Below, in pieces: positions 1 to 64,000 of a stretch of DNA of 64,000 bases. How positions within the stretch are numbered: position 1 is the stretch's first letter; each line of letters starts with the position of its first letter. A model generated the notes under the pieces. The model worked only from the letters and a program-made list of their open reading frames with translations. It ran no database searches and was not told the DNA's origin. Both the position numbers and the translations under genes were made by a program. Source of the DNA: Verpa conica (lineage: Eukaryota; Ascomycota; Pezizomycetes; Pezizales; Morchellaceae); contig JAUFSD010000003.1 of assembly GCA_033030425.1 (NCBI GenBank), forward strand, positions 2,232,001 to 2,296,000, given 5' to 3'.

Positions 1-47
1 GCTCCCGGGTCCGACCACAAGTCAACCTCCAACATCACACAAGCGGG

Positions 48-2287
48 ATGCCAGATTCCAATACCGGTACCACCGCGGTCGCAAGCCGTCAAGAAATCAC
101 TGAGAGTGCGCCACTACTACCCCACTCCCCAGAGAACCAAGATGCTGGTACCGGGGAACTCGAGGACAGTGTACAACTGCTGGCGCTAGGACATAAGCCA
201 GAGCTCGAGAGGAATCACACAACACTCTCAATGTTAGGCCTTGCCTTCGCTATCCTTAACTCCTGGACAGCGCTCTCAGCATCACTATCAATCGCGTTAC
301 CCTCGGGTGGACCCTCGGCAGTGGTATGGGGGCTACTCGTCGCAGGTGTTTGCAACCTATGTCTTGCGGCTAGTTTGGCCGAGTTCTTGTCGGCGTATCC
401 AACGTATGTATATTTTTTCTGTAGTTAGCCGATACGTACTAATCACGTGAAATAGTGCTGGTGTAAGACTATCCCTTCCTCTATTATTTAATGTATATAG
501 GTGGGAGAGCTTAAGCGAATAACTACGATAGGGCCAATACCATTGGGTAGCTATGATATCGCCCCAGGAGTGGGTACCGCTATTTAGTTGGATTTGTGGG
601 TGGATAAATTGCTCTGGTTGGGTGTTTTTGGTCGCTACCGGGGGGAGCTTAGCGAGCCAGTTGATCCTTGGGGTTATGAGTTTATTGGATCCGGTATGTG
701 AGCCTATAGAAGGTGCCGATTGGGTATTGACTATAGAGCTGATTGTTTTTATATAGGGATTTGAAGCAACGCCTTATCAGATGCTGTTTATTTATTTCTT
801 GTTTACGATTACTGCTTTCACGATAAATGCGTTTGGGAACCGTCTTTTGCCATTGTTTACAAAGTGTGCATGTATGATTGTACCCTCGAGTTCCTTTTTG
901 TAACTGGTGGGTTTGGCTGATCATGTCTAGTTCTCTGGTCGGTTTCGGGGGTCGTTATAATCTCTGTAACTCTCTTGACTACTGCAGCGCCAGATTACCA
1001 AAGTGCCGAATTCGTGTTCAAGAAATTTGTTAATGAGACTGGGTGTATGTATCCTGCTTCCCGTGGTCTCCTAAAAATATGACGGTCTACTAATAGATAG
1101 TGAAGGGCCTAATGGGATTGCTTGGTCACTTGGTAACTTCCCCTAAGGACAAAAATGCGGAATTTATACTAACAGAACCTAGGTTTACTGCAGGGGGCAC
1201 TGGCTCTAACTGGCTACGACGCTGTAGCACACATGATTGAAGAAATCCCACACGCAGCCCGCGAAGGTCCAAAAATTATGATCTACGCAGTAATTATCGG
1301 AATGACAACAGGTTTTATATTCCTTGTTGTACTCTTATTCTGTATGGGTGACATCCAAGAGGTCATCAACGCCCCATGCGGGTAAGTTTCAGCTCCTAGA
1401 AGTAGACGAGTGAGAGTTCATGACTACTAACAATGAGAAGACCAATATTAGCAATCTTCTATCAAGCAACGAAGAGTAAAGCCGGGTCAATCTGTCTACT
1501 AATGTTAGACCCCTTTACTTCAAACTACCCGCTCCTACTAATAGAACTGAACATCACATAGTTTCCCACTAATCTGTCTCCTCTTCGGCGCAACAACAAT
1601 CATGACCACCTCCTCTCGCATGCTCTACGCTTTCGCTCGAGATCACGGTCTCCCCTTCTCCTCCACATTCTCGAGCGTTCACCCAACCCTCCATGTCCCA
1701 CTTAATGCCCTCCTCCTAACAACTGTCCCTGTACTACTCATGGGAGGCCTATACCTCATCTCCACAAGCGCACTGAACGCGTTCCTATCAGCAAGTGTTA
1801 TAGCACTAAGCCTAAGCTACGGCTTCCCTGTACTAATCAACGTACTCACGGGACGGAAGAAGCTCCCGAAAGACCGCGGGTTCAAGTTAGAAGGGTGGAA
1901 AGGGTGGGTCGCTAACGGCGTCGGTTTAGCATTCGTGGCGGGGGCGACGGGGCTATTTGTGTTGCCACCAACAATACCGGTAGAGAGGTCAAATATGAGT
2001 ATGATGCCCTAACTCCCCCTCCTTCGTTTAGTGTGATCTGCTAACGTGGGTGAATTGAAGATTACTCCCCGCTTGTGTTCTTCTGTGTTTTGGTGATTTC
2101 AACAGTAGCGTATGTATTTGAGGGGAGAAAATCGTTTACGGGCCCGAGGGTGGAGGTGGTGCTAGAGCGACCGTTACCAGGTCATTGTGCTGAGGTGACT
2201 GCGTTTTTGGGGGAGTTGGATGAGGAGTATGAAGATGATGATGGGGCAGTTACGGTTTGTCATAGGGATGTTGGGCGGGGGTATTGA
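48..2287 (+). CDS. Amino-acid/GABA/choline permease (APC family), 10 exons
   Basis: Integral plasma-membrane transporter of the fungal amino-acid/GABA/choline permease family. I assemble ten exons: 48-403, 456-462, 532-693, 757-871, 931-1044, 1106-1132, 1183-1381, 1441-1503, 1562-1998 and 2061-2287, which join in phase to 568 aa. Family landmarks appear in order: a soluble acidic N-terminus of about 60 residues, the first hydrophobic helices, a GGQYHW-type motif formed only when the 7-nt second exon is included, a central EIPHAAREGP loop typical of this group, and MTTSSRM followed by AFARDHG. Hydrophobic segments alternate through the protein as expected for about 12 helices. The donor at 1504 (GTTAGA) is weak. 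The exact substrate cannot be read from the sequence; choline, GABA or another amino acid are all possible. No break is seen, so the gene is probably functional. Confidence 0.88.
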
Positions 2288-3881
2288 GTTTTTGGGAGGG
2301 GGGGGGGTTGGTTGAAGGTGGGTTAGGGGTTGGGTTATGCCGGTTATGGTGTAACTGGTAGGGGGAGGGGTTGGTGGTTTTTATGCTTGTATTAGATTTT
2401 GTTTATTGTTGATCAAAAAAAATAGTATTTTTTTTTTCGTATTTATACATCTATGATAATGGTGATAATAGCTTTAACCTCTAAGCCTCTATATTCAGAA
2501 ACTGATTTGAAGAATCATACAAACAAACATGCGCTTGTTTGTCAATTAGCTATGTATTGTGGCACCTCACTAGCGTACGTGGCTAGTTGAGTGTATTTAT
2601 ACATAGCTACGTAACCTTCAGTCACAAAGAAATTCATCTGCAGTTTTATCTCATCATAGGTTGGTCGACATACAGTCAATAGAATACAAGACAGCCCACA
2701 GTATCTAAACTCGACACAATCTCTCATTAAGCTCCCGTCCAAGTGAAATACGGCAGGGACAGTTTAGCGCTTATCTGGGTATGCCTGGACATGAATGATC
2801 ACTCGACCTCTCAAGGAGATTACTGCTACAATACACTCGCTTTATAAGAGTATGTTCTTGCTACACTGGCATACCCTTATAGAGCACTTGCCCTCATAAA
2901 TAATGCCAAGGATATGCCAAGATATTGAATCAGGAGATGTTTATAGCTATATTTTGCTACCGTTTCCTATGACGTATTTACTCGATAAACTGGCTATCTC
3001 CGGGTCTAGATTATATATCCGACACTAAACTACTTGGAAGGGGGCCGGGTTTGACGCTTAAAGGAGCCTGAAGCCTTTTGCATTGTCGGGCTTTTCTGCG
3101 AGGCCCTCTGTTAGCTGAGGTCTCGCTTATCATGCGCTTTTTGCTTTTATACGGAGATAGCGGAGATAGCTAGTACATAACTACTAAAAGATTAATGGTA
3201 GTTAATTCCGTACTATGGGATTGGTGGAGATTGTCTCGGGTTAATGCCATGGTGCCTTACTCATGTCGGAGTTATGAGTACTACCTTCTCGGGGTTTGGG
3301 GTTAGTCGGTCATACGCGGGACTTAGAACACTTCTAGCTTCTTATATTGGTAGATTGGTAGCTATTGCATACTGTACTCTAACTCAATATAGGTCTTGCT
3401 CGCCTTCAAAGACTATGAGTAGCTACGTAGAGTAGCGAAGCCACGGCCAAAAGTCTCGCTAGTCAATTGACCCTGCTTTTTCACCCATAACCATTATAGT
3501 ACGAGTTCCATCGAGTTCCATCCGCCGATATTGTTGGACGTAACTCGTTGAATGCCACTTTCCAAACGGGTACATCGACGGCCACGAGACACCAAAACGA
3601 AGATCTGGGACACTGCAAAACCAGCTATGATTTGCGGTATCATGGTTTTTAGGAAGATACCTCGGAAGGCAATCCGAGTATGATTTGTGGTATCATGATT
3701 TTCAGAAAGATAGCCCGGAAAGAAAATTACCGAGGGTCTGAGGGAGTGAATGTTGATGTATTTAAAGGGTTAACTCTCCTCCAAGGAAAGGAACTTCTCC
3801 ATCTCACAATCAAGCTTCAACAAAATATCTCAACTTGCTATTCACATTCGAAAATTTACCTAAAACCTTCATACTCCTAAA
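2288..3881. other. Intergenic, no convincing gene
   Basis: AT-rich spacer. A small imperfect hairpin (arms near 2833-2855 and 2872-2894, both containing TATAAG) and the duplicated motif at 3626-3726 are the only structure I see. Short ORFs here lack homology that I recognise or any splice logic. Confidence 0.6.
3626..3726 (+). repeat. Direct duplication carrying two ATGAT-N7-ATCAT palindromes
   Basis: Two copies about 47 nt long with a period of 53 nt (3626-3672 and 3679-3726), each with the inverted repeat ATGAT-TTGYGGT-ATCAT (3627-3643, 3680-3696). The pair lies about 185-255 nt upstream of the aldo/keto reductase start. It could be a promoter element bound by a dimeric factor; that role is inference. 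Confidence 0.5.
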
Positions 3882-5134
3882 ATGACTATCGAAACTCCCC
3901 AAGTATCCTACCACCGCCTCGGTAACTCGGGCCTTAGAATCTCTAACCCGGTGCTTGGTGCTATGGGTTTTGGCGATGAAGCGTGGCAATCGTGGGTCGT
4001 CAACGAGGATAAAGCTCTACCGGTCTTGAAAGAGGCATACGATAAAGGAATCAACAGCTGGGATACAGCAAATGTGTATAGCAATGGCGCATCCGAGAAG
4101 ATCATTGCCAAGGCTATCTCTACATATAATATCCCCCGGGAGAGGCTTGTTATCATGACAAAGTGCTATGGGTTGGTCCAAGGTTAGCCCCTTTGAATAA
4201 AGATTTTTGTTTAATGTTATACCAACGAGTTTAATAGACGATCCTGGAGCGAGAACGGATATAAGCAAAGATACTTCAAATTCAAAGGAGTTCGTGAACC
4301 AGCAGGGTATGTCTTAATCCTTAGGAAAAAAAACAACTTATAGGACTACAAGGAAACGGGTTCTAAAATATTTTCCAGGACTCTCCCGCAAAGCAATTTT
4401 CTCAGCTGTCGATGCCTCACTCAAGAGGCTAAAAATGGACTACATAGACCTTCTTCAAATCCACCGAGCAGACTCCACAACCTCTGCTGAAGAGACTATG
4501 GAAGCCCTCCACGACCTTGTTAAAAGCGGAAAGTAAGTATACTCCTTGCCATATTATCTAAATTCTCTATACTAAAAACCCCCCTACTAGAGTGCGCTAC
4601 ATCGGCGCTTCCTCAATGTGGACCTGGCAATTCGCACAATACCAACACACCGCGACCCTCAACGGCTGGACTAAATTTATCTCTATGCAAAACCACTACA
4701 GCCTCCTCTACAGAGAAGAAGAACGAGACATGATCCCATACTGCCGCGCCACAGGCGTCGGTCTTATCCCATGGTCCCCTCTCGCACGCGGACACCTCGC
4801 CCGCCCACCTAATGTTACCAGTGCACGTAAAGCCATGGAAGACGAAGTGAAAAAGGCTGGGGGCTTTTTTGGGAAACTGTACACTATGGGCACAACGGAA
4901 ACAGATCTGGCAATTATTGGACGTGTGGAGGAGATTGCTAAAAAGAAGGGGTGGACTATGGCTGCAGTATCATTGGCATGGATCAACGGGAAGGTTACGG
5001 CGCCGATTATTGGAATGACTACTTTGGATAGGATCCAGGAAGCGGTGGAGACTGGGGTGAAGACGCTGGATGAGGATGAAATAAAGTACTTAGAGGAGTT
5101 GTATCAGCCATTGCCAGTGCTTGGACATTTCTAG
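3882..5134 (+). CDS. Aldo/keto reductase, 4 exons
   Basis: Cytosolic NAD(P)H-dependent oxidoreductase of the aldo/keto reductase superfamily, reducing aldehydes or ketones; nearest in look to the Tas/aryl-alcohol-dehydrogenase-like and versiconal-hemiacetal-acetate-reductase-like groups. Exons 3882-4182, 4238-4306, 4379-4532 and 4591-5134 join in phase to 355 aa, normal for the family. The catalytic tetrad is visible: Asp in WDTANVY, Tyr in the same segment (VYSNG), Lys in MTKCYG and His in LLQIHRAD. The later [19 protein letters not shown] and PWSPLARG segments are typical of the group. The start is the first ATG in this frame and sits just downstream of a duplicated palindromic motif. No neighbouring biosynthetic genes suggest a cluster, so the natural substrate is unknown. 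Confidence 0.9.
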
Positions 5135-5641
5135 GCCCCCCCCCCTGTGAGTGTTTAGTATTACTGTGGTAGATTGGGGTTTAGCTATTGGGGATGACCA
5201 CATGTATTCTCTACTTTTTTCTGAATAAAAATTAGCAATTCATAACTACTCAATGGCCAACTATAAATTTTATATGGGCAAGGAATAATTTATATTCTAG
5301 TAACCAATACCACGTGTTTTGTATTCCGCTTCTGAATCATTTTTATATAGGCCGAAAAAAAAAGCCTAAGCCCTCTATGTGTCCTAGATAAGCTAATAAA
5401 CCTACACCAAAACCCTCCCAGTGAAATATAGAATCTCTATATAAATCTTTTATTAATAAAGGTCTATATGACTCAGACCTGTCCCCATGCTTCGGTAGTC
5501 TAGCCTTTGAACACGTAAAATACATTACCTTAGGACCAGTTTACAAACCTTTCGAGAACCGGGCCCTTAATTATGATATAGTAATCAAATAACTAGGAAC
5601 TATTGTGCATGAGGTCATAAAAGTGACACGATTTTCAAGTT

Positions 5642-5762
5642 CTTATAACTTCACAACCACAACAACCATCACTTGATAAAAAGATATGGAGCCTTTTATG
5701 ATACTAGTGAAGCTCTATATCTTTTTGTTTGGTCATAATAGCTGTGGTTGTAAAGTTATAAG
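5642..5762. repeat. 121-bp hairpin-forming inverted repeat
   Basis: Two 51-nt arms (5642-5692 and 5712-5762) around a 19-nt loop. I count about 40 of 51 paired positions. The outer 20 nt (CTTATAACTTYACAACCACA) pair almost perfectly, as do the inner 15 (AAAAAGATATRGAGC), while the middle is poorly paired. It could be a degenerate MITE or a hairpin RNA source. Confidence 0.6.
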
Positions 5763-5796
5763 GGACTAGTTTTGGGTGTAAAAAAGGGGAAGTGGA

Positions 5797-6021
5797 ACGT
5801 TCCATAAAATACCCTATCATGACCAGATACGCTAATTTCGCTTTTCTTTTATAATATCACAAATAAATATATTAGAGACAAGCCTTCTGTAGGGGTACTT
5901 TCTAGACCACTTGGAGTAATATATAGCAGATTTTATAATATTATTATCAACTCTTAAAGTGAAATTATGGGTTTAGCGCAAATGTGCGTATCTGGTCACC
6001 CTTGTGTATTCTGTGGAATGC
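5797..6021. repeat. Inverted repeat flanking about 150 bp of AT-rich DNA
   Basis: Arms at about 5797-5832 and 5986-6021 share a perfect core (GACCAGATACGC / GCGTATCTGGTC) and a weaker outer part (TTCCA..AATAC). A third partial copy of the outer part occurs near 6166-6200. This resembles an old, eroded TIR element. Confidence 0.4.
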
Positions 6022-6795
6022 TCCTCTTGGCAATCTTTAAATCATACTCATACCAACATAACTTCACAAAGACTATTCCAATAACCTAATGAATATAGAT
6101 AGAGCTTTATTAGTACCATAGAAAGCTACTTATTTTTTGGTTTATTAATCTGTTGCTTCTAAGGGGGTGTTCCACAGGCATCAGTATTTTGTCACCTTTA
6201 AGATCGCATGCACCATACTTATTCTATGCTGAAATTTACTAGAATATCAACCTGAAAATCATTCATTCTCATATAAATTCTTTAGCAGAGATCTATCAAA
6301 CATTAAATACTCAAAATGAAAGTGCGGGCCAAAAAATAAAAAAGGAACTTCCTAATAGACCATACACTCATGTAAATACACATACTTCATCTTCTCAGCC
6401 TACATACCACAGCCAGAGTTACCAATCTCATCAAATATAAAACAGACCATATCATACCACCTACAATAACCTGTAGCGAGTGGCTAAGTATAACTCCACA
6501 GAAACGATCGCGCTTCAACATGAAAAGAATCAACAACCAGTACATACTCAAACATCTATACTCCGCCTTCCGTAGAGGCATGTGTCCATCGCTTCGTGCA
6601 AGAAATAAAGAGAATAAAAACCCCAGACCCATCAAACCAAAAATGACGCACTAAAAATGAATAAAATAATAATACCAAAACAGAAAGAGAAAAAAAAAAC
6701 ACTCGCGCTAAGAAAAAACCACCGCCAATTCAAGTATAAAAAGCGGGTAAAAAGGGAAGCTGACTCTCGCTGACGCAAAGGTGAGTGATCAACTC

Positions 6796-8992
6796 TCAGA
6801 GCTCCCCTTCGGAGTTTATGGAATCCCACTCAACACACCATCCCCATCCTGCCAATGCTCTACGTGTGCATACCTGTACATCTTCATTCTTTCCCGTTTG
6901 AATCGGCGTGTTCCCAGTATCGCTATGTGTAGGGTCGCGGCAACCATAAAATATCCCTGGTTTGGTACAGGTCTTCTCCTTATGTGGAGGCGCTGTAGTT
7001 TCTGGGTCTGGAGTGCTGGTTTCAATGGGCTCAGTGCATTTTCCATAGAAATTATATTTCTTACAAGTCTCCACTGGGGCTGTAACACTCGTAGAACTCG
7101 TAGAACTCGTAGTAGTAGGATCTACGCATCTCCCAAGAAAATTGTAATGGGAACATGTTTCAGTTGTAGTTGTGGAGGTTGTCGTAGGGGTTGTGGGCTC
7201 AGAGGTAGTAGTGATGGTTATGAGGGTGGTGGTAGTGGAGGTGGTTGTTGTTGGTGTGGGATCAAGACAATTTCCAAACCAGCCATAATGAGTACAAGTA
7301 GTAGTAGGCTTTGTTTTTGTAGTGGTGGTAGAGGTAGTAGTAGTCGGTTTCGACACCGTAGTTGTGGTGGTTGTAGTTGGGTCTAGACAACCCCACCATC
7401 CGGGCGATGTACATGTGGTTGTACTGGTACTCGTGGGTACGGTCGTGGTATGCGTAGTTGTAGGCTGAGTGGCATTTCCTTCGATGAATTTCCAGTTGAA
7501 ACAATCGACGCATCCATCATCAAAGATACATTCCGGAACAGTATCGTAAGCCTCGATAACATCTTTGATGACAAGTTGGATTCTGTGATACCCCAAACCC
7601 ATTCTCCAGCCTTTATCACTAACAACGTCATACACACACTCGAAACCACCGTGGCATCTCGTCTCCATAGCATATCCCGCGATCGTACAGGCAGAAGCCG
7701 CACCATTACAAGTGCCCATGAAAAGTGGGTCCGCTGTGTGACCAAAATGGTATACCGACATCCCGCTCAGTCCCTTTGGGTCTCCAGGTGGCTTGGGTAA
7801 ACCTATACGTTGGACTGCCAGAGCTTCGCCAGGAGCTTCAAAGGTCACAACTGGGAGTCCGTACGTCTGGCCTAGAAGAGAAGAGACAGAACCGCCGAGA
7901 GAGTGACCAACAACCCAGATGTTTGCCTCAGGGTACATCTGCGTCACATTGTAGTACAAGTTGAGAGAAGCACGGTAGTAACGGTTCTCCGCCATGACAG
8001 AGTCTTTAAGGCATATGTTATCACAGGTATATGCTGTGCCAGAGTAGCAGTCGCAGACCGTCTTCCACCAATACGAGACCCTTGCACAGCAACAAGAGAA
8101 GAAAAGGTTATCGTTAATCTTATCGTTTGTTGTAGTTTGCTCACCATCGAAGACTGCTAGACTTGTACCCTTGAGTCCGATAATGACAGTTGAATTTGTT
8201 TCATCAGCGAAAACATGACCCCTTAGACCGTCGCCCTCCCAACCAAAATCACCCGTCAAATTGTACGGTATTCCAATATCCATCCAGCCATCGCCACCTT
8301 CGACCTCAACATAAGCAGACTGTGCAATACGTGCTAAACCCACAACTGTCTGCTTGTCGGTTATGTTGGGCTGTAGAATTTCCTCGCTTGCCCAAGCATC
8401 CGCGGAGAAGGTAGTCGGGAAATGGGCGCGTTGGGCCCATAAAAAGTTCTCGATTGTCTCTTTCGAACGATCCACAAGGCGGGTTATTTTCCGGGATCTT
8501 GCAGACACCTTTAGTTTAGGGGGTGGTTGAAGGTGAGGCTCTTCTTCGGTGGCAACCAAGGTGTCGTCATGGATATCCAATCTACGGAGCTGATTGGGGT
8601 ACCTAGAGGTATACAAGTTAGAGATCGTCAGGGGTAAATATTTGAAGAGAAAGACTTACAGCTCAGTACCATGGTGAAGGATGTGGCGTAGCGACTATGA
8701 ATATTGTAAGTACAAAGCTATAAGAGCTTTAAGTTACGCGACAGAGCTCTAGGAAACCTACAAAAGTACGAGTCCCCTCTCCACTAGCTGCTCCACCTTG
8801 TCCAGAGCCCCCACCGATAAACGGTCCAGGACCTAATATATTATCCGGGAGAGCTGTAGCTCGTAACGGGGGGTCTGGTGAAGCTGTAACAATAGATAGC
8901 GGAGATAGTGCTAGGAACGATAACAGAAGCCTGGCCGTGATCCTGCCAGTAGATGAGCAAGGGCGCGTGGAGTCGAAGTAAAACGACGACAT
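6796..8992 (-). CDS. ATG15: ATG15-type autophagy/vacuolar lipase with expanded Cys-repeat tail
   Basis: Phospholipase/triacylglycerol lipase that breaks down autophagic bodies and multivesicular-body membranes in the vacuole. Exons 8992-8762, 8694-8660 and 8602-6796 join in phase to 690 aa. The first exon holds an N-terminal hydrophobic signal anchor (residues about 18-35), and the small second exon supplies the conserved RHILHHGT segment. The lipase core carries the nucleophile elbow GHSLGG (Ser near residue 323) and plausible Asp (HTADP) and His (YHRIQ) partners. From about residue 470 a Thr-rich tail carries six modules of the form C-x(3-6)-[WF]-x-G-x-C-x-[DE]-P, such as CTSPGWWGCLDP. From general knowledge most ATG15 proteins have one such module, so this copy number looks high. 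The family start methionine is chosen because it precedes the signal anchor. Confidence 0.9.
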
Positions 8993-10646
8993 CCTATCAG
9001 GGTCTGTGAAATGAGTAATAAGGAAGATGAGGAAGATCAGAAGCAGAAGCTTGAGCAGAGGAGACGGGCTTCATAAGACGTGGTCGGGTGGTTGATTGTT
9101 GGGGCCTCGTCATTGGCTTCCGTCTTGGCGAATTACATAAGAAATATGGGGGCGCTGAGTGACCAGAACTACACGTAGTACAAGTAGTAGTACCAATACA
9201 ACCTCTAGAATAGAATGGTCTCTGCATACAGGTAACCAGGTTTGGTACACCCCGCTAGGTTAATTCATCTGGCGAAATATCTGATAGGATGGCGGTTCCT
9301 TTTGTTGAATACGGGTTCTGCCACAACTTCAGACTTTGTACAACCATAGTAGCGATTACTATCTTTGGAAGAGCCACCCTAGATTTCGTTGGGGCAGCGA
9401 GATGCATCTGAATGCGTACAGAGTTGAGGAAGTAGATATTGATAACCACCGATGCAAACTTTTAATTAAATCTCACTATGTATAACGTTTATAAGTCTTT
9501 CTTACCTGCTAAAGCAAGATTTATTTATTTAGTCATGTGACTAGATTTAGATGGTGAATAGATCACATGACCAGTACTATCCCGACGATATTACTTAGTA
9601 ATACACTCAATCTCCAGTCCTGAAAAAGTCCAAGCTTGTAGTTCATGATATATTCTATTAGGGTATCTAATTACTAAAAGACCTAATGTATTGAGTCATT
9701 AGTACTATTGTATATGTACTAATTCGTTCCACAATCCAACCAGTACGTATAATATCTCACAGCTACATGGGACTTTGCTTGACCTACAGTACCAAAAAGA
9801 GGGGTGGGATCAGTATGGTGCTCCCCCCAATACGCTAGCGATATTAGAGGAATACGGTATTAGTATAGTAATCTACCTAAAATACTGATTTAATTTGGTA
9901 TTTGCGACTAAATTCCGTAGTGCTATGATAGTAAAATCAGTCAAAAACACTTTGACTTCCTTAGATATGCGGATATAAGTGGGGTAGGAGCACTCCTGGG
10001 AACAAAAGCGATACTTGTCACTTGATTAGGCTAAGTTGGGATATTTTCCCTTCGGCGAAGTACTCTTTAGGTCTACTGTATTAGTTGTATCAGTAGTATT
10101 CTTAACTCTCTATGAATTAGGATAAATAAAAGAATGATATTGTCATAATATAATAAGGTATATTTTGAAGGCTGAGGCCCCATTTATATCTATTGAACTT
10201 ATAACTTATATATAGATTTCGTGGGTTATCTTTCTTAGCTACTGCTTGCGATAGGTTAGCGTAGTTTATATAGAAACAAGTGAATATTTAGACTCCTTAA
10301 AGTAAGTAAGTATTACTTCATTTTTGAGCGAACTCGATGCAAATTTTATATCTGCTAGCTAACGCTATACCATGAAATTTGAAGTATTAGGTCCCGGATT
10401 AAAAAAAAGAGGCCAAACAAAATTGATGTACGTAATATGTAGTAGCGTCACAAAACTAAATCCCTAATTACACATCTTAGGCCCAAGGCTATAGCTATAT
10501 AAACCCCCCTCCGAGTCCCTCTTACCTTCAAGCTCTTCCTCTCCCTAATCAAACCTGTGAATCTACTGGAAACATATACCTCACTTTCAGCACGATATTT
10601 CTCTTCATTCAACAAACCTTTTACAAAACAGTACCACGATATAAAA
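8993..10646. other. Divergent promoter region, no gene seen
   Basis: AT-rich spacer between the divergently transcribed ATG15 and small secreted protein genes. It includes a 9-bp inverted repeat (GTCATGTGA at 9532-9540 and TCACATGAC at 9563-9571) and a TATA box near the right end. Confidence 0.55.
10496..10503 (+). promoter_or_regulatory. TATA box of the small secreted protein gene
   Basis: TATATAAA followed by a pyrimidine-rich leader, about 145 nt upstream of the ATG at 10647. Confidence 0.5.
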
Positions 10647-11323
10647 ATGAAGATGCATATGCTTATCTACGTTTTTTCACTTTTAGTAATCCTCCTGCCT
10701 CTCGCTAGCCCCGCCCCCATCGATATTTGGGCACCAATCGAAGCCTTTACACCTATCGGCAGTAGTACTAACCTCCCGGATCTCTCCGTCGCGGGGCCGA
10801 ATTATGCGGATTTCGTCATTGCTAGTACGTATTTTATCCCTTAAACAACTTCTGTACTCGCATCTACGGCGACTGACATAGGGATATAGAAGGAGCACCA
10901 TTAACCTCTGCGAAAAAGGAGGATGGGCCTTTGCTCGACAGATTCCCGATTTTTGACTTTCTTCTCCCGTGGGGAATAACAAAGACGGATTCCACTGTTT
11001 CTAGTGTAGCCAGTGTAGAACCTGGTATGCCATCAATTTTTCCCTCATTCTGTTCTGTATTTAGTTGCATATATTTTTCACCTGAAAATTCGCTCGGGCC
11101 TTAGGTTCGATCTCTTTGCTAAAGTAACTCCACTTGTTTAGAGAGGGGATCTATTATTGAGAATACTTCTACCATGGGGCCTTCCATTGGGGGAGGTATT
11201 CTCGGGGGGACCACAATCGAGGAGGTTCAGCAACAGGCAAAGAAATCTGGTGGCTGGAAGAAAGCGTTTGGTCGATTCTGGGGCTGGGTGAAGGGTTTGT
11301 TCGGGTGCTTTGGTGGGAAATGA
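10647..11323 (+). CDS. Small secreted protein with cationic Trp/Phe/Gly C-terminus
   Basis: Predicted secreted protein of 164 aa from three exons, 10647-10824, 10890-11024 and 11142-11323. Both introns have GT-AG borders and all phases fit. Residues 1 to about 23 form a clear signal peptide: short basic start, about 15 hydrophobic residues and an ASPAP cleavage region. The mature part begins with a Pro/Ile-rich stretch (PIDIWAPIEAFTPIG). The last 25 residues hold seven Lys/Arg, three Trp, four Phe and many Gly, and could form an amphipathic, membrane-active helix (KKAFGRFWGWVKGLFG). I chose this ATG rather than the in-frame one at 10557 because it starts directly at the signal peptide. I recognise no family. 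An effector or antimicrobial-like role is inference; a cell-wall or hyphal-surface protein is equally possible. Confidence 0.62.
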
Positions 11324-12130
11324 GGAAAATAATTTATATAAGCGGGCCGCGGGAGTTACCTTTCTTTTGTTCTTCTCTATAAGTTTTTATAGAGCTGTAG
11401 TCAATATTGTCCTGAGATTTTTTTTTATGTCCTAATAATCAGAAGTTGTCGAATTTCCTTTAGATTTTGTGCTAGGAAGCCGACCTATTAGCTAATCGGA
11501 GTTTTTTTTTACTTGACTAAGAAAGGCTGCTTATTAGTTTGCTATTAGTCTAAGACTATTACAATACTTGGAGTCCCCGTGAGGTTGTCTGCTGATGATT
11601 CTCTTTAATCACTTGATGCCTAAAGCAGCTACGGTTCTCGCATGAGGGCTGATCCCGCACCAATTTTTATTTTACTCAACCTCAAACATGTTTACTCACG
11701 CTTTAAAATATTCTAGAGCTTGCTTGTTTATAGCTTTTCTTCGCCACGTATATGAAACATTTGTAAAGTTGTCCTTACTCGAGGTTCACGTTGTGTGTGT
11801 GTGTCAACTGAACCGCCTGCACACACCGGTGCATCGGGGTTCTACGTAGGGCCCCAGAATGCAGCTGTGAAAAGAACATAAATAAACAATTTTCCCGGTA
11901 CAACAGGTAATAGCCCATCAGCCAATCGATAAGCATCGGTTGTTTCGGCACGTAACACTATCTACCCCGCACCTCAGAATTTACAGTCACGCCTAGTCGA
12001 TAAGCAGCGGATAAGCTCCACTAAACCACCGGCGGCACGACATCACGACAGCCTCTAGAAATCTGGCCGGAATCCCTCAGCCGCTTGTATACCTAGGCTT
12101 CTTCACCGTGAACATCAGCCTCTGCCCACC
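11324..12130. other. Intergenic region
   Basis: 3' flank of the small secreted gene and 5' flank of the VPS9-domain gene. Apart from a short GTGTGT run near 11790, I see nothing. Confidence 0.6.
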
Positions 12131-14560
12131 ATGTCTGTACGAGGTATCTAGAACTTCTCCTACTTATTATCACTATTCGCTCTGTTCTTTTTTGTATCCT
12201 TATGTCTTTGTTATTACCCACTTGAGCCCCCCGCCATTATGTTCACTGCTCACAGAATGATGTTCTTCCTTCCAGTCCCTGAACAGCAGGATGCTTCGGC
12301 TGCTTCATCTATACGATCCTCTTCTCCGGACAGACCTACGTTACGTGGGGCTCGTTCATTCTCTCGCTTGGAGCCGTCGACAACTAATCCTCTGTCTCGA
12401 CTTGGAAATGAACCCACAATTCCGGAAGTCTCAGATGTAGCCCCCGAGGACCCATCTTCTATTGAGGAAAATGAGGAAGAAGATTCAGGGAAAGAGCCGT
12501 CATCTACCACCTTTCCAGAGGGATTTGATGAGCTCCCAATCGAGTTACTTAGTTTAACAGATCGGTATTTACCCCCCAAAGCCTCTTTATGGAAAGAGTT
12601 GTGTAGGCTGATATTCTAAATCGTGTTTGAGGAATATTAGTTTTATTGAATCCTTATCTGCCAAAATTCACCCCACTCCATTAGCAGTATCACAACTCAC
12701 AGATTTATTCCAGCAATTTTACATTAGTGCGTTCCAACAAATCGATACACACGTCTCACATTCATATCTTTCACTTTCATCCAAGAAGCCTCGGTCCTCA
12801 CCATCGGCTTCGAAAAACCCAACACAGATGTTATCAATCGGAGAAATAGCGCAAAAGAAACGTGACAGGAAGATGCTGGAGATTAAAAAACTAGCTCTAG
12901 AAGAAGCTGTGGAGAAGCGAATCACTGAGGGTGTATACGATCGTATCTGGAGGCATAAAAGCACAGATGATGAAGCAAGGGATGAGAGCTTGAGAAGTAA
13001 GATGGCAGCGTTGAATGTGGTTGGCGTAAAGCTAGCGCATCTAGGGGTCGAGTTGGAAGGGGTACAGGGTGATATTGAGGAGGAGCTTCGATCAGCAGTA
13101 GAGGCACTAGTAGGGATGAACGACCCAAAGAATCCCCTAGGGAAGTTACAGTCATTGAAGGAGGCACACAAGGCTATCGTAGGTACGTATCAGAACTAAT
13201 CTTTGATACAAAAGGTATCTCACTGTGTCAAAAAGGTTACTAACCACAGCTCAATAGACTGGTTATCAACCCACAATTCCTCCTCCTCTGCTGATTTCAT
13301 TCTCCCGACTCTAATTTATACCCTTATAATTTCCCCTCCAACTCAGGACTTCAACATCATCTCCAACCTCTTTTTTATCCAACGTTTTCGCGCCAAGAAA
13401 GCAATCGATGGGGAGGCTGCCTATTGCCTTACCAACCTTGAGGCTGCAATCTCATTCCTTGAGACAGTCGACCTTGCAACTCTCAAGGTAGAAGACCCAG
13501 ATGAAGGTCGGCCGAGAAGTAGAAGTAGAAGTCCGTTACCGAAAGAGGAGTCTCAATTAGGAACTCCAGAAATTCCTTGGTCGCCAGTTGGCGACCCTTT
13601 AAGTAATCTCACTGATAAACTTGCAGCAGCCCATGCAGCTGCAGCAGCTGCAGCAATCGAAAATGCGAGTAAATCGCCTGCGAAAACGATTGGAGCAAAT
13701 CAATCTGCATCATCGTCTACAACATCCCTCCAACCCCCTGCTGTTGGTCATCCTGCCCCTACAGGTCCTGGAGTTCCGAGAAGGTTATCTTATCTCACCC
13801 CAATTGATCTCGCTACCGGTGCCATCTCTACTGCAGACCAAGGAATCCGTGGGATTGGAAATACTCTTGAAAGCAGCTATAAATTTCTCTTTGGGAAAAT
13901 GGAGAAACGCGGTGAAGAGCTCCCTAAAACACTTGAGGACGCACGGAAACTAGTAGATTCCCCAATTGTTGGTGATTTTGACGACGAGAAGTTGGCGGAG
14001 AGTGATGGAGGTCTGAAAAGAGTTGAAAGTGAGACTAGCATTAAAAGTACACAGAGTCATAAGGTTGAAAAAGAAGCTACATTTGGCACCCCTCCGAGAG
14101 CATCAACAACACCTGCTGCTGCTGCTGCAGAAAAGTTGGGGAGTCTTGGAACATCAATAGGTCGTTTTGCGGTGCGAGGGTTCACAAGAAGCACCACGCC
14201 TGCCGCGCCGGCGGCCCTGACACAGACAGATGTACTTACGGGAGCTGCAAAAGGCTTGGGGATCATGAGTGTAGATAAGGGACAAGTACATAAACGGAAC
14301 GATAGCGCCCCTGTTGCGGATTTATTAGCTGTATGCTATATTGCCATTTACATAATCTGGGAATTCATACTAACCTGGGGTGCTAGACATTCCCGGACCT
14401 TGCAACTTCATTACCTCAAGTAAGAATGGGGGTTCCGCCAATCGAGAGGTTCCTTGAGGTCGAAGACCCCGGGGAATTGAGAATCTCTGAAGTGGGTGAG
14501 CTGTTGAAGGATTATAAGCGGCTGGTAGAGGAGCTGAGGGTTAGGGGTGCGTTGGGTTAA
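12131..14560 (+). CDS. VPS9-domain protein (Rab5-type guanine nucleotide exchange factor), 5 exons
   Basis: Probable activator of the endosomal Rab5/Vps21 GTPase, acting in Golgi-to-vacuole and endocytic traffic. Exons 12131-12143, 12276-12564, 12641-13182, 13258-14330 and 14387-14560 join in phase to 696 aa. The start in the tiny first exon (MSVR) has a good CCACC context, and its donor phase matches the next exon. After an acidic, Ser-rich N-terminus come a helical bundle (residues about 95-270) and the VPS9 core, recognised by SADFILPTLIYTLI and then NISN-type FNIISNLFFIQRF and GEAAYCLTNLEAAISFL. The C-terminal half is low-complexity (RSRSRSPLP, an Ala run of about 12, many Ser/Thr) and ends in a helix-forming segment. 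It resembles the larger fungal VPS9 proteins, though whether it is the Vps9 or Muk1 type is unclear. CUE domain not seen. Confidence 0.85.
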
Positions 14561-15206
14561 GTTTCTGATTGCATAAAGCGGGGAGTAAACTATAAGTTCT
14601 GGGCGGCGTGTGTTTTGCTTTTCTTTACATTAGAGGAGTTTTTTGGATTTTATCTTCTGTTTTCTTTACCCTTTAACTTCAGCAATGGTAGTGTGTATTC
14701 TGGGAAGTTTCTTGTTTCTTTATTTTTATGATATATGGGGTTAGTTGGAATTTGCTGCATATGTATATAACAGATGGATAAAAGCAACCTGTTTGAAGGT
14801 ATAAACGCGTCTGCCGATTTACTACTGGTACTTCACATGGGAAACATCGTTTACCCTCCTTTGTAAGAATCCAGTCGTTGTAGTGTGTTTTTGCTATCAT
14901 ATAGGAGAGTCGTATGTAGAAAAGATGATATATACACTGGTAGCTTAAAGATAAATAAATGCAGAACATAGAACGCATACTACACATGTGCTACCTAACA
15001 TACAATACTAAGTACAAAATAAAAGAAAGAATACAAATTTGTAAACTTATAACTGTAAACATGAATTACACAACTCGTATCCAATATTCAGTATAACTAT
15101 ACTCCCATAGTCCTCGATCCCTGCATAAAGAAGCCCGTAAGTATATCACAAATTGCAATCAGGCAATTACATCTTCAATGTATGAGAGATAGACCTGTTG
15201 TTACTT
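14561..15206. other. Intergenic region
   Basis: Convergent 3' ends of the VPS9-domain gene and the F-box/ankyrin gene. AT-rich; nothing else seen. Confidence 0.6.
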
Positions 15207-16358
15207 CTAAATCTTTTTGTGTATTTTACTTTTAAAGACCGAACGAAACACAAGCTTCAACTTCACTACCATCTTTCCAAATCCTTCCTGTTCCCTTAAT
15301 AATCTCCTCACCTCTTTAGTCCCCGCAATATCAACCGGTTTGTTAGAGAAAGGATTCCTCCTCTTAACATCAGCCCCATGCCGCAGTAAGAGTGTCACAA
15401 TTGCAATATCCCCATGAGCTGCCGCAAGATGGAGAGCCGTCCCCATCAATCCAGCCTGACAATTAACATCAGCCCCTTTCTGCAACAATCTCTCCACAAC
15501 CTCTATATTACCCTTCCGCGCCGCAAGGTGAATCATCGACTGAAACTCGCCGCCGCCGTCACCACCGTCACTTCTCGGCGACGCAAAGATATCCGCGCCG
15601 TTATCCATGAGGAACCTCGCCATATCCTTCTGGTCATTCGAGACTGCTATGAAGAAGGCGCTCCCAGTGAACTGAGCCGTTGTCTCGTTGATCTCGGCGC
15701 CCTTCTCGAGGAGCATGCCAGTCATTTCGGTAGTGCAGACCTGCGTCGCTACGACGAATAACCCCCTTCTGACGTCTTCATCGTAGGTGCCTAGGTCGCC
15801 TCCAACATCTAGCATGAGCCTGGCACCGATAATATCCCTATGGTCTAGTACCACGTCCATGAGTACGCTATCGCGAGCGAGTTTAATAGTGCGATTACTC
15901 GTGCTATTTGTGGGCTTCAATAGCAGCTCGAGTAATGGCCTATTCCTTGCCTTGACAGCCCACTCGAGAGAAGTCCCCTTGAAGTTCGGAGTCTTGATCT
16001 TCAAGCGGACTCTCTCTATCGTGGCCCACCGCATTAGTCTCGCGGGAGACATTGTTGCCGTGAATTTGGGTATTGACCAGACTACGGGTCCTTGCGTGAC
16101 GCTGAACCCGATACGGAACTGACGGGGCGGACAACGCGCGCAGAGGTCCCGGAACATGTCTGAGTCCCCGCGGGCGATGGCCCAGTGGAGCGCGGTTAAT
16201 AAAGAGGCTTCGTTGCTGCATGTGAGCTTTGTTAAGACGGGCTTTAGGAGGTTGTGGAAGCCGGTGCTTGTGAGGAGGAAGCTGACGAGGTCTGCGGGCT
16301 TCTCTACACTTTCGCCAATCAGGAGGATGACCTCTGGAGGGAGATCTGATAATTGCAT
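15207..16358 (-). CDS. F-box/ankyrin-repeat protein
   Basis: Single-exon gene for 383 aa. An F-box-like N-terminus (LSDLPPEVILLIGESVEKPADLVSFLLTS, residues about 3-35) is followed by ankyrin repeats; the clearest are in the C-terminal half (MIHLAARKGNIEVVERLLQKGADVN and the following ALHLAAAHGD unit). Such proteins are presumed adaptors of SCF ubiquitin ligases, with the ankyrins binding the target. I chose the ATG at 16358 over the in-frame one at 16454 because it has an ACAATG context and leads straight into the F-box. The C-terminal 25 residues are basic (KLKLVFRSVFKSKIHKK). The target is unknown. Confidence 0.82.
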   Translation of the reverse strand: MQLSDLPPEVILLIGESVEKPADLVSFLLTSTGFHNLLKPVLTKLTCSNEASLLTALHWAIARGDSDMFRDLCARCPPRQFRIGFSVTQGPVVWSIPKFTATMSPARLMRWATIERVRLKIKTPNFKGTSLEWAVKARNRPLLELLLKPTNSTSNRTIKLARDSVLMDVVLDHRDIIGARLMLDVGGDLGTYDEDVRRGLFVVATQVCTTEMTGMLLEKGAEINETTAQFTGSAFFIAVSNDQKDMARFLMDNGADIFASPRSDGGDGGGEFQSMIHLAARKGNIEVVERLLQKGADVNCQAGLMGTALHLAAAHGDIAIVTLLLRHGADVKRRNPFSNKPVDIAGTKEVRRLLREQEGFGKMVVKLKLVFRSVFKSKIHKKI

Positions 16359-17362
16359 TGTTTGTTTATAGTTGGATTGAGGGGTGTCTATTGGCGGTCT
16401 AGACTTATATTGAACCAGTAATGGGGAGTTCTGGGAAAGAACGAACGCGCCCAACTGTTATATATGACAGCTACAAGTCCCCGAGAGGGGGGACTCTCAT
16501 ACCAGAGAAAATTCCCTTAGTGGCTACTAATTATATAAGTATATGTCTAGTGCTTTTATATTTAGTTTTTGGCTTACGTAAAGTGCCCCGAGTGACATCT
16601 TATGATCGTCATTACCACGTATGTACTCAATTAATTGCTCGCTGACGTCATGACTTACTGATAACAGAACAGCTCACTTACACTTGGGTATCATATCAAA
16701 CAGCTCGTATCGGTATCATTTTGTAGATTAGCCTTGTTCCTTGAGGTTATGGATATGAGGAGGTCCGACGAATAAAGTCTGGAGTAGAGGTAAGGGGAGG
16801 TTTTATGTTTATATACCAATGAATACGGTAAGAGGGTGAAGTGGTTATTACCAGCAAGTGGGGTTGTTACTCATTATAGGTGTGCATCAAATTATAGGGC
16901 TTATAGGTTCTAGTTTGGTAGTATTGAATATCATTAACTATACAATCCTCTAGCAAGTTAGCTAGTAAACTTTGATTTAGGGTATTAGAGTTTTATATTT
17001 TAAAGAGAAGAGGGAGTTCTTCATGACTATTCTCAGCGGATTAGGCAAGGAGGAAGAATAAAATAAGTAGAGGTTCAGATACCGGTAACGAGTGATATAC
17101 TATGAAGAAGATTATATCCTGTAATAATTGATCTTTTACAAGGAAATCATATCACACTCGTACAATAAACAAACATATATACGCTACTATTTTATATTGC
17201 TCTTGCTAATAAATCCAAACCCTACTAAATAAAGTAAGCTACCAGAATTGCATATAGCTAGTTCACCCTTGTATTCCAAGATCAGCTGGGTAGTCCAAAT
17301 ATTAGACCAATATGTACAGCATAATGAAAGAAGTACATACTGCGGTCCGTAGCGTTATAAAA
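16359..17362. other. Intergenic region
   Basis: AT-rich spacer between the F-box/ankyrin gene and the J-domain-like gene; no feature supported. Confidence 0.6.
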
Positions 17363-18772
17363 TCATTTCATCCTCGCAAAGCAATTATTCAGGGACTTGG
17401 TGATCTCTTCCGATAGAACATGCCACTCATCTCCAAACCCCGAATTCTTATCCGGATGATATCTTCGTACAGCTTCCAGCACTAGTCTTTTATCTGAGAG
17501 TTCTGATTCAGGCTTCGTTAAATCCGGCGAGTCGCCTTCCGTTTTCGGCGGATGGGTCGCCATGATCCACGTGACCAAGGGCCGGGCATCAAGACTACTC
17601 TTCTTATGAATTGCATCAACCTCCTCCCTAATCTTCTGGTAGATAGGTTCACGCCTCAAATACCACTCACTATCCTCCTGGGCCTTCAGCTTTGCTCTGC
17701 GGGCTTCGACTGCATTCTTTGCCTCCGTGAACCAGGTTCCAGCGGGTAGCTTTGGGGAGAGTGTTGTTACGAGTGATATAGACCGGATGTAGAGCTCGTG
17801 TGCTTTCACCTCAGACTTGAGGAGGATGTGATGAGTTTTAGCCAGGTAGAACACAGACTCGGCCTCCAGCTCAATATCCTTATTCGTAGCACACGACAAT
17901 GCCAGACGATACTCATCCAGAGCAGACAAAGAATTATCCATAAGCCGATCCACACTCTCCGACAACGCAGCCTTAAAACTCTTATGACCAGCTAGCAGTG
18001 ATCGTGTTGCAGTACAAGTACACCGTAGAATCTCATAAGACGATGCGATATCTTCAGCCTCTGAGAAAATTTCATCTGTAGATTTCCGAGCGTCGTTCAG
18101 ACCCTCCTCTAGCTCAACAGCCATCTGACAGACCCCTTCTCCTTCCGCAAGCATTGACAAAGCCGCTTTAAAATCACCAGCATCACTCGCACGCAGCGCA
18201 TCATGATGGAGTTTCGACGCCATAGCGCAGTAAATCGAATGGCGAGACATCCGAAACACGCCAAACTGCCTCAGCGAAGATCTACCAATAGCTCTCTCAA
18301 GCCACACATCCCACCCAGAATTCCTCGTCTCGACCCAATCTGTACGGAACTGTTCAACAATCTCCCACGCCGCTGTGGCAGAGCGTATATTAGTGGTTGT
18401 CTGTGCCCCCTTGAGTGAGCCACCGGGCGCATAAACGGGTTCGTCTGCGTCAATGCATCGTTGGAAGTACTGCTGGAGATACCATTTTTTTTCAAAGATC
18501 CCAGAGTGGTTTATGATTGTGGATATTGCGAGACTGGCGGCCATCGAGGTGATTACTTGGGTTGATCTCTTCTGCGATGGGCTGAGTGATCGGTCGGACA
18601 GTGTGGACTCACACAGATCAAGTGTTTTGTCAACTCGTCCGAGAAGAAGCGTAGGTGCTGTTACGATCTGAATGGATTCGAATAATTCTGTGAGTTTCTT
18701 GAGTTTGTCTGGTTCTGTCGATGCTGCTGGTTTGTTTCCTGAGGACCGGCTGCCGCGATTGAACCACGACAT
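17363..18772 (-). CDS. Uncharacterised helical protein with C-terminal J-domain-like HPD motif
   Basis: Single-exon gene, 469 aa. Most of the protein is predicted helical, with Ala-rich paired helices reminiscent of TPR-like solenoids (for example ALSMLAEGEGVCQMAVELEEG and the RLALSCATNKDIELEAESVF region). The last 45 residues contain HPDKN followed by a helix (WHVLSEEITKSLNNCFARMK), the order expected for helices II and III of a J domain, and the preceding helix is EAVRRY. J domains stimulate Hsp70 ATPase through HPD. Placement at the extreme C-terminus recalls auxilin-like proteins, but no clathrin-binding motif is obvious. A Hsp70-recruiting role is inference. No break is seen. Confidence 0.72.
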   Translation of the reverse strand: MSWFNRGSRSSGNKPAASTEPDKLKKLTELFESIQIVTAPTLLLGRVDKTLDLCESTLSDRSLSPSQKRSTQVITSMAASLAISTIINHSGIFEKKWYLQQYFQRCIDADEPVYAPGGSLKGAQTTTNIRSATAAWEIVEQFRTDWVETRNSGWDVWLERAIGRSSLRQFGVFRMSRHSIYCAMASKLHHDALRASDAGDFKAALSMLAEGEGVCQMAVELEEGLNDARKSTDEIFSEAEDIASSYEILRCTCTATRSLLAGHKSFKAALSESVDRLMDNSLSALDEYRLALSCATNKDIELEAESVFYLAKTHHILLKSEVKAHELYIRSISLVTTLSPKLPAGTWFTEAKNAVEARRAKLKAQEDSEWYLRREPIYQKIREEVDAIHKKSSLDARPLVTWIMATHPPKTEGDSPDLTKPESELSDKRLVLEAVRRYHPDKNSGFGDEWHVLSEEITKSLNNCFARMK

Positions 18773-20500
18773 AGTTTGTATGTTGGAACTTAGTATGAAG
18801 CTTAGAGGAAGAAGAAGAAGCCTTGGATGAAGATATTTAATACTTTTTTTTAAAAAAAAGATATTACTTTTTTGTTACTATCCCTATTCAAGTGGCTTCC
18901 CGCATGTGTTCAGGCAACCACAGTACAGCCTTGCCGCGATCACGGCAACTACCTTGTTTAAGAGTATCCCCTTAGCCCAATAGAAGCTCCAGCCCTTTAA
19001 GCCCCTTGCTCTAAAGTAGAGTGTCTAGCATATTCTGATTATGCAGGAGTTCGAATGAGGTGTTCACATGATTGGTTGCGTCTAACCCACAATGAACTTC
19101 CAAATGCAGTAGAATTAAGGTGCTTTAGAGCTGTAATCAAGAAGTTCATAGATAAAGAAACAATTAGAAAATTTTTTTATTTTAAAATTGACCTAAATCT
19201 TGGAATTTAGAGTTCTTGGTGTTTGGTAGGAAAGCATCTATTTACTGTCATTTACGCCTGCTAGATACTGATTAGTTAATTGATATAGATAATATATGTG
19301 CTTGATTGGGATTACTAGAGTTTCGAGCTCTGGTTTCCTTGAGGAATTTATACCCAAACGTAAATAAGAGAAGTGGTGTGAATAAACTGGAGTTCTCTTA
19401 TCAAACTGCTGGCGGGCAGTCCATGGAGGAGCGGTTTCTCATGCTTAGCCAGCCTTCCTTCTGGATTATAGTCCCATAATTGAGGCTGATGTCGCCTCTT
19501 ATAGTGATATACTACATGTAGTATATACTGTGGGCTGCTTTCCGATCACTAAAGAAATCGATACGAAAATGATGATCTAATTTGATCATAGAAAAGCAGG
19601 ATGATATTCAGATAACTAATCAAGAGAGAGATTATCTAAGTGGGAGGGTGTGTATTCCTAAGAGGACAGGTGTCTCTGTGACTATACCACTTAGCCTTAG
19701 TTACTAGCGTGTGCCACAATACTCTACTATAACATTCGGATGGGCCTTATTTCAACACTGAATCCAAAAACCTCCCCGTTTATTTTCTCGATCTTTTATA
19801 CTCGAGGATAAGCCTATAAATCCTTACTATATACTCAAACAATTTCTACGCCAAGATCGCGTAGGCCGGTCTACCTCTAGTAACGACTAGACCATCTCGA
19901 GGTAGAAACTATGTTTTCTTTGTTCTTGCTAGCTATCTCCTCATGCAGATCTATATAGAACTCCCACCCAACCTCCAGAACGTATAAAGCCTCTCTACTA
20001 GTAGCGCATTCTGTCATAAGGCTCTATGCTACCGATACAGAGCGGGTCATCACTAGGGTCTGGTAAATGCTTTGTGGTGGTTCTCGCCCTAAACCGCCAA
20101 GAGATGGTTGTTTCAGAAACAGAGTAGATGGAGATTAAACACCTGGAACAGTAGGACCACCGAAGTCTCGGGCTGATTATAGTTCGTGCTACAAAGTACA
20201 ATTAGACATATCAGCTCTTGACGGAATGCTTAAGTGGATCGTGGAACGAAGGGCTTTAGTCGACTTGGTATTGTTTCGTGGTGCCAACCTGTTAACTTTA
20301 AGGTTAAAATCTTAATATTCAACCCTCAGGATAGCACAGAACTATATGCATTTCTCTCTGAGGAGATGAACACCTAAACTAAATGCAGGTATTCAAAACC
20401 TATGTTATCAAATGCTCCATTGGATAAAACATATAAATCAAACCAACAGTAAACTAGGAACCAGCCAGCTCATCTCAAACGCTAGCAGAAACCGCAAACA
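18773..20500. other. Gene-free stretch
   Basis: About 1.7 kb of AT-rich DNA. ORFs are short and without recognisable homology; I see no repeats strong enough to call. Confidence 0.6.
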
Positions 20501-21257
20501 TTATACTACATCACAACTAATTCCGCTCCCACCCAAAAAGAAAGAGAGAAAAAGATATCCAAAAAACGACATAACTAAAAAAGAACTCCGGCCATAAGTC
20601 GTTAGATACTCTATCTTCCTGATCTTCTGGTAGCTATATTCCATTCTCCGCCTCAGGGTATCCATCACCATATTCCATCCCATCCCATCCCATCCCATCC
20701 CATCCAAATTACAGCGTCGGCAGCGCAGTATACCTCCGCTGTCTCGCGGCCTGTGGTACGAATCAGCGATAAGTTCTCCCATAGAGGAATCAGCACAACC
20801 CACATCGATCCATTTCGACACCCACGGACGCACAAGCGCATACGTCAGCAACCCCACAGTTGCAACAATAAAGATAAATACCACCGCTTTATCCTTCAGC
20901 GAGTCACGCTCTACCGGCAGACATATTTATCCAAATCAGCAAAAAAAAAAAAACCGAGCCTCCCCTGCCGAAACCAAACAGGGGAAACATACGGTAGCAA
21001 GTAGTAAATATATCTTCATACTCTACGCCTTTACAAATTAGTAAATTGTAATCGCGACAAAACTGGCGATTACAGTCCGCGCAGGTCTTTGGCGCGGACG
21101 AGCCGGGGCCCGAGATGGGTATGAGCGTAGAGTTTGTGAGACATGTGCATTTGCAGAAGAGCGAGAAGGAGGAGGTCGAGACGGTTGCGTTTGCGAATGA
21201 TGTCGCTAGGAGGAGGAAGAGGAGTGTGGGAAAGACTATGAAGGGTACTCGCGACAT
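20501..21257 (-). CDS. Small conserved fungal membrane protein (signal peptide, Cys-rich lumenal part, one TM)
   Basis: Two exons, 21257-20993 and 20910-20501 (intron 82 nt, C|AG phase), giving up to 224 aa. A signal peptide (about residues 1-24) precedes a Cys-rich segment (FCKCTCLTNSTLIPI, then CADCNRQFCRDYNLLIC). After the splice come the QRDSLKDKAVV segment and one transmembrane helix (VFIFIVATVGLLTYALV), followed by VRPW. This layout matches a widespread uncharacterised ascomycete membrane protein as I remember it. The C-terminus beyond about residue 145 is uncertain: it crosses six tandem copies of CATCC (20676-20705), may contain another intron (possible donor GTATAC just before the repeat), and could end elsewhere. 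Confidence 0.68.
20676..20705. repeat. (CATCC)6 pentanucleotide microsatellite
   Basis: Six perfect tandem copies lying in the 3' part of the small membrane protein gene. A 5-nt unit changes frame when copies are gained or lost, so this piece may be intronic or variable C-terminal sequence. Confidence 0.85.
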
Positions 21258-21664
21258 CTTGGCTGGGACCCCTCCGTGTTGTGCGTGGGAGAAAAGCTTC
21301 GTCTGGGTGGGTTGAAGCTTGGAAGATGAGGCTGAGTGTTGAATGCCAAGATCTGGGGTATATTGTGGCTAATTTAACCAGTATTGGTGCATTGGGATTA
21401 CTGAATAGAGAAACATATTCAACTCAACTGGTATGTAAATGATATGTTTCACTATCAATACAAGTAATGGAAAAGGCGCTTTATAACGCTGAAACAGAGA
21501 GGAGTATATAGTAGAAAAACGACACCCAAAGAATACGCCCATTCCCGCGTATCAACCCGACCCAAACACCAATCCCAAAACTCCAAATCAAACAAAAAAG
21601 GAAAAAGATTAGCAAATGATAGTTATACGCTCCAGACACTTTTCCCAGTAAATTAAAAGACCTA
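21258..21664. other. Intergenic region
   Basis: About 400 nt between two minus-strand genes; presumably promoter of the membrane protein gene and 3' flank of the next. Nothing further seen. Confidence 0.55.
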
Positions 21665-22988
21665 TTAGAAAAGTCCACTCCTCCTAACCATCTCTTGCTG
21701 GAACTGTCGTCCCCCGATTGGTACGTTTGTCGCAGCTCGGAATGGTGTTCCTGAGGTAACAGTTCTAGGCTTTGAAGCCGCTGCGTTTGGTCGAGACGGA
21801 CCCAGCGAGAGGAAATATGATGAGGCAGGGGAAGTCAAGAATGCATTCGAGTAGGATCCTCGTCGGGGAGTAGAAGCAGCATTACACCACTCGCACCGAT
21901 GATTATCAGCCCCTTCGTTACTATGTTTCGTTAGTATTATTTCCCTCACAGAACCAGGCTGTATAAAAACATACTGTGTGATGCAATAACCGCCAGTGCA
22001 AGATGCGCATGTCCTGCTATGTTCAAGTGTGCATTCCTCGCATTGAGCTCCACATTCGAAGCATGTCCTATTGACCTGTTTCTGCGCCTTGTCAGTTGAG
22101 ATTCTCCTCGATTTTGGGTTTTCCCTGGCTTACCTTCTCAACTGCACACTCCTCGCACCACCACTTCCCACAACATTCACACCACCTCTCCTTGACACAG
22201 CCTTCACACCTCAATACATCTCCCAGCTTATTTACACCATCTTCTCTGCACGCCGTGTTCAACCCACCAAACAGCGGCACCGGCGCAACCAATGCATCAG
22301 GCAAACCCTTGGCGTTCGCCCTGGGTGAAAACCCACAACCAGCACACCCACCGCTCAGCTTTATATTAGCAATCTTAGGCTCGAGGTACTCTCCATCAAA
22401 GCTAGGGTCGTGCTTTTGGCCCTGGCATATCCGTGTATCGAAGGCAATTCGTCCCTCGCAGGCTTTCAGCACAGCAACCCACTCTGATCCTAGTTTGGTT
22501 TTGGCATTCTTTACGAATCTCCCGGTAGTACTAGCGCTTGGATCACTGAACCAGTACACGCCTTTCAACTTCAGAGAGTCCTTAGGGGCGGATGGCCGCG
22601 CCAGGTATGTCAGGAAGGACATGAACTCGCGCTCATTGATCTCCTTGCATCCTCGTAGACTGAGCAATTGGATCTCGCTCTGCCAGTCTTTGGGTGTGAT
22701 GAGGTTGTACAGATCCTCAGTTGTTACCGGGAGGTTATCGAGGACGAGGGTTCTGGTCGAGCGTAGGATCTTTGGGGTCGAGAGGATACGAGGCACATTC
22801 TTGCAGGGCTTTGATACTGAGAGGTCCAAGTGGCGGTAAACTGAGGGTGTGGCAGCTATGAGGGTGTGGACTGAACGGCAGGACCGTGAGAGGGAGTGTA
22901 TATCAGATGATGAGAGGTACGGGGCAGTTGAGATGAGGAGAAGCTGGTTTGAAAGAATGGTCAAGATGGTTGCTTGGTGTTCAGCCAT
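21665..22988 (-). CDS. F-box-like protein with C-terminal Cys-rich (zinc-binding) domain
   Basis: Three exons, 22988-22134, 22081-21975 and 21920-21665, join in phase to 405 aa. The N-terminus has an F-box-like helix-rich segment (LLLISTAPYLSSSDIHSLSRSC), followed by LRR-like text (EIQLLSLRGCKEINEREF). The second half is Cys-rich: GCAGCGF, then RCEGCVKERWCECCGKWWCEECAVEK in exon 1, then CFECGAQCEECTLEH and CASCTGGYC in the small exon 2, and CEWC in exon 3. The spacing suggests several zinc-binding knuckles, possibly RING-like. A ubiquitin-ligase role is inferred. The 53-54 nt introns both interrupt the Cys-rich part, so a translation of unspliced sequence loses it. Confidence 0.78.
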
Positions 22989-23479
22989 ATGATCTATTGA
23001 AGGCAGAGAAATTGATATTCAGGTAGTAAATAGTAAAGAATAGCAGCAGCAGGCAAGTGTGAAGGGAATAAACAGATCTGACTCCGGGGGGGAGGGCGGG
23101 AGAGGATTAATATATCTGATCTAAATCTATATGTCTTCGATCCCGTTACTATGTACTCCCGGTACAGAACACCACACTATCTCCATAATGCCACTATCTC
23201 CACAATGCCATAAACAATGCACAATGCAAGCCCAAGAAGAAGAAAAGAAAAGGCAAGTAGGTTTAGAGTTTGTGTTTCGTAACCCATTACCCTTATCTCG
23301 AACCTCTCGGGTGTTTACCCGGAAAACTTGGTAGTGGCCGTGACAAGCTGAGCTCACCCTGCGTCGACACCGTCCCTCACTTGGCTAGCTGTCGTCCGCC
23401 CCATGGATCCTGTTTCCGGAAACCCCAAGCCAAGTCCCCCCCCCCGGAGATATTGGGCAGAAACCCGCGTACCTACATA
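22989..23479. other. Intergenic region up to the transposon
   Basis: Promoter region of the F-box-like gene and left flank of the pogo element; nothing else supported. Confidence 0.6.
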
Positions 23480-23503
23480 CAGTCGCACCTCGCTATAAGA
23501 AAC
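23480..23503 (+). repeat. Left terminal inverted repeat of the pogo element
   Basis: 24 bp matching the complement of 26594-26617, preceded by TA. Related subterminal boxes follow at about 23506, 23521 (variant), 23585 and 23662. Confidence 0.93.
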
Positions 23504-23753
23504 CTTGCTATAAGAAAATTTTGCTATAGGGAACGGTTTTGTGTGGCTGCTCTCACACCCCACCAGAATTAGGGGAAAAATCACTTGCTATAAGAAATAA
23601 ATAGAATTAGTGTAGTGGATGGGAAATAGTGGTCACTTTATCCCTGCCCCCACAATAAAAAATTTGCTATAAGAAAATTAAAAAAATCCGGGATTTTTTG
23701 CTACTCTATCTCCTATTGAACATTTCAGCAGTGCAGTTCCAGTCTCTACCTAC

Positions 23754-25859
23754 ATGGCGAAAAAAAACAATTTAGTCCAGCAGCGTGCTGGATTAACCAT
23801 ATTGCAAAAATATGAGCTATGTTGTCTCAGAGCCAAATACCCTACACTAAAACTCTCTGAGTTTGCCGAATTACACGATTGTCCTAAAAGACAAAACGGT
23901 CAAGCTCTTGCTATTTCTAGTCTTTCAAAGCATTTAAAAGACTGGGAAAATATTTCAAAAAACGGTCCACCGGAAGGTAAGCATATAATAATTTAAATCT
24001 TTAATCTTTTCTAATTGTTGTAGGCCCTGATGCCAATAAGCAAAAAACTCGTACTGCACAATATCCACTTATAGAGCATTTTTTAGCTTTATGGATTGCT
24101 GCAGCGGAGAATGCTTGTGTTCCAGTAAGCAATACTGTCATTAAAACACAGACAAAAATTGTTCAGGAAGAATTGAAAAAAGCTGGAGTAGAGTCAGAGG
24201 ACTATGAAAACTTTGAAATGTCTTCAGGTTGGTTGGAGAATTTTAAAAGCCGTTATAGTATTGGGCGTTTGAAGCGGCATGGTCAAGCAGGAGAAATCGA
24301 TATTGAACAACTTCCTTCTATGCGTAAAAAACTAGCTGAACAGCTCGCACCGTTTGCTCCACAAGACCGATATAATTGCGACGAAAGCGGACTACAGTTC
24401 AACTTACAACCCGATTACACCAATGCTTATAAAAGTAAAGGAAAGAAAATCTCCGGTTCAAAAAAACTGAAGCCTCGTATTACCACCTTCCATATCGTCA
24501 ATTCCGATGCCTCCGACAAACGCAAGCTTATTGTTGTTCACCGGTCTAAAACTCCTCATATTTTTAGGCAAGAAAAAATCAATATTGCCAATCTTCCAGT
24601 TACTTACCGGCACAACAAAAAGTCCTGGATGTTAACCGGACTTTGGTATGAGTTTTTACGCAATTTTGATCAAGAAATGCGAATATCTCAACGTTATATT
24701 GCATTGATTACCGATAACTGTCCCACACATCCTCCTCCCGATAAACCACCCAAAAAGTACTCTGGGCCGACACCACCGCAATTAACCAATATCACATTGG
24801 TATATCTCCCGGCAAATACAACAGCTCGTCTTCAACCTCTCGATCAAGGTATTATTGCCTCATTTAAAGCCGCTTATAGACGCCGATATACCGAACAAAT
24901 AGTTGAGTACTTTAACTTAAATGGAAAGGCTCCGGAACCATTAGATATATTGCAAGCTATATATTTGGTCGCTGATGCATGGAATGCTGTTTCGAAGAAA
25001 ACAATTATTAATTGTTGGGCCAAAGCAAATATTTGCGGAGATTCACACCTTGCTATACCATACCAAGAAGCCGATAAATCCGTCAACGCTTATATTCACA
25101 ACCAAATCGCTCCTGCAAAGCAATTGATGGACTATATGCGACCAGCTGGAATAGACAACGATACCGAATATCAGAGAATTATCGATAACTTTTTCTTTTT
25201 TGACAAAGACAATCCAATCGAGAGTTTTGTTGAGTCCGGTAATCTCCCGACAGTAGCAGAAATTGTTCAACAAGGAATCGCTTCAGGACTGTTATCGAAA
25301 AACTTGGATGAACTTAGCGATGCTGATGCAGAAGGAGAAGAAGAAGGAGATATACCTATCGAGAATCCTATTATTTCCCATCATATTGCAATTCACTATT
25401 TAAGTGAACTGACTCGCTACTTTCGCTCTCTCAAAGTTTCCACTTTAACATCAACCGGAGGCCATAAACATTCAATTCCAAGTTTAGTTCAAACCAATAA
25501 TGAACTCCGCACTGCAATTTCACAGTAAGTAAACTCTTTTAATTTATTACTCAATATTAGTTAACAGTTTATTACTTAGTTACCAAAACCATACATCTCG
25601 TACCCACCAATCTAAAATTGATAGTTTTTTCACCAAATACCGGCAGCTCCAGTCAAGTACTCTGCACTCTGAACCTGAATCTGAATCTGAATCTGAACTG
25701 GTTTGCCGGTACAGTATGCATAGTAGTGACTATGAACAGCCTATATATGAGGAGGATATGCAGCCGACTCGGTGGATAAACAAGCAAAACCGGGCTGATA
25801 GTACTGGCAGACTCGAGGGAAATGGTATTAATAATGCCTATAATGTACTTCTAGATTAG
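23754..25859 (+). CDS. Pogo/Tigger-type DDE transposase with PIP box
   Basis: Cut-and-paste transposase, 667 aa from exons 23754-23976, 24024-25524 and 25580-25859, all in phase. An N-terminal helix-turn-helix (residues about 10-70) and a CENP-B-type DNA-binding region (GWLENFKSRYSIGRLKRHG) precede the DDE_1 catalytic domain. Three catalytic aspartates are visible: NCDESGLQF, ITDNCPTH and QPLDQGIIASFK. About 42 residues separate the second and third, longer than usual because of a Pro-rich insert. Exon 3, missed if the ORF is read straight through, carries QSKIDSFF, a perfect PCNA-interacting (PIP) box, then a Glu/Ser repeat (ESESESE). The Drosophila pogo transposase is known to bind PCNA. 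There is no stop or frameshift, so the protein may be active. Confidence 0.93.
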
Positions 25860-26239
25860 TACTACCTATATTAAAATATTGAAGTTCTATATCAATATCA
25901 TTACCTTATTCACTCATTTATAACCTATATCTATCTTGTATTCCAATAGCAATAACTCGCTTGTATTGATAAGTGATATCTCTGCTAATTTTAAGTGATA
26001 GTATGTAAGTTACTGCCTTGCTAGTAGATGATAGTATATAACTGACGGTTTTCTAGTAGGTGATGATAGTATCTTTGTAGATAACAGCATAGAAGTGATG
26101 GTTCAGCGAATAAGTGATTCGACGGAGTTGACGCCTTTACTGATGGATAACTAAAAGCTTTACTGATAATAAGTGGCGCCTTCTCAAAGGAGTTATAGTA
26201 TGTAGATGATAACCTGACGTATAGATGGCTGTATAAAAG

Positions 26240-26367
26240 TGATGATTCCGTTTAGGTGATAGTTCTATGAAGGTAGAGGTGACAGCTCCATGAAGGTGAA
26301 AATGATGGCTCTATGAAGGTGACAGTTCCGTATAGGTGATGGTTCCGCATAGGTGATGGTGCCGCAC
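26240..26367. repeat. Degenerate 17-nt minisatellite inside the transposon
   Basis: Five to six imperfect units of AGGTGATGGTTCCGTAT type (with TGAAGG-bearing variants of 23 nt) between the transposase stop and the right TIR; weaker copies of GATGATAGTAT precede it from about 26000. Confidence 0.7.
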
Positions 26368-26593
26368 TTGGGAACAGTGATAGATGATAGTCTAAAGCTA
26401 TTAGCAGTGTAGAATAAATAATAATCATGATGGAATCTTACCTTGGGGTAATAAAAACTCATTTGGTAATGCGTGTTGATGGTGATGAAAGAGGGGTAAC
26501 ACCCAAAACCACAACCTAACCCATGGCTTGGCATTTTCTATTTGCTATAAGAAAATTTTTGCTATAAGAAACAAAACCGGCCGCCGCCTTGGC

Positions 26594-26617
26594 GTTTCTT
26601 ATAGCGAGGTGCGACTG
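26594..26617 (-). repeat. Right terminal inverted repeat of the pogo element
   Basis: Inverse of the left TIR over 24 bp, followed by the TA target duplication. Two subterminal boxes (TTGCTATAAGAAA) lie at about 26541 and 26557. Confidence 0.93.
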
Positions 26618-26619
26618 TA

Positions 26620-28372
26620 CACATCATCGAATCCCTTACACCAGGGTCCCCACCGCCGGGCGGGGTTCGTAATGACTACCGTGTAAACACAAAATATCAA
26701 CAAAAGAAAAATGACCATGTTCGATCACTATACCAAAACATAGATTCAAAAGAAACGAGGGGCCGCCTTTTCATGCACGCCCCGCAATTTGAAAATGCAC
26801 GACCCCACTACCGGCATTGACAAACATTGCCCTCCCCCAATGCCCAGTGCCCAGGTAAAATCGAACTTCTTACCCTTCTAAAGCTTGCTTGCTTGCCCGT
26901 TCCACGAAACGGAATACTACATACATTGGTTGATGTGGCTACTAATCAATCGAATCGGAGATCGGAATCTCTCCGACAACTAGGGGGGGGAAGGGGGATC
27001 CACCATCAAATCAGCAAGCTTTACTGACCCACGCAGTCCTCGATCCAACAAACTGGTCAGAATTTCCTTATCTATTGCCCCCCCCCCTATCCTCCCCTCT
27101 GAAACATAAACTTGTTGGTAAAAGAAAATAAAAAGTAGATGGTTACAAGGTTGGTAATCTTGCAGATATCCAACTTACTTTTTTTACGTCACGGGTATCT
27201 TGTTCTAAGTATACCAAGCGAGGCGCATAGGTGCCGAAAATGGGGTATCTATTTTCCAATCCATGGAGATCACTGGGGGGAGGGGAGGATATTCATTAAA
27301 CATCCCCCCACCCTCTCCTCCGGTACGAGATACGATGCATCGTATAAACCAGGGCACGTGGGTTATGACGCGCACTTCCCTGCCTCCCTCACCACCCCCC
27401 TGCGATTGATCGCAGATATAATATCAGCCGAATTGCTATAATTTTCTCGATTCTTTGAGCTCTCAGAGTATGCACTTGTCGTCTTGACCTCATTTTCTAT
27501 TTTATTTTATTACAAAGGTGTCTGGATGATTTTACCCAAACACCCTCTCTCTCATCATGATCACTCTCTCCGCCGGAACACGGGTCTTGCGGACTAAAAG
27601 ATCGGCCCATCGCCGCAGCCGCCCGGTCCCACTCGGCCTCAAGTGATTCCGGTACCTGCAACTATCGTCTTGAAAAATTATATTTATTCAAAGAATCGTC
27701 CGACACATAATCTCATATTCACCTTCCAATTACTCTTCCGCTACAAACTTCTTACTTAGGTCAGACTAGCTAGTGAGGCTACTTCTCGGCAGGACTGTCA
27801 ATATATGGGCTCCCCCCCTCTCCCGATTCCTATTTGGATGGTCTCACGCGTTTTCAAAGTAGAGAGGGTCAGAATAGGGTAATGAAGCCAAGAGGCGGGG
27901 TTTCTCCAAGAGATACTCAAATGAGATTGCCTAATTAGCCCGGACTTCGATCGGACGCTTGGACTGGTTAAATAACGTCTCACGTACACACCCTTGCCCA
28001 CTAATAATTATAGGTTGGTAGGAATAGTAGGGGGGAAAAGTATTTTCTTACTTAGTACTACTATTAATGTGTCTCGCCAATAAGCAAAAGGAGAAGCAAC
28101 TCCGGTTGTGGATAAGTTTGTTTTTAGTATTAAATTGTAAAGGAAATGATATGCATCTTTAGATAACAAGACTAACAACCTCCCAATGACTATTGCGCCT
28201 AAAGAAAGAGAGACAAAGTAATGACTAGAAAACTACCGAAAGATTACCACATGGGTTGAGCTTCTATGATAGGTTATTTCTATAAGCCTAACAATTCGTA
28301 AATATCCCTAATGTCCAAAGTCTCGTTAGCATATCATCATTAGGTTTAAAACGCTGCATATATTTTTTTTAT
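26620..28372. other. Gene-free stretch with G/C runs
   Basis: Spacer right of the transposon. It contains several long G or C runs (for example near 26985 and 27080) and AT-rich blocks. No ORF or repeat can be supported. Confidence 0.55.
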
Positions 28373-28870
28373 TTACCTTTGCTTTATTGGGGGCGCGTCT
28401 TTCTCATGACAAGGCTTATGTTCCAATATCTCAAAAAGCACCGGGCCCTTATGAGGCTTACCCATCTTCTTCACCGGCACAAACTCATCACAAGTCGGGC
28501 ACAAGCTAGAGTTCACATTCCTGATATTCAAAGTCTGAAGTTTCCAATGGGGATAACCAAGCTTCTTTGCACACTCCAAACACATCCTTTTGTACTTGTC
28601 CTGCCCGGTTTTTGCTTGCGCATCGGAAAACTTCCATCGAGTCTTTAGCTTGAGACACTTTGTGCACGCGCGGTAGACTAGGATGTTGTCTCTACTGAGC
28701 CCTTGGTTGTCCATCCTCTTGATAATGAAGTCGAGACGTAATTGCGGGGATATAGCGCCGACGAGGACTGATGTGAACTGACAGGTTCTTTTTAGGCTTA
28801 CGAGAGAAAGGAAGTCGAGGTGAGTGATTACATCTTTGAGAAAGTCGAGTGGAAGATCTTCGAATGCCAT
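28373..28870 (-). CDS. Small F-box protein with zinc-ribbon-like Cys pairs
   Basis: Single exon, 165 aa from the ATG at 28870. An F-box (FEDLPLDFLKDVITHLDFLSLVSLKRTC) at the N-terminus is followed by paired cysteines, CTKC, CLEC and CPTC, spaced like a zinc-ribbon. This F-box-plus-Cys arrangement is common among uncharacterised fungal F-box proteins; an SCF adaptor role is inferred. An in-frame ATG at 28969 would add a Thr-rich stretch encoded by a trinucleotide microsatellite (28918-28950). I prefer the downstream start because the added part looks like repeat-derived leader. Confidence 0.75.
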   Translation of the reverse strand: MAFEDLPLDFLKDVITHLDFLSLVSLKRTCQFTSVLVGAISPQLRLDFIIKRMDNQGLSRDNILVYRACTKCLKLKTRWKFSDAQAKTGQDKYKRMCLECAKKLGYPHWKLQTLNIRNVNSSLCPTCDEFVPVKKMGKPHKGPVLFEILEHKPCHEKDAPPIKQR

Positions 28871-29675
28871 AGTAATGTGCGATATTCTTGAGTTTGGTTT
28901 TCTTTTCTTTTTTGTAGCAGCAGTAGTAGTAGTAGCAGTAGTAGTAGTACTATGAATGTTTTTTTTCACTTAATCTTACTGTTTCTTCATATATGTATTT
29001 TTGATGAACGGGATGCCTGAAAACGCCGCCTTGTAGGTTGAGTTGTTCAGTCGGTGCCTAGAGTTTGTTGTCTACGAGGCGCAGGTTTGCACATTCAGCG
29101 CAACTGGAACCCTTTGAAGGGAAGAATATTACAGCCCCTACTAGATCTCTCTAACGTGTTCGCTCATAAAAAGGATAGGACGCGCAACGGGTTTGCCTCA
29201 GGTGGCCAATAAAGCATGGCTGAGGGGACGGGTGTGTATCTATTTGAAACAATACGGATGGCTACATATTTTTCTTGAAGTGTAAGTCCTTAGAGGCGCA
29301 GAGTGGCAACAGTACAGTCTGTTGGTTGTTGGAACACACAGGTGCTGAGGATAACAGTAAATACACAACTTACATAGCCCGGCCGAGCCATTTCCCATGA
29401 CTCGGGGGGGCGAGCCGTATAAGGAAAGACTTCGGCATCTAGAATCCCCCCATCCCGAGAATCCCTTGAAGGGTTCACGATGCCGTTGTGTTCCCATCCC
29501 GCAACCCGCATCGGTACTGTCGCGCCCACAAATCAGAGCCTCCAGACAACGCCACATATTCAGCTCTGGTCGGTCACCCGATGCGGCCAACATCAACCTC
29601 CCCCCCTCTCTCCCGATCTCTCTTATTCACGTAGATCATCTATTGATTCGCTTTAGCTAGGAGATCTAAAAAACA
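28871..29675. other. Intergenic region with trinucleotide repeat
   Basis: Divergent promoter region. A CAG/TAG-type trinucleotide run at about 28918-28950 is the only clear feature. Confidence 0.6.
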
Positions 29676-30691
29676 ATGTCTTTCGATTTCGATATTGGCT
29701 CTTTCAGAGGGCATCCCAATTATCTTATGCGGTCTAAGAAAGGCTTGTCCTGGTATGTTGGCGATCTTTTTTTTTCTTTTTCTTTTTCCCTCCCTCGATG
29801 TCGGGTTATCCAGACTGAATCTAACCATGGGGATGTAGGAATAATTTGCCACCGTCACTGGTTGCGCTCGTGGGTTTGGATGGAATGGCAGATGCTGTGG
29901 TGGCTTACGCGCTTGGTCCCAATGGTCTTTACTGGTTCCAATACATGGGTGAATATGGTGAAGTTGTCACAAGTAAGTGTTCTCTCGAGTCATAATTGAT
30001 CTTGAAAAAAACTGATTTTCTTTTTTCTTCTTTCAAAAATAGAGACCGCACCTGGGCTTTGGAAATACTTAAACTGCGACGACAATACTGGCCCGATGAT
30101 AAACCGACTTGAGTTTGGTCAAGCACGGACGTACTGGGGCACATATAGCTGGGTTGGAGAGGACAACCAAGTAAATCAGAGCATCCACTATGATAATCTC
30201 CCGGTGGGACTGGTAAACCAGATTACCGAGCTAAGCAATCAAGGGATGTTGAGCGATTACTCTGATATTGGGTTCTTGGCGATGGGAAAGGATAACTCGT
30301 GGATACTGGAAAGCAAAGGATGGATTTGGTCAGATGGGGTAGACCCCGGGCTCCTAGAGGCACTTCAGGAGGTAACCGAGGGGGTGAATGCTGTGGTTTG
30401 TAGTTCTGCAAAAGTGAAATTTTGGAGAGGAGGTACTGACTACTATAGAATGTGAGGCTTTCTCCATTACAGACAGATTGTTGGTGGGTGGAATATAGTG
30501 ATGGCAGTACCCAGTTTCAGATACCAGCGCATTGGAATAGAGCCGTTACTGAATATGGGTCGCCGCAATACGCACTGAAAAAGAAACCACAATCAGCAGC
30601 AGCAAGTATGGGGCGGAGTATAGGCTCTGGGATTAAAAAAGCGGGACCCGCGGTCGTAGTGGCTAGTGCTGTGGGATGTATCTTGATGTAG
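29676..30691 (+). CDS. Unrecognised fungal protein, 4 exons
   Basis: Exons 29676-29752, 29839-29972, 30043-30432 and 30477-30691 join in phase to 271 aa. The last intron is only 44 nt, close to the lower limit for fungi, and is the least certain. The sequence contains repeated aromatic/Gly segments (GPNGLYWFQYMGEYGEV, WILESKGWIWSDGVDPGLLEAL, CWWVEYSDGSTQFQIP), which resemble an uncharacterised fungal family where blocks end in Trp or Tyr; I cannot name it. The C-terminus is basic then hydrophobic (GIKKAGPAVVVASAVGCILM), possibly a tail anchor or a lipidated end. No signal peptide is visible at the N-terminus. Confidence 0.65.
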
Positions 30692-32471
30692 TATGTGTAA
30701 TAGGTAAGTTTGCCATATCTATAACACACCGTAGAGCGAACGCAACCTAACAGCAGTGGAAGTTCTGGCCGCAATACTCGGCGGTAGCGTTGATCCTGAA
30801 ATAACACAACAGCTTTTATTATTTGTCATCCCGAGAGTATTCCTATAGTGTACTCCGGCAACTTTAGTCTGGATATGTAGTAATTTACTGTGACGGTGGT
30901 AGCCAAGACTAGGCATAATCATGATATCTCACTCGAAAGTCTCTATATGTTTTGCATATATTGTATAGTTTAATCTATTGGGTACATGCTTGCGTTTTTA
31001 GGATTTACGTCTCTAGTGATTTTAAGACCTTATAAACCCTTGTTTAGGGCTGTCTATTTAGTATTATTACACAAAAAATCTATTAAAGTGATCTATCCGA
31101 TACCATCACTACCTTGCCCAACACTGCGGTATGTGGGTTGTCATTTACACTGCAAAATCGTGTTTTCAAGCCTTTTAGATTTCTCACCTGGGCTGCCGGA
31201 GAACAGCACCAAGTTTCCCTAAGCCTAACCCACAGCAATATGCTAAAGAAGTCTTCATAAGGGAATGATGCGTCTGCGTCACTAGAAAGGGGGGCCGAAG
31301 CTTGTCTCAAAAACCCAGGGGGGTGCTTACCTATGGCCGCTGGTCCCTCGTGCTACTACACTCAGAAAGATGCAAAAATCACAACCACTACTGGTCTTGT
31401 CGGTACCGGATGGGCATCCGACGTCGTTAATGCAGACGGCGGGAAATATTCTTTTGACTAGAATAGAATAAATCAGATTCGATCTATATCTGAAGAGCTC
31501 TTAAATAGGCGGTTTTAGTCTTTTAGGGTCATTGGGAATCACTCGTGTAGATTACGATTGTCTATATAGAAACGAATATCTAATCTGTGAGTTTCAGCAT
31601 TATATTTTAGAAGTTCATAAAATTTATAACATAACCCTTGGATTATCCACATGGAACCTCACTACTGGACTTGTTGGTGGGCCTACCGGAGGATTTTTCA
31701 TTACTCGGTATAGTAGTCTTTTATACGTGAGCCTACTTTCCCTGACTTGAGACTCCTAGGATAAGTATTCACGATAGTTCCAAGGTTTACCCGGATTAAT
31801 ACCCGTTTACAATTATTTTATAAGCCTTGTAGTCGCGTATTTAGTCTATTTGATACTCTACTTATCCTTGGGGCATTGATCTACTAGTACTCCAGGCGAT
31901 CTCAATTATAAAGGTTAAATTTACACTAAGAGTAGCCCCATCTATTTATTTGACGCTGTTAGAAAAGGCTATGTTTGTGATTGCGGGGGTTAATTTATAC
32001 CAAACTTCTCTGACTTTTGTTCCTTGTAGACTTTCCAACACTGGCTATAATATTTTAACTCCCCCACACCTTACTAGCTTCATCAGCCCCCAGCCTTTCT
32101 TACGACTGACCCCAGTGATAGTCTCCGAAGGTAGCCTAGCGTCTTGTAATTGGGCCGTGATCATGTGGTCTATGGGGTTGAGTAGTCGGCTTCTTGTGTC
32201 AGGAAAATGAAAAGAAAAGAGATCAGTAGTGCTTCTAGTTATTTGTATCTAGGGAGTGGGTTTATAATTTAATTAATGATGCTATGGAGCGCTTTAATAG
32301 ATTTGAGGCAAGAGGGTTCCTTTACTAATGAGGGAGCGCTACGCTGGGAGTATAGGAAATAAGATTTCCTTTGGTTATATGGTTACCCGTCAATATATAC
32401 CCTTAAACCACCTCGTTCCCCCCTAGTTGAAATAGCTTCTTCCTGGTAGTAGTTTCAACCTAGGGTCATAT
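30692..32471. other. Gene-poor stretch
   Basis: AT-rich spacer, including a short reading frame at about 31334-31462 (42 aa from ATG, with open sequence upstream) that might be a relic exon. Nothing else supported. Confidence 0.5.
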
Positions 32472-32473
32472 TA

Positions 32474-32633
32474 CAGGTCAATCTTTCTATAAAAATTCGA
32501 GTTATAAGAATATTCGCCTTATAAGGATATGTGACCCGGCCCGGACGGGTTATTTTGTATTCTCATGACAATAACCACTCTATAAGAATGTGATATTGCA
32601 CTAAAAGCATATTCTTATAGGGCGATTTTACTG
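32474..32633. mobile_element. 160-bp pogo-like MITE
   Basis: Ends are CAG...CTG flanked by TA on both sides (32472-32473 and 32634-32635). The termini are imperfect inverted repeats, and the motif YTATAAGRATAT occurs about four times (about 32502, 32519, 32579 forward; 32609 inverted). A GC-rich near-palindrome (near 32533-32550) lies at the centre. The boxes are related to, but different from, those of the 3.1-kb pogo element. Confidence 0.7.
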
Positions 32634-32932
32634 TATATCTTTTTCCAATAGAAGAAGTAGCTTCTTGTGCTCCCTCAGCCCTGTTAAATGATTCGAGCCC
32701 TACAATATATGGTAAATATTGAGCCTTTACTGCTTAAGAGCTTTATAGGGTGATTAATGTTTGACGTTGTGGTACGTACGTGCTCTATTAGGTACTGGTA
32801 ATAGGGTTTGGTCTACATATAGGTATTAATATAATAGGTGGTTTATGGTTTGTGGAGGTTTGTCTTAATCAGGAATACTTCATGTCGCAGATGCTCAGAC
32901 ATAGATTGCCGAGTGAATGACTTCTAGAAAAC
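32634..32932. other. Spacer between MITE and miniature LTR element
   Basis: About 300 nt of AT-rich DNA; nothing supported. Confidence 0.5.
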
Positions 32933-33051
32933 TGTTGAAAGCAGAAAAGTGGATCGGCTAGGACTTGAACCTAGAACCTCCTCATTCCGGGATAGGCGCT
33001 CTAACCATTGAGCCACCGGTCCGTTGGTGAGTGTAGACTTGCTATCCAACA
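32933..33051 (-). repeat. 3' LTR (minus-strand orientation) of the miniature element
   Basis: 119 bp, TGTTG...CAACA, identical by eye to 33157-33275. Confidence 0.88.
32950..33022 (-). tRNA. tRNA-like sequence in LTR, copy 1
   Basis: 73 nt that fold as a cloverleaf: acceptor stem 7 bp with one C-A mismatch, perfect D stem (GCTC/GAGC) and perfect T stem (CTAGG/CCTAG), A box TGGCTCAATGG and B box GGTTCAAGTCC, and a T-run (TTTT) right after. The anticodon arm is faulty (two mismatches, position 33 not T; the nominal anticodon reads CGG). A working tRNA is therefore unlikely, but a Pol III promoter is plausible. Confidence 0.6.
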
Positions 33052-33060
33052 CTCCCCCTC
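33052..33060 (-). promoter_or_regulatory. Polypurine tract of the miniature LTR element
   Basis: GAGGGGGAG on the minus strand, abutting the LTR that starts TGTTG; the usual plus-strand primer position. Confidence 0.75.
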
Positions 33061-33136
33061 AAGCCACACTCGGCAACAGCCTCACTGGGTGACTAGTCTT
33101 GGGGCAAGCTGTTCACTAGACGATATCACATGCTCT

Positions 33137-33156
33137 GCGCTCTCCGGGCTCATAAC
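33137..33156 (-). promoter_or_regulatory. Primer-binding site for half tRNA-iMet
   Basis: Read on the plus strand the segment ends CCGGGCTCATAAC, the anticodon arm of initiator tRNA-Met. Ty5/copia-type elements are known to prime from this internal part of tRNA-iMet. It directly abuts the 5' LTR. Confidence 0.7.
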
Positions 33157-33275
33157 TGTTGAAAGCAGAAAAGTGGATCGGCTAGGACTTGAACCTAGAA
33201 CCTCCTCATTCCGGGATAGGCGCTCTAACCATTGAGCCACCGGTCCGTTGGTGAGTGTAGACTTGCTATCCAACA
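33157..33275 (-). repeat. 5' LTR (minus-strand orientation) of the miniature element
   Basis: 119 bp identical by eye to 32933-33051; followed on the plus strand by the AAAAC duplication. Confidence 0.88.
33174..33246 (-). tRNA. tRNA-like sequence in LTR, copy 2
   Basis: Identical to the copy at 32950-33022, with the same intact A and B boxes and the same degenerate anticodon arm. Confidence 0.6.
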
Positions 33276-33280
33276 AAAAC

Positions 33281-34977
33281 AAGAACCCGTATATTGCCTA
33301 TAACACCGTTAATCAACGGTAATATTGTTTATCTAACCCCTTTGGTACCCGTGCGACCTGAAGCTGAACTAGATACCTGCTTCATGTATTACCGTACCTG
33401 AATATTGTATCCACGTCATTAAGAGGAATGTGGTAATACTTTCCTAGGCGGAGAAATCTTTGGTGACTTTTAGATGTAGCCTAAGAAGACCTCTAATTGG
33501 CATGGAATGGATATACTCTCTTTCGACGTATAAATAATAGAGTAAGTTGACTGGAAGTGCTTTGTAACTGGGTAAAGTCTAGCAAGAGCCCTGTTGCTAG
33601 TCGATATTGTTATTGTTAAGAGATCAAGAGACTGTAGAGACATATATTATCCCTAACACTTTCTCACCTGTGGAGCGTAAACTAGTGTGGTAAAGCTACT
33701 AGGTCTGTACTTTTGAATACAGAGAATACAGGTGGATGTGGGTGTCTAAACACAGAAAGTTTGTATAATATCCGTGTCATGGATTTTCTCAGTCTCCTTT
33801 TCGTATGCAGTATACTCTAGCCACTACTAGCTGAATAAATGCTCAGTCTGGTTTGTCTGCTGTAAATTTTCTGAATAAGAGGCATCTTCTTTTAGATTTT
33901 CTGTGTAAATTTTAATTGATGTAGGCAAACAAAGTACAATCCTATAATTTTGGTGGATGTGGCGCATCATGGGAGAGTGTAGATAATAAAGATATCCAAG
34001 GTGTAGTTGTGAGTGAAGCTTTGGAAATACATGGCATGGCATAGTTAATACCGACCGGTTATAGGTGATGACACGGGCGTCTTTATAGATTTTAAATGTC
34101 TAAGGTGAGCATAATCGTAGCGGCAGGTGCTAAATACGGTAGTTTGGTCTAGGTGCCGTTATTCTATAGTTGACGTTGGGTTAAGGTTTCTTCTAGACTT
34201 GAATGCCAAAGAGATGAGTTTAAAGTAGATGATTAGGAGTTGAGGCGTGTGTATTCATGGCATCTCTATGAGGGATAGTGAGGGGTAGTGGGGATGGTGC
34301 GGATGGTGGGGTGGTGAAGAGGGCTTATAAAGAATAAAGGCTGCTGTTAGGTCACAATCTATTTGCTAGGGTAGTTCCATTCTCAACACCAAAGTTGGCT
34401 CTTGACCATACGTGTCACGATAATCATAATACATGTACGCATACGATCCATCTCTGGTACTTGATAGCCACCTCCGATATCTGATAGCCACCTCTGATAC
34501 CTGATAGCCATCTGATAACCTCCGATAACCTCTGTTATCCATCTCCTCACCTACACACGCACAGCCTCACTCGCGTCTCCGCCCCAATCAACGCGCCATC
34601 ACGTGTGTCATCCCTGGCAATTAAGCCTGCCAGTGACACCACACTGACCATGCAGCCAGTTCCTCATGAGGGTCGAGGAGTCAAGCCAGGATTAGGAGGT
34701 CTACCAAACAAAAAAGAACAGCCCCATTGCCCCATGTCTCTTGTTCCTGGTCCTGGAGTCTGCCCTTCATCCCTTCTCATCCTTTAATAGCATCACTATC
34801 TGCTGTTCTTCTGCTCTGCTCTACGTTGGCTAGAATACTCCTGTTGCTCTCAGTCTCACCTGGATTGGCTGTATCTGTGACGTCGGTTAAAGAACAATCT
34901 CAGAGCCTTGGGACCCTCCATATTTGCCTTCTGACTATACTCTACTCATGTTTTGTACACGTCCCTCTCAAAATACC
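33281..34977. other. Gene-free stretch
   Basis: AT-rich spacer. A degenerate repeat of about 20 nt, TGATAGCCACCTCYGATAYC, runs from about 34455 to 34540 and provides many GATA motifs. Otherwise nothing supported. Confidence 0.55.
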
Positions 34978-35628
34978 ATGTTCTCCAGCGGCAGCAATAC
35001 AGGAAGGGGCAGCTTCCTCCCTACAGCACCGGCAGTGTTGCTCCAATCACAATCACTCAAGCGACGGCGGCGATCTGGGGGAGAGGAGGAACAACCGCCA
35101 GCAACCCAGTTTCCAGCCGAGACTAGCTTCTCTACCAAGGTATTTCTCATGATCTAGTTCAGGGAGCGAGGGAAGATATTAAGAGCAAGCGAGTAGAAAC
35201 CCCGGCGGGAGCAGAAACAGCACACGTTCCAGCTATCATTCCTCACAGCTCCCACCGTGCAAGATACGTTTTCGCCATACAATAGTTACCAGCCTACACC
35301 ACCGATAGATAGCGACAGTGATTCCTCGTCTGACCAGTTTGCCATGCGGTTTGCGGCGTCGGTGCCGGTGCAAGATGATGATGTGATGATGGATGAGCCG
35401 GAACAAAGGGTGCCGCGGGTAGTGATTGGGCCGCCGACGCCGGTAACAGAGGTGATGGAGCGGCTAGATGTGAGCGGGGATGTGGATATGGATCGGCGGC
35501 AGGAGGGGTTGAGTGCGGAGACAGGGATCGGAGGTGCGAAGAAGAAGTCGGGACTGTTTAGGATGGGGTTTAGGGGGGACTGTGAAAAGTGTAGGTTGAG
35601 GGTACCGGGTCATTATAGTCATTATTGA
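34978..35628 (+). CDS. Small conserved ascomycete protein, 2 exons
   Basis: Exons 34978-35139 and 35233-35628 join in phase to 185 aa. Features in order: Ser/Gly-rich start, the basic cluster LKRRRR (possible nuclear localisation signal), a Pro/Asp/Ser region (PTPPIDSDSDSSSD), an acidic centre, then the conserved C-terminus SGLFRMGFRGDCEKCRLRVPGHYSHY with a CxxC pair. This C-terminal block is recognisable from uncharacterised Pezizomycotina proteins; its function is unknown. The upstream exon is my inference: the second exon alone has no ATG ahead of its conserved part except one at 35344, which would lose PTPPIDSD. An alternative acceptor gives the wrong phase. Confidence 0.72.
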
Positions 35629-36273
35629 GGAAAGGCTGTAGGGTATGGTTGGTATATTTGGGGGAAGGCGTGATCTATGGCATTGATTTATTTCTATCTC
35701 TACTTCTATTTTATACGGGAGCCTTTTTATCTTATTTTTATCGTTGCTGATTTTTATTTGAGGTTTGCGTTTGGGTGATTTATTCACAGCCTCTTTTCAT
35801 AGTCTTGTTGTATTCTTTACTTATATTTACCCTGTATCATTTCAGCATTACAGTGTGCACATGTACTATAGACTTTACCCCAGTGTTAATTGAAGTGGAT
35901 TTCCTAATAACCAAGAGCGAGTAGTCGAAGATTGTTCGCCTTGTAGCTGTGGATAAGTATTAGAGACCATTGATTACAGTTGATGTTGGACTCCAGCAGA
36001 ATGTCTCTTCCGGTTAAAGATTTTTCCGGCATCCCCAGCCCACCGACAGTACCCGATATCCGGCGCAACAGTCTTACCAACGATTACCCCACGCTACGAT
36101 AATCCAGCCTCAGTCCCCGCTATTACCAGGAACGTCACAGAATTCGGTGCCTGTATAAGAGCCATGTGTCCCCCGTGGAGGGTGTCCGGGACGTTCGAAG
36201 GACATCACAGTGGAATTAACACCTCACGACTCAGCGTTACCTAACCCTCACCTAATTAATACCCACCACAAGA
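35629..36273. other. Intergenic region
   Basis: 3' flank of the small conserved gene and promoter of the thiolase gene; nothing else seen. Confidence 0.6.
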
Positions 36274-37629
36274 ATGTCACTCCTACAGAAAGGCCTCAGC
36301 AATATTCTCAAGAAGTCTGCCAGCGATGTCGTCTTTGTATCTGCTCTCCGAACACCAGTCACCCGTGCTACAAAGGGAGGGTTTAAAGATACCCATCCTG
36401 AAGAACTCCTCTCCCATGTTTGACCCTCACCCACTCATCCACTCACCCTATAATTAACTAACCCACCCCTTCTCAGGTCCTCAAAGCCACCCTTGACCGC
36501 ACCAAGATTGACCCTCGCCTAATCGAAGACGTCACCATTGGTTCTGTCCTACAAGAGCTCGGCGGGGCCAAAGCCGGCCGCATGTCCATGCTCCACGCCG
36601 GCTACCCCTACACCACAACCTTCAACACCGTAAACCGACAATGCTCATCGGGCCTCCAAGCCGTCACCAACGTTGCCTACGCAATCAAAGCAGGAGCAAT
36701 TGAGATTGGAATTGGTGGCGGGATGGAGAGCATGACACGCAACTATGGGTCGCGCGCAATCCCCGTCGACCTAAGCCCCATACTGAGAGACAGCCCAGAC
36801 AAGGATGCCAGGGACTGCATCATGCCCATGGGAATCACGGCCGAGAATGTGAGTGAGAGGTACGGCGTCACGAGGGCGGATATGGATGCATTTGCGGCGG
36901 AGAGTCATAGGAAGGCGAGTGCGGCACAGACGGCAGGGAGGTTCAAGGACGAGATTGTACCCATGGCTACGAGATGGGTGGATGTGACGGATAAAGCGAA
37001 TCCGGTGACGACTACGAGGACTATCAGTGAGGATGATGGTATAAGACATAATGCGTCGGCGGAGTCGATGGCGAAGTTGAAGCCGGCGTTTAAGGCGGAT
37101 GGATTCAGTACTGCGGGGAACTCGTCCCAGGTATCGGATGGTGCGGCGGCGGCGTTGATGATGCGTCGTGATACGGCGGAGAGGTTGGGATATGAGGTGT
37201 TGGGTAGGTTTGTGGCGACAAAGACCGCAGGGTGTAGGCCTGATGAAATGGGTATTGGGCCGGCTGTTGCTATTCCAAAGTTATTGGAGGAAACAGGTGT
37301 TAGTGTTGATGAGGTGGATGTATGGGAGCTTAATGAAGGTTTGTTTTTGTCACTTTCTATATCTATTTATGGTCTGTGTACTGATTTGGTTTGGTTTGTT
37401 AGCGTTTGCGTCACAAGCTCTCTACTGTATCAGGAAACTTGGTCTTGATACGGCGAAGGTGAACCCGAATGGCGGGGCTATTGCGCTGGGACATCCGCTT
37501 GGTGCTACTGGTGCTAGGCAGTTGGCGACACTACTACCAGAGTTGAAGAGGAGTGGGAAGGACGTGGGTGTTATTAGTATGTGTATTGGAACTGGTCAGG
37601 GCTTGGCCAGTTTGATTGTTAGGGAATAG
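36274..37629 (+). CDS. 3-ketoacyl-CoA thiolase (acetyl-CoA acyltransferase), 3 exons
   Basis: Last step of fatty-acid beta-oxidation: thiolytic cleavage of 3-ketoacyl-CoA to acetyl-CoA and a shortened acyl-CoA. Exons 36274-36417, 36477-37338 and 37403-37629 join in phase to 410 aa, normal for the family. Catalytic residues are visible: Cys104 in NRQCSSGLQ, His366 in [10 protein letters not shown] and Cys396 in CIGTGQG; the NEAFA motif is split by intron 2. The first intron donor is GTTTGA, an unusual but workable form. Peroxisomal location is likely from the family, yet I see no C-terminal PTS1 (ends LIVRE) and no clean PTS2, so a mitochondrial or cytosolic form cannot be excluded. Confidence 0.92.
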
Positions 37630-39272
37630 AAGGAGGTTTCCTTTGGTTTCTTTTTTACGGGTCTCTTTTTGGGTCTGGATTTTGTATAGTTTAAAAGCGG
37701 GGTTAATGAAGTTTCACGTTTATTGTTATTCTTGGGGCTGGTATTGGTGTTGTGGATGAAGATACGGGCTTACGGGTGTTACTTGTCACTCTAATTCTGA
37801 TATAGGATTCAATAAGGCTATATTTACATTACCCAGATGAAGTAGAGGAAATATAGAGCCTAAGGCACCAATTCCCGTTTCGGCTTAGTTCTCTATTGTC
37901 TTAAGCTTGACATTATCTGCACATTAAGGAAATATCTAAAGCTGAACAACCATTGACGGTCCCGTTGTTACAAACCACAGGGGGACTATTACCAAGAAGT
38001 ATAATCATTGACCTGATCTGGGGACTACGCAAAATCACTGGCATCTGACTCACAGTTCATACATTATCTGACATAAGAGTTATATACCCATACCTACAAT
38101 CGGCTTCGGGAGATTTTAAATAATCCTTAGTCCTGGGGAATCAATAGAGTAGTTGAGATGGACGGTTTAAAACCCTGTAAGCTGAGGCGAAAATCACTGT
38201 GGGCGGGAAAAAAAAAAGTTTAGACTCACAATCTGCAGGCACCCCTGACATCCCCTCCCGGTAGCCAGTTCCGATCTTATCTTGTACCTCATAGAGTACT
38301 GTGCGATGTGACATGATTGCTTCCCCGAGTTATAGTCTGTCCTGGGCTGCATATGAAAAGTGCATGTTCACATTGCTTTCACCAGCTGCGCATGGAGAAA
38401 GGGAGGCGGGGGGAAAAAACGTGCATAGGATCCTGCATAACATAGTTATCGTCCAGAATCAAAGTTACAGACATGTGATATAGCTAGACTGGGTAGTTAG
38501 AGGATTATGATCGGTTTCTTTAAACTACCCGAATCAGACGTACCTGTGATTCTCGGAGTCCAATAGTAATCAAGAGTGGAACTCGTGCTACCTACGTAAG
38601 CGGGAAACATCTGGGAAAATTTCAGGTCACCTAACGGCTGATTTTAGAGGACAGGAAACGGTACTTTACTCTACGGTCCGTCAATGACCCCACATTGTGG
38701 GACCCGGTAACGCCATGAGTTATGATCAGGGATCTTACAGAAGTAGACAGGATATCCAGGGTTTCTAAATTGCCGTTTCGCTAGTTTACCTGCGGGAATG
38801 CTGGGAACACCGGCCCAGGCAAGTAAGAAGCCGACAATTATTTATTACACACATAAAAAGCAATGTAGATGGTGTTACTGGAGGGGTTTTCAGCTAGCAT
38901 GTTGTGGTCTCGAAGGCGTTTTTTCCCTTCTCTCTTGAATATTGAGGGGGATATTTGACCACCCCTCCTCCTACGAATCTTTGTTCTCCAACTCGATTCT
39001 TCTCCTTCTTTTCCTCGTTGAAATACTTCCTCCAACCTCGTGGGAGCTATAGAGCTTGCTATTTGCTTTTGGTGAGTCCTGCATATATCAATTGCTCGTG
39101 TTGCGGCTTCCCGGGCTCGGCGGGGTGTCCTGGTTGGGTTTTCAACTAACAACCTTTTTTGCCTCCACATAATAGTTACGCATTCCTCTTGAAGATCTCA
39201 TCACCCCGCTTTTCAAACAAATTTTTTTGCTGAAGTTATTGCAAACTCGAACAAGAGTGTTTATTTGCAGCT
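37630..39272. other. Intergenic region
   Basis: About 1.6 kb, AT-rich on the left and promoter of the DAHP synthase gene on the right; no gene or repeat supported. Confidence 0.6.
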
Positions 39273-40609
<1,337 letters not shown>

Positions 40610-41151
40610 TTTTAGAAAAAAAAAGGATAAAATCGATGTGGGGTTTCTTTTGTTTTGTGGCTGAGAAAAAAAAACATGTGCGGTATATGTTTTACTGGGA
40701 ATTGAATAAAAGTGTTTGCTTCTTGTTTCGTTACTACTATTTTTAACGGGTTTGCGCTACTTTTCTTTAGACCAAAAAGAGTTCTTTGGACTCAAATCAC
40801 CGTCTTCTATATTAACTGCTACCGTCACAAACCGGTTTGAACCTAGGAATGTTGCTTTATGTAAGTGAGAATCTGTGAATACAAGTACTTGGTATTAGCA
40901 AACCAATCAAATCACCTAAGACAGATATCTCTGTTTTATGCAGCTAGCCTCGTCATCTTTGGGGACCGTGCTTTCATAACCCTAGCCCTGTAAGGGCTTA
41001 GCCAGCCTTGCTCAGCCCCAGCCTTCCAGCTATCAATAACGATAGCCGTCCACTATTACCTGGAGACTTATACACCCAAAAAACTCTAGCAGAAAACCAC
41101 CAAGCAACATAACCTCCCTATTTCGCTACTCTTGGTCACATCAACTTTAAG
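40610..41151. other. Intergenic region
   Basis: Includes a poly(A)-rich 3' flank and GC-poor spacer; nothing else supported. Confidence 0.55.
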
Positions 41152-41487
41152 ATGGCCGAAGCCTTCGGTATTGTGGTAAACGCCCTTGCTATCGTTCAGC
41201 TAATGGGGAAGCTGATCTCCTTCGGCTATGAATATATAAGCAGTGTGAAGCATGCACCGAAAAATATTCGAGAGCTTGTGAATGAACTCCATTCACTCGG
41301 TCAAGTTCTTATGACTGTCTCAAGGATCATAATGTATCACTCATTGCGCCATGCTGCACCCACACCTTTCTTGGCTGCACAAAGGGCACTGCGCTATTCC
41401 TTGGGACACTCTATCTTCTCTTGTTCAGGGTTAGGGCTGGGACTGGCATCCCACTACAGCATAAGACCCCAAGGACGCATCACATAG
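41152..41487 (+). pseudogene. Truncated N-terminal domain of a fungal STAND/NACHT-type protein
   Basis: The first 55 residues (MAEAFGIVVNALAIVQLMGK, then YEYISSVKHAPKNIRELVNEL) match the N-terminal helical domain found before NACHT or NB-ARC ATPases in many fungal incompatibility-type proteins. After VLMTVSR the frame no longer resembles the family and ends at 111 codons; no NTPase exons follow in the next kilobases. I read it as a relic or a fragment left by rearrangement. A short expressed fragment is possible. Confidence 0.55.
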
Positions 41488-42634
41488 AGTTAATATCACA
41501 AGTTCCTACAGCCGCATACACACCCCTAAAATGAGCAGGTACAATTGGAAACTATGAGTCAAGGCCGTTACCACACAATCAACAAGAAAAAATATACTTT
41601 ATCCAGGTAAGGCTGAGAGAAGGTCTTTTAGCGCTCCGTAAGTTCACCAATGTCTTTATATATGGTTGTGAGCACTGACAAGTCGGGTAAACAAGTGAAG
41701 ACAAGAAATACGAAGGGAATGACTTAAGAGATAATATGTACTTGGGGTAACAAGGATGCCCTGAGTGGAGAAGCCAAAAAGATCAGGAGAAGGAATGCGT
41801 GTTTTGGTCTGCTTACACCATAAGGTACATAACGAGGTAGCCCACTCAATGCCGCTGGCCTTACTTGCGGATGCTTTGCTCAAACTACCCCGCAACCCAC
41901 TAGATGCTAGTTCTAGCACAAAAAAAGCAACGGAAAAGGGTTTCGGATGGATTATCGGCGTTTTTATTAGTCGAATCATTGAGAGATATAACCTTATATT
42001 TTTTGTGGAGTCTACATCCCATATAGAGGTTGTATCAAAATGATTTAGGAGGTGATTGATGAGCCTAAGGGCTTGGAAAAATGGATGGCACGTTCGTGAT
42101 GGCGCTGAAAAGGGTGATTCTGCAGGGAAAGCCAATAGAAGCTGATTCTGGGACTATAGCCCTCCAAGTATACCATGCAATGTATTTGAGGGTATCGTTT
42201 ATTAGAAACGTAGGGATATATATCCGCCCATCTTAGTGAAATTCGAACTAAATGGCTCAGTTACCCATTAGCAGATCAGCGCTCAACACAGGGGTAATGG
42301 GTTGCCGCACTAGGTAGACTAGAAAGAGATCTCTGATATACAGTTTTCCCCTCGTTCTTTGTATGGGAGGAGAATTCTCATCCTATAATCGGAAGTCTTG
42401 CTGGACACGGAAGGGGTTTATGGAGGCTTTAAAGGATTTTAGGACGTACACCCTAAAAATTTGAAGACTACGCAGCCTGTTAGAACTGCTGTCTACCACA
42501 AAACCTATGATCAAAAAATAAGTGTTCACGACAAAGACATTATTGATTAATTGCTTTATGGATGCCAACCCGTTGATATCTTGGAGAAATATATAATAGA
42601 CGTATTACTGAAAGATACAATCCAACGAGCTTAC
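41488..42634. other. Gene-free stretch
   Basis: AT-rich, with a 159-codon minus-strand ORF (41656-42135) that I do not recognise. Nothing else supported. Confidence 0.5.
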
Positions 42635-42641
42635 ATGATAG

Positions 42642-42720
42642 TCCGGCGGACTGTAGCAACCACTCCGCCATAATTACGCAAGTGAAAAGCCAGAATCTCC
42701 CCCCCCCCCCACCAAAATTT
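42642..42720 (+). repeat. Left TIR of the 634-bp element
   Basis: Pairs with the reverse of 43198-43275; includes a C run of 12 and ends ACCAAAATTT. Confidence 0.8.
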
Positions 42721-43197
42721 GGTCTAAAGTTAGTGAGCTAATAAATACATTTGAATTACCTTATGGTCCTGATAATTAAATACACCTTTCCTCACCTATA
42801 CATATACTGCCCTAGCAAACAAGTAGAAGAGGGGTGGAAGCAAGACTTTAGGATAGAGACCCTTGCCCTGAGATGCAATTGGGATATTGTAGGTGTAGAG
42901 ATCTCTAAAAATTTTGTTCACAATTCCCCCCCCCCCCCCCCAAAAAAAAATTTTTTTTTTTTGAAAGAATTAGTATGCCTAGCTAGGGTATCCCTAATGG
43001 TCTATAAAGTCTTTGGCTAGCTTTAATCTCTCTACTTCAAGCCTGAGGTGTCCCAATTGGGTAATAAGTAGGGAGTTTACCCAAAAACCTCGCTTCCACT
43101 CCTCCCACTTACACCCCAGGGTGCTATAGGTAAGGGGAAGTTTATTCATCTATCAAGAGCACACAGTAGTCCAAATGTAGGTATTCGCCCATTGACT

Positions 43198-43275
43198 TTG
43201 AGGGAAATTTTGGTGGGGGGAGATTCTGGCTTTTACTTTCGTAATTATGGCGGAGTGGTCGCTGTAGTCCGCCGT
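43198..43275 (-). repeat. Right TIR of the 634-bp element
   Basis: Inverse of 42642-42720 with a shorter C run and scattered substitutions. Confidence 0.8.
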
Positions 43276-43282
43276 ATGATAG

Positions 43283-44201
43283 CAACTATTCTAGTGCCCG
43301 AGCCTGAGAGTATGTCCCCACAGTATCGATTAGTAATGTTAGAACCCACATTAGCAAATTACTCACCTCCATCATACAGTAGCATGAGAGATACCCCTTT
43401 TAGAGCTATGAATATTTATTACTTGGATGACAGATTGAACTTCCCGATATCCTGTAGAGAATAAAGCCAGATACCGAGAAGGATGGTAGCGCACTAGCGT
43501 AATTTCTTAATAATATTGCTTTATACTCTACAGAATTCCGCTGAGAATGTGGGCATCGATATGGGCGAGTATAGGTGAGTGCACAAAGGCAATGAATCGA
43601 CAGCTATATATTAATCCTTTGCTTGGGGTTTCTGATGATTGTAGCGAATCTTTGCGATGAGGTGTAGAATAGATGTATCTGGGCCAGACAGGGGTAATAT
43701 TTAATTTTGGGCCTCTATAGGCGTAGCCAGGCATCACTGGTATGATTCTTCTGGGGAATTTTAAATATTTTGAATAGACAGCTTATTTTCACAAGCACAC
43801 GATTTTCGCTCTCTACGAAAGATAAACCATAGGTTATTTTAGCCGTTTCAATTCACTAAACATACATAATTAGAATAGTCCATACCTACATATATTAGTG
43901 CTGGTGTTTTATTGGCTTGAGAGGAATAACTACTAGGTAGCCAAATAGGTCTTCCTAGGGGTCCCTGAGGTTTCTTTGATAGATAATCCACTCCGTGCGT
44001 CTACAACCAGGATCTACCAGGTGAAACAGATCCACGGCGCACGGAAGCATTCTGGTACCTTCTTTGAGCCGCATTTCGTAAGCAGGACCCCGCCACCTTC
44101 TCAGGCGTCTCCCCCGAACACCCCCAAGGACTACAATAATGACTACTTGAACAACTCACCAGCTCTAAGTCCTTCATTTCAGGTACCGCTCGCTACTCAC
44201 G
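43283..44201. other. Intergenic region
   Basis: Promoter region of the UFD1/TRAF gene. An open frame from 43976 runs toward that gene but is out of frame with it and not conserved. Confidence 0.55.
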
Positions 44202-46466
44202 ATGGTAACCCCTACTCCGTCCCTAAACTGGTCAGTCCAGCTGTCGATAACCGCTTCGGTAGACACGCCCAAGTCTTTAACCGGCGATAAAATACTACTA
44301 CCGCAATCTGCGCTCGAACAGCTGCTCGCTGCAGCATCCTCGATACCAGCACCACAGCCAGTTGTAGTAGATAGCGAATCTTGGGATGTGCCCCAGCAAC
44401 AGGAACAGCGGCATCAGCAGCTACCACATCCCCTGATTTTTAGACTTTATAACCCGGCAAATAACCGCTTCTCCCATGCGGTACCGCGAGAGTTCTCGGC
44501 GGCTGAGGGTGAGGTTGGGATATCCCCGTTCCTAAGGGAGGCTCTGGGACTAGAAGAGAGAGATGAGGAGCCGTTGCAGGAGGGGGAAGAGGAGGGATCC
44601 AGGGAGAGACCAAGGATTACCATCGTCTCGAAGTCACTGCCCAAGGGGACTCACGTACGGCTTAGGCCGCTAGAGGCTGGCTACAATGATGAAGACTGGA
44701 AGGCACTTCTAGAACGGCATTTGAGGATGCATTTTACGACGTTGACGGTTGGGGAGATTTTGACGGTTTCAGGGAGAACGACAAGTGAGGGTGAGAAAGA
44801 TGCAGGGGGTTTCAGGTTCTTGATTGATAAACTAGAGCCCGAGGAAGCGGTTTGCATCGTTGATACTGGTGGGTGGTATTCTTTCGCGTACTGTTTGTGA
44901 TTTTCTGACATGTGAGTAGACCTGGAGGTCGATATCGAACCGTTGTCGGAAGAGCAAGCGAGGGAAACAATGAAGCAACGATTGGCAAAGAAGGCTGGAG
45001 GCAGCACTGGTGGGACAGTTAAAATCGACGAGCCTATCAACGGCCGGATTCTACCAGGGGACTACCATTTCTACGAGCTCAAAGAGTGGAAGCGAGATTT
45101 ACCACTCATAATAGACCTCGATGGCGTCGATGACGGAGATGAAGTAGATGTCTTTGTTTCGACATCGAAACAACAACATAAGCCCCGGGATGATGAGCAC
45201 GTGTGGGGAGATATAGGAAGTTCCTATCCTAAACGGATAGAAATCTCACCCACGAATATCGAGCTTATTGACGTAACCACAGTGTTCGTCGGTATCCATG
45301 GTTATACAACCAAGGAGTCAGAAGATGAATCAACAAGGCCATATGTTCTACAGATCACGCAGTCTGCCTCGAGCCCCGAGGACACAGAAATGAATGTCGA
45401 CATGGACGACGACACTGCCCCGGGGCCCGACTACAAGAAATGTGCCAACTGTACCCAATGGATTCCCTCACGAACATTCATGCTCCATGAGAACTTCTGT
45501 CTACGCAATAACTACTGCTGTGGATTTTGTAAACAAGTCTTCAAACGCGGGACTGAAAAACAGCATTGGCATTGCCCAGAATGCAATACCTACGGAAATA
45601 ATGCGCCGTTCGCATTAGAAAAGCACACCTCGGTCTTCCACCACCCACGAAACTGCACTGCCTGCCCATATGAAGCTGCAAATCTCCCCGACCTCGCAGT
45701 TCACAAGACCACAACATGTCCAGGCAAAATCATCCTCTGCAAATTCTGTCATCTCCTCGTCCCACAGGAAGGAGATGGGGACGGGTCACAACCAGACGCT
45801 GAGACAATCATGACAGGCCTTTCAAAACATGAATTGGATTGCGGCTCAAGAACAACTGAATGTCATCTCTGCTCAAGAATCACTAAATTACGTGATATGG
45901 AAACACACCTCAAAAACCATGATCTGCAGCGCCTCTCGAAAAACCCACCCACTATCTGCAGAAATCCTAACTGCTGCCGCACTCTCCAAGGCGCAGGCAC
46001 AACAAATGACCTTGGACTTTGTAGGTTCTGCTTTGGCCCTCTTTATGCGCAAGGTTATGATCCAAGTGGCTCGCTACTCAAGCGCCGTATTGAGCGAAAA
46101 CTCCTCCAGCAGCTGCTATCTGGGTGTAGGAAAGATTGGTGCCAGAATGATATGTGTAAATCTGGTCTTGCGAACCGCGGGATTTTGTCGGATGGTGTTA
46201 TGACAACAGCGAAGGCGTTCCCAATTATCAGGCCCATAATAAATAACCTAACGGATAAGAGTGTTCCGTTAGGGTTGTGTGTGGATGCGGCTACAAAGAC
46301 TAGAAGAGACACAGCTGAGTGGATATGTGCAGAGAGTGCATTACAAGAGGCGGGTGGGTATGATTTGGCCTTTACAATTGCTGCGGTAGAAGCGGTAGGT
46401 GATAGAGATGATGCTTGGAAGTGGTTAGAGAGGGAGGGTGTTAGAAAGGGGGAGAGGAGGCCATAG
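44202..46466 (+). CDS. UFD1-domain protein with TRAF-type zinc fingers, 2 exons
   Basis: Exons 44202-44868 and 44920-46466 join in phase (51-nt intron) to 737 aa. The N-terminal half matches the UFD1 fold (LTGDKILLPQSALEQL, then SHAVPREFSAAEG and LPKGTHVRLRPLEAGY), which in the Cdc48-Ufd1-Npl4 complex binds ubiquitin chains. The middle holds several Cys/His fingers of TRAF/XIAF type (CANCTQWIPSRTFMLHENFC, CGFCKQVFKRG, CPECNTYG, CTACPYEA, CKFC, CHLCSR). The C-terminal third contains more Cys pairs (CRNPNCCRTLQG and CRFCFGPLY). This architecture is known in fungi as a UFD1-like relative distinct from the essential Ufd1. A ubiquitin-binding role is inferred. The start has a good context (CACGATGG). 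Confidence 0.87.
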
Positions 46467-47495
46467 ATGGGCTGTGTTTATATTCTTTATTTCTTTATTT
46501 CTTTATTTCTTTATTTCTTTATTTCTTTGAGGTTCAAATGTTCATAGTTTTTGTTTTTCTTTCTAGACTATGTTTGGTGTGAGGAGTTTTGGGTATATGG
46601 TAGGGATAACATAGAGATTACATAACTGCTAAAGCTGTAAAGAGATACCCTTCCTTTTTATCATTAATTATTAATATAATACTAGGACACTAAACAGTAG
46701 TAATCGTGGAGACATAGATTCCTATTATATACAGTAGTAAGCAGCTTCTCCTTAATCTAATATATCATAATCAACCCAACCAGCGAGAGAAGTATCAGTA
46801 GTTTTGAAACAAATAGATCTATGAGCCCAGTCAATCTCTATAGTCTAAACTTACATACACCATATCTAAATGGGCTTAGCTAGTAGACCTCAACCTTCGT
46901 ATAATTTGACTTTATATAATCTATGTAATTAATTAGTTGGTGTTGGGGTAATAGAAATGAACGTATGGCATTTATATTGGTGTGTCTAGTGGTTCAACTG
47001 TGCTTATGAGTCGAACAAGTACTAAGAGAGAGCAAAGAGGGGTAGGGGATAGAGTGAGTTGCAGAGGGACTAAGATGTGGGGGTTGGGGCGGCGTGCTTT
47101 CCCTGCATAAACCATGTTTGACTATTTTACTTTGGCTGGGACGAGGAGCTATGCTTAGCCCGAGTATGTCAGCCCGAGTATGTCAGCATAGCCTCGAGTT
47201 TTGAAGGATGATTGATTATACGGCTCCCCATTAAGGATATAAATACTCAATGGTGGTAAAACTTTGATTCATTATGTATCACTCGGGGAGGGTGGCACAG
47301 GATTTTATTTTATTTTAGCCAGTAAGTTTATTCCTGACTTTTTTTTGGTTGCAGAACAAATGAAATTTATAATGGAAGTAGCCAACTAATCTTAGTCGCT
47401 ACTTCCTAAAAAAAAGCGAACCAAAAGTCTCTACTCACAAAAAAAACTCATACAAAATAAAAAGGCAAAATGCCTACAAAAGCACTTATAGAATT
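46467..47495. other. Intergenic region with (CTTTATTT)n microsatellite
   Basis: About six tandem copies of CTTTATTT at 46476-46528 directly downstream of the UFD1/TRAF stop codon; the rest is AT-rich spacer with nothing supported. Confidence 0.65.
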
Positions 47496-48251
47496 TCAAA
47501 CTCCAGCACATTCCTTCGCAGCCCTCATAGCCCTCTTACGAATCCGACGACTCCTACGCACAACAGTCTTTGGAGCGACCAACACCCCCTTCCCCCCAAC
47601 CCTAGCAACCCTTGAGGTGGTGACCCCCTCTTCCCCCCCAGCCCCATTCCTCCCATCCGAAATAACCTTTAAGATGACGATTAGCTTCTTTTTCTTGACC
47701 TGAGTAGACTCGGGGATAACTACCTCCTTCGTCTCCACCATATCCACCTCCACAACTCGGGATCTCAAGCTAGGAGGATTAAACCTTATCATAAGGTATA
47801 TCTTCTTACACTTTTGAACCACAGTTGTGGAGGCCTTTTCCACAGGGAGCTCCGGTTCCTCTGGAGGAATAGTTCCCTGGGCCGGCATAGTCCCTAATTC
47901 TTTTCGTTTTATAATGTTAGTTTTTTAAAAATGAGATACACTGATTTCTTTTTTAAACTCACCAGGAACATCCTCTTTGGCATTGATTTGTTCCTGAGGG
48001 GCGGGGGCCTCCTCCAATGCATGATTTTCTCTGCTGGTGAGGGTCTCGGGCTCGGAGACGTCTTTTTGTTTAAGGTAATCATGGGATTCCTTCCCCTTAT
48101 TGTCGAGCATTTGGATTAATCTAAGCCTGGCATCCTGCTGCTTACCTTTCATCTCCTCTTCATACAAGGTCGCTTTAATCCATCCTCGAACGACGTTGTT
48201 GAAAACGTCAGCGTTCTCTTGAACAATCTGTTCAGGTCTCTGAGTATTCAT
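47496..48251 (-). CDS. Unrecognised basic protein, 2 exons
   Basis: Exons 48251-47963 and 47893-47496 join in phase (69-nt intron) to 228 aa. The N-terminal part is helical and charged (IVQENADVFNNVVRGWIKATLYEEEMKGKQQ region) and likely forms a coiled coil. The second exon contains two short beta-like segments, KKIYLMIRFN and KKKLIVILKV, and a strongly basic end, VVRRSRRIRKRAMRAAKE, which could bind nucleic acid or serve as a nuclear localisation signal. No family is recognised. The splice is supported by in-phase GT-AG borders and a continuous downstream frame. It may be lineage-specific. Confidence 0.6.
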
Positions 48252-50064
48252 TTTTTTTCAATTGGAGGAGAGAGTTGAGTGTTAACTGAGAAAACTCTTT
48301 GGTTGAATGAAAATCAGATGGTTCTTTTCTTGAGAGTTGCTCAAGGGGGTGGCCTTTATATACATATTCTCCATGATCCAAGGAACCCTCAAGATCACTA
48401 CAGGTAAACCCTTAGTATTGTGATATTTTAGAACTAATCATGATCTACGTAGGAATAATGAAGATTATTACGCTATTTAAAAGGAAAATCAGTAGATGAA
48501 TTTTTATTATCTAGCGCGGTACTGAAGCAGGGGCGCCTATTTCACTTCTCGACGGAGAAAATCCCGCCTCTGATAGAGCTAATTAGGCGCCGATTCTCTA
48601 GTGATTTTCCGCGATAAGACCTCTCCCTCTCGATCTCGGCCCCCCATAGCCTACTACTGTTGATTAGCTGACTGATAGCCCCCTATTTAGTGCTGTACGT
48701 ACCAAATACTACCCACACATGAGTACATCACTATAGCTTAGTGGCTATCAACTACCTAAAAAACTAACAGTAGGGACCCTCAACCATGCCGGAATGCCGT
48801 CTATACTAGTGATTGAATACAGTGATATTGATAGATATTTAACTAACGGAACTCTGCTCCGATCTCTCTCTCAGTATCGATCGTGACCATGGCCGCCTAG
48901 ACCACGTCCAGATTCCGCCTATCTGTTCCTACCTCTTAGAGACTCTTTAAATTATACGCCATGACCCCCCCCGCGTTGCTGCGTATAGGGTACTTAATTC
49001 TAAAGGATATGTTCTAGGCTACTTACTCGCTGGCTTCGCGATTTAGCAAGTGAACCGGTCAAGTCATGAATGTATTAGGGTAATAGGCCAGGCCTATTCA
49101 CCAAATCATGAAATCATCGAGTTTCCTAGAACAGATATTCTACTATGAGGATAGTGGGGATAAAGACATCAAGTCTACGGGATTGCATATATATCTTGAA
49201 TGTTCTAGGCCGGGATACCATAATAGGCCCCCCACCACGCGCTCCAGACTCCTAGCCCAAATGAATATATTGAATTTATCTATAGTGCCCCTACTAGTGC
49301 ATATAATTATTATTCACTGCTTTAAGGTATAGTCTCCCCAGGGAGGAAAGTGGCTAGTTCACAAAGGACAGAGTATACTCTAGGGTTGTGGTTTATAGGT
49401 TAGTATACAACCAACAGTTAGTACATCATGGTACTACCATGGGCGATATGAAGCAGGCATCACTAGAACGCAATCAACAAACGAGAAACCTATATCTGAT
49501 AATGGTGACAACAATCTACCACACAATTTCCTCCTCCACAAATTCCAGCCTAGCTCACAAAACAATACAACTATCCTAAAAGAATGCAGATAAAACGACA
49601 AGGTATCAAGAAACAAGGGTAGGGGAGAGGCCAGAGAAAGTAAGAAAAAAGAGCTAAAATAAGACGAGCCCCGCCAACAAAAAAATAATTCAAGATCCAA
49701 AGCCAGTCCAGATGATAACAAAAGAGAGTATGAAAAAAATGAATATCCGCCATCGCCAACCCCGTGATAATACGCCTGTCACCCCTCGTCGCTTGTCCCC
49801 CACCGTCATCCATGAACCCCTGCTTCGTGGCCCTACTACTCAACCTCCAATCCTCCATGTTTCCTTATATACTTCCCAAAAAAACAAAACACCATATATA
49901 CTGGGTTTAAAAAAATGATAGATTAAACCTAAGACAAGGTTTAATCACTCTCCACAGTTGTCTAATGCACCCAACATACTCTGTCATTCTCCACCTCCCT
50001 CATAGGCTCACTAGATATTCGTTTTCGCATTCCTCGTACCACATAACATCAACCACACCTATCC
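48252..50064. other. Gene-free stretch
   Basis: AT-rich spacer with the small inverted-repeat element at 48483-48610, listed separately. Overlapping ORFs around 49434-49918 are on both strands, have no recognisable product and are not called. Confidence 0.55.
48483..48610. repeat. Small inverted-repeat element
   Basis: Outer arms GGAAAATCAGTAGATGAAT and ATTCTCTAGTGATTTTCC, with an inner palindromic pair GGCGCCTA / TAGGCGCC. Looks like an eroded MITE; no clear target duplication. Confidence 0.4.
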
Positions 50065-52596
50065 CTACGAAGCCTCTGCTGTCTTCTGAGCGACTTTGTT
50101 TCCATTCTCTAAACCATGTGTAACATCCTCCACATGCTCGGCAGTCTCGGCACCTTCTTTACCTTCCCTCTCACTATCTCCTGCCGGTAACCCCAAAAAC
50201 TCGCCTCGCCCGTCAATGTCAACTCTCGCTCCATCCTCTTCAACAATCATCTCCGCTAAACTCCGAAAATTGAACATTGTCTCCGTCCCACTTCCTGCAT
50301 TCTCAGAAGGCGTTCCTTCATCATCATCGCTATTTCCCGGAAGACTCCTAAAGCTGCTTGAATCGCTCGCCCCGGACACGGACCCCGTAGACCCACCAGC
50401 CGTAGGTAGTTGTGGCCGAGAGCTGGCAGTTACAGCGGAAGAGGATGAAGCACCAACGTTGTTGTCTTGCGGGTATGGAGATCGGTCAACGCTTTTACCT
50501 TTACCTTCGACGCTACCACTACTACTTGCAAGCGAGATATTAGACCCGTTCCTGATAGAAATGCTGGGAGCAGCAAGCCGCTTCCTCTGCTCCTCCAATT
50601 CCTCTTTTCGCTTACGCTCTTCCTCTTCCGCAAGAGAAAGACGGATGGCCTCCATGAGCATCATTTCTTCCAAGTCGATCACACGGTTTCGTCGCTCACT
50701 AAATAAACTACCGTCGCGATGGGGATTCTGCGGTAGCCCCTGTGAGGGTCCATCCCGTGGGTTTCCCCCCATTCGCTCGGTAAAGCTCGCTAGACTTGTC
50801 AAACCTGCAGCACCATGTTGACCGTCCCTGGGGGTGCCAGTCCCACTTTGAGCAGGCGAGGGAGTATCACTTTCTGCACCCCCGTTATTACCACCCCCAC
50901 CATCACGCACAGCTCTTCGGATCAATCGCCGCGACGAGAACCCGCTACTGGTGTTACTACTTGAACTGGCTGGCGCATTGTGAGGGCCCATAAGATATGC
51001 GGCTGTATGCAAAGCTGTTGCTGCAGCAGCCCGCCTAGCAGCATGAGAACGTGCCGTGGCAAGTTTTTGAGCCCAATCAGGCCGGATGCGGTCAGTTGTG
51101 ACAACTTCAGGGTTATTTACACCCAATGCCATACGTCTCTTTCCTGTAGGTGTGATTGGGCTTGACGGGAAAGATGGAGGTGTCCCCGAGTAGTGACCTG
51201 GGAGAGGCGAAGAAGATCCATCCGAGAACCCAAAGCCCATTGGAGATGGTAGCGAGTTTTGAGATTGGGCATTGGCAAACATGAGGCCCCGGCGGAACGG
51301 TGGTGGGGTATAAATGACGCCGAACTCAGGCTCCACACAGAAAGGGCAAGTTGCTGGTTCAGAGATTAGCTGATCTGCAGTACCTGTCATACCGTTTGCA
51401 TCGGCTGCGGCTGGCTGATCTCCCTCGTGATGTTCTGGGTGGTGGGGATCGGGTCGCTTGATCTGGACAAAACATTCTGAGCAGATGTCCTGGTCACAGC
51501 ACCGGGTCTTGTTCAGATAGGGTGGATAATATAGGAAGCAAATAGGGCATTCCGTAGCACTCTTGTAAAGCACGGCTTCTATCGGGCGTCCGTCGACTGT
51601 CCTAGAAGGTTCGTTAATCTCGGCAGGTCCGGCTGTATTTGCGAGCGTGGGATTGCGGGGGGCGGATATTGACAACGTCTTGGCCCTGGTCCTGGATGAG
51701 AATCCGAATGATGATGGCGTGGAGGTAGCAGACCTATTTGATCCTTCAGATGTGTATGACTGTGCACGCGAACGAGAAGCTATGGGAACGGTCAGGTTGT
51801 TTGCCGAATCCGAAGGGCCGGGGGTCCTACTGGGAGACCGAGATTTTGTCTCGGGTTGTATTTCGACATCCGCTGCAGGAATGGGTAGTCCTTTGACAGC
51901 AGCAACAAGTTGGGCATCTGTCCAGTCAGACTCATGATCATCGAGCCCTTTAAAGAATGGTGCTAGCCGTCGCTCGATCTACAGCAAAAACCCGTATTAG
52001 TATTTGATCGCCACCCTACGACTCACTCTAGGCTCAGAGAATGTCATACCATCAAATGCCGAACAATCTTGTCCTTAAAGTCTTCAGTACCGGTATAGAC
52101 TCCCTGGGTGACCAGGAAACCCCCTAGCGAGATCCGATAAGATTAGCCCCCATGTTTTGCTCCCCGCGTTCTCGCCCAGAATAGCTGCAAAAATACAAAA
52201 AAAAAACACCAAATCTAGAGAGAACCCACCATCCACGCTTTCCTCCCTCAGACTTCTTTCGCGTTCCTTCAATCGCTCTTTTTCTCGTTCTATCTTCCTT
52301 TGTTCCCTTGCTTCCCTTTCTGCTTCCTTATCCCGCTCCCTCGTCTCCCTGCTGCTTGTCAGACCTAGCCCGAATAGTGAGTTCTCTAGATTATGTCTTG
52401 ACCTCCCCCGGCCCGAGTAGCTCTCACTGCCCCCAGCCCCACTCGAGAGCAGAGTGCTTGAAAGGCGTCCGGAGGATGATGGGCCACCATTACCACCACC
52501 ACCATTCCTTCGCGAGGAAAGATTCGTGGACGAGAGATGGTGGTGGCCTCCGTGCGGGGGCGTCAGCGAGCGTTCCTTCGTGGAAGCGTTCCCCAT
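50065..52596 (-). CDS. SIP5: SIP5 family RING-like protein, 3 exons
   Basis: Homologue of the yeast SNF1-interacting protein Sip5, thought to link the Snf1 kinase to the Glc7 phosphatase in glucose signalling. Exons 52596-52230, 52123-52050 and 51978-50065 join in phase to 784 aa. The N-terminus (MGNASTKE, possible N-myristoylation Gly2) and a highly charged Arg/Glu coil precede the conserved block FLVTQGVYTG, then IERRLAPFFKG. A zinc-binding region follows: CPICFLYYPPYLNKTRCC, DICSECF and CPFC. The remainder is low-complexity Ser/Pro/Gly-rich, with a charged helix (SLAEEEERKRKEELEEQ). Typical of the family in filamentous fungi. The small middle exon encodes the segment next to the invariant IERRLAPF. 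Confidence 0.88.
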
Positions 52597-55500
52597 AGTT
52601 CACCAGGTGCGGTGTAGTTGTGGGACTGACTGACTAGGTCTTCAAGTCGTTGTTGGGTGGGATGTGATGGGATGGTGTAAGTAATGGGGCAGTAGAGATG
52701 GTTGCAGTTGTTGTTCCTGGGTTCTGGGTGCTCCTGTTGTTGTGGCTGACCCGCTTGTTTAGCAGGTGGCGGTGGCTGGGGCCTGGGCGGAGTGTCTCAG
52801 AAGGAGGGGGCAGGAATCGGGGACTCTCTCTGTCTCTCAACGAAATGCCTCAAGAGATGATCTCATAAAGTGCCCTGGGATTTCCGGCAAGAAAAGTGGG
52901 AACCGACGGACTGCGGGGGTATGATAGGGCCAACTCTTGTGTTCTGTAGAATACTGTAGCCGGGAAGAAGCCCTCCCCCTCCCCCCTCCCCTCCCTGTAT
53001 GGCAGGTGCAGAATAGATAAAGACAGCCACAATCTATTACCTGTCAAAAGAAAAGATGGAAATCACCAAGAAAGATCAGTTCTTGACTGAGTAACACCGA
53101 GTATCGATCCCACTGGACAAACAAGCAAGATAAAGCCTAACTAGATACATACTACACAGGAACCGCACCTGACCCGACTTTGGAGGAATGCTGATGTGCA
53201 TCGCGCATGTTGTGGACGTTTTGTGTTTCCCTCCCAGAAACACGCAATCGGTGCAAGAAATCGTGGCCCGGGAGAAAGGGCACATCCACACCCATGTAAA
53301 GCAATCGCGATTGCGAAAAAAATAAAAAGAGAGCACAGTATGTAGAGTACATGTGGTCGATACAAAGTCCTGTCAAAAAAACATGGAACCCTAGCTGCAT
53401 ACAATATTCCCTGAAGCACGAGAACAAAATCCATATGTAGAAACTATTTCGCATATCCCCCTTTATGCGAGCCCTACACCATGTGTATTTTCTACAATAA
53501 TTTTATGCACTTTCACTTACGTCATGTTGATAATCCAGACGTTGAAGGACAACACATGGGTCACGTGCGCCTGAAACATCTTGCTTATCCTCAACTGTCC
53601 CCATGTAACCAGACTTGTTAGCCAGTTCGTTTTGGTTAAAAGAGGAGATATCCAAGATACCGATAGCCAGCATTTACTCCCACCACTGAGAGAGCAGGTA
53701 TACGCAGGTACACGTAAGCAAGAAAGGCAACCCTAACGGTTTAAACGGTAAATAGCCGGAATCGCGCAACTGGTCTAATCAGGCTTCTAATATAATTGGT
53801 TACTGCATATAGTCCCGATCATATAACGCTAAAAGTCTCCATGTAAAAATAGCTAGATCTGTAAATCGAGAATCTACTTGTACCTAAGCTCAATCATACA
53901 ATCTTATAAATGACATACCATCAGAAATAACTACTCAATAAAACGTAGTTGAAACAGGTAATTAGAAGTTTGTAATGATATATAGAGAAAGCAGGCTTTA
54001 GTGCTTGTTTAGAGTGACTTTGAGCTTACGACTCGTCCTCTCTTTACCTGTAGACTATTGCTCCTTTATTCATACGAGTCACTTACTACCATTATTATAC
54101 CCTACATGTCCCTTACGTAGATTCACTACCTAAATTCTAGTACAACTCTCTCTCTTTATCCAAAAAGTCTTTGCTAATTATTACTTCTTATGGCTCTATT
54201 ACAAACCCTCATTATCCTAATGGATGGAGAGGATAGTTGAGGCAATATTAAAAAAGATCTATCGTTACTGGTAGGCGGTAGTAATAGTAACTTACTAGAT
54301 AATAGTGAAAATGATTCTCTTTACGTAAAGCCCCCTCTCCTAAACGCAAAACAGAAAACCTCTCAAGTCGGTAACCATAGGAGTTATCCGAGCAAACCCA
54401 ATCTACCAGAAATAGATCCTAATACACGTATACACCATATATCCCTTGGTCTCAAGTGACTATACCGACCAAACATAGAGTACTCAAGGCCGTGAGATGA
54501 TTCATCCGCGTTGAGAATCATGAACTATCACTCGCCATTTCTATCGATACGCTAGGACCGAAGCATCGAATGAATGAATCATAGTACATAGAGCCTATCA
54601 GCTATCGTACTAGCACTCTATCAGAGATGCTTGTAGGGCTTCACCCTAATGGATGTGGAATACCCCAACCGGCTCAAGGCCAGCAAACACCACCAATTAC
54701 CTCACTCCATCTCAGATCCGCATGTCCCGGGTGCTGGGGAAAATCTCTCTGAGTAGAAATCCACCCACATACGCTAGGACCGAATGAATATGAATGAACT
54801 CATCATAAACTCATGGAGCCCTAGGGCTAAGGTATTCGGATACACTAGGACCTAGGATAATTTACCACTTCAAGATTCCCAACAGTGCTGAAGACTTCGA
54901 AGTGAAAGTATGAACGCAAGCAATCAAGCTATAATTCTCGAGGAACGAGGGTTATGCGGTGATAATATCTGCAAAAAGCACTTGATTATTAGTCATTCTA
55001 CCCTTAGAACCTAGATGAAAACAAGCTCCAAAGCCCGTAATCTTCTTAAATTCTTCGCATAAAGCCAGGAAGATAATGAATCTGGCACATAGGCACAGGT
55101 TAAAAGAAAGGCTGACACAAAGTGTAGGAGAGAGCCTTTAAGGGACAACCCACAAAAAGAAAAAAAAAGAAGCACTCATGCTAGTAATAAACTACAGAGG
55201 GATCAAAGAGGGAGAGGGAGAGATAAAAACGGAGGAGAGGGCGCAGCTTGGAAGAAGTAGGCCCGCATTGTGCCTAGGGACGCGGAAGAGTAGTACACGC
55301 GGATAGAGAGAGGATTTAAGAGTGGAGGGGGGGAGGGGTAGTTATATACACCTCAGGGCTCTTGGCGCCAGGGCAGTCACTTGCGGTTAGGGTAACTGAG
55401 GGGCTACTGAATTTGCCGATAGTTTGTGAGTGGTTGAGAGTATGAAGGGTAGGGGGGCTGTAGAGGGTTCAAGTGTTCTGTGCGGGGCTTAGTGTGAGAA

Positions 55501-56150
55501 ACTAGAAATTAAAGTAAATTTTAGTATTTGAGTAGTTGATTGTAAATTGGGCTTTAGAGAAAGACTGGCGAAGCCTGAAGGCCTAGAGATGTAGTGAAAT
55601 ACAAACATAGATATATAGGGATTAGAGTGTACCTAATTCTAACCGTCTCGATTCACCCTGATAGAGGTATTATCAAAAGCCAAGGCGGGGTATCTAGAGT
55701 CAATCATTGAGTAAGCAGTCAAATACTAAGGCAGTTTGAAGGTCTCGGGCTGCAAGTGCTACTCAGTATATCCACTTCAACATCAGGGTCTTAGAGGTTT
55801 AAGGTATAACCAATCAGGTATAATCCCATAGTTGGTAACAGCGCTTGTTACAATAGTGCATTTAACCAGGCTACTGAGAGACAAACAATTGATTAGGGAC
55901 ACCTTGATCTGATAGTAGTCTAGACTATAGGCCATTTAGAACTAGTCTTTCCACATTCGTTTGAATACCACTATCCGCATAGTTGTATGATCACGAAACT
56001 ACAAGCAAAGAATATATTCGCGTGAACTCCATATATTTCCTCAAGAAGAACAGAGCACACAAACGAGTCAAATAACGCATATATCTTCAATTCATACACC
56101 CACACATCCAACTAAAAAAAAAAGTAAAAAAGAAACAAAAAATCCACCAA
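52597..56150. other. Large gene-free stretch
   Basis: About 3.5 kb. The SIP5 promoter side has CT-rich runs (52970-53000). Overlapping short ORFs near 53076-53454 have no recognisable product. A loose duplication (ACGCTAGGACCGA...GAATGAAT...GAGCC) occurs near 54549-54595 and 54770-54820. Nothing else supported. Confidence 0.5.
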
Positions 56151-56387
56151 TCACAACCCATCCATACTCCTCTCACCAGGCTTACTAGCCTTCAACTCAG
56201 CTTGTTTATCCAATGGCCCCTCCGGGTTAGAGCTCAACCCATGATCCCTCGTCTGCTCACTCCTCTGCTTCGAGAAATCCTTCGACGGTGCAGCATGAGC
56301 TTTTCCTTCAGATGGTGGGTCATTGAGTTGTCTTCCAGACTGCTCCTCTGGTGGCGGTGACTGACGGCCTTCGCGTGGTGCAGACAT
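56151..56387 (-). CDS. Small conserved fungal protein (78 aa)
   Basis: Single exon. Composition is hydrophilic and disordered: MSAPREGRQSPPPEEQSGR start, many Ser/Lys/Glu, and the segment LSSNPEGPLDKQAELKASK. This start and the SSNPxGP block are familiar from small uncharacterised ascomycete proteins, which supports a real gene despite the length. Function unknown. Confidence 0.62.
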   Translation of the reverse strand: MSAPREGRQSPPPEEQSGRQLNDPPSEGKAHAAPSKDFSKQRSEQTRDHGLSSNPEGPLDKQAELKASKPGERSMDGL

Positions 56388-57050
56388 CTTTCCGTGTGTT
56401 TTGGGATTGAAAGCGAGGGGATTGAAGGCGGGAATTTTGACGGTATTTTTTTTCTTTGTGAGATCTTTTTTGTATAGGGAGGAGGGTTTTTTATTCGAGG
56501 TGAATAGGAAGTTAAGAAAATTGGGACTTTTGGTTTTTCTTTATAGAGTGGTGGTTGGGTTGGTTGGTGATGCGTAGTTATGATGTCACTCATACGCAAC
56601 TTTGGTTGCAGGGGACGTGCAGGAGATGGGTTGGATGCCGGGCTGGATGCTGGGCTGGATGTTGCCGTAGACAGGGAAGATGAGACATGACGTGCGATCA
56701 CCGATGAGACCGGCATTGAATTCTGGGGTAAGTACGCGAGAATGGTTATTCACGTAGTACTGGATGGACGAGGTTCTACAATCCACTCATTCTACTTCTC
56801 TAACGGGAGATGATCCATAATTGGGACTTGAACTCTTGATTCATAGCATCTACTTATTGAAAGAACAAGCTTTATAATAACTACATATCTTTACTCAAAG
56901 ACTGTATAGTGAAAGCAAAGAAAGAAAGAAAAGAAACCCATCCCAACACAAACGAGTAATTTAGAAAACCCCTACTCCTTGAGCTTCAAAGGAAAACAAA
57001 AAAAGGAAATGAGAAAAGACAAGAAAGAAAAAGACCACCCTCATCACAAT
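56388..57050. other. Intergenic region
   Basis: Promoter of the 78-aa gene and 3' flank of the Vip1-like gene. A B-box-like string near 56830 is noted under rejected items. Confidence 0.5.
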
Positions 57051-58016
57051 TTACAAAAGCGTACTCTTCTCCTTTGTGCCAGTACCCAAGTCCCTCGCGG
57101 CATTCCCAATATCGGTAGCTGCCTCTCCAAACTGTACTTGAGCACCCTTAGCATCCTTCTTTACACCAGTTTTATCGCAACCTGCGCAGGCGCACTTTCC
57201 GGGTGGACACGAGCAAGCTCCCCCACTTCCTCCACAGGCACAGGTAGTCTTCTCGGGATCAACAAACGGGTTGCCGTCAGCTGTCGCACCGAGATCGGCC
57301 GAACGTCTGTTCTCGTTCTTCCTCAACTCCGCAAGACGCCTAGCCTCATTGTGGATATCGAGCAGTGACTTTCCACCAGTTGCATAGAACGAGCGGATCT
57401 TCTTCCCGGTTGGTGTACCGAGAGCCTTCTCAAAGTATGTCTGGAGGGTGTTCTTTGCGCCAACAGCACGGTCAGAGACGTGGTACTGGGTATCCACGTT
57501 CTTGGCAGTAGTGGACACATGAGCAGTATTATCGATAGTAGTCAGAGCCTTGGTAAGGTATCCAGTAAAGGTCGCTGAGATGCCGTGCTTGGTGTCCAAC
57601 TCAATACCCTTCTGGAGCGCAGTATCACCAACTACATATCCATGGCTCAAATATTCGGCCAGAATCGCAGTACGGGGCTTATCCTCCTGCCTCAGCTGGT
57701 CCTCGGTAGTGCCAAAGTTTGGTGCATCTGCATCACCAGAGGCAACATGGTCACCGGCAATTTCATCGAGGGAGTGCGTAGTCTCGACCTTTACAGGGTT
57801 AGGACCGAGCTTGGTGCCATCGAGGAGGAGGGCAGTTTTGGCAGCGGTGTCGCGTTCGTAGGTTACGGTTGCAGAGAGGGTAGAACCTTGTTCGGCAGAG
57901 GTAGGAGTAATGCTTAAGGAGGTGATTTTACCGCAGAAGGAGAAGAAGTCGCGAATTTCTTTTTCGGGGGTTGTTGAAGCGATGTTGGAAACGTGAACGG
58001 TTAGTGCGTGGGACAT
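57051..58016 (-). CDS. Vip1-type RRM protein with C-terminal Cys-rich module
   Basis: Single exon, 321 aa. An RNA-recognition motif occupies residues 1-75 (VHVSNIASTTPEKEIRDFFSFCG, then ATVTYERDTAAKTALLLDG), followed by a long helical region (KALTTIDNTAHVSTTAKN, IHNEARRLAELRK). The closest family by layout is fission-yeast Vip1/actin-cytoskeleton-annotated RRM proteins. Near the C-terminus seven Cys lie within 22 residues (CACGGSGGACSCPPGKCACA and GC), a metallothionein-like pattern. The tail ends KEKSTLL. RNA binding is inferred from the RRM; metal binding is inferred from the Cys pattern only. Confidence 0.82.
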   Translation of the reverse strand: MSHALTVHVSNIASTTPEKEIRDFFSFCGKITSLSITPTSAEQGSTLSATVTYERDTAAKTALLLDGTKLGPNPVKVETTHSLDEIAGDHVASGDADAPNFGTTEDQLRQEDKPRTAILAEYLSHGYVVGDTALQKGIELDTKHGISATFTGYLTKALTTIDNTAHVSTTAKNVDTQYHVSDRAVGAKNTLQTYFEKALGTPTGKKIRSFYATGGKSLLDIHNEARRLAELRKNENRRSADLGATADGNPFVDPEKTTCACGGSGGACSCPPGKCACAGCDKTGVKKDAKGAQVQFGEAATDIGNAARDLGTGTKEKSTLL

Positions 58017-59391
58017 GATTGCGGTTGTAGGTTTTAAAAGTACTTGAGATTTGAACTGTTTTGTCTCTGTAGCAGATGGATAATTCTTTGATAGAGATGT
58101 ATGATGAACAGGAGAGAGGAAATAGATTTACACCGCGGACCTGATGTTTTATACGGGGAACGCGAGGGGCGCGGGGTAGTACGTCATACGAGGGTCTGTG
58201 GCGGTGTTGGTGGGGTGTTTCCAGCACCTTCCAGCCACAATGCGTCTTTCACATGCACAGAACACGCCACACTGGTGCAAACGTCACTGCCGCTAAGCCA
58301 CGGAACGCGTATCCTGGCACACAAATAAACAGCGGGAGTGTGAAATCTTGCTCGGGGAGAAGTGCATGACGACTACTCTATACACAGGTTTTTCCATGTG
58401 AGGGGACTTGGCCCCCTGGTACTGCCCAGATACTCTTCAATTAGAACAAACAGTGGCTTGTGGTAAAATGCAGGAACTCCCTTGTACGTGTAAAGAGTTT
58501 TGGAGGGGAACTTGCCTCGGTCAACGGGTCAACTCTAAATATCTTGTGTGAGGGGGAAGAATCTGGTCGTAAGCACCCCACTCGTGAAAGGAATCGTTTG
58601 ACTGCGCCTTTTTAATGCTTCGTCTTCACCTGTTGTGCACGCTTGGCATCGGTATAGCGGGGCCCGTGGGCCCCATTGTCGAATTTACGAATAATCTTAT
58701 TGATCATGTTATCGATGTTCGAGTTTCTAGGATATCGGTAGAATAAGTGGTTTTAGTCGAGTGATATATTGTGACTATATATGCTCATCCCAGTGATATG
58801 TCTCTCTACATGTAGATCGCTTCACTAGAATCACCGACTGCACGGATAGACTAGTACTACCACCAACTCGAATGATAATTTATGCTGTGCTTCTTAGAAC
58901 ACTGTTGATATTTAATACTACTTGGCCCCTTGAAGCTAGAGATCATGCCTATGTAGTATCCTAGTTTTATGGTAGGTATCATAATTAAATTATAAGAAGT
59001 AGTCTTTCTCTACTAGTAACTCCAGATAGTACTTAGAACCTTGTCCACTCCAACTACAACCACGGGATTGATTTAATGTCTAAACATCCAATAAACAAGG
59101 AATCTAGAAGCCTAGAACTGCCAGAGTTTTTTTCACAAAGTCTGGGGAAATTCCGAGTTCATGAGTTTTCCAATCTCACAGTGGGACGGACCAAAGCGTG
59201 AAAGAAGAGGGAAAAGAAAGACCCTGGAATTTTGAACAAGACAAATAGAAAAGAAACCGCAAATGACACACAACCCCAATTCCCATTTTTCACATAAATT
59301 GCAGGAAAGAAAAAAAAGAACATTGGTTTTTTTATTTTTGTTCCATGACAGCATCACCCCCACAGCCCCCCAGCCATGTAGGATTTTAAAT
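58017..59391. other. Intergenic region
   Basis: Promoter of the Vip1-like gene on the left, downstream flank of eL13 on the right; nothing else supported. Confidence 0.6.
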
Positions 59392-60443
59392 TTATTTCTT
59401 CTTAGCTGCAGCCTCTTCATCCTTTGCCTTTGCCCTCTTCTCCCTCTTGCCCAAATTTCTGGCATCAGCACGAGCGATACGGAGCTCCCTGAATACACTA
59501 CGAGACTTCTCAGCATCGGTAATAGTGCGCTCGGCAACGGTGTGACGGCCGGGGGTGTTGTCAATAGGGAAGGAAGCAGCAATACGAGCGAGCTGCTTAG
59601 CCTCGGCGGTGACCTCAGCAGAGGAGTCACCCTTCTTGACCTTTCCGGCCTTGCGGGGGAAGAGGATCAACTTCGACTTGTATTCGTTGAGGCGGGCAAC
59701 GTTGGTTTGTAGGGACTCGACGGAGGTGTTGCGGCGGCGGTGGTCGACCGGGATACCGATGGAGAGAGCAAACTTGCGGGGGATCTTAGCCTCCTGTTTG
59801 GGAAGATTAGTTACTGTGCCTTTTCTATCAAACTTTTCTATCCCAGCCTGTCCAATCCACTCTTTCTCCTTCCCCCCCTCTTCCCTATTCTCCATATATA
59901 TCCTTCTTTTTTCTCTCCCCCTCAGAAATTTCGCTTCCACTTCTACCCATCCCTCTATTACCCTAAAAATTCAACTCTCAGAGTAAATATCTCACCTTCA
60001 ACTCCTCCAAAGTGAATCCTCTACCGGCACGGACACGACGGTTGTACTTGAGAGTCGGGCACCTAACGATTGGTCTCAGAAGGTCGATAGGTCTAGGAGC
60101 AACAGCAGCGATCTTTGTAAGACGAGCATTTCTGCGGCGGAGCTTGCGGCCCGGCTATATTCCCCAATAACGAACAACCCGTCAGCTTCCCCCCCCTAAT
60201 TATAGCTGGAGAAAGAGAGAGAATCTCGAGACTCGAATTTCGACGGGGGGAACGAATACATGTTACTGACCTGGTCGAAGTGGGTCCGCACGCGACGCTG
60301 CCAATCCTTGCGGAAATGGTTGTTGGGGATTTGCTATAAACCTTCAATCAGTACTAATTCCCTAAAATAGATGATGGTATGAGGGGAGAAAATCCCAGGG
60401 GGGTGGAGTGATGGGATTATACCTGATTGTGCTTGATGGCCAT
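59392..60443 (-). CDS. RPL13: 60S ribosomal protein eL13 (L13), 4 exons
   Basis: Structural protein of the large cytosolic ribosomal subunit. Exons 60443-60423, 60333-60271, 60154-59996 and 59793-59392 join in phase to 214 aa, the usual length. The first exon encodes only MAIKHNQ, and later exons give [51 protein letters not shown] and then [19 protein letters not shown], all typical of eL13. The very basic composition and lysine-rich end (EEAAAKKK) fit. The early introns are characteristic of fungal ribosomal genes. No oddities. Confidence 0.96.
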
Positions 60444-61206
60444 TGCTGCTGTCGATGGTCGTCAGTATTGTTAGTTGTCCTCGGTCGTCGTCGTCGTCGG
60501 GTTGGCGGTTGTCTGAACTGGCGCTGGTGGGTGATTTTTTTTGGTGATTCTGCGGTTGCTGGGGCGTTTGGTGTGTGCGGGACTGTGCGTGTGGGCGTAG
60601 GGCTTGCCCTGGTGTGATTATAGGTCTGTGGCTTGGCTTGGCGTGAGATTAATATCATTTCCGGTCATTTTCTCGTAAACTAATATATTTTATAAATAGA
60701 GTATATAATAATTCTACTGGGGATTGCTATTGATCTTTTTTGTTCTAGGTTTTCACTGATATCCTCAATAATATATACAGTATATATTATAACGGAGGCA
60801 TATGGTAATAATTAACTCTAAAACAATATCAATGAGGTTATAAAACCATAATTTATGTGAAGGGTAATTAACCTCGCCTAGATGTCTGTAGGGACAGACT
60901 GTATTCCATAAATATAGCTCATATTACGGGTACTTCTAATTAGGGACTGTGCGTGTATATGTGCTTATCCGTAAGGATTGGTTCTCGAGGTATAAATGGA
61001 TATAAGTAGTTATTTTTTTGTAAACGTATACAATCACTTAGTGGTTGAATTTATATCCCTAAGGGAGATCTAGCTACTAAAGTATTTATATATTATTCAC
61101 TTAAAGAGAGTCGCAAGTTTTAAATATACAGATAAAGATATTTAAGAGAGAGGAAAGGGGTTCCGAAACCATGCCGAAGAAGAATGCCAAAGATCACGGG
61201 TAATAG
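60444..61206. other. Intergenic region
   Basis: eL13 promoter side followed by AT-rich DNA; nothing else supported. Confidence 0.6.
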
Positions 61207-63471
61207 CTAAATGTACATTATAAGACGTAGATCATCGATTAATCCCCTTTCGATGAGTAGTTCAGCCACTTCAAGATTTTCTCCTCTTAATACTGCCTCA
61301 TATATTGTATCTCCCAACCCTTCCCTGAAGTTAGCGCCCCCACCTCTATCCAAAAGTAATCTAACTACTTCGAGGTTTCCTATCTCCACTGCTTCGTGCA
61401 AAGGTGTTCGATCAGGATTCGCTACGCCACCATTGATATTTGCCCCCTTATCTAAGAGTAGTCTGATCATCTCAAGGTTCCCTTTCCTTACTGCTTGGTG
61501 CAAGGCAGCTCCATAGGATAAATAAAGTTCCTCATTGGCTCTATCTTTCACGAGTAGTCTTATTGGGTGGAGGTTTTCTGCCTTTGGTTTCTTGTGAAAA
61601 GCTGTTTCACTGAGATCCCCATTGATATTGGCCCCGAAATCTAAGAGTAGTCCGATTAATTCGAGGTTTTCTGCCTTTACTGCTTGGTGAAAGGCTGTTT
61701 GGCCGAGATTTGACACTGCATTGACATTCGCCCCCCTACTTAGGAGTAGTCTGGCCACTTCGACATGCCCTCCCTCCGCTGCTTGGTGCAAAGCGGTCCC
61801 ACAAGGCCAACCATGAATTTCATCGGTGTTAATATTGGCATCAGCTCCACTATCCAAAAGTAATCCAACTAATTCGAGGTTTCCTCTCTCTGCTGCTTCG
61901 TGCAAAGCTGTTGCACCAGAAGCCATTTTGGTATTGACATCCACACCACTCCTCAAAAGTTCTCTAACTACCCCGATGTGTCCCGATACTATAGCTTGGT
62001 ATAAGACACTCCCAAGGGACCAGTCCAACTTCCCTGCGCTGCTGTCAAGTACCCTTTTAGACAATAGTAGTCTTATAATGTCGGGGTGCCCGTACTGCGC
62101 TGCTATCACTAAACAATCCTCCATGTCGTGTGGACTTCCCGCTACTTTTAACAGAATCTGAAAGAAAAAGGTATATCCATGTTCTGCAGTTTTGAGAAGT
62201 AGACGTCTATAGTCCATTTCACCTAACCCTTTAAAAATGATATTAAAGTGCTGATCTTTGTGCTCTAGGGCTAAACATTCAAACTTTTGAGCATCGAACT
62301 CCAATCCTAATAACTGGAATTGATCTCTCAAGATATTAAGACTGTTTTCGTAGTCCAGTAGCTCACCAAAAAAATCAAATAGCAATCTACTTTTGAGAGC
62401 GTCTATAGCTGTTATTCTGGAGGCTGGGTCAGCGACCAACAACTTCCCCAAGAAATCCATCCCTCTCTCGCTTACCCCAGACCCTCGAAGACACTCTATA
62501 GAAAAGCCGATATTCTCCCAGCAGAATTGCGAAAGGAGGTCCATATCGATCTCACGCATGTCGTACGCAGGAATTTCTCCCATAGTGCTGCTCGTAGTGT
62601 CCACTGACTTAAGCATAAATGGTATTTCTGAAGTCCAAATTTCGTATATCACGCAGCCTAAGGACCACATATCTAGCGCAGTACTGTATGTCCCTCTAGC
62701 CTTCCTTGGGGGCCAGAACCCATGTAGCTCTGGAGCCATATATCCCGATGTACCACACCTAGTTCTTAGAGTTGTATCTATTGTAGATTTTGACGTTCCG
62801 AAATCGGCAAGTTTGACTTTGATAGGTGAAAAGCAGGAGATAAGAATGTTCTATACATCACTTAGTATGTTATTCAGAAAGACATAGAACTCCCTTGCGA
62901 ACCTTGGGGTCCAAACCTTCGGTTTTAGATCACGATGACAGATTTTTTTCCCGTGTAGAACTGCAAGTCCTCTTAAAAGCTGCTCAGTGATTTCCTCGAT
63001 CTCCGGCCGTGCCTTTGATCTATGTTCTTTGAGATATTCTGCCAGATCGCCATTTTCGAGGTATTCCATCGCAACAAAGACGAAATTTTTGTCTTCGTAC
63101 CAGCAGAGGAATTGTACAAATAGATCTTTATCCTAGTAGGCTAATATTAGCTCTAACATTCATAACTTAGAGACTACTCAGAGGCTTACATCGCTCGCTT
63201 GTATCAAGGCATGTAACTCCCGAGAGAAAGAGAAATTCCTACTCTTTTCACGGAAAATCCTTTTTACTGCTCTTAGTTCTCCAGTGAGCTCTCTTTTCTC
63301 GAGCCAGACACTCCCAAACCCTCCCTCTCCAATCATTTCCACCTCCTTCCAAGTCTCTTCGAGCTGCGGTAGACCCCCATTTTCTGCGGGAACTTTGTGG
63401 ATTAGATAGCCCTCATAAAAGGTAGTTTCCAGTTTATACTGATTGATATCGATCGTGGCTGGGGCCTCCAT
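61207..63471 (-). CDS. Protein kinase with C-terminal ankyrin repeats, 3 exons
   Basis: Exons 63471-63190, 63132-62917 and 62850-61207 join in phase to 713 aa. The N-terminal kinase domain has all key motifs: glycine loop IGEGGFGSVW (residues 47-56), the ATP lysine in AVKRI (Lys70), HRDLKPKN (Asp162, spliced across intron 2 after PK), DFG (Asp182) and MAPEL in the activation segment. Catalytic activity is therefore plausible. Residues about 400-700 carry about nine ankyrin repeats (LDSGADANINTDE and ALHQAAEGGHVEVARLLLSR types). Kinase-ankyrin fusions of this sort are common in fungal genomes near STAND and ankyrin families, and their function is mostly unknown. The start methionine is the first in the exon. 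Confidence 0.88.
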
Positions 63472-64000
63472 CAGTCGCCTAGTCTTGTCCGTGTGTTGTT
63501 CAAGTTAGAGTACCAACAATGAGGCGATCTCGAAGATCATGTGTCTCCTTTAACCCTACCAATCATGTCCATTTATTGAATGCCAAAGACCCGCCTGCTA
63601 CCGCCACTCATATGCGTATCTCCCTGGGCCTGATAGGGTACCGCATGTCTCGATGCCCCCCCCCCAATTCCCCCCGCGCTTGCTAAAAACCCGTATCTGT
63701 CAATTTTCGGGATAGTATTAGTACAACGGGATTTTAGATATAGTTATTTTATTGATATTATCTATTTTATACACCAATTTTCCAGTAGTGGATCGTGGTT
63801 TATGATTAGGAGAATTAGTGTTGATCGGACAGAATCGTGGCACAATCCGGGGGCCCATTTACAAAATTCTACCATAAACACAATTAGCACCAAACTTCAG
63901 GGCCTTGTTCATTTTCATACATGATACATTACACATGACTTTGAGAAACTAGTGATATTTAGAGAATCTCCATATATACAAAATCCAGTCTTGGCGCCCC
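63472..64000. other. Intergenic region
   Basis: Promoter side of the kinase gene to the window end; contains C runs near 63657; nothing else supported. Confidence 0.6.

Follow-up and report, generated by a model that had tools for sequence, protein, structure and literature searches.

A miniature LTR retroelement of Helenus structure, with a tRNA-like sequence in each LTR, in the pezizalean ascomycete Verpa conica

A short repeat pair in the genome of Verpa conica, each member of which contains a sequence resembling a tRNA gene, raises the question of whether the locus is a retroelement with a tRNA-derived promoter or a tRNA gene present twice. The window analysed here is a stretch of 64 000 nucleotides (contig JAUFSD010000003.1, positions 2 232 001–2 296 000 of the forward strand), in which positions 32933–33275 form a complete TRIM (an element of less than 1000 bp with two LTRs and no protein gene) of 343 bp on the minus strand. 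In the sense of transcription, the 5′ LTR lies at 33157–33275 and the 3′ LTR at 32933–33051; both are 119 bp long with termini TGTTG...CAACA, and 105 bp lie between them. The primer-binding site (PBS) GTTATGAGCCCGG (33144–33156, minus strand) adjoins the 5′ LTR and is exactly complementary over its 13 nt to the anticodon arm of the initiator tRNA-Met of the host, while the polypurine tract (PPT) GAGGGGGAG (33052–33060, minus strand) adjoins the 3′ LTR and resembles those of resident Copia elements. The TG...CA-type ends, with the PBS at one inner edge and the PPT at the other, establish the minus strand as the sense strand, an orientation absent from an earlier note on this DNA. The description in that note of two identical 119 bp repeats, of the 5 bp target-site duplication AAAAC on both sides (32928–32932 and 33276–33280) and of a 105 bp interior with a PBS and a PPT only is borne out. 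No protein gene was found in the element, which is crossed by stop-to-stop frames of 71 and 76 residues only, and its identity as an LTR retroelement is virtually certain. The two LTRs show no differences over 119 bp; the age of the insertion is at most about 1.3 million years for an assumed rate of 1 × 10−8 substitutions per site per year, a limit that rises to about 13 million years for an assumed 1 × 10−9. Elsewhere in the window, a 507-residue open frame (24005–25528) resembles, by eye, a pogo/Tigger-type DDE transposase and is a candidate for such a gene.

ARAGORN and Rfam both identify one tRNA-like sequence of 73 nt per LTR on the minus strand, at LTR positions 30–102 (33174–33246 in the 5′ LTR and 32950–33022 in the 3′ LTR). 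The Rfam tRNA model (RF00005) matches in the sense orientation with 53.2 bits against a cut-off of 29 (E = 2.4 × 10−10, 1.2 kb searched), and matches above the cut-off occur in both window LTRs and in a solo LTR elsewhere in the genome, L002. The consensus sequences of the internal promoter of tRNA genes are TRGYNNARNNG for the A box and GWTCRANNC for the B box. They are matched by TGGCTCAATGG (33229–33239 in the 5′ LTR, with a second copy at 33005–33015) and GTTCAAGTC (33186–33194, second copy at 32962–32970), both on the minus strand, with 45 bp from the start of the A box to the B box. The sequence TTTT follows 3′ of the tRNA-like part (33169–33172, second copy at 32945–32948, minus strand), so that A box, B box and TTTT stand in the correct order in the sense direction. 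These two copies of TTTT are the only runs of four or more T within the element, and the interior lacks any run of three or more. On the plus strand, 32949–33022 and 33173–33246 give Rfam matches to Plastid-ycf2 (40.2 bits against a cut-off of 65.7). This identity was rejected, the matches being below the cut-off and representing the antisense of the tRNA-like part; they are a trap for automatic annotation.

A search of the whole genome (45.8 Mb in 25 contigs) located at least 11 places (L001–L011), comprising one full copy, which is the window element (L001), and ten lone or decayed LTRs. The earlier note had proposed such a count of full and solo copies together with a check of their duplications. 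With ends set by alignment, 5 bp duplications are perfect at six of the 11 places (AAAAC at L001, ACGAC at L002, TGGAG at L003, GCCAC at L004, GATAT at L005 and GTATG at L006), agree in four of five bases at L007 and are unrecognisable at the remaining four (L008–L011). L002 is identical in sequence to the window LTRs. L003 and L007 lie 2.4 kb from each other and therefore have overlapping flanks; apart from this overlap, flank similarity between places is confined to 36 bp shared by L005 and L009. Given the different duplications and the lack of substantial flank similarity, the LTR places are separate insertions. L004 and L007 have a variant LTR start in common, and L005 (C13:197507–197622) and L006 (C25:993789–993901), whose duplications differ, have both lost the same 8 bp from the anticodon/variable region of their tRNA-like sequence, which suggests that a variant with an incomplete cloverleaf was mobile. 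From the variant start and the shared deletion, more than one source copy was probably mobile.

Queries with the LTRs of L004 and L006 revealed no places beyond those of the first LTR search, and the element interior as a genome query matched only itself (E up to 1). ARAGORN detected no tRNA genes near the insertions L003–L011 (flanks of about 1.5 kb searched in both directions, shorter at L009, where the contig ends); at L002 it reported the LTR itself only, and at L001 a single spurious intron-bearing call built from the LTRs. A pattern search for other families of this kind, with a B box followed by an initiator tRNA-Met PBS at a distance of 10–40 or 41–71 bases, returned two matches for each spacing against one each for the reversed controls, the window element being the only recognisable case among the four. 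As 63 of 1867 candidates were scored in the genome tRNA search, families with a weaker tRNA-like part could have escaped it.

The PBS connects the element to the resident Copia elements. Six host initiator tRNA-Met genes (L076–L081) were seen, and the first 12 bases of the PBS have 63 matches in the genome, compared with one for the reversed pattern and 5.5 expected under uniform composition. Of these matches, 43 lie 2.8–4.9 kb upstream of a Copia reverse transcriptase on the same strand and two about 10 kb upstream; the others are the six initiator tRNA-Met genes, the window element and 11 further sites. Viewed from the reverse transcriptases, a search with PF07727 (RVT_2) gave 55 matched stretches in the genome, 45 of which, from several LTR families, are preceded within 12 kb by an exact 12-base PBS; among the ten without, some are second fragments of one element. 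Initiator tRNA-Met anticodon-arm priming thus dominates the Copia elements of this genome. Pairs of PBS sequences of this type in opposite orientation, about 200–400 bp apart and each behind LTR-like sequence, were also observed (L087/L088 at C20:999340 and 999729, and L091 at C25:297034 and 297252) and are perhaps head-to-head or nested elements.

One Copia element (C4:2120148–2125270) has 242 bp LTRs that are identical over their length, the 5 bp duplication AATAT and a 1440-residue open frame without stops around the RVT_2 match. It shares with the TRIM 19 of 20 bases of the PBS and its extension, the type of PPT (GAGGGGAGA before TGTTGGG) and the LTR start TGTTGG; LTR and interior are otherwise unlike, and the Copia element differs in its length of 5.1 kb, in its 242 bp LTRs, in its reverse transcriptase frame and in giving no Rfam tRNA match at L043 and L114. 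Similar PPTs, such as GAGGGGAAG before TGTT, occur in other resident Copia families. Judging from these signals, some resident Copia element is the likely helper of the TRIM, for which C4:2120148–2125270 would be a plausible but not a unique candidate, its likeness to the TRIM being confined to the ends. A further locus, L044 (C11:898885), agrees with the TRIM in 19 of 20 bases of the PBS and extension and has no Copia match within 12 kb; it is possibly another non-autonomous or decayed element. No Rfam match to a tRNA-like sequence was obtained near Copia PBS sites or 3′ ends in 20 of the 40 loci of this type (L043, L044 and L082–L119).

The earlier note held that a TRIM with tRNA-derived LTRs was undescribed in fungi, a claim overtaken by the description of Helenus, a structural name for TRIMs with tRNA-like LTRs from fungi, animals and one plant, for which several origins are argued (Kojima, 2024; PMC10886601). 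According to the main text of that work, the fungal families number 113 in the Pucciniales (rust fungi), with a few in Agaricomycetes, and they show 5 bp duplications, dominant priming by the anticodon loop of initiator tRNA-Met and Copia as the likely helper; the sizes of Helenus elements range from 311 to 1263 bp. The window element resembles this fungal branch, as there described, in its tRNA-like LTRs, an interior with PBS and PPT alone, 5 bp duplications, a likely Copia helper, a tRNA-like part that is no functional tRNA, the existence of solo LTRs and a size within the range. The box pair given for Helenus (TRGCY...YGG and GGTTC) is present as TGGCTCAATGG and GGTTC in both LTRs, and the priming agrees too, with a PBS that complements the host initiator tRNA-Met anticodon arm and recurs in resident Copia elements. 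By structure, the element is therefore of the Helenus type, the published families having been compared through their description. It differs in its host: the fungal hosts named in the main text of PMC10886601 are Basidiomycota, and Verpa conica is a pezizalean ascomycete. Two proteins encoded in the window point to the Pezizales as well. For the Ufd1-like protein, the highest-ranking named matches (top 120 of 620 listed) are Rhizina undulata (63%), Tuber aestivum (56%) and T. indicum (55%), followed by Eurotiales and lichen fungi, with Trichophaea hybrida (50%) in their midst; for the Sip5-like protein (top 120 of 1887 listed) they are Morchella sextelata (72%), Rhizina undulata (55%), Geopyxis (49%), Wilcoxina (56%) and Choiromyces (51%). 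The nearest matches lacking a species name stand at 78% and 84%. A HET-domain search, with five matches, proved of little use for placing the host. Words beginning with Ascomyc, Morchella, Tuber or Pezizo are absent from that main text, and no other report of a TRIM with tRNA-like LTRs in an ascomycete was found among the titles and abstract openings listed from the open-access literature. The comparison with the plant element Cassandra made in the earlier note is apt, as both are TRIMs whose LTRs contain a promoter of the Pol III type that derives from the gene of a small RNA (partly after the main text of PMC10886601). Cassandra is much longer, carries 5S rRNA instead of tRNA sequence and, unlike the window element, has been reported to be transcribed by Pol III (partly from the same source); Rfam gives tRNA for the window LTRs and no 5S rRNA match in 32500–33700 (E up to 1). 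What is new is accordingly the host group and the candidate helper element, the kind of element being known already.

Replication of an LTR element requires a transcript with repeated ends. The preferred reading, to which a probability of about 0.7 is assigned, is that of a non-autonomous Helenus-type (TRIMp3) LTR retrotransposon that is started by Pol III, primed by initiator tRNA-Met and served by Copia proteins. Transcription would begin in the 5′ LTR, at its tRNA-like promoter, occasionally read through the TTTT there, cross the interior and stop at the TTTT of the 3′ LTR. With such a start and stop, the repeat of the transcript would be the tRNA-like unit itself, which would serve as the R region of about 75–80 nt between a U3 of about 29 nt and a U5 of about 12 nt. 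Reverse transcription would be primed at the PBS by an initiator tRNA-Met that has probably been cleaved within the anticodon loop, and the proteins of a resident Copia element would copy and insert the product. Pol III transcription as such is a proposal drawn from sequence features and is considered probable, somewhat less firmly than the reading in which it is embedded; for Helenus, too, the Pol III promoter is put forward as an unproven proposal in the main text of PMC10886601.

The alternative that survives best is an ordinary TRIM transcribed by Pol II, whose tRNA-like part would be a passenger, namely an old captured tRNA or SINE fragment without promoter function. This is unlikely, though it retains an appreciable share of the probability. 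It is consistent with the older solo LTRs, in which the boxes are no better conserved than their surroundings: in L003–L007, substitutions per site amount to 0.073 in the A box and 0.096 in the B box, compared with 0.056 for the remainder of the tRNA-like part, 0.083 for the preceding 29 bp and 0.165 for the 17 bp that follow, and strict A and B boxes among L001–L007 are found in the window LTRs and L002 only. Solo LTRs, however, are expected to decay freely, so that these copies speak neither for nor against promoter function, and the window LTRs and L002 keep the strict boxes, their order and the TTTT, which a long-carried passenger need not do. The 8 bp deletion shared by L005 and L006 within the tRNA-like part would also suit a passenger, but it leaves both box positions intact. 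A third point concerns termination, as Pol III transcripts should frequently end at the TTTT of the 5′ LTR. Downstream of host tRNA genes, the nearest stretch of at least four T has exactly four in 27 of 62 calls and more in 27, and none is present in eight (one gene counted twice; up to 40 nt read downstream, or about 20 nt for 20 short loci). Since host tRNA genes commonly end in TTTT, the copy in the 5′ LTR may stop Pol III, and a full-length RNA would be a read-through product. Against a Pol II passenger, in turn, are the 29 nt upstream of the tRNA-like part, which leave little room for a Pol II promoter, and the conservation of the boxes across Helenus families described in the main text of PMC10886601.

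That the element instead carries a real tRNA gene giving the host a functional tRNA is very improbable. The 53.2 bits obtained for both window LTRs and L002 are in its favour, but the predicted cloverleaf is unsound. The window copies have mismatches at pairs 4:69, 30:40 and 31:39; among distinct copies having letters on both sides (L002, with the same sequence as the window LTR, being counted once), 31:39 is T-T in all eight and 4:69 is non-standard in all nine. The RNA fold is ordinary (z = −0.27, equalled or bettered by 78 of 200 shuffled sequences). Serine tRNAs have a long variable arm; the tRNA-like part, labelled Ser(GGA) by ARAGORN, lacks one, and the host Ser-AGA gene has it. Of the earlier note's 73 nt tRNA-like cloverleaf with boxes and a following T run, the tRNA-like match, A box, B box and TTTT thus stand and the cloverleaf does not. 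With its broken pairs and isotype disagreement the sequence is not a sound tRNA, and the best explanation is that its role is that of a promoter rather than of a tRNA. Among 48 distinct host tRNA sequences (62 ARAGORN calls, in which one gene appears twice), the nearest, tRNA-Thr-AGT, is 65% identical; no present-day host tRNA is thus close as a source, which indicates a capture that is old or from elsewhere. The earlier note had named two findings that would overturn a retroelement, an absence of LTR-style duplications from all copies and a local duplication of an ordinary tRNA gene; the duplications are present, and at 65% identity the repeat is not an ordinary tRNA duplicate.

A SINE pair or local tandem tRNA gene duplication, for which the doubled tRNA-like head with its boxes might be cited, is refuted by the TG...CA termini, by the PBS and PPT at the inner edges, by the constant 5 bp duplications at six places and by the solo LTRs, a SINE being a single unit without LTRs that moves by target-primed reverse transcription.

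Beyond the reading preferred here, of a Pol III-started, Copia-served Helenus-type element, it can be suggested tentatively, at somewhat less than even odds, that LTR retroelements driven by Pol III arose in an ascomycete lineage of their own, independently of those in basidiomycetes, when the LTR of a Copia-type TRIM captured a tRNA or SINE, with the whole tRNA-like unit as the R region and leaky termination at TTTT. The element extends the tRNA-promoter kind of TRIM from Basidiomycota to Ascomycota. It also carries a warning for annotation, in that LTRs of this kind are taken for tRNA genes. A TRIM and a young, apparently intact Copia element with the same primer site in one genome make a compact system for asking whether a Pol III transcript can be the genome of an LTR retroelement, as has been proposed but not shown for Helenus in the main text of PMC10886601.
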